Below are positions 1-64,000 of a stretch of 64,000 bases of DNA, piece after piece. Both the position numbers and the translations under genes were made by a program. Position 1 is the first letter of the stretch. Each line of letters starts with the position of its first letter. This DNA comes from Mycobacterium paraseoulense (GTDB lineage Bacteria > Actinomycetota > Actinomycetes > Mycobacteriales > Mycobacteriaceae), in NCBI RefSeq assembly GCF_010731655.1, contig NZ_AP022619.1, forward strand, positions 4,464,001 through 4,528,000. Direction: 5' to 3'. The notes beneath the pieces were generated by a model. The model did not search any database, was not told the origin of the DNA, and worked only from the letters and a program-made list of their open reading frames with translations.

Positions 1-1122
1 CACAGCCGCGACTTCAACCTGACCCGCGAATGCGTGCTGGGCTCCGAGCTGTCGTCGTACACGCCGGCGTTCGACCTGCAACAGGCCTGCGGCACCGGCC
101 TGCAGGCGGCGATCGCCGCGGCCGACGGCATCGCTTCCGGGCGGTACGAGGCGGCCGCGGCCGGCGGCGTGGACACCACCTCCGACCCGCCGATCGGCCT
201 GGGCGACAACCTGCGCCGGACCCTGCTCAAGCTGCGCCGGTCCAAGTCCAACGTCCAGCGACTGCGGCTGGTGGGCACTCTGCCGGCCGCCCTGGGTATC
301 GAGATCCCGGTCAACAGCGAGCCGCGCACGGGGCTGTCCATGGGCGAGCACCAGGCGATCACCGCCAAGGAGATGGGCATCAAACGCGTCGACCAGGACG
401 AGCTCGCCGCGGCCAGCCACCGCAACATGGCGGCCGCCTACGACCGGGGCTTCTTCGACGACCTGGTCACCCCGTTCCTCGGGCTCTACCGTGACGACAA
501 CCTGCGCCCGGATTCGTCGGCGGAGAAGCTGGCGAAGCTCAAGCCCGTGTTCGGTGTGAAGGCCGGCGACGCGACGATGACGGCAGGCAACTCGACCCCG
601 CTGACCGACGGGGCGTCGGTCGCGCTGCTGGCCAGCGAGGAGTGGGCGGCCGCCCACTCGCTGTCGCCGCTGGCCTTCCTGGTGGACTCCGAAACCGCCG
701 CGGTCGACTACGTCAACGGCCGGGACGGCCTGCTGATGGCGCCCACCTACGCGGTGCCGCGGCTGCTGGCCCGCAACGGCCTGAGCCTGCAGGACTTCGA
801 CTTCTACGAGATCCACGAGGCCTTCGCCTCGGTGGTGCTGGCGCACCTGCAGGCGTGGGAGTCGGAGGACTACTGCAAGGAGCGGCTCGGCCTCGACGCC
901 GCGCTCGGCTCGATCGACCGGTCCAAGCTCAACGTCAACGGCTCGTCGTTGGCCGCCGGCCACCCCTTCGCCGCCACCGGGGGGCGGATCCTGGCCCAGG
1001 CGGCCAAGCAGCTCGCGCAGAAGAAGGCGGAGCGCAAGGCCGGCGCGGGCAAGCCGCTGCGTGCGCTGGTTTCCATCTGCGCCGCCGGCGGCCAGGGCGT
1101 GGCGGCGATCCTCGAGGCCTGA
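1..1122 (+). CDS. fadA2: Acetyl-CoA acetyltransferase (thiolase), 5'-truncated by window edge
   Basis: Thiolase acting in fatty-acid beta-oxidation, cleaving 3-ketoacyl-CoA with CoA. The reading frame is already open at base 1, so the N-terminus (about 65-70 residues by comparison with my memory of the 440-aa M. tuberculosis FadA2) lies outside the window. Visible thiolase motifs are EIHEAFAS near base 810 (the NEAFA region), GHPFAATGGR near 958, and the C-terminal active-site motif CAAGGQG near 1079, ending in TGA at 1120-1122. It is convergent with fadE5, as in the Rv0243/Rv0244c pair, and two hairpin terminators separate them. Family assignment is firm; substrate chain length cannot be read from sequence. 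Confidence 0.92.
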   Translation, partial: HSRDFNLTRECVLGSELSSYTPAFDLQQACGTGLQAAIAAADGIASGRYEAAAAGGVDTTSDPPIGLGDNLRRTLLKLRRSKSNVQRLRLVGTLPAALGIEIPVNSEPRTGLSMGEHQAITAKEMGIKRVDQDELAAASHRNMAAAYDRGFFDDLVTPFLGLYRDDNLRPDSSAEKLAKLKPVFGVKAGDATMTAGNSTPLTDGASVALLASEEWAAAHSLSPLAFLVDSETAAVDYVNGRDGLLMAPTYAVPRLLARNGLSLQDFDFYEIHEAFASVVLAHLQAWESEDYCKERLGLDAALGSIDRSKLNVNGSSLAAGHPFAATGGRILAQAAKQLAQKKAERKAGAGKPLRALVSICAAGGQGVAAILEA

Positions 1123-1300
1123 ACCTCCGGCAACGGGCAGCCGGGGGGCTTTCATGAAATGGGTCACACCGGGTTAGTAATTCGGGCGTAGGGGTATTCG
1201 AGTGCGCGGATGACCCCGTGTTGTGGTCTGACCCCCCGACCCCGACGGCAATACGGGGCATCCCCGGAAACGACCGCCGGTCAACGCGGACGGGCGTACG

Positions 1301-1344
1301 AAAAGGGCCGCCGCTGGAGTGAGGGGATCCAGCGGCGGCCTTTT
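1301..1344. terminator. Bidirectional hairpin terminator after fadA2
   Basis: Perfect 13-bp stem (GGCCGCCGCTGGA at 1306-1318 with TCCAGCGGCGGCC at 1328-1340) and a 9-nt loop, flanked by AAAA on the left and TTTT on the right. The symmetrical A and T tracts would let it end transcription of both fadA2 and fadE5. Confidence 0.85.
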
Positions 1345-1364
1345 GTCGCCCGGGGCACCAGATA

Positions 1365-1397
1365 AAAACCCCGCTCCCATTTCGGGAGCGGGGTTTT
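1365..1397. terminator. Second bidirectional hairpin terminator, next to fadE5 stop
   Basis: AAAA, then a 10-bp stem CCCCGCTCCC (1369-1378), a 5-nt loop, GGGAGCGGGG (1384-1393) and TTTT. It lies just downstream of the fadE5 stop and is the second of two tandem intrinsic-type terminators in the 1123-1420 gap. Canonical U-tract hairpins are comparatively scarce in mycobacteria, which makes the pair noticeable. Confidence 0.85.
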
Positions 1398-1420
1398 GCT
1401 CATCCCCGGTGGAAAGCGGC

Positions 1421-3256
1421 TTAAAAAGCGGCCTCGTCGAGCTCCATGATGTCGTTGTCCAGCGTCTCGATCACCTCGCGGGTGCCGGCCAGCAGCGGCA
1501 GGAAGTTCTTCGCGAAGAACGAGGCCACGGCGACCTTGCCCTCGTAGAAGGACCGCTCGTCGCCGCTGGCGCCGGCGTCCAGCGCCTGCACGGCCACCGC
1601 GGCCTGCTGCTGCAGCAACCAGCCGATGACCAGGTCGCCGACGCTCATCAGGAAGCGCACGGAACCCAGGCCCACCTTGTAGAGGCTGGTCACGTCCTCC
1701 TGCGCCGCCATCAGGTAGCCGGTCAGCGTGGCCGCCATCGCCTGGACGTCGGCCAGGGCCTTGGCCAGCAGCTCGCGCTCGGACTTCAGCCGGCCGTTGC
1801 CGGCCTCGCTGTCCACGAACTTCTGGATCTCGCCCGACACGTGGGCCAGCGCCACACCCTTGTCGCGGATGATCTTCCGGAAGAAGAAGTCCTGCGCCTG
1901 GATGGCCGTGGTGCCCTCGTAGAGGGAGTCGATCTTGGCGTCCCGGATGTACTGCTCGATCGGGTAGTCCTGCAGGAAGCCGGACCCACCGAAGGTCTGC
2001 AGGCTCTCGGTGAGCTTGGCGTAGGCCTGCTCGGAGCCGACGCCCTTGACCACCGGCAGCATCAGGTCGTTGACCTTGACGGCCAGCTCGGCGTCCACGC
2101 CGTGCACCGCCTCGGCGACCGCGGCGTCCTGGTAGGTCGCGGTGTAGAGGTACAGCGCGCGCAGACCCTCGGCGTAGGCCTTCTGGGTCATCAGCGACCG
2201 GCGCACGTCGGGGTGATGCGTGATGGTCACCCGCGGGGCGGTCTTGTCGGTCATCTGCGTCATGTCGGCGCCCTGCACGCGCGACTTGGCGTACTCCAGC
2301 GCGTTGAGGTAACCGGTCGACAGGGTCGCGATGGCCTTGGTGCCGACCATCATGCGGGCCTGCTCGATGACCTCGAACATCTGCGCGATGCCGTTGTGCA
2401 CCTCGCCGACCAGCCAGCCCTTGGCGGGCACGTCGTGCTGGCCGAACGACAGCTCACACGTGGCCGAAACCTTCAGGCCCATCTTGTGCTCGACGTTGGT
2501 CACGAAGACGCCGTTGCGCTCGCCCAGCTCGCCGGTCTCGAAGTCGAACAGGAACTTGGGCACGAAGAACAGCGACAGGCCCTTGGTGCCCGGACCCGCG
2601 CCCTCGGGGCGGGCCAGCACCAGGTGGAAGATGTTCTCGAACAGGTCGCCGGAGTCGGCCGAGGTGATGAACCGCTTCACACCCTCGATGTGCCAGGACC
2701 CGTCGTCCTGCTTGATCGCCTTGGTCCGCCCCGCGCCGACGTCGGAACCGGCGTCCGGCTCGGTGAGCACCATGGTGGAACCCCAACCGCGCTCGGCGCA
2801 GATCACGGCCCACTTCTTCTGCTCCTCGGTGCCGAGGTGGTAGAGAATGTTGGCGAAGCCGGCGCCGCCGCCGTACATCCACACGGCGGGGTTGGCGCCC
2901 AGCAGGTGCTCGTGCAGCGCCCACACCAGCGCCCGGGGCATCGGCATGCCGCCGAGGACCTCGTCGATGCCGACCTTGTCCCACCCGGCCTCGGTGACCG
3001 CGCGGACCGACTTCTTGAACGCCTCCGGCAGCGTCACCGAGTGGGTCTTGGGGTCGAAGACCGGCGGGTTGCGGTCACCCTCGACAAACGACTCGGCGAT
3101 GGGCCCCTCGGCCAGCCGGCTGATCTCTGACAACATTTCGCGCGCGGTGTCGACGTCCAGATCGCTGTAGTCGCCGGCGCCCAAGGCCTTCTCAACGCCC
3201 AGGACCTCGAACAGGTTGAATACCTGGTCACGGACGTTGCTCTTGTAGTGGCCCAC
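1421..3256 (-). CDS. fadE5: Acyl-CoA dehydrogenase FadE5
   Basis: FAD-dependent acyl-CoA dehydrogenase for the first step of beta-oxidation. The GTG at 3256 is chosen over in-frame starts up to 3358 because GAGGAGG precedes it at good spacing and the product ([11 protein letters not shown]...) is then 611 aa, the length I recall for M. tuberculosis FadE5. Typical long-form ACAD features are present: an N-terminal extra domain, the flavin/substrate motif [11 protein letters not shown], the FITSAD loop, and the C-terminal [10 protein letters not shown] segment. The protein ends in ELDEAAF. The upstream region holds two palindromes (3307-3324 and 3392-3403) that could be TetR-family operators. 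It is convergent with fadA2. Confidence 0.93.
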
Positions 3257-3306
3257 TACGGTTCCTCCTCGTTGAGAATGCCACTTGTGGTTGGGTACTA
3301 GGTCTA

Positions 3307-3324
3307 AGTTACCCACCAGTAACT
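3307..3324. promoter_or_regulatory. Inverted repeat upstream of fadE5
   Basis: AGTTAC (3307-3312), 6-nt spacer, GTAACT (3319-3324), a perfect inverted repeat about 50 bp upstream of the fadE5 GTG. Size and position fit an operator overlapping the promoter. The regulator is not identified. Confidence 0.45.
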
Positions 3325-3391
3325 CTGTAAAACTATCGCTGTCGACAGTTCCGCGCAAGCGAGTGTGACCTAAATTTCACCGTCTAACTAA

Positions 3392-3403
3392 CCAACCGGT
3401 TGG
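3392..3403. promoter_or_regulatory. Palindrome CCAACCGGTTGG upstream of fadE5
   Basis: A perfect 12-bp palindrome about 136 bp upstream of fadE5, preceded by CTAACTAA. A closely related sequence lies upstream of fadE6 (27899-27912), so the two acyl-CoA dehydrogenase genes may share a regulator. This is inference from two sites. Confidence 0.4.
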
Positions 3404-3692
3404 GGACATCGAGACGACCGCCGTGACCTGCGGAGATGATTGAGGCACGGCGAACGTGAGCGGTGTCACCGCGCTGCCTGTCGTGGGACCTGCGGGCCGA
3501 CGCCGGCCCGCTGTGGGACGGGCTGCGCCCCGCCGCGCACCGGCCGACCCCTCGGCTCCGATCTTCTCCGGCAAGGGCCGCAACGCCTGGAAGAGCAGGT
3601 TGCGCGCACACCCCGATGTGGCTTCGGCGCACGGGTATTCGGCAGGTAGGGTCGGGGACGAGAATCCCGTTCTCGGCTCAAGGGGCGAATGA

Positions 3693-4187
<495 letters not shown>

Positions 4188-4193
4188 GCCCGG

Positions 4194-4349
4194 CTAGGGT
4201 CGGCGGCTGAGTTCCGCCCGGAAGCCCGCTATCCGCTGTTCGATCTCGGCGGCGTCGTCGGGGCGGCCTTCCTTGCGCGCGAGATCGGCGCGCAGGGACA
4301 ACTCGCGTATCGCGGTTCGAATTTCGTTGATGCTGGTGGTTTCTCGCAT
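4194..4349 (-). CDS. Small conserved-looking protein, 51 aa
   Basis: The ATG at 4349 is preceded by GGGAG with good spacing, and the stop is TAG at 4196-4194. The product begins MRETTSINEIRTAIREL and is charged and helical-looking throughout, with many Arg and Glu and no Cys or membrane segment. It resembles a small coiled-coil or adaptor protein, but I recognise no family. It lies in the gap between the flavin reductase (7 bp from its stop, convergent) and the sdh operon on the same strand. Third-position GC and the ribosome-binding site support real coding. Confidence 0.6.
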   Translation of the reverse strand: MRETTSINEIRTAIRELSLRADLARKEGRPDDAAEIEQRIAGFRAELSRRP

Positions 4350-4418
4350 ATCTCCCACGCTGCCTTTCGGAGTTTGGGTTGATATGCGGATACCCGCCGC
4401 CCCGGGTGGGCTAACGCC

Positions 4419-5165
4419 TCAGCGCCGGAACAGCTTGTTGCCCAGCCACACCACGGGGTCGTACTTGCGGTCGGCGACCCGCTCTTTCATCGGGATCAGC
4501 GCGTTGTCGGTGATCTTGATGTTCTCCGGGCAGACTTCGGTGCAGCACTTGGTGATGTTGCAGTAGCCCAGGCCGTGCTCCTCTTGGGCCTGGTTGCGCC
4601 GGTCCAGCGTGTCCAGCGGGTGCATCTCGAGCTCGGCGATGCGCATCAGGAAGCGCGGCCCGGCGAACGCCTTCTTGTTCTCCTCGTGGTCGCGGATCAC
4701 GTGGCACACGTTCTGGCACAGGAAGCACTCGATGCACTTGCGGAACTCCTGCGAGCGCTGCACGTCGGCCTGCGCCATCCGGTACTCGCCCGGTTGCAGA
4801 TCCTTCGGCGGCGTGAAGGAGGGGATTTCGCGTGCCTTCTCGTAGTTGAAGGAGACGTCGGTGACCAGGTCCCGGATCACCGGGAACGTCCGCAGCGGCG
4901 TCACCGTCACCACCTCGTCCTCGGCGAAGGTGGACATCCGGGTCATGCACAGCAGCCGCGGCGTCCCGTTGATCTCCGCCGAGCAGGAGCCGCACTTGCC
5001 GGCCTTGCAATTCCACCGCACCGCGAGGTCGGGGGCCTGCGTCTGTTGCAGCCGATGGATGATGTCGAGCACCACCTCGCCCTCGTTGACCTCCACCGTG
5101 AAGTCCTGCAGCGCGCCGCTGGCATCGTCACCGCGCCACACACGCATGGTCGCGTCGTAGGTCAT
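4419..5165 (-). CDS. sdhB: Succinate dehydrogenase/fumarate reductase iron-sulfur subunit
   Basis: A 248-aa electron-transfer subunit that carries electrons from the flavoprotein to quinone. The N-terminal ferredoxin-like domain has the [2Fe-2S] ligands Cys53, Cys58, Cys61 and Cys73 (WNCKAGKCGSC...LLC). The C-terminal domain has the CIECFLCQNVC and CCTEVCPENI cysteine clusters for the [4Fe-4S] and [3Fe-4S] centres. The ATG at 5165 overlaps the sdhA stop (TAATG), which indicates translational coupling. The in-frame extension to 5843 is antisense-frame noise over sdhA. It corresponds to Rv0247c of the mycobacterial Sdh1 complex. Confidence 0.93.
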   Translation of the reverse strand: MTYDATMRVWRGDDASGALQDFTVEVNEGEVVLDIIHRLQQTQAPDLAVRWNCKAGKCGSCSAEINGTPRLLCMTRMSTFAEDEVVTVTPLRTFPVIRDLVTDVSFNYEKAREIPSFTPPKDLQPGEYRMAQADVQRSQEFRKCIECFLCQNVCHVIRDHEENKKAFAGPRFLMRIAELEMHPLDTLDRRNQAQEEHGLGYCNITKCCTEVCPENIKITDNALIPMKERVADRKYDPVVWLGNKLFRR

Positions 5166-7081
5166 TAGCCTCTCCGTCCTGGATGCTCGGCCAGCTCGTC
5201 TTCGGTGTAGTACTTCTCCAGCTCGGAGATCTCGAAGAGCTCCAGCAGATCCGGTCGCATCGGCACCTGGTCCTTGCGGGTGATGCTGATGTCGGGAATC
5301 ACCTCGTCGCCGCCGGCGGCCTGGCAGACCAGCAGCACCTTGCGCCAGCCCGAATCCATCGACGGGTGGTCGTCGCGGGTGTGGCCGCCGCGGCTTTCGG
5401 TGCGCTCCAGCGCGGCCTTGGCGACGCACTCGCTGACCAACAGCATGTTGCGCAGGTCGATGGCCAGGTTCCAGCCGGGGTTGTACTCGCGCCCGCCCTC
5501 GACGTGCATGTTCTTGAACCGCTCGCGGAGCTTGTCCAGCCGGGAGAGGGCCTCGGAGACCTCGTCCGCCTTGCGGATGATGCCCACCAGGTCGTTCATC
5601 GACTGCTGCAGTTCGAGCTGCAGCGTGTAGGGGTTCTCCGCCGGGGCTCCGTCGGTCGGTCCCTCGAAGGGGGACAGCGCCCGCTTCGACGCGGTCTCGA
5701 CGGTCTCCGCCGAGATCGTCGGGCGGCTGCTCAGCGCCCGCACGTAGTCGGCCGCGCCCAGGCCGGCCCGCCGGCCGAAGACCAGCAGGTCCGACAGTGA
5801 GTTGCCGCCCAGCCGGTTGGACCCGTGCATGCCGCCGGAGCACTCACCCGCGGCGAACAGCCCGGGCACCGTGGCCGCACCGGTGTCGGCGTCGACCTCG
5901 ACACCGCCCATCACGTAGTGACAGGTGGGCCCGACTTCCATGGGCTCCTTGGTGATGTCGACCCCGGCCAGCTCCTTGAACTGGTGGTACATCGACGGCA
6001 GTCGCCGCTTGATCTCCTCGGGCGTCAACCGGGACGCGATGTCGAGGAACACGCCGCCGTGCGGGCTGCCCCGGCCGGCCTTGACCTCGGAGTTGATCGC
6101 GCGGGCGACCTCATCGCGGGGCAGCAGGTCCGGGGTGCGACGGGCCGAGTCGTTGTCCTTGAGCCACTGGTCGGCCTCTTGTTCGGTCTCCGCGTACTGG
6201 CCTTTGAACACCGGCGGGATGTAGTCGAACATGAACCGCTTGCCGTCGGAGTTCTTCAGCACCCCGCCGTCACCGCGGACGCCCTCGGTGACCAGGATCC
6301 CCTTCACGCTGGGGGGCCACACCATGCCGGTCGGGTGGAACTGGACGAATTCCATGTTGATCAGCGACGCGCCGGCCCGCAGGGCCAAGGCGTGCCCGTC
6401 GCCGGTGTACTCCCAGGAGTTCGAGGTGACCTTGAACGACTTGCCGATGCCGCCGGTGGCCAGCACCACCGCGGGCGCCTCGAACACGACGAACTGTCCC
6501 GTCTGGCGCCAGTAGCCGAAGGCCCCGGCGATCGCGTCACCGTCCTTGAGCAACTCGGTGATGGTGCACTCGGCGAACACCTTGATGCGCGCCTCGTAGT
6601 CGCCGAGTTCGGCGTAGTCCTCCTGCTGCAGCGAGACGATCTTCTGCTGCATGGTGCGGATCAGTTCCAGGCCCGTGCGGTCACCGACGTGCGCCAGCCG
6701 CGGATAGGTGTGCCCGCCGAAGTTGCGCTGGCTGATCTTGCCGTCTTTGAGGCGATCGAACAGCGCGCCATAGGTTTCCAGCTCCCAGACGCGGTCGGGT
6801 GCCTCCTTGGCGTGCAGCTCGGCCATCCGCCAGTTGTTGAGGAACTTCCCACCCCTCATGGTGTCGCCGAAGTGAGTCTGCCAGTTGTCCTTCGGGTTGG
6901 TGTTGCCCATCGACGCGGCGCATCCGCCCTCGGCCATCACCGTGTGGGCCTTGCCGAACAGCGACTTGCACACCACCGCGACCTTGAGGCCGCGTTCCCG
7001 CGCTTCGATGACCGCGCGCAGCCCGGCGCCGCCGGCACCGATGACGACTACGTCGTAGGCATGCCGCTCGACCTCAACCAT
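5165..7081 (-). CDS. sdhA: Succinate dehydrogenase flavoprotein subunit
   Basis: A 638-aa flavoprotein that oxidises succinate (or reduces fumarate). It has a Rossmann FAD motif, VVIGAGGAGLRA (residues 12-23), and the probable covalent-FAD histidine His46 in KAHTVMAEGG. Substrate-binding motifs include FVQFHPTGM and the SNRLGGNSLSDLLVFGRRAG segment. It matches Rv0248c. The stop overlaps the sdhB start, and the membrane-anchor gene lies 39 bp upstream, giving a three-gene operon in the order anchor, A, B. Direction (SDH versus FRD) cannot be decided from sequence, but mycobacterial Sdh1 is considered an aerobic succinate dehydrogenase. Confidence 0.94.
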   Translation of the reverse strand: MVEVERHAYDVVVIGAGGAGLRAVIEARERGLKVAVVCKSLFGKAHTVMAEGGCAASMGNTNPKDNWQTHFGDTMRGGKFLNNWRMAELHAKEAPDRVWELETYGALFDRLKDGKISQRNFGGHTYPRLAHVGDRTGLELIRTMQQKIVSLQQEDYAELGDYEARIKVFAECTITELLKDGDAIAGAFGYWRQTGQFVVFEAPAVVLATGGIGKSFKVTSNSWEYTGDGHALALRAGASLINMEFVQFHPTGMVWPPSVKGILVTEGVRGDGGVLKNSDGKRFMFDYIPPVFKGQYAETEQEADQWLKDNDSARRTPDLLPRDEVARAINSEVKAGRGSPHGGVFLDIASRLTPEEIKRRLPSMYHQFKELAGVDITKEPMEVGPTCHYVMGGVEVDADTGAATVPGLFAAGECSGGMHGSNRLGGNSLSDLLVFGRRAGLGAADYVRALSSRPTISAETVETASKRALSPFEGPTDGAPAENPYTLQLELQQSMNDLVGIIRKADEVSEALSRLDKLRERFKNMHVEGGREYNPGWNLAIDLRNMLLVSECVAKAALERTESRGGHTRDDHPSMDSGWRKVLLVCQAAGGDEVIPDISITRKDQVPMRPDLLELFEISELEKYYTEDELAEHPGRRG

Positions 7082-7120
7082 GAAAATCCTCGCTAGCTAA
7101 GTTGTTCTTCGAATGGCTTT

Positions 7121-7948
7121 TCAGCCAACAAATCTCAGGTCGCTGATGGTGCCGCTGGCCACCAGGGCGATGTAGAAGTCGGTAAGCATCAGGGTGCCCA
7201 GCGTTATCCAGGCGTACATCTTGTGCCGCGTGTTGATGTGGCTGACCTGGGTCCAGATCCAGTACCGCACCGGGTGCTTGGAGAAGTGCTTGAGCCGCCC
7301 GCCGGTCACGTGCCGGCACGAGTGGCAGGACAGCGTGTAGACCCACAGCATGACGACGTTGCCCACCATGATCAGGTTGCCCAGGCCGAACCCGAAGCCG
7401 TGCGGGCCGGAATCGGAGTGGAATCCGATGATCGCGTCGTAGGTGTTGATCACCGAGATGATGCCGGCGATGTAGAAGAAGTACCGGTGGCTGTTCTGGA
7501 CGATCAGCGGGAACCTGGTCTCGCCGGTGTAGTGGACGCGCGGTTCGGCGACGGCGCAGGCGCTGGGCGACTGCCACACCGTGCGGTAGTAAGCCCCGCG
7601 GTAGTAGTAGCACGTCAGCCGGAACAGCAGCAGGAACGGCAGCGTCAGTGCCGCGTACGGCAGCCACCACACGTTCGGCAGGATCTGCGGCCAGAAGTCG
7701 TGGGCCTCCCCGCAGGCCGTGCTCACGCAGGGCGAGTAGAACGGCGTCAGGTAGTGGTACTGCGGGACGAAGAAGTAGTTCTGCTGGAACGCGCGGAACG
7801 TCGCGTAGATGAGGAACGCGGCGAAACCCAGGTCGATCCGCAGCGGCGACATCCACCACCGGTCGGTGCGTAGGGTCCGTTGCGGGATGCGGGCGCGCGC
7901 AGGTGAAAAGACACCTGACGCAGGACGGTTCGCCGTGGGTGCGCTCAT
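7121..7948 (-). CDS. Succinate dehydrogenase membrane-anchor subunit
   Basis: A 275-aa integral membrane protein matching Rv0249c. Hydrophobic spans include LGFAAFLIYATFRAF, LPYAALTLPFLLLFRLTCYYY, YFFYIAGIISVINTY, NLIMVGNVVMLWVYTL and MYAWITLGTLMLTDFYIAL, giving about five membrane segments. Conserved His and Cys (SPCVSTACGEAH, SCHSCRHVTGG) are candidates for haem or metal binding. It is a single polypeptide where many bacteria have separate SdhC and SdhD. As the first gene of the operon it sits upstream of sdhA and sdhB and would anchor them to the inner membrane and reduce menaquinone. Confidence 0.88.
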   Translation of the reverse strand: MSAPTANRPASGVFSPARARIPQRTLRTDRWWMSPLRIDLGFAAFLIYATFRAFQQNYFFVPQYHYLTPFYSPCVSTACGEAHDFWPQILPNVWWLPYAALTLPFLLLFRLTCYYYRGAYYRTVWQSPSACAVAEPRVHYTGETRFPLIVQNSHRYFFYIAGIISVINTYDAIIGFHSDSGPHGFGFGLGNLIMVGNVVMLWVYTLSCHSCRHVTGGRLKHFSKHPVRYWIWTQVSHINTRHKMYAWITLGTLMLTDFYIALVASGTISDLRFVG

Positions 7949-8038
7949 CTAGTGTTCCTCTTCGAACGGGCTGTTGGTCGAAGGGTACACAGAGAGCACC
8001 CCCTCGTCTCCGGGGGGCTTCGTTGTCAGGACCTGTCG

Positions 8039-8344
8039 TCAGGACCTGCTGTGACCGCCGACACCCTCGTCGTCGACATCGCGCCAGAACTCGCTGTCGT
8101 ACTGGGTGTCGGGGATGACGATCTTCTCGCCGGACTGCTGCACGGTGGCGCGCGCCAGGTCCAGCTCGGACACGTCGGTGTCCAGCAATTCGACGTCGGA
8201 CAGGATCCGGTCGGCGTCGATGACGATGCGCCGCATCGCCGGGCTGTCACCGTAGCGGCTCTTCAGGGAGCCCACGCACCGCCGCAGGCCCCCGATCAAG
8301 TCGTGCAGTTCGGCGAGTTCAGCAGTGCCGGTAGGGGGCGTCAA
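8039..8344 (-). CDS. Conserved hypothetical protein, Rv0250c-like
   Basis: A 101-aa acidic soluble protein ending in a conserved tail (PDTQYDSEFWRDVDDEGVGG). It starts at TTG 8344, supported by GGAG 7 nt upstream; no ATG or GTG gives a better start. It lies 90 bp upstream of the sdh anchor gene on the same strand and may be co-transcribed with it. Residues 1-60 predict as helical (ELAELHDLIGGLRRCVGSLKSRYGD). No enzyme motif is visible. It matches Rv0250c by position and sequence as I remember it; function is unknown. Confidence 0.8.
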   Translation of the reverse strand: MTPPTGTAELAELHDLIGGLRRCVGSLKSRYGDSPAMRRIVIDADRILSDVELLDTDVSELDLARATVQQSGEKIVIPDTQYDSEFWRDVDDEGVGGHSRS

Positions 8345-8512
8345 CGGAAACTCCTAGGGCGCGGGCGGTGTTACGGATCACAGTACGCCCCCGATACTAG
8401 CCACGGCACAGCCCGACGTCAGGCGACTCGCTTCCTTATGTCCACCGCGCCACACCGGCTTGGCCGCGCGGCGGGTTCCGGTCTGGAGCGAGAGCGACTG
8501 CACGGCAAGCGA

Positions 8513-8541
8513 ATCCGGCGGGGCACCTGGCCCCGCCGGAT
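8513..8541. terminator. Hairpin terminator downstream of hsp20
   Basis: ATCCGGCGGGG (8513-8523), 7-nt loop, CCCCGCCGGAT (8531-8541): a perfect 11-bp GC-rich stem just past the hsp stop on the minus strand. It has no U-tract, which is the common mycobacterial form. Confidence 0.7.
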
Positions 8542-8554
8542 CGTTGTCCACCTC

Positions 8555-9007
8555 TTATCTGGTGATCTCGATGCGCTTCGCCTGGCTTCCGGCGTATGCG
8601 CCGGCGACCCGCACCGTCAGCACCCCGGCGTCGTAGGAGGCCGTGATGGCGTCGCCGGTGACGTGGGCCGGCAGCTGGAACGACCGGTGGAAGGTTCCGT
8701 ACCGGACCTCACGCAGGGTGCGCCCGTCCTTCTCCTCGGCGTGCTCGTCGCGGCGTTCGCCGTGGATCACGAGACGGCCACGGTCGACTTCTACGTTGAC
8801 GTCCTTCTCGACGTCAACGCCGGGCAGCTCGACGCGCACGACCGCGTCGTCGCCGTCCTTGACGATTTCGCAGGCCGGATTGAAAGCGGGGTTTGCACCG
8901 CTGGTAGCCGGCTTGTACCAGTCCGCCGCGGCGGCGGGGCCGAAGAAGTCGCGCAACCACCGGTCGGTGTCCCAGGCCGGTCGCGACCACAATGCGGGGT
9001 TACTCAT
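8555..9007 (-). CDS. hsp: Hsp20 alpha-crystallin-family chaperone (Acr2-like)
   Basis: A 150-aa small heat-shock protein, an ATP-independent holdase. The alpha-crystallin domain covers about residues 45-140, with VRVELPGVDVEKDVNVEVD, the RLVIHGERR strand and the C-terminal GVLTVRVAG motif. The ATG at 9007 is chosen because AAGGAG lies at ideal spacing and the product then starts MSNPALWSRP, like the M. tuberculosis Hsp (Rv0251c). It diverges from nirB. An ECF-type promoter (9085-9111) lies upstream, in line with the SigE/SigH control known for this gene. Confidence 0.92.
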   Translation of the reverse strand: MSNPALWSRPAWDTDRWLRDFFGPAAAADWYKPATSGANPAFNPACEIVKDGDDAVVRVELPGVDVEKDVNVEVDRGRLVIHGERRDEHAEEKDGRTLREVRYGTFHRSFQLPAHVTGDAITASYDAGVLTVRVAGAYAGSQAKRIEITR

Positions 9008-9084
9008 GGGGGTCTCCTTGTGCTTCCTTGAGCTTTGTTGTGGATTTGCTGTGTCCGGCGCCCTTACGGCCGGCTGTAAGGTGA

Positions 9085-9111
9085 AACATGAGTCGACCAC
9101 GCTAAAGTTCC
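9085..9111 (-). promoter_or_regulatory. Putative SigE/SigH-type promoter of hsp20
   Basis: On the minus strand, a -35 GGAAC (9111-9107) is followed after 19 nt by GTT (9087-9085), matching the SigH/SigE pattern (GGAAC...GTT). It lies about 80 bp upstream of the hsp start. The known stress-sigma control of the M. tuberculosis orthologue supports the call; the motif is short. Confidence 0.5.
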
Positions 9112-9234
9112 ACCTAGGCGTTCGCCCTGGGCGAACGAATATTCACAGTGCTCCCTGTGAGTTGTGAGATCCTCGTCATAGGACCGTCACATTGGGCGAA
9201 ATCGCGGTAATTTCCAGCCGCTAACCTCAAAGCC

Positions 9235-11814
9235 ATGTCTGCAGACGGGATTTCGCGCGCGCACTGTGCGAGCCGTCACATCGTTGTAGTCGGGCACGGC
9301 ATGGTGGGGCATCGGCTGATCGAGGCGCTCCGGGCGCGCGACACCGAGGGGTTGTGGCGCATCACGGTTTTCGCCGAGGAGGCCGACGCGGCTTATGACC
9401 GCGTCGGGCTGACCTCGTACACCGAAAGCTGGGACCGCAAACTGCTGGCGCTGCCGGGCAACGACTACGCGGGTGACGAGCGCGTTCGGTTGGTGTTGAA
9501 CGCTCGCGTGACCGAGATCGACCGGGCAGCGAAGTCGGTTGTCACGGCCGATGGGCAGCGGCACGGCTACGACACGTTGGTGTTGGCCACCGGCTCCTAC
9601 GCGTTCGTCCCGCCGGTGCCCGGCCACGACCTGGCGGCGTGCCACGTGTACCGCACGCTCGACGACCTCGACGCCATCCGGGCCGACGCGCAGCGCACGG
9701 TGGAGGCGGGTCGCACCCCGGCGGGCGTGGTGATCGGCGGTGGCCTGCTGGGTCTGGAGGCCGCTAACGCGCTGCGCCAGTTCGGGTTGCAGACGCACGT
9801 CGTCGAGATGATGCCGCGCTTGATGGCCCAGCAGATCGACGAGGGCGGCGGCGCGTTGCTGGCCAAGATGGTCGGCGACCTGGGCATCGCCGTGCACGTG
9901 GGCACCGGCACGGAGTCGATCGAAGCGGTCGACCATTCGGACGGGGTGTCGTCGGTGCGGGTGCGCCTGACCGACGGCGAGGTCATCGACGCCGGGCTGG
10001 TCATCTTCGCGGCCGGCATCCGGCCCCGTGACGAGCTGGCCAGGGCCGCGGGCCTCGAGCTCGCCGAGCGCGGCGGTGTGCTCACCGACTTGGCCTGCCG
10101 CACAAGCGATCCGAACATCTACGCGGTCGGTGAGGTGGCCGCGATCGGTGGCCGGTGCTACGGCCTGGTGGGGCCCGGTTACACCTCCGCCGAGGTGGTG
10201 GCCGACCGCCTGCTCGACGGTGCCGCGGAGTTCGGCGAAGCGGACCTGTCGACCAAGCTCAAGCTGCTCGGCGTCGACGTCGCCAGCTTCGGCGACGCGA
10301 TGGGGGTGACCGAGAACTGCCTCGAGGTCGCCATCAACGACGCGGTCAAGAAGACCTACGCCAAGCTGGTGCTGTCCGACGACGCGAAGACCCTGCTCGG
10401 CGGCGTCCTGGTGGGTGACGCCTCGTCGTACGGGGTGCTGCGGCCCATGGTCGGCAGCGAGCTGCCGGGGGATCCGCTCGCGCTGATCGCCCCGGTCTCC
10501 GGCGACGGGCCGGCACTGGGAATCGGCGCACTGCCCGATTCCGCGCAGATCTGCTCGTGCAACAACGTCACCAAGGGCGACCTGAAGTGTGCGATCGCCG
10601 ACGGCTGCGCCGACGTGCCCTCGCTCAAGTCGTGCACCGCGGCCGGAACTTCGTGCGGATCGTGTGTGCCCCTGCTCAAGCAGCTGCTGGAAGCCGAGGG
10701 CGTGGAACAGTCCAAGGCGCTGTGCGAGCACTTCAGCCAGTCGCGCGCGGAGCTCTTCGAGATCATCTCGGCCACCGAGATCCGGACGTTCTCCGGCCTG
10801 CTGGAGCGATTCGGCCGCGGAAAGGGTTGCGACATCTGCAAACCCGTGGTCGCGTCGATCCTCGCCTCCACCGGCTCGGACCACATCCTCGAAGGCGAGC
10901 AGGCCTCGCTGCAGGATTCCAACGACCACTTCCTGGCCAACATCCAGAAGAACGGCAGCTACTCGGTGGTGCCGCGGGTGCCCGGCGGTGACATCAAGCC
11001 CGAACACCTGATCCTGATCGGCCAGATTGCGCAGGACTTCGGGCTCTACACCAAGATCACCGGCGGCCAGCGGATCGACATGTTCGGCGCCCGGGTGGAC
11101 CAGTTGCCGGAGATCTGGCGACGGCTGGTCGACGGCGGTATGGAGTCCGGCCACGCGTACGGCAAAGCGCTGCGCACCGTGAAGAGCTGCGTGGGTACCG
11201 ACTGGTGCCGCTATGGTCAGCAGGATTCGGTGCAGCTGGCCATCGATCTGGAGCTGCGTTACCGCGGCCTGCGGGCTCCGCACAAGATCAAGATGGGGGT
11301 TTCGGGGTGTGCGCGCGAGTGCGCCGAAGCGCGCTCGAAGGACGTCGGCGTCATCGCCACCGAAAAGGGCTGGAACCTCTACGTCGGGGGCAACGGCGGC
11401 ATGACGCCCAAGCACGCCCAGCTGTTGGCCAGCGACCTGGACACCGAGACGCTGGTCCGCTACGTCGACCGGTTCGTCATGTACTACATCCGGACCGCCG
11501 ACCGGCTGCAGCGGACGGCGCCCTGGGTGGATTCGCTCGAGGGCGGCCTCGATCACGTGCGCGAGGTCGTGTGCGAGGACTCGCTGGGCCTGGCCGAAGA
11601 ATTCGAGGCCGCAATGGAGCGGCACGTGCGCAATTACAAGTGTGAATGGAAGGGCGTGCTCGACGACCCGGACAAGCTGTCGCGGTTCGTCTCGTTCGTC
11701 AACGCCCCTGACGAAGTCGATTCGACCGTGGAATTCACCGAGCATGCCGGGCGCAAAATCCCCGTGTCCATTGGCATGCCGAAGATCCGTACGGGAGCTG
11801 GAGAGAAATCATGA
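9235..11814 (+). CDS. nirB: Assimilatory nitrite reductase [NAD(P)H], large subunit
   Basis: An 859-aa enzyme that reduces nitrite to ammonium in the cytoplasm. Order of domains: FAD/NAD-binding pyridine nucleotide oxidoreductase (HIVVVGHGMVGHRL at the N-terminus, second Rossmann motif VVIGGGLLGLEAA), a BFD-like [2Fe-2S] domain (CSCNNVTKGDL and CTAAGTSCGSC, about residues 438-478), then the ferredoxin-like half and the sirohaem/[4Fe-4S] site with CVGTDWCRYG and GVSGCAREC. The nirD start overlaps its last bases. It equals Rv0252. The neighbouring sirohydrochlorin-chelatase-like and HemD-like genes fit its need for sirohaem. Confidence 0.95.
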   Translation: MSADGISRAHCASRHIVVVGHGMVGHRLIEALRARDTEGLWRITVFAEEADAAYDRVGLTSYTESWDRKLLALPGNDYAGDERVRLVLNARVTEIDRAAKSVVTADGQRHGYDTLVLATGSYAFVPPVPGHDLAACHVYRTLDDLDAIRADAQRTVEAGRTPAGVVIGGGLLGLEAANALRQFGLQTHVVEMMPRLMAQQIDEGGGALLAKMVGDLGIAVHVGTGTESIEAVDHSDGVSSVRVRLTDGEVIDAGLVIFAAGIRPRDELARAAGLELAERGGVLTDLACRTSDPNIYAVGEVAAIGGRCYGLVGPGYTSAEVVADRLLDGAAEFGEADLSTKLKLLGVDVASFGDAMGVTENCLEVAINDAVKKTYAKLVLSDDAKTLLGGVLVGDASSYGVLRPMVGSELPGDPLALIAPVSGDGPALGIGALPDSAQICSCNNVTKGDLKCAIADGCADVPSLKSCTAAGTSCGSCVPLLKQLLEAEGVEQSKALCEHFSQSRAELFEIISATEIRTFSGLLERFGRGKGCDICKPVVASILASTGSDHILEGEQASLQDSNDHFLANIQKNGSYSVVPRVPGGDIKPEHLILIGQIAQDFGLYTKITGGQRIDMFGARVDQLPEIWRRLVDGGMESGHAYGKALRTVKSCVGTDWCRYGQQDSVQLAIDLELRYRGLRAPHKIKMGVSGCARECAEARSKDVGVIATEKGWNLYVGGNGGMTPKHAQLLASDLDTETLVRYVDRFVMYYIRTADRLQRTAPWVDSLEGGLDHVREVVCEDSLGLAEEFEAAMERHVRNYKCEWKGVLDDPDKLSRFVSFVNAPDEVDSTVEFTEHAGRKIPVSIGMPKIRTGAGEKS

Positions 11815-12167
11815 CACTTCTCAACGACATTGCGGTGTGGACGACGGCCTGCGAATACGACCGCCTGATCCCGGGCCGGGGGGTCGGCGTGCTGCTCGAC
11901 GACGGGTCCCAGGCGGCGTTGTTCCGGCTCGACGACGGCTCGGTCTACGCGGTGGGCAACGTCGACCCGTTCTCCGGGGCGGCGGTGCTCTCGCGCGGGA
12001 TCGTGGGAGACCGCGGCGGCCGGGTGACGGTTCAGTCGCCGATCCTCAAGCAGGCCTTCTCACTGGAAGACGGTGAATGCCTGGACGATCCGAACTTCTC
12101 GGTGCCGGTCTATCCGGCCCGCGTCACCGCCGACGGCCTCGTCCAGGTCGGCCGGATCGCCACCTAG
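11811..12167 (+). CDS. nirD: Nitrite reductase small subunit
   Basis: A 118-aa protein with the Rieske-like fold of NirD small subunits. As in the family, the CxH ligands of true Rieske proteins are absent (NVDPFSGAAVLSRG in that region). The ATG at 11811 overlaps the nirB TGA by 4 bp, so the two are translationally coupled. The N-terminal CEYDRLIPGRGVGVLLDDG and the central FRLDDGSVYAVGN are family-typical. Its stop overlaps the stop of the convergent TetR-like gene by 3 bp. Equals Rv0253. Confidence 0.93.
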   Translation: MTLLNDIAVWTTACEYDRLIPGRGVGVLLDDGSQAALFRLDDGSVYAVGNVDPFSGAAVLSRGIVGDRGGRVTVQSPILKQAFSLEDGECLDDPNFSVPVYPARVTADGLVQVGRIAT

Positions 12168-12616
12168 CGGGTGATGTCGCCGACGAGGTAGCGCTGCATC
12201 GTCGGACCGATCGCGTCGACGATCGCGTCGACGGACATCGAATGCAGTGGCTCGGAGCGGATGCCGTAGCGCATGATGCCCAGGCCCACCAGTTGCGAGG
12301 CGCACAGCGAGGCGCGGGTGGCGGCCTTGTCGGCCCCCAGAAGCTTGAGCAGCGGGCCGAAAACCGGGCCGACGAACATGCTCTGCACGGTTTCGGCGGT
12401 CTTGGCCATCCCGGTCGAGGCGATCGCGCTCGCCGCGAAGGGGCCGCCGCCGGCGGCATCCCACGTGGTGATCAACATGCGCAGTGTCTGACGGCCCACC
12501 TGGTTGGCCCCGCCGGTCACGATCCGGTCGATGAATTCCGGTGTGCCGAACGGCAACCGCAGCATCTTGGCGACCGGGTCGAGGAGCCCACGCGACGGCT
12601 CTTCGCGACGGGGCAT
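12164..12616 (-). CDS. TetR-family ligand-binding domain protein lacking the HTH domain
   Basis: A 150-aa protein from ATG 12616 whose sequence fits only the C-terminal dimerisation/ligand domain of TetR regulators (PFGTPEFIDRIVTGG..., ASLCASQLVGLGIMRYGIRSEPL, ...IGPTMQRYLVGDI). The usual 45-60-residue N-terminal helix-turn-helix is absent, and only 83 bp separate it from the next gene upstream. The in-frame upstream sequence overlaps the chelatase gene and has no HTH-like pattern. It is either a 5'-truncated regulator or a stand-alone domain. It is convergent with nirD. M. tuberculosis has cobU at the corresponding site, as I recall. Confidence 0.6.
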   Translation of the reverse strand: MPRREEPSRGLLDPVAKMLRLPFGTPEFIDRIVTGGANQVGRQTLRMLITTWDAAGGGPFAASAIASTGMAKTAETVQSMFVGPVFGPLLKLLGADKAATRASLCASQLVGLGIMRYGIRSEPLHSMSVDAIVDAIGPTMQRYLVGDITR

Positions 12617-12699
12617 GGTGCCAGGATCGCCGGTATCAGGGCAAAGATCAAGCGTCGCGGGGCGTCGGCGCGCCCCACCGGTCGGCGCTTTCGGCCCGC

Positions 12700-13479
12700 T
12701 CAGGCCGCCGAATTCGGGCGCATGACGCGGCCATGGACCAACCGCTGCACGCTTGATCGGCGCGAAGCGTGCCGCGCGGTGGGTGCGAGTACCGGCGGCA
12801 TGGCTCGCCGGAATCGATTGGCGATCAGGCGGGTCAAACCGGGATGGGTGCCCAGGGGCTCGCTGACCAGGTCGGCGCCGCAGGCGCGCAGCCCCTGCTG
12901 GAACAGGCCGTCGGCCAGCAGGTAGGAGGCAACCACGACGCGCGCGTTGGTGCGGCGCGCATGGCGCCGCGCCTCGTCGACCGCTTCGGGCAACTGCGGA
13001 TCCCCGATGGCCGCGAACGCCAGGCTGACCCGCGACCCGGTCAGCGCCGAGACGAGCGTCGCGGTGGTGTGCAGGTCGGTGCGTGCCCTGGCATCCGATG
13101 TTCCCGCGGCCGCAAGAATCACCGAATCGCCGGGACGCCAACCACATTTGATCAGCTGATCGCCGACGAGGCGGGCGACCTGGCCGCTCGGGCCCAGGGC
13201 CGGCGTGACGATCACGTTGGGGTGTCCGCTGAGCTCGACGTGGGCCGGCAGGTCGGCGCGGACGTGGTAGCCGCGCGACAGGAACGCGGGCAGCACGATG
13301 GCGGGCCGGCCGGTGGTCTTCGCCCGCGCCAGCACCTCGCTGGGGGTGGGGCCCAACACGTCGACAAAGGCGACCTCCACCGGGCGCCCGGTCAGCGAAC
13401 TCGCCTGCGCGGCAAGCCCTTCGACCATCGCCACACCCTCCGGCCGGCGGGTGCCGTGCGCGACCAGGATCAGCGCCAT
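12700..13479 (-). CDS. Sirohydrochlorin chelatase (CbiX/SirB-like)
   Basis: A 259-aa protein of the CbiX/SirB family that inserts Fe2+ (sirohaem) or Co2+ (cobalamin) into sirohydrochlorin. It begins MALILVAHGTRRPEG, with the conserved metal-ligand His in the AHGTR motif, and has a second half-domain with VILAAAGTSDARARTDL and LLADGLFQQGLR, so both CbiX-type repeats are present. It overlaps the upstream regulator by 10 bp, forming an operon. Proximity to nirBD points to sirohaem supply rather than B12. Equals Rv0259c, though the C-terminal 30 residues look divergent. Confidence 0.82.
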   Translation of the reverse strand: MALILVAHGTRRPEGVAMVEGLAAQASSLTGRPVEVAFVDVLGPTPSEVLARAKTTGRPAIVLPAFLSRGYHVRADLPAHVELSGHPNVIVTPALGPSGQVARLVGDQLIKCGWRPGDSVILAAAGTSDARARTDLHTTATLVSALTGSRVSLAFAAIGDPQLPEAVDEARRHARRTNARVVVASYLLADGLFQQGLRACGADLVSEPLGTHPGLTRLIANRFRRAMPPVLAPTARHASRRSSVQRLVHGRVMRPNSAA

Positions 13480-14621
13480 GACGTATCCGCTCGTTGCTCG
13501 GTCGCGAGGCGGTAGCCGCGCTTGACCACGGTCGCGATGATGTTCTTGTCCCCCAAAGCCGTTCGCAGCCGCAGCACGGCCGTGTCGACGGCGTGCGGGT
13601 CGTTGCTGTTACCGGGGAGCGCACGCAACAGGTCACCTCGGGCGACGACATCGCCGGGACGCTTCGCGAGCGCGCGCAGTATCCCCATGCCGGACGGCGA
13701 CAGCACCTTGATCGAACCGTCCACCAGCACGCACGTGCCGCGGATGTCGACCGTGTGGCCGGCGGCGCGCACCGTGCATGAACCCAGCAGCGGCAGCTCC
13801 TCTGCGACGTGACGGGCCAAGGCGCCCAACCGCATTCGCTCCGGCGACGACGTCGGCACACCCTTTCGGATCAAGGGCTTGGAGGTCACCGGGCCGACGC
13901 ACATCGCGTGCACCTCGCCGCGCAGCGCGCTCAGCAGTTGGTCCTCGACGTCCAGCTCGCGGCTGCGCTCGAGCACCGCCGCGGCCGCCGGCGCCGACGT
14001 GAAGGTGACCGCATCGAACTGGCGTCCCGCGATGCCGGTCACGAGCTGATCGAAGGTGCCGCCCAATGGCGTTGGTTTCCAGCGGTATACGCGGACGGGT
14101 ACCACCTCGGCGCCCGCCAGACGCAACCCCCCGAGGAATTCCGGGAAGGGGTCCCACGCGTCGGCGGCGCCGTGCAGCTGGACCGCCACCCGCAGCCCGG
14201 CCACTCCCGACTTGAGCAGGTATTCCAGCACTTCCTGCGATGACTCGGACTCCGGGGACCACTCCTCGTGCAGGCCGGCGGCGCGCAGCGCGCCGGTCGC
14301 CTTCGGCCCGCGTGAGACGATGCGGGCCGACGACAGCGCCTTGAGAAGCGGATTGACCAGGCTCCACCCCTCGGCCGCGGCCAGCCACCCGCGGAAGCCG
14401 ATGCCGGTGTGCGCTACCAGGATGTCTGGGGGCTCGGCGATCAACGCTTCGGTGTTACGGTGCAGTTCGTCGTCGTCGGGCAGCGCGATCATGTTGATCG
14501 CGGGCGCGCTGCATACCTCGGCGCCCTGGCGGCTGAGCAGCGCGCACAGCTCCTCGGACCGCCGGGCCGACGTGACCGCGATGCGGTAACCCGTCAGTGG
14601 CAGGGTGTCGGGCTGGCCCAT
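13470..14621 (-). CDS. nnaR: HemD-like domain plus winged-helix regulator (NnaR type)
   Basis: A 383-aa fusion. Residues 1 to about 265 form a uroporphyrinogen-III-synthase-like domain (YRIAVTSARRSEELCALL..., FDAVTFTSAPAAAAVLE). Residues about 285-378 form an OmpR/PhoB-type winged helix (VLVDGSIKVLSPSGMGILRAL, ending VVKRGYRL). AGGTGAT precedes the ATG at 14621. It corresponds to Rv0260c, whose M. smegmatis orthologue NnaR activates nitrate/nitrite assimilation genes. The porphyrinogen domain may sense a tetrapyrrole or may keep catalytic activity; the sequence does not settle this. It is operonic with the chelatase and close to narK3 and nirBD. Confidence 0.85.
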   Translation of the reverse strand: MGQPDTLPLTGYRIAVTSARRSEELCALLSRQGAEVCSAPAINMIALPDDDELHRNTEALIAEPPDILVAHTGIGFRGWLAAAEGWSLVNPLLKALSSARIVSRGPKATGALRAAGLHEEWSPESESSQEVLEYLLKSGVAGLRVAVQLHGAADAWDPFPEFLGGLRLAGAEVVPVRVYRWKPTPLGGTFDQLVTGIAGRQFDAVTFTSAPAAAAVLERSRELDVEDQLLSALRGEVHAMCVGPVTSKPLIRKGVPTSSPERMRLGALARHVAEELPLLGSCTVRAAGHTVDIRGTCVLVDGSIKVLSPSGMGILRALAKRPGDVVARGDLLRALPGNSNDPHAVDTAVLRLRTALGDKNIIATVVKRGYRLATEQRADTSWR

Positions 14622-14698
14622 ATCACCTGTGTATGCCTACCAGATTTCCGTTGCGTTACCTGGCAATTGCTTACGCATTGCCCACCATAAGGGCGCGC

Positions 14699-16105
14699 TC
14701 ACACGCGGGCGGGCTCGGAGTGCGCCTGCCGACCCGACAGGCTCGCGTCCATCGACCTGGGCCGACGCACATACCGCGCCCAGGTCATGATGGCGGCGGA
14801 GACGTAGAAGGCCAAGAAGGCCCAAAACGCCGATGTGTCCGTGCCGGTGCTGAGGTAGGACTGGCGAAGTGCCAGGTTGATGCCCACGCCGCCGAGCGCT
14901 CCGAACGCGGCCACGAATCCGATCACCGCTCCCGAGGTGGCTTGCGACCAGCGCAGGCGGTCCGCTTCCGGCAGTTCGAGCCGGTGGCTACGCGCCTCGA
15001 ACACAGACGGAATCATCTTGTACACCGACCCGTTGCCCAGCCCTGCCAGGATGAACAGGACCATGAATCCGCAGACGTACCCGACCATGGTGGCCGCGGT
15101 GGTCAGGCCGGGTGTCCGGTCGTCGTGGGTGCTGATGGCGACGAGGAACGCGGTGACGAGCCCCATGGCGGCCAGGATTGCCAGGGTGACGCGGCTGCCG
15201 CCGACTCGGTCGGCCAGTCTCCCGCCATAGATGCGGGCCACCGACCCGAGCGCCGGACCGATGAACGCGAATTCGGCGGCGTGCAACGAGGCCTGAGCGT
15301 GGCTCTGGCCGGTGCCGACGAAGTTGATTTGCAGCACCTGGCCGAATGCGAACGAGAACCCGATCCAGGAGCCGAAGGTGCCCAAGTACAGCATCGCGAG
15401 CACCCAGGTGTCGCGTTCGAACAGGATCGACCGCAGGTGGCTGACGTCGTAGGTGGCGTGTTCGAGGTTGTCCATGTAGTGACTCGCGCCCACGGCGACG
15501 ACCGTCAGCAGCAGCAGGTAGAGGCCGCACACCCAATACGGTTGGCGGTGGCCGGCCGTGGCGATAACCAGCAGCCCCACCAGCTGGATCATCGGCACCC
15601 CAAGGTTCCCGGCGCCGGCGTTGAAGCCCAGCGCGAAGCCCTTGCGCCTGTGCGGGTAGAAGAAGTTGGTGTTGGTCATCGACGCGGCGTAATTGGCGCC
15701 GCCCATTCCGGTGAGTGCCGCGCAGACCAGATACGGCCACAGCGGGAGGCCGGGGTGGGCCAGCAGCCAGATCGTGCCGGCGGTGGGCACAAGCAACACC
15801 AAGACCGAGAAGACCGTCCAGTTGCGCCCGCCGAAGGTGGCGATGCCCAGTGAGTAGGGGATGCGAAGGCATGCCGCGACCAAGGTGGAGGTGGCACCCA
15901 GCAGGAACTTGTCGGCCGCGGAAAAGCCGTACGCATCCTGCGGCATGAACAGCGCCATCACCGGGAACAGGGTCCAGACACCAAAGGCGATGTGATCACA
16001 CGCGATGATCCAGAGCAGATTGCGGCGGGCGATCCTCTTGTTGCCGGATTCCCAGGCCACCGTGTCTTCCGGATTCCAGTCCGAGATGCGGTGATTGCGG
16101 GCCAT
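14699..16105 (-). CDS. narK3: MFS nitrate/nitrite transporter NarK3
   Basis: A 468-aa inner-membrane protein of the nitrate/nitrite porter branch of the major facilitator superfamily, with about 12 hydrophobic spans. Family signatures are FGGRNWTVFSVLVLLVP after TM2-3 and GANYAASMTNTNFFYPHRRKGFALGFNAGAGNLG (nitrate signature region, read in two adjacent parts). The start ATG 16105 has AAAGGTGA upstream; the in-frame extension to 16264 lacks a ribosome site. Equals Rv0261c. It lies downstream of a perfect inverted repeat (16318-16335). It can import nitrate or exchange nitrite for the adjacent nirBD pathway. Confidence 0.9.
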   Translation of the reverse strand: MARNHRISDWNPEDTVAWESGNKRIARRNLLWIIACDHIAFGVWTLFPVMALFMPQDAYGFSAADKFLLGATSTLVAACLRIPYSLGIATFGGRNWTVFSVLVLLVPTAGTIWLLAHPGLPLWPYLVCAALTGMGGANYAASMTNTNFFYPHRRKGFALGFNAGAGNLGVPMIQLVGLLVIATAGHRQPYWVCGLYLLLLTVVAVGASHYMDNLEHATYDVSHLRSILFERDTWVLAMLYLGTFGSWIGFSFAFGQVLQINFVGTGQSHAQASLHAAEFAFIGPALGSVARIYGGRLADRVGGSRVTLAILAAMGLVTAFLVAISTHDDRTPGLTTAATMVGYVCGFMVLFILAGLGNGSVYKMIPSVFEARSHRLELPEADRLRWSQATSGAVIGFVAAFGALGGVGINLALRQSYLSTGTDTSAFWAFLAFYVSAAIMTWARYVRRPRSMDASLSGRQAHSEPARV

Positions 16106-16427
16106 CCGATCGTCACCTTTCGTCGACTGCGATGCGGGAAAACGGCACGGCGCAGTGCGCGTTCCCGTTGCCCCTCGGGCGAATTCGGCTGGGAGCCCGC
16201 AGCGGGAGGAAATCTGGGCGCCCGAATAGAGAGGCATTGCCCCGCCGTGTATTTCGATGCTCACATTTGGGACGGGAACGGGTCAACTCGATCGGGCCCG
16301 AAACGCCTGTAAGTTGATTACCAGTTATCTGGTAAATTCCTGTAGGCCCCGGATCGGTGAAATGGCCACCCAGTTACCGTGATTCGCAGTCAACGCGCGG
16401 CTTTATGTGAGCTGGAATACATTTCGG
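16106..16427. promoter_or_regulatory. narK3 upstream region
   Basis: This 322-bp gap lies between pxpC (stop 16428) and narK3. It holds the inverted repeat at 16318-16335 and no supported gene. The aac gene (Rv0262c) expected here from M. tuberculosis order is absent. Confidence 0.5.
16318..16335. promoter_or_regulatory. Inverted repeat TTACCAG-N4-CTGGTAA upstream of narK3
   Basis: Perfect 7-bp arms (16318-16324 and 16329-16335) around TTAT, in an AT-richer stretch about 210 bp upstream of narK3. Candidate operator; regulator unknown. Confidence 0.45.
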
Positions 16428-17345
16428 TCAGGAAAACGGCCGGCCCACAACGTCGGCCCCCGGCTGGGCACCCACCAGGACCCTGGGGCGTGACCAGTGC
16501 AGGCGCACCGCCTGGCCGGGGCGCACCTGGGCGACCTTGTCGATGTCCTCGTCGACCACCACGCCTATCACCGGGTAACCGCCGGTCAGCGGATGGTCGG
16601 GCCCCAATATCACCGGTAAACCGTTGGGCGGCACCTGAATTGCCCCCCTGGTTGTGCCCTCGCTGGGTAGCTGGCGGTCCGGGTAGCGGTGCTGCAGGGG
16701 GCGGCCCACCAATCGCATTCCCACGCGGTCGCTGCGATCGGATGCCACCCAGTCGTTGTGCACCAGGGCATCGGGGTCGACGAACCAATCGTCACGGGGC
16801 CCGGGCACCACGGCCAGCTCCACGACATGTGCGGTGATCGCCGCCACCGGGGCCTGGTCCAGTTCGGGGTAGTCCGGGGTGTGCGCGCCGACGGGGAGCT
16901 GATCTCCCGCCCGCAGCGGTGCCGGCCCGATGGCCGACATCACGTCGTAACTGCGCGAGCCCAGCACGGGCGCCACGCCGATACCGCCGCGCACCGCCAG
17001 ATAGGTCCGCAGCCCGGCGCGGGGCGTACCCAACGCGATCACCTGCCCGTCGCGGACATGCTGAATGCTGTTGGTGCCGAACTTTTTTCCGTCGACGGTC
17101 GGGTCGGTGTCGGCCCCCGTGACCGCGATGTCGACGTCGCCGCCCCGCACGCGGGCCGCGAGACCGCCGAACGTCACCTCGACGGTGGCGCGGTCATCGG
17201 GGTTGGCCACCAGCCGGTTGGCCAGCTGGTGCGCGCGACGGTCGGCGGCCCCGGATCGAGTCACGCCGAGGTGGGCCAGTCCCGGACGGCCGAGGTCCTG
17301 GACGACGGCGAGCGGTCCGGTGCGAAGGATCTCCAGGGTTGCCAC
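16428..17345 (-). CDS. pxpC: 5-oxoprolinase subunit C (PxpC/allophanate hydrolase subunit 2 family)
   Basis: A 305-aa KipA/PxpC-type protein, cyclophilin-like. With PxpA and PxpB this family hydrolyses 5-oxoproline (pyroglutamate) to glutamate using ATP. It begins with the family-typical [26 protein letters not shown] and has the central [15 protein letters not shown] and the [18 protein letters not shown] motif. The start is the GTG at 17345 with AAAGGAGAT upstream. It lies 16 bp downstream of pxpB on the same strand. Equals Rv0263c. No pxpA is in the window. Confidence 0.87.
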
Positions 17346-17361
17346 GGCGATCTCCTTTAGC

Positions 17362-18036
17362 TCAGACGGCCCGGAACTGAACCCACATGCCCTGCGTGAG
17401 TAGCGCCGGCTCGGGCCGTTCGAGGTCCCACAGCACCGCGTCGGTGCGGCCGATCAGTTGCCAACCGCCCGGGGACTGGCGCGGATAGATCGCGCTGAAT
17501 TCGCCGGCCAGACCGACGGAGCCGGCGGGCACCGAGGTGCGCGGCTCCGGGTGGCGGGGCACCCTCAGCCGCGCGTCGCCGTCGACCAGATACGCGAAAC
17601 CCGGGGCGAAGCCGCTGAACCCGACCCGCCACAGCGAACTGGTGTGGGCGTCGATCACCTGCGCGACGCTCAGCCCGGTGTGGCCGGCGACCTCGGCGAG
17701 GTCGGGGCCGTCGTAGACGACGTCGATGACCACATCGGCACGGCGACCGGAAGCGGCGGCCTCCTCGGTGGTGACCCGCATCTTGCGCAGTCGTTGACGG
17801 ACCACCCCCTGAAAACGCGGGCCGTCGAGCTTGACCAGAACCGTGCGGGCGGCCGGCACGACGTCGAGGACGCCCGGCAACGCCGCGGTGCGTAACTGCG
17901 CCGCCCACGCCAAAACCTCGGCGGTGCTGCCGCATTGCAGCATCAGCGCGCTGTCGCCGAAGTCCAGGACCGTGTTGCCGACCAGCTCCGTCGGCAGGTC
18001 CTTGGACACGTTGTCGGTAAGGTCCGTCACGCTCAT
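17362..18036 (-). CDS. pxpB: 5-oxoprolinase subunit B (PxpB/KipI family)
   Basis: A 224-aa KipI/PxpB-family protein. It carries [15 protein letters not shown], a central [16 protein letters not shown], and the hallmark [15 protein letters not shown] and [30 protein letters not shown] segments. The first in the pair with pxpC, it should form the ATP-dependent half of 5-oxoprolinase. ATG 18036 is taken; the length is close to Rv0264c. The usual third partner, a LamB/YcsF-type PxpA, is not adjacent. Confidence 0.87.
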
Positions 18037-18148
18037 TACTCGACGGTAACCTCCCCAACGCGGGCCCGGCGAGGGGCGGGCGAGGGATTTTCGAACACTG
18101 CCAGAGCTGCCTTAGCAAACGCTCAAACGCGACCGGCGCGGTCGGGAT

Positions 18149-19147
18149 CTAGCCGAGGATTTTGCTGAGTTGCGGGGGCAGCTGGTCGGCCACCAACGGG
18201 TAGCTCAGCGGTGAGGAGAAGGCGATCGCGCCGGCCTGCTCCTTGGTGGTGAAGATGTGCCGGTTCTGCGCGGTCGCCTGTGCGGCCGCGACGTCGGGGT
18301 CGGCGAGCAACGCCTTCTGGTCGTCGGGGCTCTCGGTTGTCCAGATGACCACGTCGGCGGAGTCGAGCACCTCTTTGACGTGATCGCGGGGGATGACAGC
18401 GCGGTGGTCGCTGCCGAAAGGCTTGATGCTGTCGGCGATCACCAACCCCATCTGGTTGAGGAAGTCCGTGCGCCAGCCCGCGATGGTCGCCACCACGGTG
18501 CCCTGCCACAGCGTGCCCTGCATCAGCAACGCCTTCTTGCCGGTCCAGTTGGGGTGCTCCTTGCCGACGGCGGTGAATTTCTGGTCGACGGCGTCGATCA
18601 ACGACTTCATCTGGTCGGCCTGGAACACCGCCTGGCCGATGATGGTGGCCTGTTCCTTCCAGGGCTCGAAGAAGGCGTCGCCGTCCGACTGCGGCACGGT
18701 TGGGGCGATCGCGGAGAGCTTCTGATAGGTGTCGGCGTCCACCCCGGCGTTGGTGGCCACGATCAGGTCGGGTTTGAGGCCCGCGATCTGGTCCACCGGA
18801 ATCCCGTTGTCGAGGTTCAACACCACCGGCTGCGCCCCGCCGAGCTTGGGTTGGGCCCATGGCCACACCGCGAACGGCTGATCACCGAACCAGTTGGTCA
18901 CCGCGATCGGCACGACGCCGACCGCGAGCAGGTCGTCCTGCTCGGTGTAACCGGCGCTGACCACGCGCTTGGGCGGTTCCTTGATGACGGTCTTACCGAA
19001 CAGGTGGTTGATCGTCACCGATTTGCCGCCGCCGGTATCCGACGACGGTTTACCTGACGAGCACGCCGTCGGACCCGCGGCGGCCGCGGCGGCCGCCGCA
19101 GCCCCTGCGAGCTGCAAGAATCCCCGTCGATTCCAACCCTGTCGCAT
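18149..19147 (-). CDS. Siderophore/iron-type ABC transporter substrate-binding lipoprotein
   Basis: A 332-aa exported type III periplasmic binding protein. The N-terminus [24 protein letters not shown] combines a twin-arginine motif with a lipobox-like Cys (read in two parts: RRGFLQ, then PTAC). The mature part has KRVVSAGYTEQDDLLAVGVVPIAV, LKPDLIVATNAGVDADTYQKL and a long linking helix, as in FecB/FhuD proteins that bind ferric siderophores or B12. No permease or ATPase gene is near, so its partner transporter is elsewhere. Equals Rv0265c, described as a putative iron-transport lipoprotein. The oplA gene expected next to it (Rv0266c) is absent. Confidence 0.85.
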   Translation of the reverse strand: MRQGWNRRGFLQLAGAAAAAAAAAGPTACSSGKPSSDTGGGKSVTINHLFGKTVIKEPPKRVVSAGYTEQDDLLAVGVVPIAVTNWFGDQPFAVWPWAQPKLGGAQPVVLNLDNGIPVDQIAGLKPDLIVATNAGVDADTYQKLSAIAPTVPQSDGDAFFEPWKEQATIIGQAVFQADQMKSLIDAVDQKFTAVGKEHPNWTGKKALLMQGTLWQGTVVATIAGWRTDFLNQMGLVIADSIKPFGSDHRAVIPRDHVKEVLDSADVVIWTTESPDDQKALLADPDVAAAQATAQNRHIFTTKEQAGAIAFSSPLSYPLVADQLPPQLSKILG

Positions 19148-19204
19148 CGCGTGAGATTATCGCGTTCCGGGCCCGCAACGCCGGTCGCCGCGCGGTTGCC
19201 GCGT

Positions 19205-19789
19205 TCAGCCCAGCGGCATGCCGGCATCCAGGAAGTCCAGGGCCCGGTAGATGGTTTCGGACGTTTTCGGTGCGCTGTCGTACGCCGTCATCATGGCGCC
19301 GACCATCGCGCCGACGAACACCCTGACCTCGAAATCGTCTGCGGGACGGCCGATTCGACGACCGATCGCCTCGGCCATGACGTTCACGGTGCGGTGGTAC
19401 TCGTCGTAGAGAGCGGCCTTGAGCTCGGGGATCGAGAAGATCAGCCGCTGGCGGGTGTTCTCGAATTCCAGCTGCTCGGGCGACAGGCCGGCCATCGTGC
19501 TCGCGTACGCGCGACGGATGGCCTGGCTGGGTGACAGCTCGGGCGGCTGGGCGTCGAACGCCGCCAATATCAGCGGATCGAGGTCGTCTGCCAGCAGCAG
19601 CGCCTCCTTGGATCCGAAGTAGCGGAAGAACGTGCTGGGGGACACCTCGGCGGCATCGGCGATCTGTTCGACCGTGGTGGCGGCGTAGCCGTTCGCGTCG
19701 AACAGGCGGAACGCCTCGCGGCGCAGGGCATGGCGGGTCTTGATCTTCTTGCGTTCGCGCAGCCCCAGGGGCTGGTCAGTCGCCGGCAT
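19205..19789 (-). CDS. TetR/AcrR-family transcriptional regulator
   Basis: A 194-aa regulator. The N-terminal HTH is clear: TVEQIADAAEVSPSTFFRYFGSKEALL (residues about 38-64, read as TVEQIADAAEVS then STFFRYFGSKEALL). The rest is an all-helical ligand domain. ATG 19789 is the first start that gives a normal TetR length; the longer in-frame stretch is antisense to narU. It is divergent from narU, with a perfect inverted repeat (19839-19871) between them, so it may control narU and itself. I do not recall a TetR gene at this site in M. tuberculosis. Confidence 0.85.
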   Translation of the reverse strand: MPATDQPLGLRERKKIKTRHALRREAFRLFDANGYAATTVEQIADAAEVSPSTFFRYFGSKEALLLADDLDPLILAAFDAQPPELSPSQAIRRAYASTMAGLSPEQLEFENTRQRLIFSIPELKAALYDEYHRTVNVMAEAIGRRIGRPADDFEVRVFVGAMVGAMMTAYDSAPKTSETIYRALDFLDAGMPLG

Positions 19790-19838
19790 GCGGCAATTCT
19801 CCCGCACTCGGGGGCCGAAAAGTTCTGACAAGCGGCGA

Positions 19839-19871
19839 ACGTCGGCTGCGAGATCCACGTATCGCCGACGT
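19839..19871. promoter_or_regulatory. Inverted repeat in the TetR-narU divergent promoter region
   Basis: ACGTCGGC (19839-19846), 17-nt spacer, GCCGACGT (19864-19871), perfect 8-bp arms between two divergent genes. Position fits an operator for the adjacent TetR protein, though the spacer is long for one TetR dimer. Confidence 0.45.
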
Positions 19872-19918
19872 AACTGCGCCCACGCAGACCGGTAACAGTA
19901 CCTTCCTAACGTCGGGGC

Positions 19919-21319
19919 GTGACTACGACGACCACGCCAGAGTCGACCGCCCCGGTCCTTGCGCCCCCGAGCCCGCCCCGCCGGGGCGGGCACTGGATCG
20001 ACGACTGGCGGCCCGAAGACCCGGCGTTCTGGGCGACGACCGGCAAGCCGATCGCTCGGCGCAACCTGATCTTCTCGATCTTCGCCGAGCACGTCGGGTT
20101 CAGCGTGTGGATGTTGTGGAGCATCGTGGTGGTCCAGATGACCGCCGGTTCCCATGGGCATCCGTCCGCGTCCGGTTGGGCGCTGACCGCCAGCCAGGCG
20201 CTGTGCCTGGTCGCCGTCCCCAGCGGGGTCGGCGCCTTCCTGCGCCTGCCCTACACCTTCGCGGTGCCGATCTTCGGCGGCCGCAACTGGACGACCATCT
20301 CGGCGGCGCTGCTGCTGATCCCGTGCGTGCTGCTGGCCTGGGCGGTCAGCCATCCCGGCATCTCGTTCGGCGTCCTGGTGGCGATCGCCGCCACCGCCGG
20401 CTTCGGCGGCGGCAACTTCGCCTCGTCGATGGCCAACATCTCGTTCTTCTACCCGGAGAAGGACAAAGGCTGGGCGCTGGGCCTGAATGCGGCCGGGGGC
20501 AACATCGGCGTGGCGGTGGTGCAGAAGATCATCCCGCCGATCGTCGTCGCCGGCGGCGCGGTGGCGCTGTCGCGCGCCGGCCTCTTCTACATCCCGCTGG
20601 CCGTGGTGGCCGCGGTGTGCGCGTTCGCATTCATGAACAACCTCTCCGAGGCGAAGGCGGACGTGAAGCCCGTCCTGCAATCGCTGCGGCATCCCGACAC
20701 CTGGGTCATGTCGCTGCTCTACATCGGCACGTTCGGATCGTTCATCGGCTACTCGGCGGCCTTCCCGACCCTGCTCAAGACGGTGTTCGGCCGCGGCGAC
20801 ATCGCGTTGACCTGGGCATTCCTCGGCGCGGGCATCGGCTCGGTGATCCGACCGCTGGGTGGCAAGCTGGCCGACCGGATCGGTGGCGCCCGGATCACCG
20901 CCGTCAGCTTCGTCATGCTGGCCGTGGGCGCGGCGGCGGCATTGTGGTCGGTCAACGCCAAGAACCTGCCGGTGTTCTTCGCCAGCTTCATGTTCCTGTT
21001 CGTCGCGACGGGCGTCGGCAATGGCTCGACCTACCGGATGATCTCTAGGATCTTCGTGATCAAGGGGGAGCTCGCGGGCGGGGACCCGGACACCATGGTG
21101 CACATGCGCCGCCAGGCGGCGGGCGCGCTGGGCGTGATCTCGTCGGTCGGCGCCTTCGGCGGTTTCATCGTGCCGCTGGCGTACGCCTGGTCGAAGTCGC
21201 AGTTCGGCACCATCGAACCCGCGCTGCGGTTCTACGTCGGGTTCTTCCTCGCCCTGCTGGTGGTCACCTGGTACTGCTACCTGCGCAAGAAGGGCGCCGT
21301 CGCGCGGGTCGGGGTGTAG
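19919..21319 (+). CDS. narU: MFS nitrate/nitrite transporter NarU
   Basis: A 466-aa nitrate/nitrite porter with about 12 membrane spans, paralogous to NarK3 in this window. It shares the start WIDDWRPEDPAFW (compare ISDWNPEDTVAW), the FGGRNWTTISAALLLIP segment, and FGGGNFASSMANISFFYP followed by GWALGLNAAGGNIG. GTG 19919 gives the length known for mycobacterial NarU (Rv0267). The ribosome site is weak. It is divergent from a TetR gene and convergent with the LigD-type polymerase gene, with only 6 bp between stops. Confidence 0.9.
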   Translation: MTTTTTPESTAPVLAPPSPPRRGGHWIDDWRPEDPAFWATTGKPIARRNLIFSIFAEHVGFSVWMLWSIVVVQMTAGSHGHPSASGWALTASQALCLVAVPSGVGAFLRLPYTFAVPIFGGRNWTTISAALLLIPCVLLAWAVSHPGISFGVLVAIAATAGFGGGNFASSMANISFFYPEKDKGWALGLNAAGGNIGVAVVQKIIPPIVVAGGAVALSRAGLFYIPLAVVAAVCAFAFMNNLSEAKADVKPVLQSLRHPDTWVMSLLYIGTFGSFIGYSAAFPTLLKTVFGRGDIALTWAFLGAGIGSVIRPLGGKLADRIGGARITAVSFVMLAVGAAAALWSVNAKNLPVFFASFMFLFVATGVGNGSTYRMISRIFVIKGELAGGDPDTMVHMRRQAAGALGVISSVGAFGGFIVPLAYAWSKSQFGTIEPALRFYVGFFLALLVVTWYCYLRKKGAVARVGV

Positions 21320-21325
21320 CCGCCT

Positions 21326-22576
21326 TCAGCGCGACGGCCTCTGCCTGCCCCCGTACCCTTCCCAGGGGCTGTAGTCGGCGATCAGCTCTTCCTGCGGCGG
21401 TCGTTGACCCGCCGGCACGTGCTGCAGGTTGATCCGGATCCGGTACCAGATCGAACTCGGCCCGCGCATGCCGTCGACCAGGACGTCGACCGGTTGCAGC
21501 AGGCGAGCGGCGTCCGGGTGGCGGCCGCGCCAGGTGTCCAGCGCGGCCAGCGCCTCGTCCTTGGTCTTGGTGCGGGCGATCTCGATGAGGGGCTTCGCCG
21601 ACCGGCGCCGGCCGTCGGCCGTGCCGGATCCCTTCGGCGCCCGCTCCGGGGGCCCCATCTCCTCGCCCAGCACCAGCAGCCGGTCGAGCTCACCGACCGC
21701 GTCGTCCATCCCCGCCCACGGGTCACCCATGGCGGCGAACCGGGCGGGCACGGTGTCGATGGTGAACTCCTCGGGGAGGCGATCGGTGACCTCGTCCCAC
21801 AACAGCGGCGTCGACACCCGGGCGTCCGGCGTCGCCCGCACCGAGTACGCCGACGCGACGGTGCGGTCCTTGGCGTTCTGGTTGAAGTCGACGAACACCC
21901 CTTCGCGCTCTTCCTTCCACCAGCGGCTGGTCGCCGCGTCGGGCATCCGCCGCTCGACCTCGCGGGCCACGGTCTGGGCGGCCAGCCGCACCTGCCGGAA
22001 TTCCCAGCGGGGTGCGATCCGGGCGTAGATGTGGAAACCGCGCGACCCCGACGTCTTCGGCCACGGGGTCAGGCCGTAGTCCTCCAGCACCTCGCGGGCC
22101 ACCAGCGCCACGTCGACGATCCGCCGCCAGGAGACTCCGGGCATCGGGTCGAGGTCGACCCGCAGTTCGTCGGGGTGGTCGAGGTCGCCGGCCAGCACCG
22201 GGTGTGGGTTGAGGTCCACGCAGCCAAGGTTGACCGCCCATGCCAGCCCGGGGGCGTCGTGGATGACGGCCTCCGCGGCCGAAGTGCCCCGCGCGTAGTG
22301 CAGTTCGGCGACGTCCACCCAGTCGGGCCGGTTCTTGGGCGCGCGCTTCTGGAATATTGCTTCCTCGGAGATGCCCTTGACGAAGCGCTTCAGGATCATC
22401 GGCCGCCCGGCCACGCCGCGCAGCGCACCCTCGGCCACCGACAGGTAGTAGCGGACCAGGTCGAGTTTGGTGTGCGGGCCCGTGCCGCCGTGAGCGTCGA
22501 ACACCACCTTGTCCGGGTGGGTGATCGTGACCTGACGCCCGGCCACCTCCAGCGAAACCGGACCCATGTTCATCAT
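21326..22576 (-). CDS. LigD-type archaeo-eukaryotic primase/polymerase domain protein
   Basis: A 416-aa stand-alone PolDom protein, related to the polymerase domain of the NHEJ ligase LigD. It fills gaps and adds ribo- or deoxynucleotides during DNA repair. Catalytic motifs: the DxD pair Asp141/Asp143 (RVDLDPMPG), SGSRGFH (176-182) and Asp230 (FVDFNQNAKDRT). A C-terminal extension of about 110 residues is rich in Arg/Pro. ATG 22576 is used; ATG 22567 is equally possible. Equals Rv0269c. It diverges from fadD2, with 58 bp between starts. No Ku gene is adjacent. Confidence 0.85.
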   Translation of the reverse strand: MMNMGPVSLEVAGRQVTITHPDKVVFDAHGGTGPHTKLDLVRYYLSVAEGALRGVAGRPMILKRFVKGISEEAIFQKRAPKNRPDWVDVAELHYARGTSAAEAVIHDAPGLAWAVNLGCVDLNPHPVLAGDLDHPDELRVDLDPMPGVSWRRIVDVALVAREVLEDYGLTPWPKTSGSRGFHIYARIAPRWEFRQVRLAAQTVAREVERRMPDAATSRWWKEEREGVFVDFNQNAKDRTVASAYSVRATPDARVSTPLLWDEVTDRLPEEFTIDTVPARFAAMGDPWAGMDDAVGELDRLLVLGEEMGPPERAPKGSGTADGRRRSAKPLIEIARTKTKDEALAALDTWRGRHPDAARLLQPVDVLVDGMRGPSSIWYRIRINLQHVPAGQRPPQEELIADYSPWEGYGGRQRPSR

Positions 22577-22634
22577 CGTAAGTCGGTGGGTACATACCCC
22601 TCGGAATGCGACGGACGTCACATAGGGTGGATCC

Positions 22635-24314
22635 ATGCCTAATCTGATCGGCCTGCCCGGGCAGGCGGTTGCCAAGGTCCAGCAATACCTGGAGCGCGGC
22701 TCAGCCGAATTGCACTACGTGCGCAAGATCTTCGAAGCGGGCGCCTTCCGGCTCGAACCGCCGCAGAACTACGCCGCGATGGCCACCGACATCTACAAGT
22801 GGGGCGAGTTCGGCATGCTGCCGTCGCTGAACGCCAGGCGCCACCCCGACCGCGCCGCCTGCATCGACGAAGAGGGCGAGTTCACCTTCAAAGAACTCGA
22901 CGACGCCGCCCACGCGGTGGCGAACGGCCTGCACGAGATGGGCGTCAAGGGTGGCGACGGCGTGGCCATCCTGGCGCGCAACACGCGCTGGTTCCTCATC
23001 GCCTACTTCGGGGCCGCCCGGGTCGGGGCCCGCATCATCCTGCTCAACAGCGAGTTCTCCGGGCCGCAGATCAAGGAGGTGGCCGAGCGCGAGGGCGCGA
23101 AGCTGATCATCTACGACGACGAGTACACCAAGGCGGTCAGCAAGGCCGAGCCGGAACTGGGCTTCCTGCGCGCCCTGGGCACCAACCCGGACGCCGACGA
23201 GCCGTCGGGCAGCAAGGACGAGACGCTGGCCGACCTGATCGAGCGCAGCAGCAAGTCGCCCGCCCCGAAGGCGAGCAAGCACTCGTCGATCATCATCCTG
23301 ACCAGCGGCACCACCGGCACCCCCAAGGGCGCGAACCGCAGCACCCCACCGACGCTGGCGCCCATCGGGGGCATCCTGTCGCACGTGCCGTTCAAGGCCA
23401 ACGAGGTGACCTCGCTGCCCGCACCGATGTTCCACGCGCTGGGTTTTCTGCACGGCACCATCGCGATGTTCCTGGGCTCCACCCTGGTGCTGCGGCGCAA
23501 ATTCAAGCCGCCGCTGGTGCTCGAGGACATCGAGAAGCACAAGGTGACCGCCATGGTGGTGGTGCCGGTGATGCTGTCGCGGATCCTCGACGCGGTCGAA
23601 AAGATGGACAAGAAGCCGGATCTGTCCAGCCTGAGGATCGTCTTCATCTCGGGCTCGCAGCTGGGGGCCGAGCTGGCCAGCCGCGCGTTGAAGGACCTGG
23701 GCCCGGTCATCTACAACATGTACGGCTCGACCGAGATCGCGTTCGCGACCATCGCCGGACCGCAGGACCTGGAACGCAACGCGGCCACGGTCGGCCCGGT
23801 GGTCAAGGGCGTCAAGGTCAAGATCCTCGACGACAACGGCAAGGAGCGGCCGCAGGGCGAGGTCGGGCGGATCTTCGTGGGCAACGCCTTCCCGTTCGAG
23901 GGCTACACCGGCGGCGGACACAAGCAGATCATCGACGGCCTGATGTCCTCCGGCGACGTCGGCTACTTCGACGAGCACGGCCTGCTCTATGTCAGCGGCC
24001 GCGACGACGAGATGATCGTCTCCGGCGGCGAGAACGTGTTCCCCGCGGAGGTCGAGGACCTGATCAGCGGGCACCCCGAGGTGGTCGAGGCGACCGCGAT
24101 CGGCGTCGAGGACAAGGAATGGGGCCACCGGCTGCGCGCCTTCGTGGTGAAGAAGGACGGCTCCGGCGTCGACGAGGACACCATCAAGCACTACGTCCGC
24201 GACCACCTGGCGCGCTACAAGGTGCCGCGCGAGGTGGTCTTCCTCGAGGAGCTGCCGCGCAACCCGACGGGCAAGATCCTCAAGCGCGAGCTGCGCGAGA
24301 TGGAGGTCGACTAG
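22635..24314 (+). CDS. fadD2: Fatty-acid-CoA ligase FadD2
   Basis: A 559-aa ANL-superfamily acyl-activating enzyme that makes acyl-AMP then acyl-CoA. The P-loop TSGTTGTPKG lies at about residues 224-233. YNMYGSTEIAFA is the adenine-binding motif, SGRDDEMIVSGGENVFP the hinge region, and NPTGKILKREL carries the catalytic lysine. Start and length match M. tuberculosis FadD2 (Rv0270). It is convergent with the ribbon-helix-helix gene (10 bp between stops). Its likely role is activating fatty acids for the nearby acyl-CoA dehydrogenases; the chain length is unknown. Confidence 0.93.
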   Translation: MPNLIGLPGQAVAKVQQYLERGSAELHYVRKIFEAGAFRLEPPQNYAAMATDIYKWGEFGMLPSLNARRHPDRAACIDEEGEFTFKELDDAAHAVANGLHEMGVKGGDGVAILARNTRWFLIAYFGAARVGARIILLNSEFSGPQIKEVAEREGAKLIIYDDEYTKAVSKAEPELGFLRALGTNPDADEPSGSKDETLADLIERSSKSPAPKASKHSSIIILTSGTTGTPKGANRSTPPTLAPIGGILSHVPFKANEVTSLPAPMFHALGFLHGTIAMFLGSTLVLRRKFKPPLVLEDIEKHKVTAMVVVPVMLSRILDAVEKMDKKPDLSSLRIVFISGSQLGAELASRALKDLGPVIYNMYGSTEIAFATIAGPQDLERNAATVGPVVKGVKVKILDDNGKERPQGEVGRIFVGNAFPFEGYTGGGHKQIIDGLMSSGDVGYFDEHGLLYVSGRDDEMIVSGGENVFPAEVEDLISGHPEVVEATAIGVEDKEWGHRLRAFVVKKDGSGVDEDTIKHYVRDHLARYKVPREVVFLEELPRNPTGKILKRELREMEVD

Positions 24315-24324
24315 CTGCCGGGGG

Positions 24325-24690
24325 TCAGCGCCGGTCTTTGATGGCGCGGGTGATCTGGGCCGCGAGCTTGGGGTCGACCAGGAGCTGGTCGATGAGCGCG
24401 GTGAGCACCTCTTGTCCGGTCACCCGGGCGACTCCCAGGCGGTCGGCCGCCTCCCGCTGCCAGATGTCCAGGGCCCGGTGGGTGGCCGCCGGCAGGTCGA
24501 CGGTGCGCCGCGTCCGCTGAACCCGTCCCGCCTGGTTCGGCGCCGGCTGGCCGACCATCCGCGGGGCGGCCTGCTGCGCGAGCCCGGTGAGGCGCTCGGT
24601 CGGCGCGGCGTCTCCCGCCGGCGCGGCGGACGGCGCGGGACCCCGGAACGTTCCGGCGCGGGGTCCGATCTGGCTGGGGTTGAAGTTCAC
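24325..24690 (-). CDS. Ribbon-helix-helix-like DNA-binding protein
   Basis: A 121-aa protein. GTG 24690 with GGAGG 12 nt upstream is favoured over an in-frame TTG at 24720. The first 60 residues are Pro/Ala-rich and disordered-looking. The C-terminal half (RTVDLPAATHRALDIWQRE, then VTGQEVLTALIDQLL) fits a ribbon-helix-helix fold: a short strand followed by two helices, as in CopG/ParB-like repressors and antitoxins. No toxin gene is adjacent. It is convergent with fadD2. Function beyond probable DNA binding is unknown. Confidence 0.6.
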   Translation of the reverse strand: MNFNPSQIGPRAGTFRGPAPSAAPAGDAAPTERLTGLAQQAAPRMVGQPAPNQAGRVQRTRRTVDLPAATHRALDIWQREAADRLGVARVTGQEVLTALIDQLLVDPKLAAQITRAIKDRR

Positions 24691-25204
24691 TGTGGCGGTC
24701 GTCCTCCGATGAGTGGCCAATCAGCAAATCAGCGCTCGAGTGTGTCGATACTGATTCTTCCACCGACGACGGCGTAAGTCGCGTCGCCGGGCCGCCGGCC
24801 GCCCGGCGCCGTGGCGGGCCCGCCGGCAGCGGCTTTCTGCAGCAAATCATTGGTGGTAGCTGGATAACCCACTAATTGGGCTCGTGCATTTCCGTCGGCG
24901 GACGGAATCACCGGGCATGGAGCGGTACGCAATTCAGTCAGTATGCTAATACGCGACTGCGGAAGCCAGTATCTCAGTAGATACCGGTCGAACTGCTGTT
25001 ATCCGCCTTATTGTCACGTCAGTATTCGCTATTTCCCGGGAATTTGGAAATCAGTAAACGTGAAAAATGAATCGGCCGCCTAAATGGCATGCGCAGTTGT
25101 TACAAAATTCACAGCGCAATTTCGGTGTAGTTTCGTTGTTTGCCGGGAAACTTCTGGCTAACGTTCTGTTTGTCGGCATCAGGTCTGGAAGGAGCCTCGC
25201 GAAG
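24691..25204. other. Long AT-richer intergenic region upstream of a secreted peptide gene
   Basis: A 514-bp stretch with clearly lower GC than its surroundings, especially 24840-25200. It separates a minus-strand gene from a plus-strand one, so it holds two promoters. It contains the inverted repeat at 24969-24984. I see no open frame with coding character and no tRNA. A small RNA cannot be excluded. Confidence 0.5.
24969..24984. promoter_or_regulatory. Inverted repeat GTATCT-N4-AGATAC
   Basis: Perfect 6-bp arms around CAGT, about 220 bp upstream of the secreted peptide gene. Candidate operator, weakly supported because the arms are short. Confidence 0.3.
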
Positions 25205-25495
25205 ATGATCTCTGCACGATCGTTGCGTGGCGCGGCCGCTGCTTCAGCCGTGGCCGCAGCGCTGCTGTTCGGCGCCGGCCCCGTTGCGCAGGCGGCCCCG
25301 GCACCAGGTCCCGGCATCAGCTTCACCACCACCGGCCCGCAGGGCGCGCTCGGCGGACCCGGAATCCTTCCCGACCGTCCAGGAGGGGGTCATGGATGGG
25401 GCGGAGGCCACGGATGGAACGGGGGGCACCGTGGTCCCGGTTGGGTGAACCGCGGATTCTGGGCCCCGGGCCACTGGTGGAACTGGTGGTGGTGA
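25205..25495 (+). CDS. Small secreted Gly/His/Trp-rich protein
   Basis: A 96-aa precursor. ATG 25205 has GGAAGGAG upstream and begins a classic signal peptide (MISARSLRG, Ala-rich core, cleavage after AQA near residue 30). The mature chain is about 66 residues. Its C-terminal half repeats HGWGGGHGWNGGHRGPGW and ends GHWWNWWW, so it is unusually rich in His, Gly and Trp. Such composition suggests metal or surface binding, but no family is recognised. It is convergent with fadE6 across a strong terminator. Confidence 0.7.
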   Translation: MISARSLRGAAAASAVAAALLFGAGPVAQAAPAPGPGISFTTTGPQGALGGPGILPDRPGGGHGWGGGHGWNGGHRGPGWVNRGFWAPGHWWNWWW

Positions 25496-25575
25496 ACCAG
25501 CCCCCCGTGATAGCTGGTCAGCTTCGACGTGCCGATCCACAGTAGGCTGACCAACCCACGGGATGGGGGGGAACC

Positions 25576-25608
25576 CATGCCGGCCTGACCACCCCTCAGG
25601 TCGGCATG
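25576..25608. terminator. Bidirectional hairpin terminator between secreted peptide gene and fadE6
   Basis: CATGCCGGCCTGA (25576-25588), 7-nt loop, TCAGGTCGGCATG (25596-25608): 13 bp with one G-U pair. It lies between convergent genes. Confidence 0.7.
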
Positions 25609-25641
25609 GCCCTCTCCAGGGGTGAAATCGCCAACCGGCGG

Positions 25642-27843
25642 TTAAGGATCGCGAGGAAGCCCGAGCAGCCTCTCGGCGATGATGTTCAACTGCACCTCGG
25701 AGGTCCCTCCGTAGATGGTTGTGGCGCGGCTCGCCAGCAGGTATTCGCCCCACTTGCCGGGCGGCTGGCTGGTGTCGCCGATGGCGGCGTCGGTGCCGAA
25801 CGAGGACACCGCGAATTCGGCGTACCCCTGCCCGGTGCGCATCGAGAGCAGCTTGGAGATGGCCGCCGACGGCATGGCATCGCCGCCGGCCAGCGTCAAC
25901 AAGGTCGAGCGCAGGTTCAGCACCTTGGCGGCGTGGCCCTCCGCGATCAACTGACCGGCCCGGTGTCGTGCGACCGGGTCGAACTGGCCGTCGCGAACGA
26001 AGTCGACGAACTGCGCGAGCGTGGCCAGGAAGTTCGCCTCGCTGCTGCCGATCGAAACCCGTTCCGCGGTAAGGGTGTTGCGGCTGACCTCCCACCCCCG
26101 GTTCACATCGCCGAGCACGCATTCGTCGGGCACGAACACGTCGTCGATGTAGACGGTGTTGAACATCGCGTTCCCGGTGAGCTCGCGCAGCGGCTTCACC
26201 TCGACGCCCTCGCTGCGCATGTCCAGCAGGAAGTAGGTGATGCCGTTGTGTTTCGGTGCGTTCGGGTCCGTTCTCGCCAGCAGCGCGCCCCAGTGGGAGA
26301 GTTGCGCCGCCGTGGTCCAGATCTTCTGGCCGGTGATGCGCCAGCCGCCGTCCGTCCGGGTCGCCTTGGTGCTCAGCCCGGCCAGGTCCGATCCGGCGCC
26401 CGGCTCGGAGAACAGCTGACACCAGATCATCTCGCCGCGGAAGGTCGGCGGCAGGAACCGCTGTTTTTGCTCCTCGGTCCCGAAGGCGACGATCGACGGG
26501 ATGATCCACGTCGCGATGCCCATCTGCGGGCGTTTGACCCGGCCGGCGGTGAACTCCTGGGCGATGATGATCTGCTCGATCGGGCCGGCGGCGCGGCCCC
26601 ACGGTTTCGGCAGATACGGCAGCGTCCAGCCGCCCTCGGCGATGGCGACCTTGCGCTGCTCGCGCTCCATCGCCTTGAGGGCGCCGACCTCGGCCCGTAT
26701 CTCGTCCCGCAACTTCTCGGTGTCCGGGTCCAGGTCGATGTCGACCGCCCGAAGGCCGGTGCTGGTGGCGGCGCGCACCACCTTCTGCGGGTATTCCGAG
26801 CCGCGGCCGAAGGAGGCGGCCAGCATCAGGGCCCGGCGGTAGTACACGTTCGTGTCGTGCTCCCAGGTGAAGCCGATCCCGCCATGCACCTGAATGCAGT
26901 CCTGCGCGCATCGTTGGGCGGCCGCCGGTGCCAGCGTCGCCGCGACGGCGGCCGCGAACTCCATGTGGGAATCGGTGATGTCCCAATCGTTTTCGCGCGC
27001 CTCGTCGATAGCGCGGGCGGCATCCCACACCGCGGCGGTGGCCCGCTCGGTGTCGGCGATCATCTCCGCGCACTTGTGCTTGATGGCCTGGAACTGGCCG
27101 ATCGGCCGGCCGAACTGCTCACGGATCTTGGCGTATTGCGACGCGGTGTCGGTCGCCCAGCGCGCCACGCCGATCGCCTCGGCGGACAGCAGCGTCGTCA
27201 TCAGCGCGTGCGCCATCGTCATGCTCAGGTTGCCCAACGCGGCGTCGGCGCCGATCTCGACGGCGTTGGCGCGCACGTGGGCGACCGGGCGTAGCGGGTC
27301 AAGACTCTTCACGGGCTCGATCTCGAGCTCCTCGGCGGGCAGTACCACCCATTCCTCGCCGCTGTCGATCGCGACGGGGAGCACCAGCACGGAGGCCTGC
27401 GCCGCCGCGGGCACCGCGCGAACCTCGCCGCGGAGCACCAGCGCGTCACCGTGGCGGGTGGCGGTCAGCCCGCAGCAGTCCATCGCGTAGGCGGCGATGA
27501 CGGCACCGGACGCCAGCTCGGACAGCACCTTCGCGTGCGGGTCGTTGGCGGAGATCAGGGCGCTGGCGATGGCCGACGGGACGAAGGGCCCGGGCACCGC
27601 GCCGTAGCCGAACTCGGCCAGCGCGATGGCCAACTCGAGGATGCCGAAACCCTGCCCACCCACCGATTCGGCCAGGTGCAGGCCCTGCAGGCCCTGGTCG
27701 GCAGCCGCCTGCCAGTACGGCGGAGGATTGTCGATCGGCGTTTCCATGGCCGCGTGCAGCGCCTCGGACGGCGCGACGCGCGCCACCAGCGACCGCACCG
27801 AATCGGCCAGGTCTTGATGCTCAGGAGTGATAGCGATCGGCAT
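25642..27843 (-). CDS. fadE6: Acyl-CoA dehydrogenase FadE6 (two-domain fusion)
   Basis: A 733-aa protein made of two tandem acyl-CoA dehydrogenase units, about twice the usual length. The N-terminal unit (residues about 1-360) has AITPEHQDLADSVRSLV and the C-terminal-type motif CIQVHGGIGFTWEHD. The second unit (about 365-733) has LFSEPGAGSDLAGLS, the middle-domain substrate motif, and ends with IYGGTSEVQLNIIAERLLGLP. ATG 27843 has GGAAGG 6 nt upstream and is preferred over 27882. Equals Rv0271c. A TetR-type palindrome lies upstream (27899-27912). Confidence 0.92.
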   Translation of the reverse strand: MPIAITPEHQDLADSVRSLVARVAPSEALHAAMETPIDNPPPYWQAAADQGLQGLHLAESVGGQGFGILELAIALAEFGYGAVPGPFVPSAIASALISANDPHAKVLSELASGAVIAAYAMDCCGLTATRHGDALVLRGEVRAVPAAAQASVLVLPVAIDSGEEWVVLPAEELEIEPVKSLDPLRPVAHVRANAVEIGADAALGNLSMTMAHALMTTLLSAEAIGVARWATDTASQYAKIREQFGRPIGQFQAIKHKCAEMIADTERATAAVWDAARAIDEARENDWDITDSHMEFAAAVAATLAPAAAQRCAQDCIQVHGGIGFTWEHDTNVYYRRALMLAASFGRGSEYPQKVVRAATSTGLRAVDIDLDPDTEKLRDEIRAEVGALKAMEREQRKVAIAEGGWTLPYLPKPWGRAAGPIEQIIIAQEFTAGRVKRPQMGIATWIIPSIVAFGTEEQKQRFLPPTFRGEMIWCQLFSEPGAGSDLAGLSTKATRTDGGWRITGQKIWTTAAQLSHWGALLARTDPNAPKHNGITYFLLDMRSEGVEVKPLRELTGNAMFNTVYIDDVFVPDECVLGDVNRGWEVSRNTLTAERVSIGSSEANFLATLAQFVDFVRDGQFDPVARHRAGQLIAEGHAAKVLNLRSTLLTLAGGDAMPSAAISKLLSMRTGQGYAEFAVSSFGTDAAIGDTSQPPGKWGEYLLASRATTIYGGTSEVQLNIIAERLLGLPRDP

Positions 27844-27898
27844 TGGTCGCCTTCCCATGCGTTGGGGTTCCGTCTCGGCCAAGCATCTTCCAAACTAA

Positions 27899-27912
27899 CA
27901 ACCGGTCGGTTG
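27899..27912. promoter_or_regulatory. Palindrome CAACCG-GT-CGGTTG upstream of fadE6
   Basis: Perfect 6-bp arms about 56 bp upstream of the fadE6 start, extended on the minus strand to AACCGACCGGTTG. It differs by one base from AACCAACCGGTTG near fadE5 (3391-3402 region), which suggests a shared TetR-like regulator. Confidence 0.45.
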
Positions 27913-27946
27913 GTTGACCACAGCGGTCACCGGGTGGTGGAGGCGC

Positions 27947-29080
27947 TCAGCCGAAGCGCTTGGCGATCCAGCTGGCGATGATGTCGGCCTGCTCGCCGCG
28001 GGCGCCCGGGGTGGTGAAGTAGTGATCGGTGTCGACCGACGCCCGCGTCTTGTCGGAGGCGGCGAGCGCGGCGAAGATCCGTTGGGCGTCGGAGGGAAAC
28101 ACACCGGTGTCGGCCTCGGCGTTGATGACCAGGGCGGGACAGCTGATCCGGGCCAGGTGCGGTTCGGCCCGGGTCTGCGCCACCCGCAGGCTCCACATGC
28201 CGAGCCAGTTGCGCAGGGTGCAGGCCGCCGCGATGCCGTGCGCCGACCGGTTGGCCTTGACCGGGAGGCCGGCATAGCACATGTTCGGCTGACGCCGGGT
28301 CGGCTCGATGCTCGCGTCGACCATGCGGGGATCGGCCCAGGTGCGCATGACGCTGAACGGGCGGTCGGAAAACCCGGCCGCGCGAACGCGTTTGAGTTCT
28401 CGCTCGGCCCAGTCGGTGATCGCGTGGTTGCGTGCGGCCTGCGCGCGGCGGTAGCGGGCGAGGAACTCCGGCGTGTACGGCGGGCCGTTGCGCTCGTCGA
28501 ACAGGTCGAGGTCGGCATCGGTGGCGACAGGGTCGTTTTCGTCGACGACGGCGGCATCCATCCAGGCCGTCAGCACGTCGGGCCGCCCGGGATGGGCGGC
28601 GGTGGCCACGTAGCCGTCGGCGGCGGGCAACTCGGTCAGGCCCGCCGCGGGCCGCATCCCCTCCAGCGGGGTGACGTTCGGTTCGACGGCCTGCGACTGA
28701 TACGCGGCCATCAGCGAGCCGCCCCCCGAGTTACCAAGCAACACAACGGTTTGCACTCCCTGCACTTCGCGCAGCCAGCGCACCCCGACCCCGATGTCGA
28801 CCAGTGCGTGGTCGAGCAGGAAGCTGCTTTCGAAGCCGCGAAACCTGGTGTTCCACCCGAGGAAGCCGACGCCGCGGGCGGCCATGTAGTCGGCGAGGTA
28901 GTGCTCGGAGAAGTCGATCTGGTAATGCGAGGCGATCATCGCCACCTTGGGCTTGCGTCCCACCCCGCGGTGGTAGAGCCCCTGGCAGGGGTGCCCGCCC
29001 GCACCGGCGCGACCGGCGGTGGGCGACGGCAGGCCGACGAACTCGCGGACCACCCCCGCGGCACCGGTGTGAAGAGTCAT
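27947..29080 (-). CDS. Alpha/beta-hydrolase family protein
   Basis: A 377-aa serine hydrolase. The nucleophile elbow is GNSGGGS, with Ser118; the likely acid and base are in INAEADTGVFPSDA and DTDHYFTTPG near the C-terminus. A lid-type insertion with TRRQPNMCYAGLPVKANRSAHG lies between strands. No signal peptide, so cytoplasmic. Equals Rv0272c. It precedes fadE6 on the same strand with a 103-bp gap holding a palindrome. Substrate unknown; the context suggests a lipid or CoA ester. The TetR gene Rv0273c, which I expect beside it in M. tuberculosis, is absent. Confidence 0.8.
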   Translation of the reverse strand: MTLHTGAAGVVREFVGLPSPTAGRAGAGGHPCQGLYHRGVGRKPKVAMIASHYQIDFSEHYLADYMAARGVGFLGWNTRFRGFESSFLLDHALVDIGVGVRWLREVQGVQTVVLLGNSGGGSLMAAYQSQAVEPNVTPLEGMRPAAGLTELPAADGYVATAAHPGRPDVLTAWMDAAVVDENDPVATDADLDLFDERNGPPYTPEFLARYRRAQAARNHAITDWAERELKRVRAAGFSDRPFSVMRTWADPRMVDASIEPTRRQPNMCYAGLPVKANRSAHGIAAACTLRNWLGMWSLRVAQTRAEPHLARISCPALVINAEADTGVFPSDAQRIFAALAASDKTRASVDTDHYFTTPGARGEQADIIASWIAKRFG

Positions 29081-29192
29081 TTCAGCGGCCCTGCTGGCGA
29101 TTGAGGTCTCGAAAGAAAACTGAAGCTGATGTTAGATTCGGAATTACATCTTGGCCAGGATTTCCACGGCCGGGACCGAGGGGAGCCGCGCG

Positions 29193-29774
29193 ATGATCAA
29201 GCCGCACAACACCAACACGGAATTCGAACTCGGCGGGATCAACCACGTCGCGCTGGTCTGCTCGGACATGGCCCGCACCGTGGACTTCTACACCAATACC
29301 CTGGGCATGCCGTTGATCAAGTCGCTCGACCTGCCCGGCGGCGCGGGCCAGCACTTCTTCTTCGACGCCGGTAACGGCGACTGTGTCGCCTTCTTCTGGT
29401 TCGCCGACGCGCCCGACCGGGTACCGGGCATCTCGTCGCCCGGCGCCATCCCCGGCATCGGCGACATCACCAGCGCCGTGAGCACCATGAACCATCTGGC
29501 CTTCCACGTACCGGCCGAGAAGTTCGACGCCTACCGCCGGCGCCTCAAGGAGAAGGGCGTGCGGGTGGGCCCGGTGCTCAACCACGACGAGAGCCCGATG
29601 CAGGTGTCGGCCACGGTGCACCCAGGGGTGTACGTGCGCTCGTTCTACTTCCAGGACCCTGACGGGATTACGCTCGAATTCGCTTGCTGGATAAAGGAAT
29701 TCGACCAAAGCGATGCCCAGGCCGTGCCCAAGACCGCGGCGGATCGCCGCCCTCCGGTGGCCGCCGGTCGCTGA
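29193..29774 (+). CDS. VOC-superfamily (glyoxalase/dioxygenase-like) protein
   Basis: A 193-aa metal-dependent vicinal-oxygen-chelate protein with two beta-alpha-beta3 modules: GGINHVALVCSDMARTVDFY (residues about 14-33) and MNHLAFHVPAEKFDAYRRRL. Candidate metal ligands are His18 of the first module and the Glu in GITLEFACW near the C-terminus. ATG 29193 is preferred (GAGGGGAG upstream) over a TTG at 29151. Equals Rv0274. The next gene overlaps by one base, so they form an operon. Reaction unknown; members include glyoxalases and extradiol dioxygenases. Confidence 0.82.
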   Translation: MIKPHNTNTEFELGGINHVALVCSDMARTVDFYTNTLGMPLIKSLDLPGGAGQHFFFDAGNGDCVAFFWFADAPDRVPGISSPGAIPGIGDITSAVSTMNHLAFHVPAEKFDAYRRRLKEKGVRVGPVLNHDESPMQVSATVHPGVYVRSFYFQDPDGITLEFACWIKEFDQSDAQAVPKTAADRRPPVAAGR

Positions 29775-30322
29775 TGACCGACCGCATCCTGACCGACGCG
29801 CAGATCGCGGCGCTCACCCCCGAGCAGCGACGGCAGCTCATCTCCCGGCTGGAGCAACCGGTGAGCGACCTGATCGATCCCGCGCTGCTGGTCCGGGTGC
29901 GGCGCATCCGGTTGAGCCTGATGGTCGGCGGCTCGATGGCGATGGTGCCCTGGCTGGGATATCTCGCGGTGACGTTGCCGGAGAACTACGTTGCCCACAA
30001 CTGGCCCGTGACGTGGGTGGGCTTCGACCTTCTCCTGGTCGGGTTCATGCTGGCGACGGCGGCGCTCGGTTACCTGCGCCGCCAACTGCTGGTCCCGGCG
30101 GCGTTCACCACGGGGGTGTTACTGATCTGCGACGCCTGGTTCGACCTGACTACGGCCGGGCCCAAAGACTTCTGGCTGTCGGTGACCACCGCGCTGCTGA
30201 TCGAGGTGCCGCTCGCGGTGTTCCTGATCTTCAGCGCGCAGCGGCTGATACGGATCACGATGATGCGGTTGTGGCTGTTGGACCCCGGCATGCGGCTCTG
30301 GCAGCTGCCACTTTTCCCCTGA
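29774..30322 (+). CDS. Four-helix integral membrane protein, unknown
   Basis: A 182-aa protein with an N-terminal soluble part of about 45 residues (LTPEQRRQLISRLEQPVSDL) and four hydrophobic spans at about 48-68, 80-100, 108-126 and 138-156. ATG 29774 overlaps the VOC gene stop (TGATG). No transporter signature, and the acidic/aromatic residues at span ends (CDAWFDL) are not diagnostic. I do not recall a counterpart at this site in M. tuberculosis. Likely co-expressed with the VOC gene. Confidence 0.7.
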   Translation: MTDRILTDAQIAALTPEQRRQLISRLEQPVSDLIDPALLVRVRRIRLSLMVGGSMAMVPWLGYLAVTLPENYVAHNWPVTWVGFDLLLVGFMLATAALGYLRRQLLVPAAFTTGVLLICDAWFDLTTAGPKDFWLSVTTALLIEVPLAVFLIFSAQRLIRITMMRLWLLDPGMRLWQLPLFP

Positions 30323-30667
30323 GGCGGCACGCATTGGCCCGGCGAGCCGTCATACGGCGCCGGAACGGAATGGTCGGCCCCGGTCGGGGACAAGAGATTA
30401 CCGCCGGCGCCGCCAGAATGCGCGAGATTGCGAATCTTCGCAAAACCACGTCATCCTCGGCTTCCTGTACTAATGTCCAACAACAGCGACAAGGGGGGTT
30501 ATCAGCGACGACGGTAAGTTCACTCCAAACACGCGGAAATCGGTCGCGAAGATCCCCTGGTACGAAATTGAATTCATGCTGCGCAGAAAACCCATTCGAG
30601 AATGGGTCTTCCGGTACCCCTTTGCCGCACAACGGAATCAGCATCGTATTAGAGCGAGGATCGAGAA
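30323..30667. other. Intergenic region upstream of acyltransferase pair
   Basis: A 345-bp gap with an AT-richer second half. It ends in GAGGA before the acyltransferase start and contains a small perfect hairpin (30590-30607). No gene is supported. Confidence 0.5.
30590..30607. promoter_or_regulatory. Inverted repeat ACCCATTC-GA-GAATGGGT
   Basis: Perfect 8-bp arms around GA, 60 bp upstream of the first acyltransferase start. It could be a repressor site or an mRNA hairpin. Confidence 0.45.
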
Positions 30668-32086
30668 ATGGTCGCACTCGGAAACATCAGCGAATGGCAA
30701 CCACCGCACGGCCCACTGACCACGTGGATGGCCACACCCGCGGCGCACGATGCGGCTCGTACCGCGCCATTGAGCGACCTGGTTCCGAGTTATCAACAGA
30801 GCCAACACCTCTGGACCGCATACTATGGCAGCGCGCTGAACAGACAGCTGCCCCGTCTGATGGTGGTGGCCTGGGACATCCCCGGCGTGTGCGACATCCC
30901 GGCGATGACGGCGGCGATCAACGCCCATGTCCGCGGTCAGGACACCTACCACAGCTGGTTCGAAATCGCGGAGGGCGTCATCGTTCGCCGCGCGCTCGCC
31001 GACCCCGGGGTCATCGAATTCGCTCCGACGGCGTTCGGGCCGATGAGCCCCGACCAGGCGCGCGCCCACGTCCTGGCGACGACGCCCGAGACGCTCGGAT
31101 GGGGTTGCTTCACATACGGAGTCGTCCAGGGGGCCGGCCACTTCACCTTCTACGCCAGCGTCGACCACCTGCACATCGACGGTGTGTCCGCCGCGCTGAT
31201 CTTCCTCGACATCCACCTGACCTACCAGCAACTGGCACTGGACGGGCGAGGTGGCGGGCTTCCGACCCGCCCCGAGCTGAGAAGCTACCGCGATTACACC
31301 GTGCGGCAGCGCGAGAAGGTGGCCGGGCTGACCCTGTCCTCCCCCGAGATCAAGGACTGGATTGCGTTCGCGCGCGAGACCGAAGGTGACTGGCCGAGCT
31401 TTCCGCTGCCGCTGGGCGACACGTGGGCCAGCTGTCGGGGTGACTTGGTCACGGTCGAGTTGTTGGACGCCGCGGGGACGGAGGCGTTCGACGCCGCCTG
31501 CTGCGCGGCGGGTGCCCGGTTCATTGGGGGAGTGCTCGCGTGCACGGCGTTGGCCGAGCGCGAATTGACCGGCAAGCAGACTTATTTCGGGTTCACCGCC
31601 CGCGACACCCGCACGACGGACGCCGACGCGATGACGGTGGGATGGTTCGCGAGCCTGATTCCGGTCACCGTGCCGACGGCCGGCTCGTTCCCGGAGGCGG
31701 CGCGGGCGGCCCAGAAGTCCTTCGACTCCGCCAAGGACCTCGCCGACGTGCCGGTCCAGCGGGTGCTGGAGTTGGCCACGCCGGATCAGCTGGGGATCAA
31801 GCTGCCCACGCAACTGCCGATGATGGTGTCGTTTCTGGACTTCCGGAAGATACCCCTCGTCGGGATGTGGACGGAGATGAACTTCGGGACCTACGGCGAC
31901 AGCCTGTCCGCGGGCGGGATCAACATGTGGATCAACCGGCACGTCGAACGAACCACGGTGACGATGTCCTTCCCGGACAATGAGATAGCGCGCGAGTCAG
32001 TGCAGCGCTACGTGGCGGCGCTGCTCCAGGAGTTCGCCCGCGTCATCGACACCACCCCCGACCAGCCCGACGTGGTTGCGGCCTAG
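30668..32086 (+). CDS. PapA-like condensation-superfamily acyltransferase
   Basis: A 472-aa protein of the condensation/CoA-dependent acyltransferase superfamily. The active-site motif is HLHIDG (His167 to Asp171, HxxxDG) within FYASVDHLHIDGVSAAL. DFRKIPLVGMWTEMNFGTYGDSLSAGGINMW near the C-terminus (read in parts) resembles the DFG-type latch region. In mycobacteria such proteins esterify surface lipids (PapA family: trehalose esters, phthiocerol, glycopeptidolipids). GAGGA precedes ATG 30668. It is followed 26 bp later by a second acyltransferase. No PKS or FadD is adjacent, so the acceptor is unknown. Confidence 0.75.
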   Translation: MVALGNISEWQPPHGPLTTWMATPAAHDAARTAPLSDLVPSYQQSQHLWTAYYGSALNRQLPRLMVVAWDIPGVCDIPAMTAAINAHVRGQDTYHSWFEIAEGVIVRRALADPGVIEFAPTAFGPMSPDQARAHVLATTPETLGWGCFTYGVVQGAGHFTFYASVDHLHIDGVSAALIFLDIHLTYQQLALDGRGGGLPTRPELRSYRDYTVRQREKVAGLTLSSPEIKDWIAFARETEGDWPSFPLPLGDTWASCRGDLVTVELLDAAGTEAFDAACCAAGARFIGGVLACTALAERELTGKQTYFGFTARDTRTTDADAMTVGWFASLIPVTVPTAGSFPEAARAAQKSFDSAKDLADVPVQRVLELATPDQLGIKLPTQLPMMVSFLDFRKIPLVGMWTEMNFGTYGDSLSAGGINMWINRHVERTTVTMSFPDNEIARESVQRYVAALLQEFARVIDTTPDQPDVVAA

Positions 32087-32112
32087 GTGCACCGGGCTCC
32101 GGGGGGCGAAAG

Positions 32113-33465
32113 ATGAGCAACGTGCTGGACCTGGCCGACCAGACCCTTTTCCTCGGCGAGCGAGCCACCGCCACCACCAGTGTGGTGCAATGCATCTGGG
32201 TGTACGACCGCGCCGTCGACCTCGACGGCCTGCGGACCTTTCATCGCCATCTATGTCGGGGCCGCTTGCGTCGCCGCATCGAAAGATCCCCGCTGCCGTT
32301 CGGCCGCCATCGCTGGGTGGTGCCAGCCGATCAGTCGGACCTGGAGGTCGTCACGACGGCGCGGCCGCGCGATGCGATCGACGGCTGGTTGGACGAGCAG
32401 GCGGACAGGCGTCCCGACGCCGAGCGCGGCCCGGGGTGGCACCTCGCCGTTCTCCCGCTGACGGATGGCGGTGCGGCGGTGAGCTTTGTGGTCACCCACA
32501 CCCTCACCGACGGCGTCGGGCTGTGCGAGGCGCTGGCGGACGCGGCGTGCGGGCGCGACGATGCGTACGACTGGCCGCCCGCGGTGTCGCGCCGTCGATG
32601 GCGGGCCCTGCGCGAGGACGCGCGCCAAGTCGCGCACGACACCCCGAACGTGGGCCGCGCCGTGGTTGCCGCGGCACGCATGGCCGTGGCCGGACGCCGC
32701 GCCGCGACCGCCGCGTCGCCGGCCAACAAGCGGCCCGCGCCGCCCACCGGGCCGGACGAACGCATCACGCTGCCCATGGCGACGGTGTTCGTCGACGCCG
32801 ACGAGTGGGACGCGCGCGCCGCCGCGCTCGGGGGGACCGGCAACGCGCTGCTCGCCGGACTGGCCGCCCACCTCGCCCGGCGAGTCGGACGGGTCGCCGC
32901 CGACGGCACGGTCAACGTGGGGATGCCCGTCAACGAGCGCACCCCGGGCGACACCCGTGCCAATGCCGCGATCAACGTCGACATCGCGGTCGACCCCGCG
33001 CCCGCGACCACCGACCTGCGCGAGATCCGCGCCCGGATCAAGGAAGCCCTGACGCGCCACCGGGACGAACCCGACGAGCGCTGGGCGCTGCTGCCGCTGG
33101 TTCCGTTCATCCCGCAGCGCGTCATGCGGCGGCTGATCGGCGTGGTCACCGGCAGTGCGATCACCGTCGCGTCGTCCAACCTCGGGACGCTGGATCCCGC
33201 CGTCAACCGGCCGGACGGCACCGACGCCGGTCACTTCGCCATGAAGACCGTGTACCCGGGCGTGACCGCCGCGACGATGTACCGCACCAACGGGGGGCTG
33301 GCGTTATTGTCGGGACGAGTGCACGGCCGCGTCTTCATCTCGTTCCTCGCCTACGAGCTGGGGCGCAACAACTCGGATGTCGATTTGCGCCAACACATTT
33401 CGACGGCATTGCGCGACTTCTCGCTCACCGCCGGCACGGGTTGGCGCACCGTGTGCCGGGTGTGA
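32113..33465 (+). CDS. Second condensation-superfamily (PapA/WS-DGAT-like) acyltransferase
   Basis: A 450-aa protein with the active-site motif HTLTDG (His129 to Asp133), inside SFVVTHTLTDGVGLCEAL. The overall plan resembles wax-ester-synthase/PapA enzymes, with GMPVNERTPGDTRANAAINVD and ITVASSNLGTLDP in the second half. GGGGGCGAAAG precedes ATG 32113. It forms a two-gene unit with the upstream acyltransferase. It has no signal peptide and is likely cytoplasmic or membrane-associated. Its exact acyl donor and acceptor cannot be read from sequence. Confidence 0.72.
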   Translation: MSNVLDLADQTLFLGERATATTSVVQCIWVYDRAVDLDGLRTFHRHLCRGRLRRRIERSPLPFGRHRWVVPADQSDLEVVTTARPRDAIDGWLDEQADRRPDAERGPGWHLAVLPLTDGGAAVSFVVTHTLTDGVGLCEALADAACGRDDAYDWPPAVSRRRWRALREDARQVAHDTPNVGRAVVAAARMAVAGRRAATAASPANKRPAPPTGPDERITLPMATVFVDADEWDARAAALGGTGNALLAGLAAHLARRVGRVAADGTVNVGMPVNERTPGDTRANAAINVDIAVDPAPATTDLREIRARIKEALTRHRDEPDERWALLPLVPFIPQRVMRRLIGVVTGSAITVASSNLGTLDPAVNRPDGTDAGHFAMKTVYPGVTAATMYRTNGGLALLSGRVHGRVFISFLAYELGRNNSDVDLRQHISTALRDFSLTAGTGWRTVCRV

Positions 33466-33474
33466 GCCCGCGCG

Positions 33475-34149
33475 TCATGGATCCGAACGCGGGTCCGCCG
33501 CCGTCTCGGTGAGCCGGTACAGGTTGGGCTTGGCGAGCTCGTCGAGCAGGGCGGCCAGGTGATCGACGAGCTGGTCCGGTTCCAGTCGCACGTCACCGGC
33601 GAGCCAGGCGCTGATGGTCTGCCCGACGCCGCCGACCACGAAGTGCGCCGCGGCCTTGATGCGGTCGTTTTCCGGAACCCTTAGCGCGTCTCCGACGTGC
33701 CGGCCCGACAGCATGGCGAACAGCGCGGTGGATTCGGCGCGCTTGCGCACGATCACCGGGTCGGCCAGCTGCGTGCTGAACAGCAGGCGCCCGAGACGGG
33801 CGTCGTCGGCGATGGTGTGCACGATGTTGGCCATGCCCGCACGGGTCTGCTCGGGCGCCGGCACCGTCGCCACCGCGGCCTGTGTGGTGGCGGCCAGCTG
33901 GGCGACCACCCAGTCGAACACCGAAGCGATGAATTCGTCTTTGTCGGCGAAGCTTTCGTAGAAGTAGCGGGCCGCCAGCCCGGCCTGGCGGCACACGCCG
34001 CGGACGGTGACCGCCGAGACGCTCTGTCGCTGGGCGCCGAGTATCTCGAGGCCCGCGGCCAGGAGCCGGTTGCGGCGCGTGGCCAGTCGCTGCGCGGCCT
34101 CGACGCCGCGGTACGGCCGCGCGCTCGAGGTCTCGTTCATGCGAACCAT
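33475..34149 (-). CDS. TetR-family transcriptional regulator (Rv0275c-like)
   Basis: A 224-aa regulator with an N-terminal HTH (VSAVTVRGVCRQAGLAARYFY, residues about 43-63) and a helical ligand domain ending LAALLDELAKPNLYRLTE. ATG 34149 is used; ATG 34140 is equally possible and no strong ribosome site distinguishes them. It is divergent from the DUF2236 gene (71 bp between starts), as in the Rv0275c/Rv0276 pair, and convergent with the acyltransferase pair. It probably controls one or both neighbours. Confidence 0.82.
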   Translation of the reverse strand: MVRMNETSSARPYRGVEAAQRLATRRNRLLAAGLEILGAQRQSVSAVTVRGVCRQAGLAARYFYESFADKDEFIASVFDWVVAQLAATTQAAVATVPAPEQTRAGMANIVHTIADDARLGRLLFSTQLADPVIVRKRAESTALFAMLSGRHVGDALRVPENDRIKAAAHFVVGGVGQTISAWLAGDVRLEPDQLVDHLAALLDELAKPNLYRLTETAADPRSDP

Positions 34150-34220
34150 CTTGACACCGGCGCGGCGCCACGACAATATCAGGAAACACGCGTTCGCAGA
34201 TTGGCGGGGAGGTTCTGACC

Positions 34221-35132
34221 ATGGCGATGCACGGCGCCGTTCACGAACCGGCTCGGCATGTCGAGCGCGCGATCGCCGACCCGCCCCGGCGGTCCCCCGC
34301 GCGGCGGCGCCGGCGGGCGCTCGGCATCGACGAGGGGTTGATGGGCGTCGCATTGTTGGCCGGCCCGGCCAACGTCATCATGCAGTTGGCGCGCCCCGGT
34401 GTCGGCTACGGCGTCATGGAGAGCCGGGTCGAGAGTGGCCGCATCGACCTGCATCCGATCAAGCGCGCGCGCACCACCTTCACCTACCTGGCCGTGGCGA
34501 CCAACGGCAGCGACGCGCAGAAGGCGGCCTTTCGCAGGGCGGTGAACCGCGCGCACGCGCAGGTCTACTCAACCCCGGAAAGCCCGGTGCAATACAACGC
34601 CTTCGACCCCGAGCTGCAGCTGTGGGTGGGGGCGTGCCTGTACAAGGGCGGGGTCGACATCTACCGCATGTTCATCGGCGAGCTTGACGGCGAGGACGCC
34701 GACCGCCATTACCGCGAGGGCATGGCGCTGGCGACCACCCTGCAGGTGCCGCCGGAGATGTGGCCCGCGGACCGGGCGGCGTTCGACCGGTACTGGCAGG
34801 AGTCGCTGTCCAAGGTCCACATCGACGACGCCGTCCGGGAGTACCTCTATCCCATCGCCGCCAGCCGCATCCCCGGGCTGGCGCTTCCGGGCCCGCTGCA
34901 ACGCGCCTGCGACAGCCTCGCTCTGCTGATCACCACAGGGTTTCTGCCGCGGCGGTTCCGCGACGAGATGCGACTGCCGTGGGACGCTGCCAAGCAACGG
35001 CGCTTCGACCGGCTCATGGCGGCGCTTGCACTGGTGAACCGTCGCCTGCCGCGGTTCATTCGGCAGTTCCCCTTCAACGTTCTGCTGGCCGACGTCGACC
35101 GCCGGATCAGGACGGGGCGCCCGTTGGTCTAG
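34221..35132 (+). CDS. DUF2236 (MpaB-like oxygenase family) protein
   Basis: A 303-aa protein of the family that includes MpaB and latex-clearing b-type-haem oxygenases. Segments typical of it are LAGPANVIMQLARPGVGYGV, TFTYLAVATNGSDAQKAAFRRAVNRAHAQV and the YNAFDPELQLWVGACLYKGGVD block; the His in VNRAHAQV is a candidate haem ligand. GGGGAGG precedes ATG 34221. Equals Rv0276. The function in mycobacteria is not established. The divergent TetR gene is its likely regulator. Confidence 0.78.
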   Translation: MAMHGAVHEPARHVERAIADPPRRSPARRRRRALGIDEGLMGVALLAGPANVIMQLARPGVGYGVMESRVESGRIDLHPIKRARTTFTYLAVATNGSDAQKAAFRRAVNRAHAQVYSTPESPVQYNAFDPELQLWVGACLYKGGVDIYRMFIGELDGEDADRHYREGMALATTLQVPPEMWPADRAAFDRYWQESLSKVHIDDAVREYLYPIAASRIPGLALPGPLQRACDSLALLITTGFLPRRFRDEMRLPWDAAKQRRFDRLMAALALVNRRLPRFIRQFPFNVLLADVDRRIRTGRPLV

Positions 35133-35158
35133 CGCGCGAGGGTCGAATCGGCCGCCGT

Positions 35159-35189
35159 GTTGATAACGACAATCATATTCATTAAGCTC
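35159..35189 (+). promoter_or_regulatory. Zur-type operator upstream of the first PPE gene
   Basis: The core GACAATCATATTC (35168-35180) is an imperfect palindrome inside a block starting TTGATAA and ending TAAGCTC. The block matches, at 24 of 30 positions with the same spacing, the perfect Zur-type site upstream of eccA3 (49092-49121). In M. tuberculosis, PPE3 (Rv0280) is in the Zur regulon, which supports the call. It ends about 38 bp before the PPE start codon. Confidence 0.6.
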
Positions 35190-35226
35190 TCCTCAGCCTG
35201 GTCCGCCTTCCAGCCCGAGGAGCATT

Positions 35227-36807
35227 ATGACGGCGCCGATATGGATGGCCTCGCCGCCCGAGGTGCATTCGGCGTTGCTCAGTAGCGGCCCTGGTCCGGC
35301 GGCGCTGCTTGCGGCAGCGGGGGCGTGGTCCGCACTGAGCACCGAATACGCTTCGACCGCAGCACAACTCAGCGGTGTGTTGGCCGCGGCGCAGTCCGGT
35401 TCGTGGCAGGGGCCCAGCGCGGAGTCGTACGTGGCCGCGCATGTCCCCTACCTGGAGTGGCTGACAAAGGCCAGCGCGGACAGCGCGGCGGTGGCCGCCG
35501 AACACGAGAGTGCCGCGGTGGCCTACACCGCGGCGGTGGCGGCCATGCCGACGCTTCCGGAACTCGCCGCCAACCACGCCGTCCACGGCGCCCTGGTGGC
35601 GACGAACTTCTTTGGCATCAACGCGATTCCGATCGCGGTCAACGAGGCGGACTACGCCCGGATGTGGGTACAGGCGGCCGCCACGATGACCACCTATCAA
35701 GCGGTCTCCACCGCGGCGGTGGCGTCGGCGCCGCAGGCGGATCCGGCGCCGCAAATCGTGAAATCAACTGCCGACAGCCAAGATTCGGGAAGCAATCTCC
35801 ACGATCCCACGATCGACAACCCGCTCGACGACTTCATCGCGAACATCCTGAGGAACCTCGGCATCAACTGGGATCCCGCGCAGGGTACCGTGAACGGACT
35901 GCCCTACGACGCCTACACGAACGCGGGGGAACCGATCTTCTGGGTCGTTCGAGCGCTGGAGTTGCTCGAGGATTTTCAGCAGTTCGGCTACTACCTGGTG
36001 CACAACCCGGCCCTGGCCTTCCAGTACATCGTCCAACTCATGTTGTTCGACTGGCCGACGCACATCCTGGAGATCTTGACCAGCCAGCCCGAGCTATTGG
36101 CCCCCGCGGTTCTGCTGGCGGCCGCTCCGTTCGGCGCCGTCGGCGCGTTCGCGGGGTTGGCCGGCCTGGCCGGCATACCCCAGCCCGCGGTCGTCCCGGC
36201 GCCGATGCCGGCCCCCACCCCGCCGCCGACCCCGTTGCCGGCCGTCGCCACGGCCCCCGCTCCCATCGCGCCGGCCGCGGCTCCCGCGCCGGCGCCGGCG
36301 TCCGCACCCGCTGCGCCGGCGACCACCGTCGCCGCCTCCGCGCCGCCCGCCCCGCCACCACCGCCCGCGGCCGGTTTCGCGCCGCCCTATGTCGTGGCCC
36401 CGCCGGGCGTCGGGTCTGGTTCGGGGATGGGCGCGAGCGCCAACTCGAGCGCCAAAAGGAAAGCGCCGGAACCTGATAGCGCCGCCGCCGCGGCGGCCGC
36501 GGCAGCGCGAGGACAGGCCAGGGCGCGCCGGCGCCGGCGGGCGATCCAGCGCGACTACGGCGACGAGTTCGCGGATATGAACGTCGGCGTCGACCCGGAT
36601 TGGGGTGCGTCCGGTGACGAGGCGGCGTCGTCGGCCGCAACGGGGAGCGGCGCCGGGAAGCTGGGGTTCGCCGGTGCGGCGCGCCGGGAGGCACCGGCCG
36701 TGGCGACGGGTCTCATCACGCTGGCGGGTGACGGGTTCGGCGCCGGCCCAAGGATTCCCATGATGCCGGCCACCTGGGACGGCGACGGCAGCAGCGGGAC
36801 GCCGTAG
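35227..36807 (+). CDS. PPE family protein, PPW subgroup (PPE3-like copy 1)
   Basis: A 526-aa PPE protein, substrate type of ESX secretion. The PPE motif lies at residues 9-11 ([10 protein letters not shown]) and the WxG turn in [10 protein letters not shown]. The conserved PPE domain runs to about residue 180. A variable middle follows, then a Pro/Ala-rich linker (about 315-390), KRKAPEPDS plus an Ala run and Arg cluster, and a C-terminal GFAGAA and PMMPATW, matching the PPW subgroup motif PxxPxxW. GAGGAG precedes ATG 35227. It is a close paralogue of the PPE at 47488. The upstream Zur-type box suggests induction by zinc limitation. Confidence 0.88.
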
Positions 36808-36859
36808 CGCACGCGCCGACCTCACCCGCCCGGCCCTGGCCGATCCGTCGAGGCGAATC

Positions 36860-37414
36860 TCAGATCTTCGTTGCCTTCGCGGCGCTGACTTGATAGCTAC
36901 CCGCGTCGTCGGTGAAGGTGACCACGAACTGGTGTTTGAGGTGGTCGATGGTTGCCTGGCAGGTGAAGGTGCCGCCCTTGGTGACGGTGGGGTTTTGGCC
37001 GTCGTTGCAGGAGACGTCGCCGACGCTGCGGGCGCCGTAACCCGCGGGGTCGGACAACACGTGCGCGACGCCGGCCTGCACGGCGGCGACGTCGAGCTGC
37101 TTGGTGACGAAAAACCCCGGCGCCCAGAATCCCGGAACGGCGATGGCCGCGGCGGCCACGGTGATCCCTGCGCCCAGGTAAAGCGGCAGACGTCTGCGCA
37201 CCGCGGCCCGCGGGCCGCGTGGGGCGAACTGGGTCGGCGCCCAGACGTTCGCACCGGGACCTCGTTGCTGCCCGGGGTAGGGCAGTGCCGGGCGCAGGTT
37301 CCCCATGGGTAAGGGACGCGGCAGGGGTCGGGTGGGCGGATCGCAGCAGGGCCCGGGGGTAAGACCGGGTGGCTGGGGGTATTGCCGCGGCGCCCTGGGC
37401 TGCTGTGGCTGCAT
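36860..37414 (-). CDS. DUF4333-like membrane-anchored protein with proline-rich cytoplasmic tail
   Basis: A 184-aa protein. Residues 1-70 are Pro/Gln-rich, followed by Arg73-75, a membrane span at about 78-96, and an exported domain with two cysteines (Cys136 in VGDVSCNDG, Cys152 in GTFTCQATI). This pattern is typical of DUF4333 domains, found on many actinobacterial membrane proteins and kinase-associated sensors. ATG 37414 has GAGAGAGG upstream. It is divergent from the FHA-HTH gene, and a long palindrome (37490-37518) lies between them. Function is unknown; it may sense or bind in the periplasm. Confidence 0.75.
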   Translation of the reverse strand: MQPQQPRAPRQYPQPPGLTPGPCCDPPTRPLPRPLPMGNLRPALPYPGQQRGPGANVWAPTQFAPRGPRAAVRRRLPLYLGAGITVAAAAIAVPGFWAPGFFVTKQLDVAAVQAGVAHVLSDPAGYGARSVGDVSCNDGQNPTVTKGGTFTCQATIDHLKHQFVVTFTDDAGSYQVSAAKATKI

Positions 37415-37791
37415 CGGGGTACCTCTCTCGTGTGGCCTGGTGACGGTCGGGCCCGCCTGTGCTTGAACTCTAACCAAAGCGTACGGCAATTGCAACGCTT
37501 CAAAACGAAGCATTACAAAGGATGCTCCCGCGGTGCGCGTGCGGCCGGCGGCGCGGCAGCGGCGGCATGGTCCAGCCCGCCCGGGTCGGCCGAACCGGGC
37601 GAGTGGCCCCTGAGCTGCGCAAATAATTCCGACCTGAGATCGAGGACGAGGCCATGGGCGTGCGCGCGGCCCCCACGACACCGAGGCCGCCCCGGGACCT
37701 CTTCGGTCGACCGCCCGCACAGCCGCTGTAGCATCACCGGTAATGCGTTGGGTCATACCGCAGCAGTGGGCCCCCGACCGAGGAGCGCAAG
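37415..37791. promoter_or_regulatory. Divergent promoter region between DUF4333 and FHA-HTH genes
   Basis: A 377-bp region with an AT-rich part near 37470-37520 that contains the TGCAAYG palindrome, and a GC-rich part with a 24-bp near-palindrome at 37578-37601 (arms CGCCCGG/CCGGGCG). No convincing gene is present. Confidence 0.6.
37490..37518. promoter_or_regulatory. Long palindrome, cluster operator candidate 1
   Basis: TTGCAACGCTTC (37490-37501), 5-nt spacer, GAAGCATTACAA (37507-37518): 12-bp arms with two mismatches. The outer half-sites, TTGCAACG and the complement TTGTAATG, match those of the palindrome at 40211-40234. It lies 76 bp upstream of the DUF4333 start and about 270 bp upstream of the FHA-HTH gene. 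Confidence 0.65.
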
Positions 37792-38922
37792 GTGATATCC
37801 GGCCAATCGACGACCGCGCTCGCCGTGCGGGTCGGGCAGGCGACGCACACGCTTCACCCCGCGGCCGGTGTCGCCGTCATCGGCAGAGACGCCGGGGCCG
37901 CGGTACGGGTGGACGACGAGCGGGTCTCGCGGTCGCACGTTCGGCTCGAGCCGCACCGCGACGGCTGGCAGGCCTTCGACACCAGCACCAACGGGATGTT
38001 CGTCGACGGGATACGCCGCAACTCGGTCCTGCTCACCGGCGCCACCACGATCTGTCTCGGCGCGCCCGACGGGGCGGCCGTGACCCTGACCCCGCAGCAC
38101 CCGTCGGAGGTGACGGGCGAGGAGTCGACCCAAGTCGTGCGCCCGTTCGACGCCGAGGACGAGCAGTGGTGGGAGGGCCAAAGCGACCCCGGCGTCATCC
38201 GCGCCGGCGGCGCGGTCGCCGAGCGCCGACAGCAGCTGGGGATCTCCCAACGCAGCCTGGACCGCGACGGAATCATCAACGCCGGCGCCCTGATCAACTT
38301 CGAGAAGGGCCGCAGCTGGCCGCGTCGCAGCACGCTGGAGCGGCTGGAGAAGGTGTTGGACTGGCCCACGGGCCACATCACGCGCATCCGCCGCGGGGCG
38401 GTTCCGGGGCCGGCCGGTGGTGCGGCCAGGATCGGCCCGCCCAGGGCTGCCGGCGACGAGGCCACCGAGGTGCTGACCGACTCGGTTCAGGCGCCGCTGA
38501 TGGCCGAGACGGTGGAGCTGGCCATGCACACCCTCACCGCCGCGGTCGCCGAATTGCCCGAGCCGACCGATCCCGACTTCACCCCCAGGGCCACCAAAAT
38601 ACTTGCCGACCTGCGCAAGCTCGAAAGGCTGGCATCGAGCGCGGCGCGCAACGCCAAAGGCAGCCCGTCGGTCATCCTGGCGCTGAGCAGCGTGCGGCGC
38701 AGCTACAACGATTTGATGCGGCGGGCGGCGGGCTCGCCGGCGGCGACCCTGGGCCAGCGGCTCTACGGCGCCCGGCACCGGGCGGAACTGAGCCTCGAGG
38801 AGGCGGCCAACGGCGCCGGGCTGCCGGTATCCGTCCTCGAGGACACCGAAGCCGAGCGCGGCATCGCTCCCGAGGCGGCACGGGCCATCGAAAACCTGAT
38901 CGCGCAGCTGACAATCGGTTAA
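37792..38922 (+). CDS. FHA domain plus XRE-type helix-turn-helix protein
   Basis: A 376-aa soluble protein starting at GTG 37792, with GAGGAG upstream. Residues about 5-100 form a forkhead-associated phosphothreonine-binding domain with its conserved residues: Gly31-Arg32, Ser46-Arg-Ser-His49 and Thr66-Asn67-Gly68. The STQVVRPFD stretch (112-120) recalls the phospho-acceptor region of GarA. Residues about 137-200 resemble an XRE-type HTH (AVAERRQQLGISQRSL, then GALINFEKGRSWP). The C-terminal 50 residues resemble a second XRE-like helical module. It would couple Ser/Thr kinase signalling to DNA binding. FHA plus winged helix is known (EmbR); FHA plus XRE is less familiar. Confidence 0.78.
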   Translation: MISGQSTTALAVRVGQATHTLHPAAGVAVIGRDAGAAVRVDDERVSRSHVRLEPHRDGWQAFDTSTNGMFVDGIRRNSVLLTGATTICLGAPDGAAVTLTPQHPSEVTGEESTQVVRPFDAEDEQWWEGQSDPGVIRAGGAVAERRQQLGISQRSLDRDGIINAGALINFEKGRSWPRRSTLERLEKVLDWPTGHITRIRRGAVPGPAGGAARIGPPRAAGDEATEVLTDSVQAPLMAETVELAMHTLTAAVAELPEPTDPDFTPRATKILADLRKLERLASSAARNAKGSPSVILALSSVRRSYNDLMRRAAGSPAATLGQRLYGARHRAELSLEEAANGAGLPVSVLEDTEAERGIAPEAARAIENLIAQLTIG

Positions 38923-39296
38923 CGACCCGCCGGCGGCGCCGGGGGCTGTGCCCACGGCGCCCCGACCGCGTTGGCGTAAGCCTGGGCGGCTTGGCGGTGC
39001 AGATTCCTTCGCGCGGTGTGGTTTTCGAGTAAGGCAATCCAGTTCCAGCCCAGGATGGAGGCCACACTCCACCACCCGGCGAGCAGGTTGTGCACGAGCG
39101 CGTCGTGCAGTGCGGCCTCGCATTGCGCGAACGTTCCTGTGACGGTGTAGGTCTGGTTGAACATGAGTACCACCGCGCCGGTGTGTTTCCTGATCCGTAC
39201 CCGGAACAGCGGTTGGTTGCCGGGTGGCGGCGGGGGCGGGTAGTTGGCCTGCCAGGGGGCGTGGGGCGGCCGGTAGGCGGGGTGCGGCGCAGACAT
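38919..39296 (-). CDS. Proline-rich small protein, unknown family
   Basis: A 125-aa protein from ATG 39296, preceded by an excellent GGAGGAAAG. The N-terminal 30 residues are Pro-rich (PPHAPWQANYPPPPPPG). The rest (FRVRIRKHTGAVVLMFNQTY..., LLAGWWSVASILGWNWIALL) is a compact alpha/beta domain with a hydrophobic Trp-rich helix. There is no signal peptide. It lies 65 bp downstream of the sensor lipoprotein gene on the same strand, likely one operon. Its stop overlaps the FHA-HTH stop in TTAA. No family recognised. Confidence 0.65.
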   Translation of the reverse strand: MSAPHPAYRPPHAPWQANYPPPPPPGNQPLFRVRIRKHTGAVVLMFNQTYTVTGTFAQCEAALHDALVHNLLAGWWSVASILGWNWIALLENHTARRNLHRQAAQAYANAVGAPWAQPPAPPAGR

Positions 39297-39361
39297 CTTT
39301 CCTCCGTAATGGGTGGGGCGGTTCGGGTGTTCACGGCGCAAGGCCGCTCCGAGGGGACGGG

Positions 39362-40150
39362 TCAGGCCTGCGAGATCGCGGCGGTGGTTTTGGAGACGAT
39401 GTCGCTCGCCTCGCTAGTGGTGCCGAACCCGCACCACAGGGTGTCGACGATGACGTTGTTGGCCAGCCCCATGGCGCGCTGGCATGATGCGCCGCGGCCT
39501 CCGGGCTGGGTTTGTGTGGTGGCCAACGTGGTGTCGGTGGCCTGCGGCTCGCCGAGATCCCAGGTGACGGGGGCGTGGCCGGGGGTGGTGACGGTGATCG
39601 GCCGGTGGGCGCAGCCAGCCCAGCGCGCCTTGGCCTGGCTGAAGAATTGCCGGGCCGAATCGGCGTCACGGAAGCCGATCAGCACCTGCACCAGCGCGTG
39701 CTCGGGAGCGACGGGTGCGGCGTCATCGAGTATCTGCCCTTGCACCGCCGTCCAGTTGCTGCCCTGGTAGGCGGTGGCTTCGGCGGGTGAATAGGTGCCC
39801 ACGCAGCCCGGGTTGGAGACCACATTCTCGTCGTGCCACATTCGCGAGACCGGCCTGCGCACTGCCATGGCGGTGGTGTGCCCGATCGCGTCGACCTCGT
39901 CTTCCTTGAGCAGCAGATCGGCCAGGTTCTGGGGCAGGATCGCCGCCGGCTGCCAGTGGCCCAGGTCCGGGGCCGCGGCGGGGTGTCCGGTGGCGGTGGT
40001 GGTGCAGCCGCTCAGCACCACCGCGAGGGCGACGGCGGCGAGCATTGCCCAGCGGGCGCCGGGCGCGAAGCGCGCTCTGCGCCCGGCGCTGCCCCCATGC
40101 GGGGCGCCGGTCATCGGTCCAGCTCGGTGTTGCGGTGAAACAGCGCTCAT
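39362..40150 (-). CDS. Lipoprotein with PknH-like four-cysteine sensor domain
   Basis: A 262-aa lipoprotein. A basic, disordered N-terminus precedes a hydrophobic signal with lipobox VLSGC (Cys49). The exported domain resembles the extracellular sensor domain of kinase PknH, with four cysteines (NPGCVG, WAGCAH, GASCQR, TLWCGF) expected to form two disulfides. ATG 40150 has GGAGG upstream. It is divergent from the membrane-anchored sensor protein at 40308, with a 24-bp palindrome between. In M. tuberculosis, stand-alone lipoproteins of this family exist, with unknown ligands. Confidence 0.8.
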   Translation of the reverse strand: MSAVSPQHRAGPMTGAPHGGSAGRRARFAPGARWAMLAAVALAVVLSGCTTTATGHPAAAPDLGHWQPAAILPQNLADLLLKEDEVDAIGHTTAMAVRRPVSRMWHDENVVSNPGCVGTYSPAEATAYQGSNWTAVQGQILDDAAPVAPEHALVQVLIGFRDADSARQFFSQAKARWAGCAHRPITVTTPGHAPVTWDLGEPQATDTTLATTQTQPGGRGASCQRAMGLANNVIVDTLWCGFGTTSEASDIVSKTTAAISQA

Positions 40151-40210
40151 GTCGGGTCCTCCTGCCGGCTCGTGCGGTATGGCAGGGACGCTAGCAATTA
40201 AAACGGAGCA

Positions 40211-40234
40211 GTGCAACGTTTAGAAACATTGCAC
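40211..40234. promoter_or_regulatory. Long palindrome, cluster operator candidate 2
   Basis: GTGCAACGTTT (40211-40221), AG, AAACATTGCAC (40224-40234): 11-bp arms with a single mismatch. It lies in the divergent region between the two sensor genes (61 and 74 bp from their starts) and shares its half-site with the palindrome at 37490-37518. Confidence 0.7.
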
Positions 40235-40307
40235 TATGCCTAGCGCTGTGCTTCAATCTGGACTATTCACGACAACGCCGTAGTCACCTCGTTCCGAAGG
40301 ACGCCCC

Positions 40308-41312
40308 ATGCCCGACCACCCGCACCCGTCGATGACCAACACGACCTATCCCGCCCCGGCAAGCGGCCCGGCGGTACCGCGCAGCGGTTCCCGACCCGCC
40401 CCGACACCGCCCGCCGCCCCCGGGGACGAGATCACCACGGCGTTGCCCCGCCGGCCGTTCGGGATTGCGGGTCCGCCCGCGGGTCCGCCGGCGATGCTCA
40501 CCTGGGGGCCGGTGCCCGGATACCTCCCCGCGTTCGCCCCGGCGCGCCGGCGGCGTCAGACCCCCTGGACGCAGATCGCCGTGGGGGCCGCGGTCGTGGT
40601 GACGCTGGTGGTCGCCGGTTTGGCGATCAGCGTGGCCGGCAGCCCTGACGACACGGCGACCTCGACATCGATGCCCGCGCCGACGACTTCCGCGGCGCCG
40701 ATCGACCCGGGCCCAGCACCGCAGGCACCCACGGTGCCGCTGTCGGCGCTACCCGGGCTGATGCTGGATGTGGCCACCATCAACACCATCGAGGGCGCCA
40801 CTGACATCGCACCGTCACCCGACTCGGCCAACGACAACGCGGCCTACAGCGGCCTCGACACCGACCGGCCCGAATGCGGCGAGATCCAAGCTCCCGCGCT
40901 CGAATCGGAGCTCGACGGCAGCGGCTGGATCGGCGTGCGTACTCAATCGCTGCAAGACCCCGAGGGCGCCCGGCACCTCAACCACAGCGCCGCGATCTAC
41001 TTCGCCACCGCCAAGGCGGCCAACGACTTCGCGGCCAAACAGGCGCAGGCTTGGCCGAAATGCAACGGCGCCAGCCTGCACCTGACCGTCCGCCGAGAAC
41101 CCACCAGCATCTGGATGGCGGGCACGGCCACCAACCGTGACGGCATGCTCAGCATCACCAACACTCAGGAAGGCGCCCGGGGGTGGCAGTGCCAGCGGGC
41201 CCTGACCGCACGCAACAACATCGTCATCGACGTGCGCAGCTGCGGCGACAACCGCACCGATCAAGCGATCACCATCGCCACCCGGATGGCCGAACGCGTC
41301 ACCACCCGCTGA
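40308..41312 (+). CDS. Membrane-anchored PknH-like sensor domain protein without a kinase
   Basis: A 334-aa type II membrane protein. Residues 1-80 are Pro/Ala-rich and end in a basic ARRRR cluster. A membrane span covers about 88-110, then a Pro/Thr linker to about 145. The exported domain (about 150-334) has the four-cysteine PknH-sensor pattern (Cys190, Cys252, Cys295, Cys312). The layout copies the C-terminal half of a PknH-type kinase, but no kinase domain is present. GAAGGA precedes ATG 40308. It may pair with the nearby kinase or lipoproteins in ligand sensing. Confidence 0.78.
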   Translation: MPDHPHPSMTNTTYPAPASGPAVPRSGSRPAPTPPAAPGDEITTALPRRPFGIAGPPAGPPAMLTWGPVPGYLPAFAPARRRRQTPWTQIAVGAAVVVTLVVAGLAISVAGSPDDTATSTSMPAPTTSAAPIDPGPAPQAPTVPLSALPGLMLDVATINTIEGATDIAPSPDSANDNAAYSGLDTDRPECGEIQAPALESELDGSGWIGVRTQSLQDPEGARHLNHSAAIYFATAKAANDFAAKQAQAWPKCNGASLHLTVRREPTSIWMAGTATNRDGMLSITNTQEGARGWQCQRALTARNNIVIDVRSCGDNRTDQAITIATRMAERVTTR

Positions 41313-41824
41313 ACGAGCACGGACACCGCGGGGCCGCGAACGCCATCACACTGCGCGCGAACCCGGATCACCACGAGGAAGGGGCGATGATCGGAATGCG
41401 CATGGGGCTTAACGCCGTTCGGCTGGACGAGGCGTTGATGTCCCAGCGGCGCCGGCCAGGCCGGCGGCCGGTACGCCCAGCACCCGACCTCAAACCGCGC
41501 CAGTCGATCGGCGTAGTCATCAAGCAAGCGATGCTGCCCGACACCGAGCTCTCGCCCTTCTTCGATCAGGCATTCACGATCGATGCACGACGTCGCGCGT
41601 CGCCGGGCAATGATGAACAAAATCGGACGAACGAATCTGATGCGCCGGTGGGAGCGGCTACCATTCTGCTGGTCTGGTCGGGGTCGCCACGGGTGGCCGG
41701 CAGTGGGCGCCGAAACGAGGGGATGGGAATGGGGGATGGGCACGCGCCGCGCCGCCGCTCCCGGAGGATCGGCCACCCGCGCGACGACGCCGACCAGGGT
41801 GCCGCCGGAGCCGACCGGCACCGA
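41313..41824. other. Intergenic region with an uncertain in-frame upstream ORF
   Basis: A 512-bp gap. A frame starting at ATG 41387, preceded by an excellent GAGGAAGGGG, runs without a stop into the lipoprotein gene that follows. Its first part (MIGMRMGLNAVRLDEALMSQ..., IKQAMLPDTELSPFFDQAF) looks protein-like up to about 41580, then becomes low-complexity. If translated, it would place 146 residues before the signal peptide, which is incompatible with export unless internal initiation occurs. No other gene is supported. The promoter of the downstream operon is probably here. Confidence 0.4.
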
Positions 41825-43102
41825 ATGCGCGGGGAGGAGAAGCGAATCCGCGACCGGGTGCGACGGCCGGCCGTGCTGAGCGCCTCCCTCGCCGTGGTGG
41901 CCGCACTGGGCGGCGGCTGTTCGACGGTGGTGACCGGCAGCGCCGTCAAGTCCGGTGGCCCGGCGCCGGCGGCGGCCAACGTGGCGCTGCTCGACCCGGG
42001 CAACTACCCACGCCGGCCGCGCCCACCGCTGGGCACCGTCGCCGACGACGCAGCCGGGCGTCGTGTCGAAGCCCAGCGGATGGCAGAGATGGTGGCCGGC
42101 CCCTGGCAGGTCGACGGGACGATGATCAGCCCGCTGAGCGCCGAAATAGCGCCCACCACAGCGGTTCCCGAGCCCGGGCGGCTCTCGGCGCTGGTGCGCG
42201 GTGATTCGATCGCCGCGATCGCCGCCGCGCATCACTTCGTGGCGGGCTTCGTCAGCGGACGCGCCACCCCGCCACCGCCACGCGGACAACCCCCCGCTGA
42301 TAAACCCAAGATCCTGGACAACGGGGTGTTCCGCTTCCCCGGCCCGCAAGACGCCGCCGACGCGGCGGCAGCCATGGCCGCGGCCGACATGGCCACCATC
42401 CGGCCGGGGAACATCCCGGCCACCCGGCTGTCAATCCCGCAGTACCCCAACGCGATCGCCAACGTGGCCCCCCTGTCCGGAGGATTCGAGGCCGAAGCGT
42501 TCACCGCTCACGGACCCTACGTGCTTTTCCAGTTCGCCGGCTCCAAAGAGAGCGCGGGCGCGGTCGCCGACATGATCGCCAAAACGCTCGACTTGCAAGG
42601 CCCGATGGCCGACCACTTCCAGGCCACACCCGTAGACCAGCTGGCCGCCTTGCCCGCCGACCCGACCGGACTGCTGGCCCGCACCGTGCCCGCCACCGAC
42701 CCCGGCGTCAACCAGGCCGCGGTCTATCCACCACACGGCTCGCTGCATTTCCGGTCCGACCCGGTGGCCACCCAAGCCGTATACACCGACGCCGGAATCA
42801 ACCGCGTCGCCGCCGACCGCACCACCGTCTACGAGGCGGTCGATAGCACCGGTGCCCAGCGGGCCGCCGACGGGCTCGCCCGCATCGACGTCCCCTTCCT
42901 GGGCTACCGCTCCGCCGCCGGAATCAATGGACTGCCCTCGGCGCACTGCTTCGACCGCGGGCCCGATACCAGCGAGCTGGGCGGCGTTCGCTATCTGTGC
43001 GTCGCGACCGCCGATCGTTACGCGTTCAAAGTTACTGCCGCTCAGGAACTCGAGGCGCACCAGATCGTCGCCGCCCAATACCTGATGTTGACCGCGCCAT
43101 GA
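41825..43102 (+). CDS. Secreted lipoprotein, paralogue of the next gene
   Basis: A 425-aa lipoprotein from ATG 41825 (GTG 41858 is an alternative). The charged RIRDRVRR is followed by a hydrophobic core and a lipobox-like GGGC at residue about 34. The mature part has ANVALLDPGNYPRRPRPPLGTV near its start and ends with SAHCFDR..., YLCVATADRYAFKV..., and AAQYLMLTAP. The paired C-terminal Cys probably form a disulfide. The next gene overlaps by 4 bp (ATGA) and is paralogous along its whole length. No enzyme motif is seen. Likely an envelope component of the sensing system. Confidence 0.72.
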   Translation: MRGEEKRIRDRVRRPAVLSASLAVVAALGGGCSTVVTGSAVKSGGPAPAAANVALLDPGNYPRRPRPPLGTVADDAAGRRVEAQRMAEMVAGPWQVDGTMISPLSAEIAPTTAVPEPGRLSALVRGDSIAAIAAAHHFVAGFVSGRATPPPPRGQPPADKPKILDNGVFRFPGPQDAADAAAAMAAADMATIRPGNIPATRLSIPQYPNAIANVAPLSGGFEAEAFTAHGPYVLFQFAGSKESAGAVADMIAKTLDLQGPMADHFQATPVDQLAALPADPTGLLARTVPATDPGVNQAAVYPPHGSLHFRSDPVATQAVYTDAGINRVAADRTTVYEAVDSTGAQRAADGLARIDVPFLGYRSAAGINGLPSAHCFDRGPDTSELGGVRYLCVATADRYAFKVTAAQELEAHQIVAAQYLMLTAP

Positions 43103-44307
43103 CGCGCCGCGTCCGCCAGTGGACCGTCGCCGCCGCGGCCGCGGCGTTGACGGTCGCCTGCAGTTCCACGGTCGCGGGGACCGCTGTCAAAGCCCCCGGG
43201 ACGGACAGCACCGATGGCGTCGACCTCGCCCTGCTCGACGCCGGGAACTTCCCGACCACCCCGCGCGACCCGCTGGGAACCGCCGGTGACGCGCTGCGCG
43301 GCGGCTGGGCCGAAGGACGTCGCCTGGCCGGCGCCGTGGTGGGCCCCTGGGAGGCCGACCCCGACCTGATCGACTACGCCCAAGTCGATTCGGGCGTGGT
43401 CAAGGACGCTGACGCGGTCAACTCGCTGCTGGGCGCCCCGATGGGCGAGGGCCTGGGCGGCCACAACCTACTGGCCGGTTTCTCCAGCGCCCGTCACACC
43501 GAGAAGGGCCCGTACAAGGGCCTGCTCAACATCGTGCTGGAGCTGGCCAGCCCGGCCGATGCGACCGCCGCGGCCGCCGCCATGGCCGCCAGGGGCACGG
43601 CCTTGAAAATGCCCTTCGAAACCAAAACCATTCCCACGCAGCCGTTTTCGATCCCGCGTCACCCCGCGACTGCGGCGCTGACCTACCAGTGGACCGCGCG
43701 TTACCCTGACCCCGGCGGTCCACGGTTCTCGGTGACCGCCCTGAGTGCCCACGGTCAATATGTGCTGGCGCAAACGGCGACATCGTCCGACAATGCCGAT
43801 ATCGCAGCCCAATTGATCGCCACCACAATGGATTTGCAGCAGCCCTCGGTCGACGCCTTCAAGCCCACGCCGCGCGATCAGCTGGCCCAGCTGCCGCTGG
43901 ACCCCGACGGGCTGATGGCGCGCACCGTGGCGCCCCGACAAGAGAACGAGTCGATCAGCGACGGCATCTATGACCCACACGGTGCGCTGCACTTGGCCAC
44001 CGATAACCCGGTTCACCTACAAGCACTGTACAAATCCGCCAATGTGCAGCGGGTCGCCTACACCCTGGAAACCAGTGTCTATCAAACGCCCGACGCCGGC
44101 GCGGCGGCGCGGATCGTCGCCGACATGTCCGGGCCGCACCAAGTGGGCGGGATCAGCGGCATGCCCAAGGCGAAGTGCTTCAACGAGACATTGGGCTATT
44201 GGTGTGTGGCTCGCGCGGATCGCTACGCCTACGAGATGCAAAACGAACAGGAGAATGCGCTGCACCAGATGATGGCCGCCCAATATCGCATGCTCACCGG
44301 GAAGTGA
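43099..44307 (+). CDS. Secreted lipoprotein, paralogue of the preceding gene
   Basis: A 402-aa lipoprotein: MTRRVRQWTV, Ala-rich core, lipobox TVAC (Cys about 21). It shares with its upstream neighbour the VDLALLDAGNFPTTPRDPLGTA opening (compare ANVALLDPGNY) and the ending with KCFNETLGYWCVARADRYAYEM and AAQYRMLTGK. ATG 43099 overlaps the upstream stop. The kinase gene starts 7 bp after its stop, so the three genes form one tight operon. Function unknown; the organisation suggests extracytoplasmic partners of the kinase. Confidence 0.75.
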   Translation: MTRRVRQWTVAAAAAALTVACSSTVAGTAVKAPGTDSTDGVDLALLDAGNFPTTPRDPLGTAGDALRGGWAEGRRLAGAVVGPWEADPDLIDYAQVDSGVVKDADAVNSLLGAPMGEGLGGHNLLAGFSSARHTEKGPYKGLLNIVLELASPADATAAAAAMAARGTALKMPFETKTIPTQPFSIPRHPATAALTYQWTARYPDPGGPRFSVTALSAHGQYVLAQTATSSDNADIAAQLIATTMDLQQPSVDAFKPTPRDQLAQLPLDPDGLMARTVAPRQENESISDGIYDPHGALHLATDNPVHLQALYKSANVQRVAYTLETSVYQTPDAGAAARIVADMSGPHQVGGISGMPKAKCFNETLGYWCVARADRYAYEMQNEQENALHQMMAAQYRMLTGK

Positions 44308-44314
44308 GCGCCTG

Positions 44315-46336
44315 ATGCCGCTTGCTGTGGGAACGATCATCGCCGGATACCGCATCGAAGGTGTGCTCGGTTCCGGCGGGATGGGCACGGTGTACCTGGC
44401 CCGCCACCCGACGCTGCCCCGCAGCGATGCGTTGAAGATCCTGTCCGCCGAGCTGTCCGTGGACCGCCAATTCAGGGTCCGTTTCACCCGCGAAGCCGAC
44501 TTGGCCGCCACCCTCAACCACCCGAATATCGTGCGGGTGTACAACCGCGGCGAAACCGACGACGGACACCTGTGGATCGCCATGGAGTACGTCGAAGGAA
44601 CCGCGGCCAACGATCTGGACCGCGCCAACCTCACCCCGGCCCGCATCGTGCGCATCATCACCGACGTCGCCGCCGCACTCGACTACGCGCACTCCCGGCG
44701 GGTGCTGCACCGCGACATCAAACCCGGCAACTTCCTGATCTCGGCTCCCGGCAGCGACCATGAACGAGTGTTGTTGGCCGACTTCGGTATTGCGCGCGCC
44801 CTCGATGACGCCACCACGTTGACCGCCACGGGCTCCATGGTCGGCACCGCCGCCTACGCCGCACCGGAGACCATCGAAGGCGGCCCGGCCGACGCCCGCA
44901 GCGATATCTACTCGTTGGGATGCGCCCTGTTCCGGCTGCTGACCAGCCGCACCCCCTACGAGGACAACTCACTGTCGGCGATGTTGGCCGGACACCTGAT
45001 GCGGCCCGTCCCGCGCCCCACCGACATCAACCCCGGCCTGCCCGGCCAGATCGACGACGTGATCGCCCGGGCACTGGCCAAAGACCCCGCCGAGCGCTTC
45101 CCGACCGCGGGCGCACTGGCGGCGGCCACCGCCGCCGCGCTCACCAATAACCCCGCGCCGCCCACCACCGGCCCCAGCGGGCTACCGGCAGGCAGCCCGA
45201 CCAATCCCACGCTGACCTATCCGCCCACCGTGCCCCCCGGGGCGGCCGCCGCACCGGGGTGGCCCGCCTACCAACCCCACGGGGCGGCCGGCGCGCCGAA
45301 TCATGCCGCGCCCCAATGGTTCGCGGGCATGCACCCGGCGGCCGGCGGGCCGGCGCCACCGCCTCGGGCCAAGCGGCGCAGACGCACTCGCCTGATCGTG
45401 GCGGCGACCGTTCTCGTCGCGGCGCTGGCCGCCGCCACGGTCGTGGGCATTCACCTGGTCGGCCGCCCCGGCGGCGGACTGGGCCCCTACCAACCACAAG
45501 CCCTCAGCACCAAGTTCGGCACCCTCAAGCTCGAGCACCGCCCGATGGCCATCGCCGCGCTCGGGCCCGGCGATCCCGATGCCGTCCTGTCGCTGGGGGC
45601 CCAGCCGGTCCTCATGAACGCGACCAACGCGACGGTGCCGAACTGGCTGCAGCCGCTCATCCACTCATCCCCGCCGGTGTTCGCCGCGGCCGACACCGCC
45701 GCGATCACCGCCGCCAAACCCGACCTCATCATCGACACCGGCGACATCGACCAACCCACCTTCAACGCATTGACGGCGATCGCGCCCACCCTCGCCCGAC
45801 CCGCCGACGACACTCAAGGGTGGACCTGGCAGGCGCAACTGAACTGGATCGCCACCGCGCTCGGCCGCACCGACGCGGCCAAGACCCTGATCGACAAAGC
45901 GCAGTCGGAGCAGAACACCATCCGCTCGGAGCACGGCAGCTTTTCCGGCAAATCCGTCCTCGTCGTCAGCTACACCGGCACGACCACGACCGCCGCCGTG
46001 GACCCGTCGCCGCCGAGCGGCTACCTGGAGAGCGTGGGCTTCACCTACAACCCCCACTACCAGCGCAGCCCCGGCGGACCCGCGGAAGTCCCGTTCAACA
46101 TCAACGACGCCGACTACGTCTCTCAGCGCAGCGATGTGATGCTGCTGCTGCGCACCGACCCCGCCGCCGGCGGCGGGGGATACGCCGGCCTGCCCGCCAG
46201 ATACACCAGTTTCGGCGGCACGCTGGTCATCGTCGACGACCCCGCCGCCATCGCCGCCCTCGACGCCGGCGGTCCCGCGGCCACCACGTACCTCAACACC
46301 GCGCTGGTCCCCAAGCTCGGCAACCAAATCCGCTGA
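44315..46336 (+). CDS. Ser/Thr protein kinase fused to a siderophore/B12-type periplasmic binding domain
   Basis: A 673-aa transmembrane kinase. The kinase domain (about 10-272) is complete: glycine loop GSGGMG (19-24), Lys41, Glu60, HRDIKPGN (132-139), DFG (156-158), an activation loop with Thr/Ser 167-174, and APE (183-185). A Pro-rich juxtamembrane linker (280-350) and RAKRRRR precede a single membrane span (about 360-382). The exported part (395-673) has the plan of FecB/FhuD type III binding proteins: RPMAIAALGPGDPDAVLSLG, AAKPDLIIDTGDIDQPTFNAL, a long linking helix, and a second lobe with NDADYVSQRSDVMLLL. It probably autophosphorylates on ligand binding. ATG 44315 lies 7 bp after the lipoprotein stop. 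Confidence 0.88.
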   Translation: MPLAVGTIIAGYRIEGVLGSGGMGTVYLARHPTLPRSDALKILSAELSVDRQFRVRFTREADLAATLNHPNIVRVYNRGETDDGHLWIAMEYVEGTAANDLDRANLTPARIVRIITDVAAALDYAHSRRVLHRDIKPGNFLISAPGSDHERVLLADFGIARALDDATTLTATGSMVGTAAYAAPETIEGGPADARSDIYSLGCALFRLLTSRTPYEDNSLSAMLAGHLMRPVPRPTDINPGLPGQIDDVIARALAKDPAERFPTAGALAAATAAALTNNPAPPTTGPSGLPAGSPTNPTLTYPPTVPPGAAAAPGWPAYQPHGAAGAPNHAAPQWFAGMHPAAGGPAPPPRAKRRRRTRLIVAATVLVAALAAATVVGIHLVGRPGGGLGPYQPQALSTKFGTLKLEHRPMAIAALGPGDPDAVLSLGAQPVLMNATNATVPNWLQPLIHSSPPVFAAADTAAITAAKPDLIIDTGDIDQPTFNALTAIAPTLARPADDTQGWTWQAQLNWIATALGRTDAAKTLIDKAQSEQNTIRSEHGSFSGKSVLVVSYTGTTTTAAVDPSPPSGYLESVGFTYNPHYQRSPGGPAEVPFNINDADYVSQRSDVMLLLRTDPAAGGGGYAGLPARYTSFGGTLVIVDDPAAIAALDAGGPAATTYLNTALVPKLGNQIR

Positions 46337-46390
46337 CGCCGTCGCGGCGGGGGCCGTCGCCCGACACCGGGCGCCGGTAATGTCGAATTC

Positions 46391-47296
46391 GTGCGTAGTG
46401 AAGGCGATACCTGGGACATCACAACGAGTGTGGGTTCGACGGCGTTGTTCGTCGCGACGGCCCGAGCGCTGGAGGCGAAGAAGCCCGACCCGCTGGCCGT
46501 CGACCCTTATGCGGAGGTGTTCTGCCGCGCCGTGGGTGGGTGGGCGGCCGACGTGCTGGACGGCCGGGCCCCCGATCACGAGCTGACGACGGCCGACTTC
46601 GGCGAGCACTTCGTCAACTTCCAGGGCGCGCGGACCAAATACTTCGACGAGTATTTCCGTCGCGCCGCCGCCGCGGGCGTGCGGCAGGTGGTCATCCTGG
46701 CGGCCGGGCTGGATTCGCGCGCCTACCGCCTGGACTGGCCGGCCGGCACCACCATCTTCGAGTTGGACCAGCCACAGGTCCTCGACTTCAAGCGCGAGGT
46801 GCTCACCGGGCAGGGCGCGCAGCCCAAGGCGGAGCGCCGGGAGATCGCGGTTGACCTGCGCGACGACTGGCCGCAAGCGCTGCGGGACAGCGGCTTTGAC
46901 GCCGCCAAGCCGTCGGCGTGGATTGCCGAGGGCCTACTCATCTACCTCCCGGCGGCCGCGCAGGAGCAGCTGTTCACCGGCATCGACGGCCTGGCCGCCG
47001 CGGGCAGCCACGTCGGGGTCGAGGACGGCGCGCCGCTCGACCAGGACGACTTCGAGGCGAAACGCGAGGAAGAGCGCGCCGCCATGGCCGACGGTGCCGA
47101 GCGGCCGTTCTATCAGCTCGTCTACAACGAGCGGATCGCGCCGGCCACCGAATGGTTCGGCGAGCGCGGATGGACCGCGGTCGGCACCCCGCTGGCCGAC
47201 TTCCTGCGCGAGAACGGCAGGCCGGTGCCCGGGCCGGACGTCCAAGCCGGGCCGATGGTCGCCCGCAACACCCTGGTGAGCGCGGTCAAGGCCTGA
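46391..47296 (+). CDS. SAM-dependent methyltransferase, UPF0677/LCM-like family
   Basis: A 301-aa class I methyltransferase of the large mycobacterial family related to leucine carboxyl methyltransferases. Motifs: [11 protein letters not shown], then motif [16 protein letters not shown], the acidic [12 protein letters not shown], and the [11 protein letters not shown] motif. The GTG at 46391 is used. Equals Rv0281, which in M. tuberculosis lies between PPE3 and eccA3. Here it lies between the kinase cluster and the second PPE gene. The substrate is unknown. Confidence 0.88.
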
Positions 47297-47487
47297 CCCG
47301 TGCGGTCGGGCTCCCGATGAGTTCTCCATGAGTTGAGCGCGCGCCGGAACTTTCGCGCGCCGCCCGCCGACTACTACCGGGCTGATCCGTGCGCCGCCTA
47401 ACAGCCCGGGCGGCGTCGATCTCAGCCCGGCGAGGAGTCTGGCGTGGCGCTGCACGCTTTTTTCGATAGCCCGGCCGGCGGCCGACG

Positions 47488-48978
47488 ATGACCGCGCCGG
47501 TGTGGATGGCGCTGCCCCCGGAGGTCCATTCTGCGCAGCTGAGCAGCGGCCCCGGGCCGGCCGGGCTGCTGGCCGCCGCGGCCGCGTGGAGCTCGCTGAG
47601 CACCACCTACGTCTCGGCGGCCGACGAGCTGTCCGCGACCCTGTCCGCGGCCCAGGCCGGGGCGTGGGAGGGGCCCACCGCCGAACGGTACGTGGCCGCC
47701 CACGCGCCCTATCTGGCATGGCTGATGCGGGCCGGCGCCAACAGCGCGGCGGCCGCGGCCCGGCACGAGACCGCGGCCACGGCCTACACCGCCGCGCTGG
47801 CCGCCATGCCGACATTGCCGGAGCTGGCCGCCAACCACGCGGTGCACGGTGCCCTGGTGGCGACGAACTTCTTCGGTGTGAACACCATCCCGATCGCGCT
47901 CAACGAGGCCGATTACGCGCGGATGTGGGTCCACGCCGCCACCACGATGTCCACTTATCAGGCGGTATCCACCGCGGCGGTGGCCTCGACCCCGCAAACC
48001 GACCCGGCGCCGCCCATCGCGAACGCCAACGACAGCGGCGGCGACAGCGACGACACCGGGATCGTCGACAATGACGGCGGCGACCCGACCCAGCTGAGCT
48101 GGTGGATAAACCGCATCACCGAGATAACCGATACGTTGGCAAAGGATTTGGCGGAATTTCGCACGAACCCGGTCGACGCAATAGAGGATTTGCTACACGA
48201 CATTTTCGGGCCCGCCGGACTCATCGCCGACGAGTTCACCCACGTGGGCGAGGCCCTCCAGACGTTTCCGCAGCTTGCGGCTCTCCCGCTCGCCGTGCCC
48301 GGTGCATTCGGGGGAGGTATAGCGGGGTTGACGCTGCTGGCCGCGATCCAGCCGGGCGCGGCCCCGATCGCGCCACCCGCGGCTGTGCCCGCACCGATGC
48401 CCCCGGCACCGAGTGCGCGGGTTGTCGTCGGCGCTCCGGTCATGAGCGCTGCCCCGGCCGCAGCCCCGGCGCCGTCTTCCGCCCCGGCGCCGGCGCCCGC
48501 GCCGGCCGCGGCACCTGCGACCGCCGCGCCACCACCGCCGCCCGTGACCGGCGCCGAGGGAGCCGCCTTCCCGTACCTGGTCGGCGGTCCCACGATCGGG
48601 ACGGACACGGGCATGGGCGTTGGCGCGCAACGAAAGGCGCCGGAGCCCGATTCGGCGGCGGCCGCGGCGGCCGCCGCGGCGCAGGCGCGCGAGCAGCGGC
48701 GGGCACGCCGGCGCCGCCGGGCGGCGATGAACGAGCACCAGCGCGGCTACCGGTACGAGTTCGTCGACTCCGACGGCGGGACGGGACCCGACGGGCTCGT
48801 CGAGCCGGCACCGTCGGCCATGACGACGGCGTCCGATCAGGGGGCGGGCACGCTCGGTTTCGCCGGAACGGCGAGCAACCCGACGGCCGACGCGACCGGC
48901 CTGGCGACGCTGGCCGGCGACGGGTTCGGCGGCGGGCCCTCGCTGCCGATGCTGCCGGGCTCGTGGGAGCCGGACTAG
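47488..48978 (+). CDS. PPE family protein, PPW subgroup (PPE3-like copy 2)
   Basis: A 496-aa PPE protein: PPE motif in WMALPPEVHS (residues 8-11), the WxG turn AWEGPTAE, and a conserved N-domain to about 180 that is nearly the same as the PPE at 35227. The middle region differs. A Pro/Ala linker, RKAPEPDS plus an Ala run, and the PPW ending (LGFAGTA, PMLPGSW) repeat the paralogue's C-terminal plan. ATG 47488 has only a weak ribosome site, and no Zur-type box is seen upstream, unlike copy 1. It lies directly before the ESX-3 regulatory region. Confidence 0.87.
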   Translation: MTAPVWMALPPEVHSAQLSSGPGPAGLLAAAAAWSSLSTTYVSAADELSATLSAAQAGAWEGPTAERYVAAHAPYLAWLMRAGANSAAAAARHETAATAYTAALAAMPTLPELAANHAVHGALVATNFFGVNTIPIALNEADYARMWVHAATTMSTYQAVSTAAVASTPQTDPAPPIANANDSGGDSDDTGIVDNDGGDPTQLSWWINRITEITDTLAKDLAEFRTNPVDAIEDLLHDIFGPAGLIADEFTHVGEALQTFPQLAALPLAVPGAFGGGIAGLTLLAAIQPGAAPIAPPAAVPAPMPPAPSARVVVGAPVMSAAPAAAPAPSSAPAPAPAPAAAPATAAPPPPPVTGAEGAAFPYLVGGPTIGTDTGMGVGAQRKAPEPDSAAAAAAAAAQAREQRRARRRRRAAMNEHQRGYRYEFVDSDGGTGPDGLVEPAPSAMTTASDQGAGTLGFAGTASNPTADATGLATLAGDGFGGGPSLPMLPGSWEPD

Positions 48979-49091
48979 CGGGGACCGGCCGGCGTTGCCC
49001 GGAACTTTTGGGGTGCGGCGGACGACTACTGGCTGCGTGTTCGTTCCCGAAGCGCCCACGCCGTCCGGTGATCGGCGAGGGGGGACTCGGA

Positions 49092-49121
49092 TTGATAATG
49101 AAAATGATTTTCGATAAGCTC
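49092..49121 (+). promoter_or_regulatory. Zur-type operator of the ESX-3 operon
   Basis: A perfect 13-bp palindrome, GAAAATGATTTTC (49100-49112), flanked by TTGATAA and TAAGCTC. It fits the AT-rich zinc-uptake-regulator box known upstream of ESX-3, and its flanks match the box before the PPE gene at 35227. Confidence 0.75.
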
Positions 49122-49181
49122 GGCCGCTTAGGAGGGGCTGACGACGGCCTGCCAACCCGCTGCGGCCGCAAAATATCCGGA

Positions 49182-49215
49182 AATGCGGATAAACCTGGGG
49201 TTTATCATCCGCATT
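49182..49215 (+). promoter_or_regulatory. Strong hairpin in the eccA3 leader
   Basis: AATGCGGAT (49182-49190) pairs with ATCCGCATT (49207-49215), and GATAAACC (49188-49195) pairs with GGTTTATC (49199-49206). The two stems share GAT, giving about 14 bp with a 3-nt loop and one 3-nt bulge. No U-tract follows. It could be an mRNA structure or a protein-binding site. Confidence 0.6.
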
Positions 49216-49272
49216 GGCGGTAGTGAACGAGGAGTGGAGTGGTGAGTCGGACGGGCCCTGGCGCCTCGACAC

Positions 49273-49291
49273 TTAGCTTATGCAATGCTAA
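49273..49291 (+). promoter_or_regulatory. IdeR-like iron box 1
   Basis: TTAGCTTATGCAATGCTAA agrees with the 19-bp iron-box consensus TTAGGTTAGGCTAACCTAA at 14 positions and has symmetrical ends TTAGC/GCTAA. IdeR with Fe2+ would repress here. Confidence 0.55.
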
Positions 49292-49302
49292 CTTCAGGCG
49301 GG

Positions 49303-49321
49303 TTAGGTTAGGGGAGGCTAC
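49303..49321 (+). promoter_or_regulatory. IdeR-like iron box 2
   Basis: TTAGGTTAGGGGAGGCTAC has a perfect left half of the iron-box consensus (TTAGGTTAGG) but a poor right half. It overlaps the Shine-Dalgarno-like GGGGAGG. It may extend box 1 as a tandem IdeR site. Confidence 0.4.
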
Positions 49322-49325
49322 ACAA

Positions 49326-49355
49326 ATGGAGAGGCGTGGCCGTGGAACTCGGTGA
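49326..49355 (+). other. Nine-codon upstream ORF overlapping the eccA3 start
   Basis: ATG 49326 has the best ribosome site of the region (GGGGAGG, 8-nt spacing) but encodes only MERRGRGTR before TGA. It overlaps the eccA3 start in another frame. It may be a leader peptide or chance. Confidence 0.35.
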
Positions 49356-51195
49356 CACCGGCGTGCTCGCCGCTCAGCCCGTCAATGCCCGGGTGGAAGC
49401 GCGGGTCGACGGTGACGTCGTCAGCCGGTTCGCGACGTGCTGCCGCGCGCTCGGTCTCTCGGTCTACCAGCGTCAGCGCCCGGCCGACCTGGCCGCCGCC
49501 CGCTCCGGATTCACCGCGCTGACCCGCATCGCCCACGACCAGTGCGACGCCTGGACCGGCCTGGCTGCCGCCGGCGATACGTCCCTGCGGGTGCTGGAGG
49601 CGGTCTCGCACACCGTGACGACGGCCGGCACGCTGCAGCGCAAGGTGGACCTGGCGCCCGGCGCGTTGGGCTTCCGCTATGACACCGGCCTATATCTGCA
49701 GTTCCGCGCCGTCACCCCCGACGACTTCCACCTCGCCTACGCGGCGGCCCTGGGCACGGCCGGCCGGTTCGCCGACGCCGACCGGATCGTCACCGGCCTG
49801 ACCACGCGGCGCCCGGACTGGCGCGAAGCCCGTTGGGTCGCCGTCGTCATCAACTACCGCGCGGAGCGGTGGTCGGACGTCGTCAAGTTACTGACGCCGG
49901 TCGTCAACCACGCCGACCTCGACGAGGCCTTCTCGCACGCGGCCAGGATCGCGCTGGGCACCGCCCTGGCGCAGCTGGGCATGTTCGCCCCGGCGCTGTC
50001 CTACCTCGAGGAACCCGAGGGTCCCGTCGCGGTGGCGGCGGTCGACGGGGCGCTGGCCAAGGCGCTCGTGCTGCGCGCGCACGTCGACGAGGATTCGGCG
50101 AGCGAAGTGTTGCAGGACCTGTACGCGGCCCATCCGGAAAACGAACAGATCGAGCAGGCCCTGTCCGACACCAGCTTCGGGATCGTCACCACCACCGCGG
50201 CCCGGATCGAGGCGCGCACCGACCCCTGGGACCCGGACACCGAGCCCAGCGCCGAGGACTTCGTGGACCCCGCGGCCCACGAACGCAAGTCCGTGCTGCT
50301 GCACGAGGCCGAACTCCAGCTCGCCGAATTCATCGGGCTGGACGAGGTCAAGAACCAGGTGTCGCGGCTGAAGAGCTCGGTGGCCATGGAACTCGTGCGC
50401 AAGCAGCGCGGGCTGGCCGTCGCGCAGCGCGCCCACCACCTGGTCTTCGCCGGGCCGCCCGGCACCGGTAAGACCACCATCGCCCGGGTGGTCGCCAAGA
50501 TCTATTGCGGCCTTGGGCTGTTGAAGCGGGAGAACATCCGGGAGGTGCACCGCGCCGACCTGATCGGCCAGCACATCGGCGAGACCGAGGCCAAGACCAA
50601 CGCGATCATCGACAGCGCCCTGGACGGGGTGCTGTTCCTCGACGAGGCCTACGCCTTGGTCGCCACGGGCGCCAAGAACGACTTCGGACTGGTCGCCATC
50701 GACACCCTGCTGGCGCGGATGGAGAACGACCGCGACCGGCTGGTGGTCATCATCGCCGGGTACCGCGCCGACCTCGACAAGTTCCTGGACACCAACGAGG
50801 GCCTGCGGTCCCGGTTCACCCGCAACATCGACTTCCCTTCCTACGCACCGTCGGAGCTCGTCGAGATCGCGACCAAGATGGCCGAGCAGCGCGACAGCGT
50901 CTTCGAACGCGCCGCGCTCGACCACATGGAGGCGCTGTTCACCAAGCTCGCCACGGAGTCGACGCCGGACGCCAACGGAATTTCGCGGCGCAACCTCGAC
51001 ATCGCCGGCAACGGTCGCTTCGTTCGCAACATCGTCGAACGCTCGGAGGAAGAACGCGAATTCCGGCTCGACCACTCGGACCACGCGGGGACCGGGGAAT
51101 TCAGTGACGAGGAGCTGATGACCATCACCGACCAGGACGTCGAGAACTCGGTGGAGCCGTTGTTGCGCGGCCTCGGCCTGTCGGTGCCGGCATGA
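49336..51195 (+). CDS. eccA3: ESX-3 AAA+ ATPase EccA3
   Basis: A 619-aa cytosolic ATPase of the type VII system, thought to help release substrates or EspG chaperones. The N-terminal about 290 residues are TPR-like helices. The AAA+ domain has Walker A GPPGTGKTT (about 372-380), Walker B VLFLDEAYAL (about 432-441) and the sensor region LVVIIAGYRADLDKF. GTG 49336 is the first in-frame start; GTG 49342 has a better-spaced GGAGAGG and may be the true one. M. tuberculosis EccA3 is slightly longer at the N-terminus. It overlaps eccB3 by 4 bp. Confidence 0.95.
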   Translation: MAVELGDTGVLAAQPVNARVEARVDGDVVSRFATCCRALGLSVYQRQRPADLAAARSGFTALTRIAHDQCDAWTGLAAAGDTSLRVLEAVSHTVTTAGTLQRKVDLAPGALGFRYDTGLYLQFRAVTPDDFHLAYAAALGTAGRFADADRIVTGLTTRRPDWREARWVAVVINYRAERWSDVVKLLTPVVNHADLDEAFSHAARIALGTALAQLGMFAPALSYLEEPEGPVAVAAVDGALAKALVLRAHVDEDSASEVLQDLYAAHPENEQIEQALSDTSFGIVTTTAARIEARTDPWDPDTEPSAEDFVDPAAHERKSVLLHEAELQLAEFIGLDEVKNQVSRLKSSVAMELVRKQRGLAVAQRAHHLVFAGPPGTGKTTIARVVAKIYCGLGLLKRENIREVHRADLIGQHIGETEAKTNAIIDSALDGVLFLDEAYALVATGAKNDFGLVAIDTLLARMENDRDRLVVIIAGYRADLDKFLDTNEGLRSRFTRNIDFPSYAPSELVEIATKMAEQRDSVFERAALDHMEALFTKLATESTPDANGISRRNLDIAGNGRFVRNIVERSEEEREFRLDHSDHAGTGEFSDEELMTITDQDVENSVEPLLRGLGLSVPA

Positions 51196-52802
51196 CGAAT
51201 CCCGAATCGGACGACCGGCGTTCGTTCGCCTCGCGTACCCCGGTCAACGACAATCCCGACCAGGTCGAATATCGGCGCGGCTTCGTCACCCGCCACCAGG
51301 TCAGCGGCTGGCGATTCGTGATGCGGCGCATCGCCTCCGGCATCGCCCTGCACGACACCCGGATGCTCGTCGACCCGCTGCGCACCCAGTCGCGCGCGGT
51401 GCTGATGGGCGTGGTCCTGCTGGCAACCGGCCTGGCGGGCTGCTTCGTGTTCTCGCTGATCCGGCCCAACGGGACGGTGGGAACCAACGCCGTGCTCGCC
51501 GACCGGTCGACCGCCGCCCTGTACGTGCGGGTCGGCGACCAGCTGCACCCCGTGCTCAACCTGACCTCGGCCCGGCTGATCGTCGGGAAGCCCGTCAACC
51601 CCGCCACGGTGAAAAGCACTGAGCTGGACCGGTTTCCGCGCGGAAATCTGATCGGCATTCCGGGCGCGCCGGAGCGCATGGTGCAAAACACCACGCGCGA
51701 CGCGAACTGGACCGTGTGCGACGGCATCGGCGGGACGGCGCACGCCGTGCACAGCACCGGAGTCACCGTGATCGCCGGCCGCCCCGACAGCAGCGGCGCG
51801 CGGGCGGCCAAGCTCGACGCCAAACAGGCGATTCTGGTGGACTTCCCGACCGACAAGGGCAACGGCACCTGGCTGCTGTGGGACGGCAGGCGCAGCCAGA
51901 TCAACCTGGCCGACCACGCCGTCACCAACGCGCTCGGCCTCGGGCTGAACAACTCGGAGATCCCCGCGCCCCGGCCCATCGCGCTGGGATTGTTCAACGC
52001 CGTCCCCGAGGCGCCGCCGCTGGCGGCGCCGGCCATCCCCAACGCCGGCGCCCCGGCGGGCTTCAGCGTGCCCGCCCCGATCGGCGCGGTCGTGGTTTCC
52101 TATGCGCTGGACCAGAACTCGGCGGGCGCGGCGCGCTATTACGCGGTGCTGCCCGACGGTCTGCAGCCCATCTCACCGGTGCTCGCGGCGATCCTGCGCA
52201 ACACCAACTCCTATGGCCTGGACCAACCGCCGCGGCTGGGCGCCGACGCCGTGGCCAAGCTGCCGGTTTCGCGGATGCTGGACACCTCGCGCTATCCCGA
52301 CCAGCAGGTCACCGTCGTGGACGCGGCCAAAGACCCCGTCACGTGCGCGTACTGGAGCAAGCCCGCGGGCGCCGCCACCAGCTCGCTGAGCCTGATGTCC
52401 GGTTCGGCGCTGCCGGTGCCCGAGTCGATCCGCACCGTCGACCTGGTCGGCGCCTCCCCGGCTACCGCCACCCGCGTCGCCCTGGCCCCGGGCACCGGGT
52501 ACTTCGCCCAGACCGTCACCGGCGGCGCCGGCGCGCCCGGCACCGGGTCGTTGTTCTGGGTGTCGGACACCGGGGTCCGTTACGGTATCGACAACGAGGC
52601 GGAGAGTTCGGCCGCCGGGCGCGGCAAAACCGTTGAGGCCCTTGGCCTGAGCGAGCCGGCGGTGCCCGCCCCGTGGTCGGTGCTGTCGCTGTTCGCCAGT
52701 GGCCCCACGCTGTCGCGCGCCGACGCGCTGCTCGCGCACGACGGGCTGGCGCCCGACACCAAGCCCGGCCGCGTGGCATCAGCAGAGGGAGCGCCCCGAT
52801 GA
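51192..52802 (+). CDS. eccB3: ESX-3 membrane core protein EccB3
   Basis: A 536-aa single-pass membrane protein of the ESX core complex. A short cytosolic N-terminus (about 70 residues) is followed by a membrane span ([17 protein letters not shown], about 74-90) and a large periplasmic domain with the EccB repeat motifs ([21 protein letters not shown]-type strands) and conserved Cys in WTVCDG and VTCAYW, likely disulfide-bonded. It overlaps eccA3 and eccC3 by 4 bp (ATGA) each. Equals Rv0283. Confidence 0.95.
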
Positions 52803-55800
52803 GCCGACTCATCTTCGAAGCCCGCCGCCGGCTGGCGCCGCCGGTCACCCGCAAGGGCACCATCACCATCGAGGCGCCGCCCGAGCTGCCGCGGGTGATC
52901 CCGCCGTCGTTCCTGCGCCGGGCGATGCCCTACGTGCTGGTGATCCTGATCGTCGGCATGGTCGTCGCGCTGTTCGCCACCGGGATGCGGCTGATCTCCC
53001 CGCAGACGCTGTTCTTCCCGTTCGTGTTGCTGCTGGCCGCCACCGCGATGTATCGCGGCAACGACAGCAAGACGCGCACGGAGGAGGTCGACGCCGAACG
53101 CGCCGACTACCTGCGCTACCTGTCGGTGGTGCGCGACAACATCCGCACCCAGGCCGCCCAGCAGCGCGCCGCCGCCGAATGGTCGCACCCCGAGCCGACG
53201 ACCCTGGCGAGCGTGCCCGGCTCGCGCCGGCAGTGGGAGCGGGACCCGCACGACCCGGACTTCCTGGTGGTGCGGGCCGGCCGCCACCAGGTTCCACTGA
53301 GCACGGCGCTGCGGGTCAACGACACCGCCGACGAGATCGACCTGGAGCCGGTGTCGCACAGCGCATTGCGCAGCCTGCTCGACACCCACCGCATCGTTCG
53401 CGACGTGCCGACCGGAATCGACCTGACCAAGGTCTCGCGGATCAGCGTGGTGGGCGAGGCCGAGGACGCGCGGGCGGCGATGCGCGCGTGGATCGCCCAG
53501 GCGGTGACGTGGCACGACCCGACGGTGCTGGGGGTGGCGCTGGTCGCCCGCGACCTGGAGAGCCCCGACTGGTCCTGGCTGAAATGGCTTCCGCACACCG
53601 ACGTTCCGGGCGAGTTCGACGGTGTCGGACCGGCCCGCTTGCTGACAACCAACCCCGACGAACTGGTCCTGCTGCTGGGCCCCGCGTTCGTCGACCGCCC
53701 GGCGTTCACCGGCGAGCCCGCCGACACGCTGCGCCACCTGCTGATCGTCGTCGACGACCCCGACTTCGACCCGAGCACCTCGGCGCTGGCGCTGGGACGG
53801 GCGGGCGTCACCGTAGTGCACCGTAGCGCGACACCGCCGCATCGCGAGCAGTATTCGGACCCGGAGAGGCCGATCCTGCGCATCATCGGCGAGGGCAGCG
53901 AAGCGGGGGCCCTGGTGCGCTGGCAGACCGGGGGCTGGCAGCCCTACATCGACGAGGCCGACCGGCTGGGCGCCGACGACGCCGCCCACCTGGCGCGCCA
54001 ATTGGCGCGCTGGGACTCCAACCCGACCCACACCGGTCTGCGCTCGGCGGCCACCCGCGGCGCCACCTTCACCACGCTGCTGGGCATTCCCGACGCCTCG
54101 CGGCTGGACGTCCCCACGCTCTGGGCGCCGCGGCGCCGCGAGGACGAGCTGCGCGTACCCATCGGCGTCACCGCGACCGGTGAGCCGCTGTTCTTCGACC
54201 TCAAGGACGAGGCGGAGGGCGGGATGGGCCCGCACGGGCTGATGATCGGTATGACGGGCTCCGGGAAGTCGCAGACCCTGATGTCGATCCTGTTGTCGCT
54301 GTTGACAACTCATTCGGCGGACCGGCTGATCGTGATCTACGCAGACTTCAAGGGTGAGGCCGGCGCCGACAGCTTCCGCCACTTCCCGCAGGTCGTCGCC
54401 GTGATCTCCAACATGGCCGAGAAGAAATCGCTCGCCGACCGGTTCGCCGACACGCTGCGCGGGGAGGTGGCCCGTCGCGAGACGTTGCTGCGTGAGGCCG
54501 GCCGCCGCGTCCAGGGCAGCGCGTTCAACTCGGTGGTCGAATACGAGGCTGCCGTCGCGGCCGGACACGACCTGCCGCCCATTCCGACGCTGTTCGTGGT
54601 CGCCGACGAATTCACCCTGATGCTGGCCGACCACCCCGAATACGCGGAGTTGTTCGACTACGTTGCGCGCAAGGGCCGCTCGTTCCGCATCCACATCCTG
54701 TTCGCGTCGCAGACGCTGGACGTGGGCAAGATCAAGGACATCGACAAGAACACCTCCTACCGCATCGGGCTGAAGGTGGCCAGCCCCAGCGTGTCCCGCC
54801 AGATCATCGGGGTGGAGGACGCCTACCACATCGAATCGGGCAAGGAGCACAAGGGCGTGGGCTTTCTGGTGCCCGCCCCGGGCGCGGCCCCGATCAAATT
54901 CCGCAGCACGTACGTCGATGGCATCTACGAGCCGCCGCGGCAGGCGAAGTCCTTTGTGGTGCATGCCGCCCCGGAGCCCAAGCTGTTCACGGCCGAGCGC
55001 GTCGAGCCGGATCAGGACACGGTGATCTCGACCGCCGACGACCAGGAGCTCACCGGGCCGCCACGCAAGCTGATCGCCACCATCGGTGACCAGCTGGCGC
55101 GGTACGGACCGCGGGCACCACAGCTGTGGCTGCCGCCGCTGGACGAGCCGATCCCGCTGACCGCGGCGCTGGCGCGCGCCGGGGTGCCGCAGCGCCAGTG
55201 GCAGTGGCCGCTGGGCGAGATCGACAAACCCTTCGAAATGCGCCGCGACCCACTGATGTTCGACGCCAATTCGTCGGCCGGGAACATGGTGATCCACGGC
55301 GGCCCCAAGTCCGGCAAATCGACCGCGTTGCAGACATTCATCCTGTCGGCGGCCAGCCTGCACTCGCCGCGCGACGTCACGTTCTACTGCCTGGACTACG
55401 GCGGCGGCAAGCTGCGGGCGCTGGAAGACCTGGCGCACGTCGGCAGCGTCGCCTCCGCGCTGGAACCCGAGCGCATCCGGCGCACCTTCGGCGAGCTGGA
55501 GCAGCTGCTGCTGTCCCGGCAGCGGCGCGAGGTGTTCCGCGACCGGCACGGCGCCGCCCCCGATGACGGCTACGGCGAGGTGTTCCTGGTGATCGATAAC
55601 CTGTACGCGTTCGGCCGGGATAACACCGACCAGTTCAACACCCGAAATCCGTTGTTGGCCAAGGTGACCGAGCTGGTCAATGTCGGGCTTGCCTACGGCA
55701 TCCACGTCGTCATCACGACGCCGAGTTGGCTCGAGGTGCCGCTGGCGATGCGCGACGGCCTCGGGCTGCGGCTCGAGCTCAAGCTGCACGATCCGCGGGA

Positions 55801-56773
55801 CAGCAATGTGCGGCTCGTCGGCGCGCTGCGGCGCCCCGCCGAAGCGGTGCCGCACGACCAGCCGGGCCGCGGGTTGACCATGGCCGCCGAGCACTTCCTG
55901 TTCGCGGCGCCGGAGCTCGAGCAGGTGGCCGCGCTCAACGCGCGCTACCCGGGCATGGCCGCACCGCCCGTCCGGCTGCTGCCGACCAACCTGGCTCCCG
56001 AGGCGGTCGGCGCGATCTATCGCGGGCCCGAGCAGGTGGTGATCGGCCAGCGCGAGGAGGACCTCGCGCCCGTCGTCGTCAACTTCGCCGACGAGCCGCT
56101 GCTGATGGTGTTCGGCGACAGCAAGTCCGGCAAGACCACGTTGCTGCGCCACATCATTCGCACCATCCGCGAGAACTCCACGCCCGATCAGGTCGCCTTC
56201 ACCGTGCTGGATCGACGGCTGCACCTGGTCGACGAGCCGCTGTTCCCCGACAACGAATACGCCGCCAACATCGACCGCGTCATCCCGGCGATGCTGGGCC
56301 TGGCCAGCATCATCGAATCCCGGCGTCCCCCGGCCGGGCTGTCGCCCGGCGAGCTGGCCCGCTGGACGTACGCGGGCCACACCCACTACCTGATCATCGA
56401 CGACGTCGACCAGATACCGGATACCCCGGCGATGAGCGGCCCCTACGTCGGGCAGCGGCCGTGGAGCCCGCTGATCGGAATCCTGTCGCAGGCGGCCGAT
56501 TTGGGGCTGCGGGTGATCGTCACGGCGCGGGCCACCGGATCCGGGCACGCCCTGATGACCAATCCGTTGCTGCGCCGCTTCAACGACTTGCAGGCCACCG
56601 CGCTGATGCTGGCGGGCAATCCGCAGGACAGCGGCAAGATCCGGGGTCAGCGGTTCGGCCGGCTGCCGGCCGGGCGGGCGATCTTGTTGGGCGACAGCGA
56701 TAGTCCGACCTACGTGCAGTTGGTCAACCCGTTGGTGGGTGAGGCCGCGATGTCCGGTGAAACGCAACAGTAA
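52799..56773 (+). CDS. eccC3: ESX-3 FtsK/SpoIIIE-type ATPase EccC3
   Basis: A 1324-aa motor ATPase that recognises and drives substrates. Two N-terminal membrane spans (about 41-85) are followed by three ATPase domains with Walker A motifs GMTGSGKS (about 482-490), GGPKSGKST (about 834) and GDSKSGKTT (about 1106). ATPase 1 has the Walker [11 protein letters not shown], and the downstream domains carry YLIIDDVDQ. It is a single polypeptide, not split into Ca/Cb as in ESX-1. ATG 52799 overlaps the eccB3 stop. Equals Rv0284. Confidence 0.95.
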
Positions 56774-56783
56774 GGGGAGAGTC

Positions 56784-57092
56784 ATGACGTTGCGAGTGGT
56801 TCCCGAGGGCCTGGCGGCGACCAGCGCCGCGGTGGAGGCGCTGACGGCGCGGCTGGCGGCCGCGCATGCGGCGGCCGCCCCGGCCATCACCGCGGTGGTG
56901 CCGCCGGCGGTGGATCCGGTGTCGCTGCAGACGGCCATCGGGTTCAGCGCGCAGGGCCAGGAGCACGCCGCGGTCGCCGCCCAAGGGGTCGAAGAGCTCG
57001 GCCGCGCCGGCGTGGGCGTCGGCGAGGCCGGCGCCAGCTATCTCGCCGGGGACGCTTCGGCCGCCGCGACGTATGGGTTCACGGGCGCCTGA
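56784..57092 (+). CDS. PE5: PE family protein PE5
   Basis: A 102-aa PE protein with the helix-turn-helix PE domain only. It has [21 protein letters not shown] at the start (the PE dipeptide at residues 7-8) and the C-terminal secretion motif YxxxD in [17 protein letters not shown] precedes ATG 56784. PPE4 starts 2 bp after its stop; the two should form a PE-PPE heterodimer secreted through ESX-3 with EspG3. Equals Rv0285. Confidence 0.93.
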
Positions 57093-57094
57093 CC

Positions 57095-58585
57095 ATGACG
57101 TCCCCCGTTGTGCCCGTCTGGATGGCCTCGCCGCCCGAGGTGCATTCGACGCTGCTGAGCGCCGGTCCCGGACCGGGACCGCTGTTGGCCGCCGCCGGCG
57201 CGTGGAGCTCGCTGAGCGCTGAATACGCCACGGCGGCAGCCGAACTCACGGGGATGGTGGGGGAGACGCAGGCCGGGGCGTGGGAGGGGCCGACGTCGGA
57301 GCAGTACGCGGCCGCGCACGCGCCTTACCTGGCGTGGCTGCAGCAGGCCAGCGCCGACAGCGCGGGCGTGGCCGCGCAGCACGAGGTCGCGGCGGCGGCC
57401 TACACCGCCGCCCTGACCGCCATGCCCACGCTGGGGGAACTGGCCGCCAATCACACCATCCACGGGGTGTTGGTGGCGACGAACTTCTTTGGGATCAACA
57501 CGATCCCGATCGCGCTCAACGAGGCCGACTACGCGCGGATGTGGGTCCAGGCCGCGACCGTGATGGGCGCCTATCAGGCCACCTCGGGCGCGGCGCTCGC
57601 CGCCGCCCCCCGCAGCGCCCCGGCGCCGTCCATCGTGCGGCCGGGCGGCGAGGCCAACGACGCCGCGGTCAACACCCTGCAAAGCTCGTCCAACCCGATC
57701 TCGGATTTCTTCCAGCAGCTGTCCAAGTTCCTGCAGGACTTCTTCTCGAACATTCAGCAGGTGCTGCAAAACTTCTTCTCGAACCTGCCCGCCTTCCTGG
57801 CCGCCAACGGCCCGCTGCTGTTCTTCGTCGCCTACCAGGTGTTCTTCAACGCCGTCGGCTGGCCGACCTGGGGCGCGATCCTGACCGCACCCTTCCTCAT
57901 CCCGCTGCTGCTGGGCATCGGCCTGAGTTCGTTGCTCAGCGCGCCCGCCGAGATCGCGCCGGTCGCCGCGGCGCCCGCCGCTACGCCGCTGGTCACCTCG
58001 ACCAGGCCGGCGTCGATGCTGCCGGCGGTCGCGCTGGCCCCCACGGTGGCGACTCCCGCCGGGGCTCCGGCCACTTCGGTCGCCGCGGGTTCCGGTGCGG
58101 CTCCCGCCCCGGCCCCGGCGCCCGCGCCGAGCACTCTGGCCTACCTGGTCGCCTACGGCGGTGACCCCGAAACCGGTGTCGGCCCGACGCTGGGTGGGCG
58201 TGGTGGCGCCAAGGCGCCCGCGGCGACCATCCCCGCGGCCGGCGCGGCGGCGGCCAGCCGGGCCGAGGCGCGGGCGCGGCGGCGGAAGCGGGCGGCGATG
58301 CGCGACCACGCCGACGAATTCGCCGACATGGATGCCGACTTCGACGTTCCTCCCGACTACGGCGACGAGGAGTGGCCGGCCGTGGCGGCGTCCGGCGCGG
58401 GGGCCGGAACGCTGGGCTTCGCCGGCACCGCGCGCAAAGAGCGCGCCTTCCGGGCGGCCGGACTGACCAAGCTGACCGACGGCGAGTTCGGTGGCGGCCC
58501 GAGGATGCCGATGATGCCGGGCACCTGGGACCACGACGCCGACCAGGACCCGGCACGCCCGACCGAGCCGAGGGAAGGGGGGTAA
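57095..58585 (+). CDS. PPE4: PPE family protein PPE4
   Basis: A 496-aa PPE protein, partner of PE5. The PPE motif is in [10 protein letters not shown], and the WxG turn in GAWEGPTSE. After the 180-residue domain, a middle stretch has a hydrophobic segment ([17 protein letters not shown] and [17 protein letters not shown]), then a Pro/Ala linker, Arg cluster and PPW ending (LGFAGTA, PMMPGTW). Equals Rv0286. It is related to, but clearly diverged from, the two upstream PPE copies. Co-secreted with PE5; implicated in iron use in M. tuberculosis. Confidence 0.93.
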
Positions 58586-58647
58586 GGCGGTCGGCACGAT
58601 GCCGGCAGTCAGCGAAATCCCACGGGACCGAAAAGAAAGGAAGCACC

Positions 58648-58941
58648 ATGAGCATGTTGGACGCTCATATTCCGCAGTTGGTGGCCTCGCAATCGGCGTT
58701 CAGCGCCAAGGCGGCGCTGATGCGCAGCACCATCAGCCAGGCCGAGCAGGAAGCGATGTCGGCGCAGGCCTTCCACCAGGGCGAGGCGTCGGCCGCGTTC
58801 CAGGCCGCGCACGCCCGCTTCGTCGAGGCCGCCGCGCGGGTCAACACCCTGCTGGACATCGCGCAGGCCAACCTCGGCGACGCCGCGGGCACCTACGTGG
58901 CCGCCGACGCCGCGGCAGCCTCCGGTTACACCGCCTTCTGA
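58648..58941 (+). CDS. esxG: ESAT-6-like protein EsxG
   Basis: A 97-aa WXG100-superfamily protein, first of the EsxG-EsxH heterodimer secreted by ESX-3. It is a helical hairpin; as is known for EsxG the central turn lacks the WxG tryptophan (HQGEASAAFQ). It carries the YxxxD secretion motif in TYVAADAA. GAAAGGAAG precedes ATG 58648. The dimer binds zinc and affects host ESCRT trafficking in M. tuberculosis. Equals Rv0287. Confidence 0.95.
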   Translation: MSMLDAHIPQLVASQSAFSAKAALMRSTISQAEQEAMSAQAFHQGEASAAFQAAHARFVEAAARVNTLLDIAQANLGDAAGTYVAADAAAASGYTAF

Positions 58942-58974
58942 CCCCAGCCGCCACCAACCGCGAAAGGACTTGTC

Positions 58975-59265
58975 ATGTCCCAGATCATGTACAACTACCC
59001 GGCGATGTTGAGCCACGCCGCGGACATGTCGGGCTACGCCGGCACGTTGCAGGGGCTCGGATCGGACATCGCCAGCGAGCAGGCGACCCTGTCGAACGCC
59101 TGGCAGGGCGACACCGGTATGACCTACCAGGTGTGGCAGGCCCAGTGGAACCAGGCGATGGACAGCCTGGTGCGTGCCTACCAGGCCATGGCCAGCACCC
59201 ACGAGGCCAACACCATGTCCATGCTCGCCCGCGACCAGGCCGAAGCCGCCAAATGGGGCGGTTAG
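58975..59265 (+). CDS. esxH: ESAT-6-like protein EsxH (TB10.4)
   Basis: A 96-aa WXG100 protein with the WQG turn in [12 protein letters not shown]. His and Glu residues typical of the EsxGH zinc site are present ([16 protein letters not shown]). GAAAGGAC lies upstream of ATG 58975, 33 bp after esxG. Equals Rv0288. Confidence 0.95.
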
Positions 59266-59275
59266 TCCTCCTCAG

Positions 59276-60145
59276 ATGAACGCTGAGCCCAACGCCGTCG
59301 AGCTGACGGTCGACCACGCGTGGTTCATCGCGGAAACCATTGGGGCGGGCAGCTTCCCGTGGGTGCTGGCGATCACCTCGCCGTACAGCGATGCCGCGCA
59401 ACGCCAGGCGTTCCTGGAACGCCAGCAGGCCGAGCTGACCCAGCTGGGTCTGGTATCGGAGGGCGGGGCGATCAACCCGGCGGTGGCCGACTGGATCAGA
59501 GCGGTCTGCTTCCCCGACCGGTGGCTCGACCTGCGTTACGTGGGCCCCGCCAAGGACGGCGGCGCCGGGGAGTTGCTGCGCGGCATCGTCGCGCAGCGCC
59601 CCGCCGTCACCGCCAAGACGGTGGTGGCGCTGCGCAGCGCGCAGCTGATCACGTTCACCGCCATGGACATCGACGACCCGCGTGCGCTGGTTCCGGTCTT
59701 GGGCGTCGGGCTGGCGCAACGCCCGCCGGCTTCCTTCGACGAGTTCACCATGCCCGCGCGGGTCGGGGCGCGGGCCGACGAGCGGCTGCGTTCGGGCGCC
59801 TCGCTCGCCGAAGTCGTTGATTACCTGGGCATCCCGCAGTCAGCGCGACGGGTGGTGGAGTCGGTGTTCACCGGTCCGCGCAGCTACGTCGAGATCGTCG
59901 CCGGCTGCCGCCGCGACGGCCGGCACGCCACCACCGAGGTGGGGATGAGCATCGTCGACGCGGCGGCGGGGCGGATCCTGGTCACCCCGTCGCGCGCATT
60001 CGACGGCGAGTGGGTGTCGACCTTCGCCCCCGGCACACCGTTTGCGATCGCCGTCGCGATCGAACAGCTGACCGCGTTACTGCCGGAGTCCGAATGGTTC
60101 TCCGGCCACCGGTTGGCCCGGGACTTCACCCCCCAACACGCATAA
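59276..60145 (+). CDS. espG3: ESX-3 PE-PPE chaperone EspG3
   Basis: A 289-aa cytosolic chaperone that binds the tip of PPE proteins (here PPE4 and probably the PPE3-like pair) and keeps PE-PPE dimers soluble. It begins [20 protein letters not shown], a typical EspG start, with the [18 protein letters not shown] and [15 protein letters not shown] segments. ATG 59276 lies 10 bp after the esxH stop; its ribosome site is weak. Equals Rv0289. Confidence 0.93.
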
Positions 60146-60191
60146 CCGCCACCCAACAAGAGACCCGAATCCACGAGAGAAGAGAGCAACG

Positions 60192-60233
60192 ATGTTTCAG
60201 GTATGGCCCCAGCGTCCTTCGGGGGACCGGTGA
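60192..60233 (+). other. Thirteen-codon upstream ORF overlapping the eccD3 start
   Basis: ATG 60192 follows GAGAAGAGAG at good spacing and encodes MFQVWPQRPSGDR before TGA. It overlaps the eccD3 ATG (60203) in another frame. Either a leader peptide, or the trace of a shifted frame at the eccD3 start. Confidence 0.35.
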
Positions 60234-61666
60234 CGTCCGGCGCCGTCATGCCGATCGTCCGCGTGGCGATCCTCGCGGACAGCAGGCTGACGGAGATGGC
60301 GTTGCCCGCCGAGTTGCCGCTGCGGGAGATCCTCCCCGCGGTCCAGCGGCTCGTCATTCCGGTGGAGCCGAACGGCGAGTCCGACGGCACCTCCCGGGGC
60401 GCCGCCGACCTCGGCGCCGCGACACAGCTGAGCCTGGCGCCGATCGGTGGGGCGCCGTTCAGCCTGGACGCCAGCCTGGACACCGTCGGCGTCGTCGACG
60501 GTGACCTGCTGGCGCTGCAACCGGTGCCGGTGGGCCAGGCGGCCCCGGGCATCGTCGAGGACATCGCGGACGCGGCCATGATCTTCTCGACCTCCCGGCT
60601 GAGGCCCTGGGGCGCAACGCATATCGGGCGCGCGGCGCTGGCCGCGGCGATCGCGGTCGCGTTCCTGGCGACCGGGCTCGCGGCCACCTACCGCGTCGCC
60701 ACCGGCGCGCTCGCCGGGCTCGTCGCGGTCAGCGCCGTCGCCGCGGTGACCGCGATCGTCGGCCTGCTGGTCGCCGCCCGCTCACCGCGCACCGGGACGG
60801 TGTGCTCGGTCGCCGCGCTGGTGCCCATAGGCGCCGCGCTGGCATTGGCGGTGCCGGGACGCTTCGGCCCGGCGCACATCATGCTCGCCGCGGCCGGCGT
60901 CACCGCGTGGTCGCTGATCGCCCTGATGGTGCCCGGCGCCGAACGTGAACGCATCGTCGGGCTCTTCACCACGACCGCGGTGGTGGGCGCCGGCGTGACG
61001 CTGGCCGCGGGTGCCGTGCTGCTCTGGCACCTGAGCCCGCTCGCGATCGGTTGCGGCCTGATCGTGGCGGCGCTGCTGGTCACCATCGAGGCGGCCCAGC
61101 TCTCGGCGCTGTGGGCGCGTTTCCCGCTGCCGGTCATCCCGGCGCCCGGCGACCCCACCCCGTCGGCCCCGTCGTTGCGGGTGCTCGAGGATCTGCCGCG
61201 GCGGGTGCGGATCAGCGACGCCCATCAGAGCGGATTCATCGCTGCCGCAGTGCTGCTCAGCGTCATGGGGTCGATGGCGATCGCGCTGCGCCCCGAGGCG
61301 CTCGCCGGCGTGGGCTGGTACGTGGTGGGCGCCACGGCGGCGACGTCCGTCCTGCGCGCCCGGGTGTGGGACTCGGCCGCCTGTAAGGCGTGGCTGCTCG
61401 CGCAGCCCTACCTGACCGCGGGCGTCCTGCTGGGGCTCTACACCGCGACCGGGCGCTACGCCGCCGCCCTGGGCGCCGTGCTGGTGCTCGTCGCGCTGAC
61501 CTCGGTGTGGATCGTGGTTGCCCTCAACCCGCGCATCGCCGAGCCGGAGAGCTATTCGCTTCCGCTGCGCCGGCTGACGGGCTTCGTGGCGGCCGGGCTC
61601 GACGCGTCGCTCATCCCCGTCATGGCCTACCTGGTCGGCATCTTCGCTTGGATACTCAATCGATGA
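60203..61666 (+). CDS. eccD3: ESX-3 integral membrane channel protein EccD3
   Basis: A 487-aa protein with a ubiquitin-like N-terminal domain (VMPIVRVAILADSRL..., VVDGDLLALQPV, about 16-105) followed by about 11 membrane spans. ATG 60203 puts 15 residues before MPIVRV, the same as in M. tuberculosis EccD3 as I remember it, although the best ribosome site serves the 13-codon ORF at 60192. It overlaps mycP3 by 4 bp. Equals Rv0290. It forms the bulk of the membrane channel. Confidence 0.94.
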   Translation: MAPASFGGPVTSGAVMPIVRVAILADSRLTEMALPAELPLREILPAVQRLVIPVEPNGESDGTSRGAADLGAATQLSLAPIGGAPFSLDASLDTVGVVDGDLLALQPVPVGQAAPGIVEDIADAAMIFSTSRLRPWGATHIGRAALAAAIAVAFLATGLAATYRVATGALAGLVAVSAVAAVTAIVGLLVAARSPRTGTVCSVAALVPIGAALALAVPGRFGPAHIMLAAAGVTAWSLIALMVPGAERERIVGLFTTTAVVGAGVTLAAGAVLLWHLSPLAIGCGLIVAALLVTIEAAQLSALWARFPLPVIPAPGDPTPSAPSLRVLEDLPRRVRISDAHQSGFIAAAVLLSVMGSMAIALRPEALAGVGWYVVGATAATSVLRARVWDSAACKAWLLAQPYLTAGVLLGLYTATGRYAAALGAVLVLVALTSVWIVVALNPRIAEPESYSLPLRRLTGFVAAGLDASLIPVMAYLVGIFAWILNR

Positions 61667-63051
61667 TTCGGTCCGGATCAGCCTGTCTCACAGCGGCTTT
61701 AGCGGCCATGCTGTGGACGTGCCCGGCGGCCATGGCGATCGAGGCGCCGAAGGTCGATCCGGGTGTCCAGCCGCCCAGCGGCGCCGCCGGCCCCGTGCAG
61801 CCGATGGAGCAACGCGGCCCGTGCAGCGTCGCCGGGGTCATCCCCGGCAGCGACCCCGCGGCCGTCACGCCCAGCCAGGCGACGCTGAATCTGCCCGGGG
61901 CATGGCAATTCTCGCGCGGTGACGGCCAGCTGGTGGCGGTGCTCGACACCGGGGTGAGGCCGGGCCCGCGGCTGCCCAACGTCGATCCGGGCGGCGACTT
62001 CGTCGAGACGACCGACGGCCTGACGGATTGCGACGGCCACGGCACCCTGGTCGCCGGCCTGATCGCGGGCCAGCCCGGAGATGACGGTTTTGCCGGCGTG
62101 GCGCCGGCGGCGCGGGTGGTGTCGATCAGGACGACGTCGGCCAAGTTCTCGCCGCGCACGCCCGGCGGCGACCCGCTGATGGCGCGCGCCTCCTCCGACG
62201 TCACGACGCTGGGCCGGGCGATCGTGCACGCGGCCGACCTCGGCGCGCGGGTGATCGACATCTCCACGCTCACTTGCCTGCCCGCCGACCGGCCCGTGGA
62301 TCAGGCGGCGCTGGGGGCGGCGATCCGCTACGCGGCGGTCGACAAGGACGCGGTGATCGTGGCCGCCGCCGGCAACACCGGACCGACCGGGTCGGTCGCC
62401 GGCGGAACGTCCTGCGAGTCCAACCCGCTCACCGACCTGAGCCGCCCGGACGATCCGCGCAACTGGGCCGGCGTCACCTCGATGTCCATCCCGTCGATGT
62501 GGCAGCCGTACGTGCTGTCGGTGGCCTCCCTGACACCGGACGGCCAGCCGTCGAAATTCACCATGGCCGGCCCGTGGGTGGGCATCGCCGCGCCCGGCGA
62601 ACGCATCGTGTCGATCGGCAACGGCGACGGCGGCGGCCTGGCCAACGGGCTGCCCGACGAACACCAGCAACAGGTTGCGCTCACCGGCACCAGCTACGCG
62701 GCCGGCTACGTGGCCGGCGTCGCGGCTCTGGTCCGCAGCAAGTACCCCGACCTCAACGCCGCGCAGGTGGTGCATCGCCTCACCGCGACCGCGCACAACG
62801 GCGCGAGGGCGCCGTCCAATGTCGTCGGCGCCGGCAGCGTGGATCCGGTGGCGGCCCTGACCTGGCAGCTGCCCGCGGGCAACCAGCCTGCCGGCGCGCC
62901 GGTCAAGCCGGTCGCCGTCCCGCCGGCACCCGCACCCCAGGACACCACCCCGCGGACCGTCGCGCTGGCCGGAACCGCCGCGCTGGCCGTGCTTGTCGCG
63001 GCCGCGGGCGCCGTCGCCGCCACCCGCCGTCGAAAGGACCCCACCCCGTGA
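61663..63051 (+). CDS. mycP3: ESX-3 mycosin protease MycP3
   Basis: A 462-aa membrane-anchored subtilisin-like serine protease that stabilises the ESX complex. It has a signal peptide (cleavage after AMA, about residue 25) and the catalytic triad Asp in LVAVLDTGV, His in DCDGHGTLVA and Ser in TGTSYAAGYVAG. The oxyanion Asn lies in VAAAGNTGP. A Pro-rich linker and C-terminal span (TVALAGTAALAVLVAAAGAV) end in a basic tail. Both ends overlap neighbours by 4 bp. Equals Rv0291. Confidence 0.95.
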   Translation: MIRSGSACLTAALAAMLWTCPAAMAIEAPKVDPGVQPPSGAAGPVQPMEQRGPCSVAGVIPGSDPAAVTPSQATLNLPGAWQFSRGDGQLVAVLDTGVRPGPRLPNVDPGGDFVETTDGLTDCDGHGTLVAGLIAGQPGDDGFAGVAPAARVVSIRTTSAKFSPRTPGGDPLMARASSDVTTLGRAIVHAADLGARVIDISTLTCLPADRPVDQAALGAAIRYAAVDKDAVIVAAAGNTGPTGSVAGGTSCESNPLTDLSRPDDPRNWAGVTSMSIPSMWQPYVLSVASLTPDGQPSKFTMAGPWVGIAAPGERIVSIGNGDGGGLANGLPDEHQQQVALTGTSYAAGYVAGVAALVRSKYPDLNAAQVVHRLTATAHNGARAPSNVVGAGSVDPVAALTWQLPAGNQPAGAPVKPVAVPPAPAPQDTTPRTVALAGTAALAVLVAAAGAVAATRRRKDPTP

Positions 63052-64000
63052 GCCTGCTGCGCTGGATACCCACCCCCGGACCCGGCCGGATCACCCTGGC
63101 GCTGCTGGCGATCGTGCCCGCGGTGATGGCCTACCCCTGGCGATCGCCGCGCGACTACTGGCTGCTCGGCATCGCAGCGGCCGTGGTGCTCGTGCTCTTC
63201 GGCTGCTGGCGCGGCTTGTATGTCACCACGCTGCTGCGCCGCCGGCTGGCGATCCTGGGCCGCGGCGAGCGGGCCGCCCCCGAATCCGCCACCGCGACAA
63301 CGGCTCTGCTGCGGGTCGGGGCGCCGGGCGCGGACCCCGGCGTGCTGCCGCTGCTGGCCCGCTACCTGGACCGGTACGGCATCCGCGCGGACAAGATCCG
63401 GATCACCAGCCGCGACAATGCAGCCGATGCGTCCAGGCGCGAGACGTGGATCGGGATCACCATCTCGGCCACCGACAACCTGGCCGCGTTGCGGGCGCGC
63501 TCGGAACGCATCCCGTTGCGCGAGACCGCGCAGGTGGTGGCGCGCCGGCTGGCCGACCACCTGCGCGAGCTCGGCTGGGACGTCACCAGCGTCGCGCCCG
63601 ACGACGTCCCGCGGTTGCTCACCTCCAACGCCCGCGAGCGGTGGTCCGCGGTGCAACGCGGCGCCTCGGATTACCTTGCGGCATACCAGATCCAGGTGGA
63701 CGGTGGGTTGGCGGAGACGCTCGAGGCGATTCGCGCGCATCCGGCGCGCGAGACGTGCGCGGCGCTGGAGATCGCCGGCGACGGGACCCGCCTCACCGTC
63801 GCCGCCGCGTGCGCCTTCTTGACCGACACGCCGCCGGAACGGACCGCGCCGCCCGCCGGCCTGACCGCGCAGCGCGGCAACCAGCGGCCGGCGCTTCAGG
63901 CGCTGGACCTGCTGTCCACCCGGCGGCTCGACGGGCACGTCGACGCCCCGGCTGGCTTGCTGGCGGAGCTGGACTGGACGGCCGTGGTGGGCGCGGCCCC
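63048..64000 (+). CDS. eccE3: ESX-3 membrane protein EccE3, 3' end cut by window
   Basis: The GTG at 63048 overlaps the mycP3 stop. The frame stays open to the window end (317 codons), close to the about 331 residues of M. tuberculosis EccE3, so only some 15-20 codons should be missing. The translation starts VSLLRWIPTPGPGRITLALL, with two membrane spans in the first 65 residues, then a cytoplasmic domain with RYLDRYGIRADKIRITSR and ARRLADHLRELGWDV. EccE lies at the periphery of the ESX core complex. Equals Rv0292. Confidence 0.93.
   Translation, partial: MSLLRWIPTPGPGRITLALLAIVPAVMAYPWRSPRDYWLLGIAAAVVLVLFGCWRGLYVTTLLRRRLAILGRGERAAPESATATTALLRVGAPGADPGVLPLLARYLDRYGIRADKIRITSRDNAADASRRETWIGITISATDNLAALRARSERIPLRETAQVVARRLADHLRELGWDVTSVAPDDVPRLLTSNARERWSAVQRGASDYLAAYQIQVDGGLAETLEAIRAHPARETCAALEIAGDGTRLTVAAACAFLTDTPPERTAPPAGLTAQRGNQRPALQALDLLSTRRLDGHVDAPAGLLAELDWTAVVGAA

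Follow-up and report, generated by a model that had tools for sequence, protein, structure and literature searches.

The Ser/Thr kinase PknQ of M. ulcerans, the product of mup011 on plasmid pMUM001, is a protein of 660 residues with an extracellular FepB-like module (Arora et al. 2014, PMC4238996). According to the portion of that report used here, PknQ is an active kinase of the PknF/PknI clade with active-site residues Lys41 and Asp134, and its catalytic domain autophosphorylates, with Thr166 being critical. It phosphorylates MupFHA, which in turn inhibits PknQ, and MupDivIVA is a further substrate. Fe3+ was assayed on the kinase domain, and haemin was found to inhibit both full PknQ and the isolated kinase domain; because haemin acts on the isolated domain, this provides no evidence of sensing via the ectodomain. 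The same source names PknH and the FHA regulator EmbR, a pair that serves as a precedent, and in the GlnH-GlnX-PknG system an external binding protein controls a Ser/Thr kinase (PMC6069109, PMC9769921, both consulted in part).

A PknQ-type kinase on the Mycobacterium paraseoulense chromosome

The window analysed here is a 64,000-nucleotide stretch of the M. paraseoulense genome (contig NZ_AP022619.1, positions 4,464,001 to 4,528,000). It contains an uninterrupted reading frame of 673 codons with the following parts:

44315–46336, + strand: PknQ-type transmembrane Ser/Thr kinase, 673 aa, from the ATG at 44315 to the stop at 46336
44348–45106, + strand: cytoplasmic catalytic domain, residues 12–264 (Pfam Pkinase, E 8e-47)
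45383–45460, + strand: single membrane-spanning helix, residues 357–382, from the structure model; the hydropathy peak is at residues 361–379
45497–45868, + strand: ectodomain N-lobe, residues 395–518, with motifs GPGD, P.W and WTWQ.Q and Ala462 in place of the docking acid
45869–45931, + strand: long inter-lobe linker helix, residues 519–539, from the structure model
45932–46333, + strand: ectodomain C-lobe, residues 540–673, the sole lobe retained in Nocardia relatives
46151–46195, + strand: loop R613-T-D...GGGG..G-L-P627, characteristic of the kinases, from alignment columns

The kinase residues named in the first-pass annotation are all in place, and in an alignment of 76 fusion kinases (hand-chosen from 120 listed relatives plus the window kinase) G19, G21, G22, M23, G24, K41, H132-R133-D134, N139 and D156-F157-G158 are invariant, as is T170 in the activation loop, which was matched to PknQ T166 by the activation-loop pattern. 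In the structure model (mean pLDDT 82.6, pTM 0.49) the catalytic domain is confident except for the activation loop, residues 282–357 are disordered, the membrane helix is at pLDDT 61–65, and the ectodomain, at pLDDT 82–97, consists of two alpha/beta lobes joined by the long helix. Pfam recognises the ectodomain only in part, with a Peripla_BP_2 match to residues 460–551 (E 4e-9, profile positions 50–141 of 235). The frame is thus confirmed to encode an intact Hanks-type Ser/Thr kinase that spans the membrane once and carries a type III binding-protein ectodomain.

This kinase almost certainly belongs to the PknQ type. It has K41, HRD, DFG and the activation-loop threonine, a single membrane span followed by a FepB/FecB-like ectodomain whose homologue is found in PknQ, and, at 37792–38922, a nearby gene of the MupFHA kind, compared through its pRAW relative. 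It is 58% identical over its full length to the kinase of the M. marinum plasmid pRAW, and its entire ectodomain is 54% identical to that encoded by NC_005916 (M. ulcerans Agy99 plasmid), which we take to be the pMUM001 record. The window kinase is therefore a member of an already known kind, and the first-pass view that such fusions lack a functional description does not stand, since PknQ, with the same layout, has been characterised as an active kinase (PMC4238996, in the part used).

A search with residues 380–673 recovered at least 133 relatives among the best 8000 candidates scored; kinase and binding-protein domains occur together in 115 of the 120 relatives listed, and all organisms named among the matches listed are Mycobacterium or Mycolicibacterium. 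Tracing the fusion across genomes, as the annotation had suggested, shows it to be conserved: a match at E < 1e-50 is present in 38 of 198 genomes of the genus (counted by hand, two genomes having it twice), and 38 of the 40 match sites lie within frames of at least 600 aa. The ectodomain is also present at E 1e-20 or better in 23 plasmid records, including pRAW and NC_005916, and the sites vary among lineages. PknQ, known from one virulence plasmid, is thus a member of a family residing on chromosomes as well as plasmids, a distribution that speaks against a basic role tied to the virulence plasmid. For comparison of gene neighbourhoods we took 56 named loci, 54 of them mycobacterial and two from Amorphoplanes, the latter matching through a free FecB2-type protein only. 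The window and 51 of the 54 mycobacterial loci (L047, L051 and L084, which are cut or split, were left out) form the set of 52 loci with an intact fusion used below.

Gene order around the kinase

The kinase is preceded by a set of genes and followed at a distance by the ESX-3 locus:

37792–38922, + strand: FHA plus helix-turn-helix protein, relative of MupFHA (Pfam FHA 5e-9, HTH_3 4e-7)
39362–40216, − strand: second PknH_C-domain protein, divergently transcribed (PF14032, 2e-40)
40308–41312, + strand: PknH_C-domain protein, encoded ahead of the two DUF7373 genes (PF14032, 1e-38)
41825–43102, + strand: DUF7373 lipoprotein a (PF24088, 1e-48), with an inferred start codon
43099–44307, + strand: DUF7373 lipoprotein b (PF24088, 2e-45; PF24092, 2e-17), with the lipobox-like LTVAC
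49336–51195, + strand: EccA3 of the ESX-3 locus (TIGR03922)

The two DUF7373 genes overlap by ATGA, both encode lipobox-like N-termini that can be read directly from the sequence, and 7 bases separate the end of the second from the kinase start. Plasmid pRAW has the same gene set, in the order FHA-HTH, DUF7373, DUF7373, kinase, and we therefore regard the window as containing a PknQ-type locus. The FHA-HTH protein, 47% identical to the pRAW FHA protein, is probably a DNA-binding regulator. Relatives of the pRAW protein (E < 1e-30) are present in 34 of the 52 mycobacterial loci, in 22 of which a single alignment covers both the FHA and HTH parts, and are absent from the other 18, ten of them incomplete. 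In a Nocardia locus (L153) a protein combining two FHA domains and an ABC ATPase is encoded close by instead. A second FHA-HTH gene of the window genome is located approximately 6 kb from relatives of EccA and EccB.

A FecB-type ectodomain with altered motifs

A free relative for comparison is encoded elsewhere in the window:

18149–19147, − strand: free FecB2-type lipoprotein (Peripla_BP_2, E 1e-46)

The similarity of the ectodomain to this lipoprotein noted in the first-pass annotation is borne out (28% identity over 163 aa, E 2e-15), and so is the two-lobe type III plan with a long linker helix. A single-sequence search of the PDB with the ectodomain matches 4mdy, 3tef, FecB2 and FecB entries, and a 27-row ectodomain profile matches 49 distinct PDB chains, including 4mdy (E 9.5e-27), SirA (3mwf, E 4.9e-26), 4h59 (E 2.1e-24, spanning positions 9–280 of 284), M. 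tuberculosis FecB2 (4pm4, E 5.6e-23) and YfiY. Compared profile to profile with 12 free binding proteins, the ectodomain matches at 100% (E 1e-42, 274 columns). The closest free binding proteins are approximately 30–34% identical, and from the seven whose binding-protein genes were inspected in their loci we assign no ligand by association. We accept the type III fold on these profile matches together with the secondary structure of the model, and at the level of sequence the resemblance is confirmed as being far beyond chance.

Several features set the kinases apart from binding proteins that serve transport. The N-lobe acidic position, which we take to be the ABC-permease docking residue from BtuF Glu72, is Ala462 in the window kinase and is acidic in 2 of the 76 kinases compared with 10 of the 12 free binding proteins. 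The acid is also missing from FecB of the window genome, and the kinases are therefore not alone in having lost it. The position of FecB2 Tyr39, in a column located by eye, is proline in 72 of the 76 kinases and aromatic in 10 of the 12 free proteins; mutation of Tyr39 in FecB2 did not weaken haem binding (PMC10553834, in the part used). In the C-lobe, R613, D615, G621, G625 and P627 are present in all 76 kinases and in all three kinases of a further genus, g262; in the free binding proteins, in a gapped region of the alignment, R613, D615 and G621 are each found in none of 12, G625 in two and P627 in nine. A strict R-[TS]-D glycine-rich loop motif is found in 71 of the 76 kinases. The lobes also differ in conservation, with a mean column entropy among the 76 kinases of 1.31 bits for the N-lobe versus 1.63 for the C-lobe, an indication that in mycobacteria the N-lobe does serve a function.

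Half-domain kinases

A phylum-wide search revealed another genus of the family in which matches are limited to positions 140–284 or 146–284. Three kinases of this kind have catalytic domains that are 53–59% identical and only the C-lobe outside the membrane, and the looser form of the loop motif is found in 37 of 40 such half-domain kinases. We judge the genus to be Nocardia from relatives at 91–93% that are named N. cyriacigeorgica. A 40-row half-domain profile matches free binding proteins in the C-lobe only (96%), and a C-lobe profile finds matches in 128 of 401 genomes of the family, free binding proteins included. Lacking the N-lobe, the Nocardia relatives also lack the cleft. The kinases of g262 have the full two-lobe form, and a tree of catalytic domains, built by a quick method and with root support of 26, groups all half-domain kinases in a single clade (SH-aLRT 100) and places g262 outside it, a topology compatible with, though no proof of, a single loss of the N-lobe. 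This half-domain form and the proposed DUF7373 partner of the kinase described below are new in this analysis.

Iron, ESX-3 and the question of a cleft ligand

The first-pass annotation proposed that the ectodomain is a nutrient receptor in which a ferric siderophore, haem or cobalamin occupying the cleft switches the kinase, and we consider this unlikely. In its favour, the type III fold is complete, the nearest solved relatives (FecB2, SirA and PiaA-type proteins) mostly bind iron-siderophore or haem, both lobes are conserved in mycobacteria, the N-lobe more so, and the aromatic segment containing W503 and W505 adjoins the positions of FecB2 F131/F132. However, the half-domain kinases of Nocardia dispense with the cleft, no cobalamin binder is named among the 49 PDB matches, and an N-lobe arginine common to HtsA, SirA and YfiY but without counterpart in FecB and FecB2 (PMC10553834, in the part used) also has none in the window kinase, with its position set by eye in the profile alignment. 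The inhibition of PknQ by haemin does not help this proposal either, since it extends to the isolated kinase domain (PMC4238996, in the part used).

Linkage to ESX-3 had been part of the same argument. It holds in the window, where EccA3 starts 3 kb downstream of the kinase, but only seven of the 52 mycobacterial loci, the window included, have EccA3 close to the kinase (flanks of up to 10 kb, some shorter); the linkage to the ESX-3 operon is thus not conserved, and we rejected a general partnership with ESX-3. Scanning the window for IdeR-like sites with up to three mismatches gave none, but this weak test says little about iron control because the ESX-3 operon yielded none either. Other type VII secretion genes recur nearby. 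A split EccC is close to five loci (L061, L072, L076, L082 and L086), and we infer from the split that these are ESX-1-like; in the three that were tested, the first EccC part is 79.7–81.5% identical to the window genome's split EccC. An EccC is present in 16 of 19 Nocardia/g249 loci, and the nine tested are closest to another of the window genome's EccC proteins, at 46–49% identity versus 35–36% to that of ESX-3; with a Rv3446c-type protein beside EccC in two loci, this suggests ESX-4. A recurrent proximity to type VII secretion is suggestive, with few independent sites.

A second alternative, which we regard as still less probable, is that the ectodomain is a structural or dimerisation module that binds no small molecule, the signal coming only from partner lipoproteins or from the state of the membrane and cell wall. 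The Nocardia half-domain kinases and the loss of the docking acid and N-lobe aromatic agree with this, as does the distribution of low-entropy residues among the 76 kinases, which shows no enrichment in the strand-end loops where the lining of a cleft would be expected (p = 0.23). However, a bare spacer would not need the well-conserved N-lobe of the mycobacterial kinases.

DUF7373 proteins as proposed partners of the kinase

A DUF7373 gene is adjacent to the kinase, on the same strand, in 49 of the 52 mycobacterial loci. In 47 it precedes the catalytic-domain match by at most 223 bases, and in two it follows the kinase by at most 47 bases; none was found in loci L049, L050 and L069. The window genome contains exactly two DUF7373 genes, both directly upstream of the window kinase. 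Among 118 genomes of the genus, assumed to be G000–G117 of the set of 198, DUF7373 is present in all 23 kinase carriers versus 30 of the 95 other genomes (Fisher 4e-10, in a test that ignores kinship). The pairing extends to Nocardia: in 19 Nocardia/g249 loci chosen by hand, each of the 22 half-domain kinases has a DUF7373 neighbour no more than 197 bases away. In g262 none lies near the kinases in the three loci, although DUF7373 is present elsewhere in these genomes.

We also examined 12 DUF7373 regions from genomes without this kinase. In two of these (L185 and L191), kinase, membrane span and DUF7373 are within a single protein, and this gene fusion counts as independent evidence that DUF7373 can act with kinases. 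In four others (L186–L189) a kinase gene lies approximately 500 bases upstream of DUF7373, and the two scanned with Pfam (L186 and L189) contain PknH_C. The remaining six have no adjacent kinase, so DUF7373 is also able to stand alone. A mirror-tree comparison gives a partial r of 0.38 for each lobe, reached by none of 2000 permutations, and 0.49 (N-lobe) and 0.62 (C-lobe) in a 28-row subset; we give this modest signal little weight, since controlling for catalytic-domain distance takes out shared history only in part.

The plasmid copies and varied sites could be read as a mobile cargo block whose kinase and DUF7373 genes are carried along jointly but have no joint function, but the single-protein fusion, the retention of the pairing in Nocardia despite a different form of kinase, and the tight gene junctions in the window and close relatives make this very improbable. 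We also considered whether DUF7373 is itself a hidden binding protein and rejected this; there is no profile match to the ectodomain, the match to free binding proteins (14%) is confined to the signal-peptide end, and the best hit in a single-sequence search of the PDB has an E of 0.14.

A proposed receptor

The reading that we favour, with a chance we put slightly better than even for it as a whole, is a receptor kinase of the PknQ type in which the FecB-derived domain cooperates with DUF7373 lipoproteins and the signal passes to the FHA-HTH regulator. A binding protein of the FecB/SirA kind would have been fused to a kinase and withdrawn from transport, with the ectodomain losing the ABC-docking acid and gaining the R-[TS]-D glycine-rich loop in its C-lobe. 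Outside the cell, the ectodomain and the DUF7373 lipoproteins of the same operon may come into contact and form the receptor, and a ligand, or a ligand-loaded lipoprotein, might then alter the pairing of ectodomains. Paired kinases would autophosphorylate in trans on T170 and phosphorylate the FHA-HTH protein encoded nearby, which presumably would change gene expression. Domain order, conservation, gene order, gene fusion, and motif gain and loss are observations made here, and the kinase and FHA steps have a direct precedent in PknQ. Points that weigh against this reading are the mycobacterial and g262 loci with no DUF7373 neighbour, the DUF7373 regions with no adjacent kinase, the 18 loci lacking an FHA-HTH relative, the modest mirror-tree signal, the absence of low-entropy enrichment in the cleft loops, and the missing docking acid in FecB.

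A bolder version, which we offer tentatively and with less than an even chance, goes further. The DUF7373 lipoproteins would be the real sensors, docking on the cleft face of the FecB-derived domain and on the R-[TS]-D loop, with a transport binding protein having become a lipoprotein co-receptor; the Nocardia lipoproteins would complete a C-lobe-only sensor, several DUF7373 paralogues would be interchangeable inputs to one kinase, and the FHA output would be linked to genes of type VII secretion or of the envelope. Only a minority of mycobacterial receptor kinases have a known stimulus. This family supplies a FecB-type kinase and a DUF7373 lipoprotein that can be tested as a pair, a naturally occurring half-domain form in which partner binding can be told apart from cleft binding, and a fusion protein connecting DUF7373 with kinases.

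Comparison with known systems

With PknQ the window kinase shares the kinase, membrane span, FepB/FecB-like ectodomain, K41, D134, activation-loop pattern and an FHA gene nearby; it differs in being chromosomal, on a single 6.09-Mb contig beside ESX-3, whereas PknQ is encoded on pMUM001. The terms lipoprotein, helix-turn-helix and HTH do not occur in the text of the PknQ report (PMC4238996), and in the one literature library searched we found no mention of DUF7373.

PknH and EmbR have in common with the window locus a transmembrane kinase, an extracellular sensor and an FHA-containing regulator encoded nearby. PknH senses through its PknH_C domain, whereas the window kinase has a FecB-type domain and PknH_C proteins are encoded separately beside it. 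In GlnH-GlnX-PknG the components are three separate proteins, whereas here binding domain, membrane span and kinase form one chain. The likeness to FecB2, FecB and SirA consists of the two-lobe fold, the long linker helix and a profile match that spans the domain wholly or in large part; the kinases differ in mostly lacking the docking acid, in having proline in place of the N-lobe aromatic, and in their new R-[TS]-D glycine-rich loop.

Relatives of the ectodomain and of DUF7373

Two genomes of the genus that lack the kinase (G088 and G169) encode free binding proteins (L090:9639-10718 and L091:9475-10692) with ~30% identity to the ectodomain across its full length, and these are possibly its nearest transport relatives. 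At the M. simiae locus L051 and in genomes G015 and G056 the gene is interrupted or its kinase and ectodomain parts do not share a reading frame, reflecting either decay or sequencing error.

Two DUF7373 regions from genomes without a PknQ-type kinase each encode a single protein (L185:9305-11596 and L191:9039-11273) composed of a kinase, a membrane span and DUF7373, the last of which would serve as the sensor domain of a receptor kinase. The kinases of Nocardia-type genomes that have half a binding-protein fold outside the membrane (L107, L108 and L150-L164) adjoin at least one DUF7373 lipoprotein gene, and an EccC gene is near most of these loci.

FHA proteins near the kinases

The window genome has two FHA-HTH paralogues, one (window 37792-38922) together with the kinase near ESX-3, and the other (L197:9956-11146) near a different ESX locus. 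Upstream of the window's FHA-HTH gene, the minus strand encodes a DUF4333 protein (36860-37756), and stretches resembling it are present at several related loci.

At L153 (1-1561) a protein that combines a pair of FHA domains with an ABC ATPase is encoded near the half-domain kinase, as are similar proteins at similar Nocardia loci, Pfam confirmation of the domains covering L153 only. This protein is possibly the effector at Nocardia-type loci, replacing FHA-HTH.
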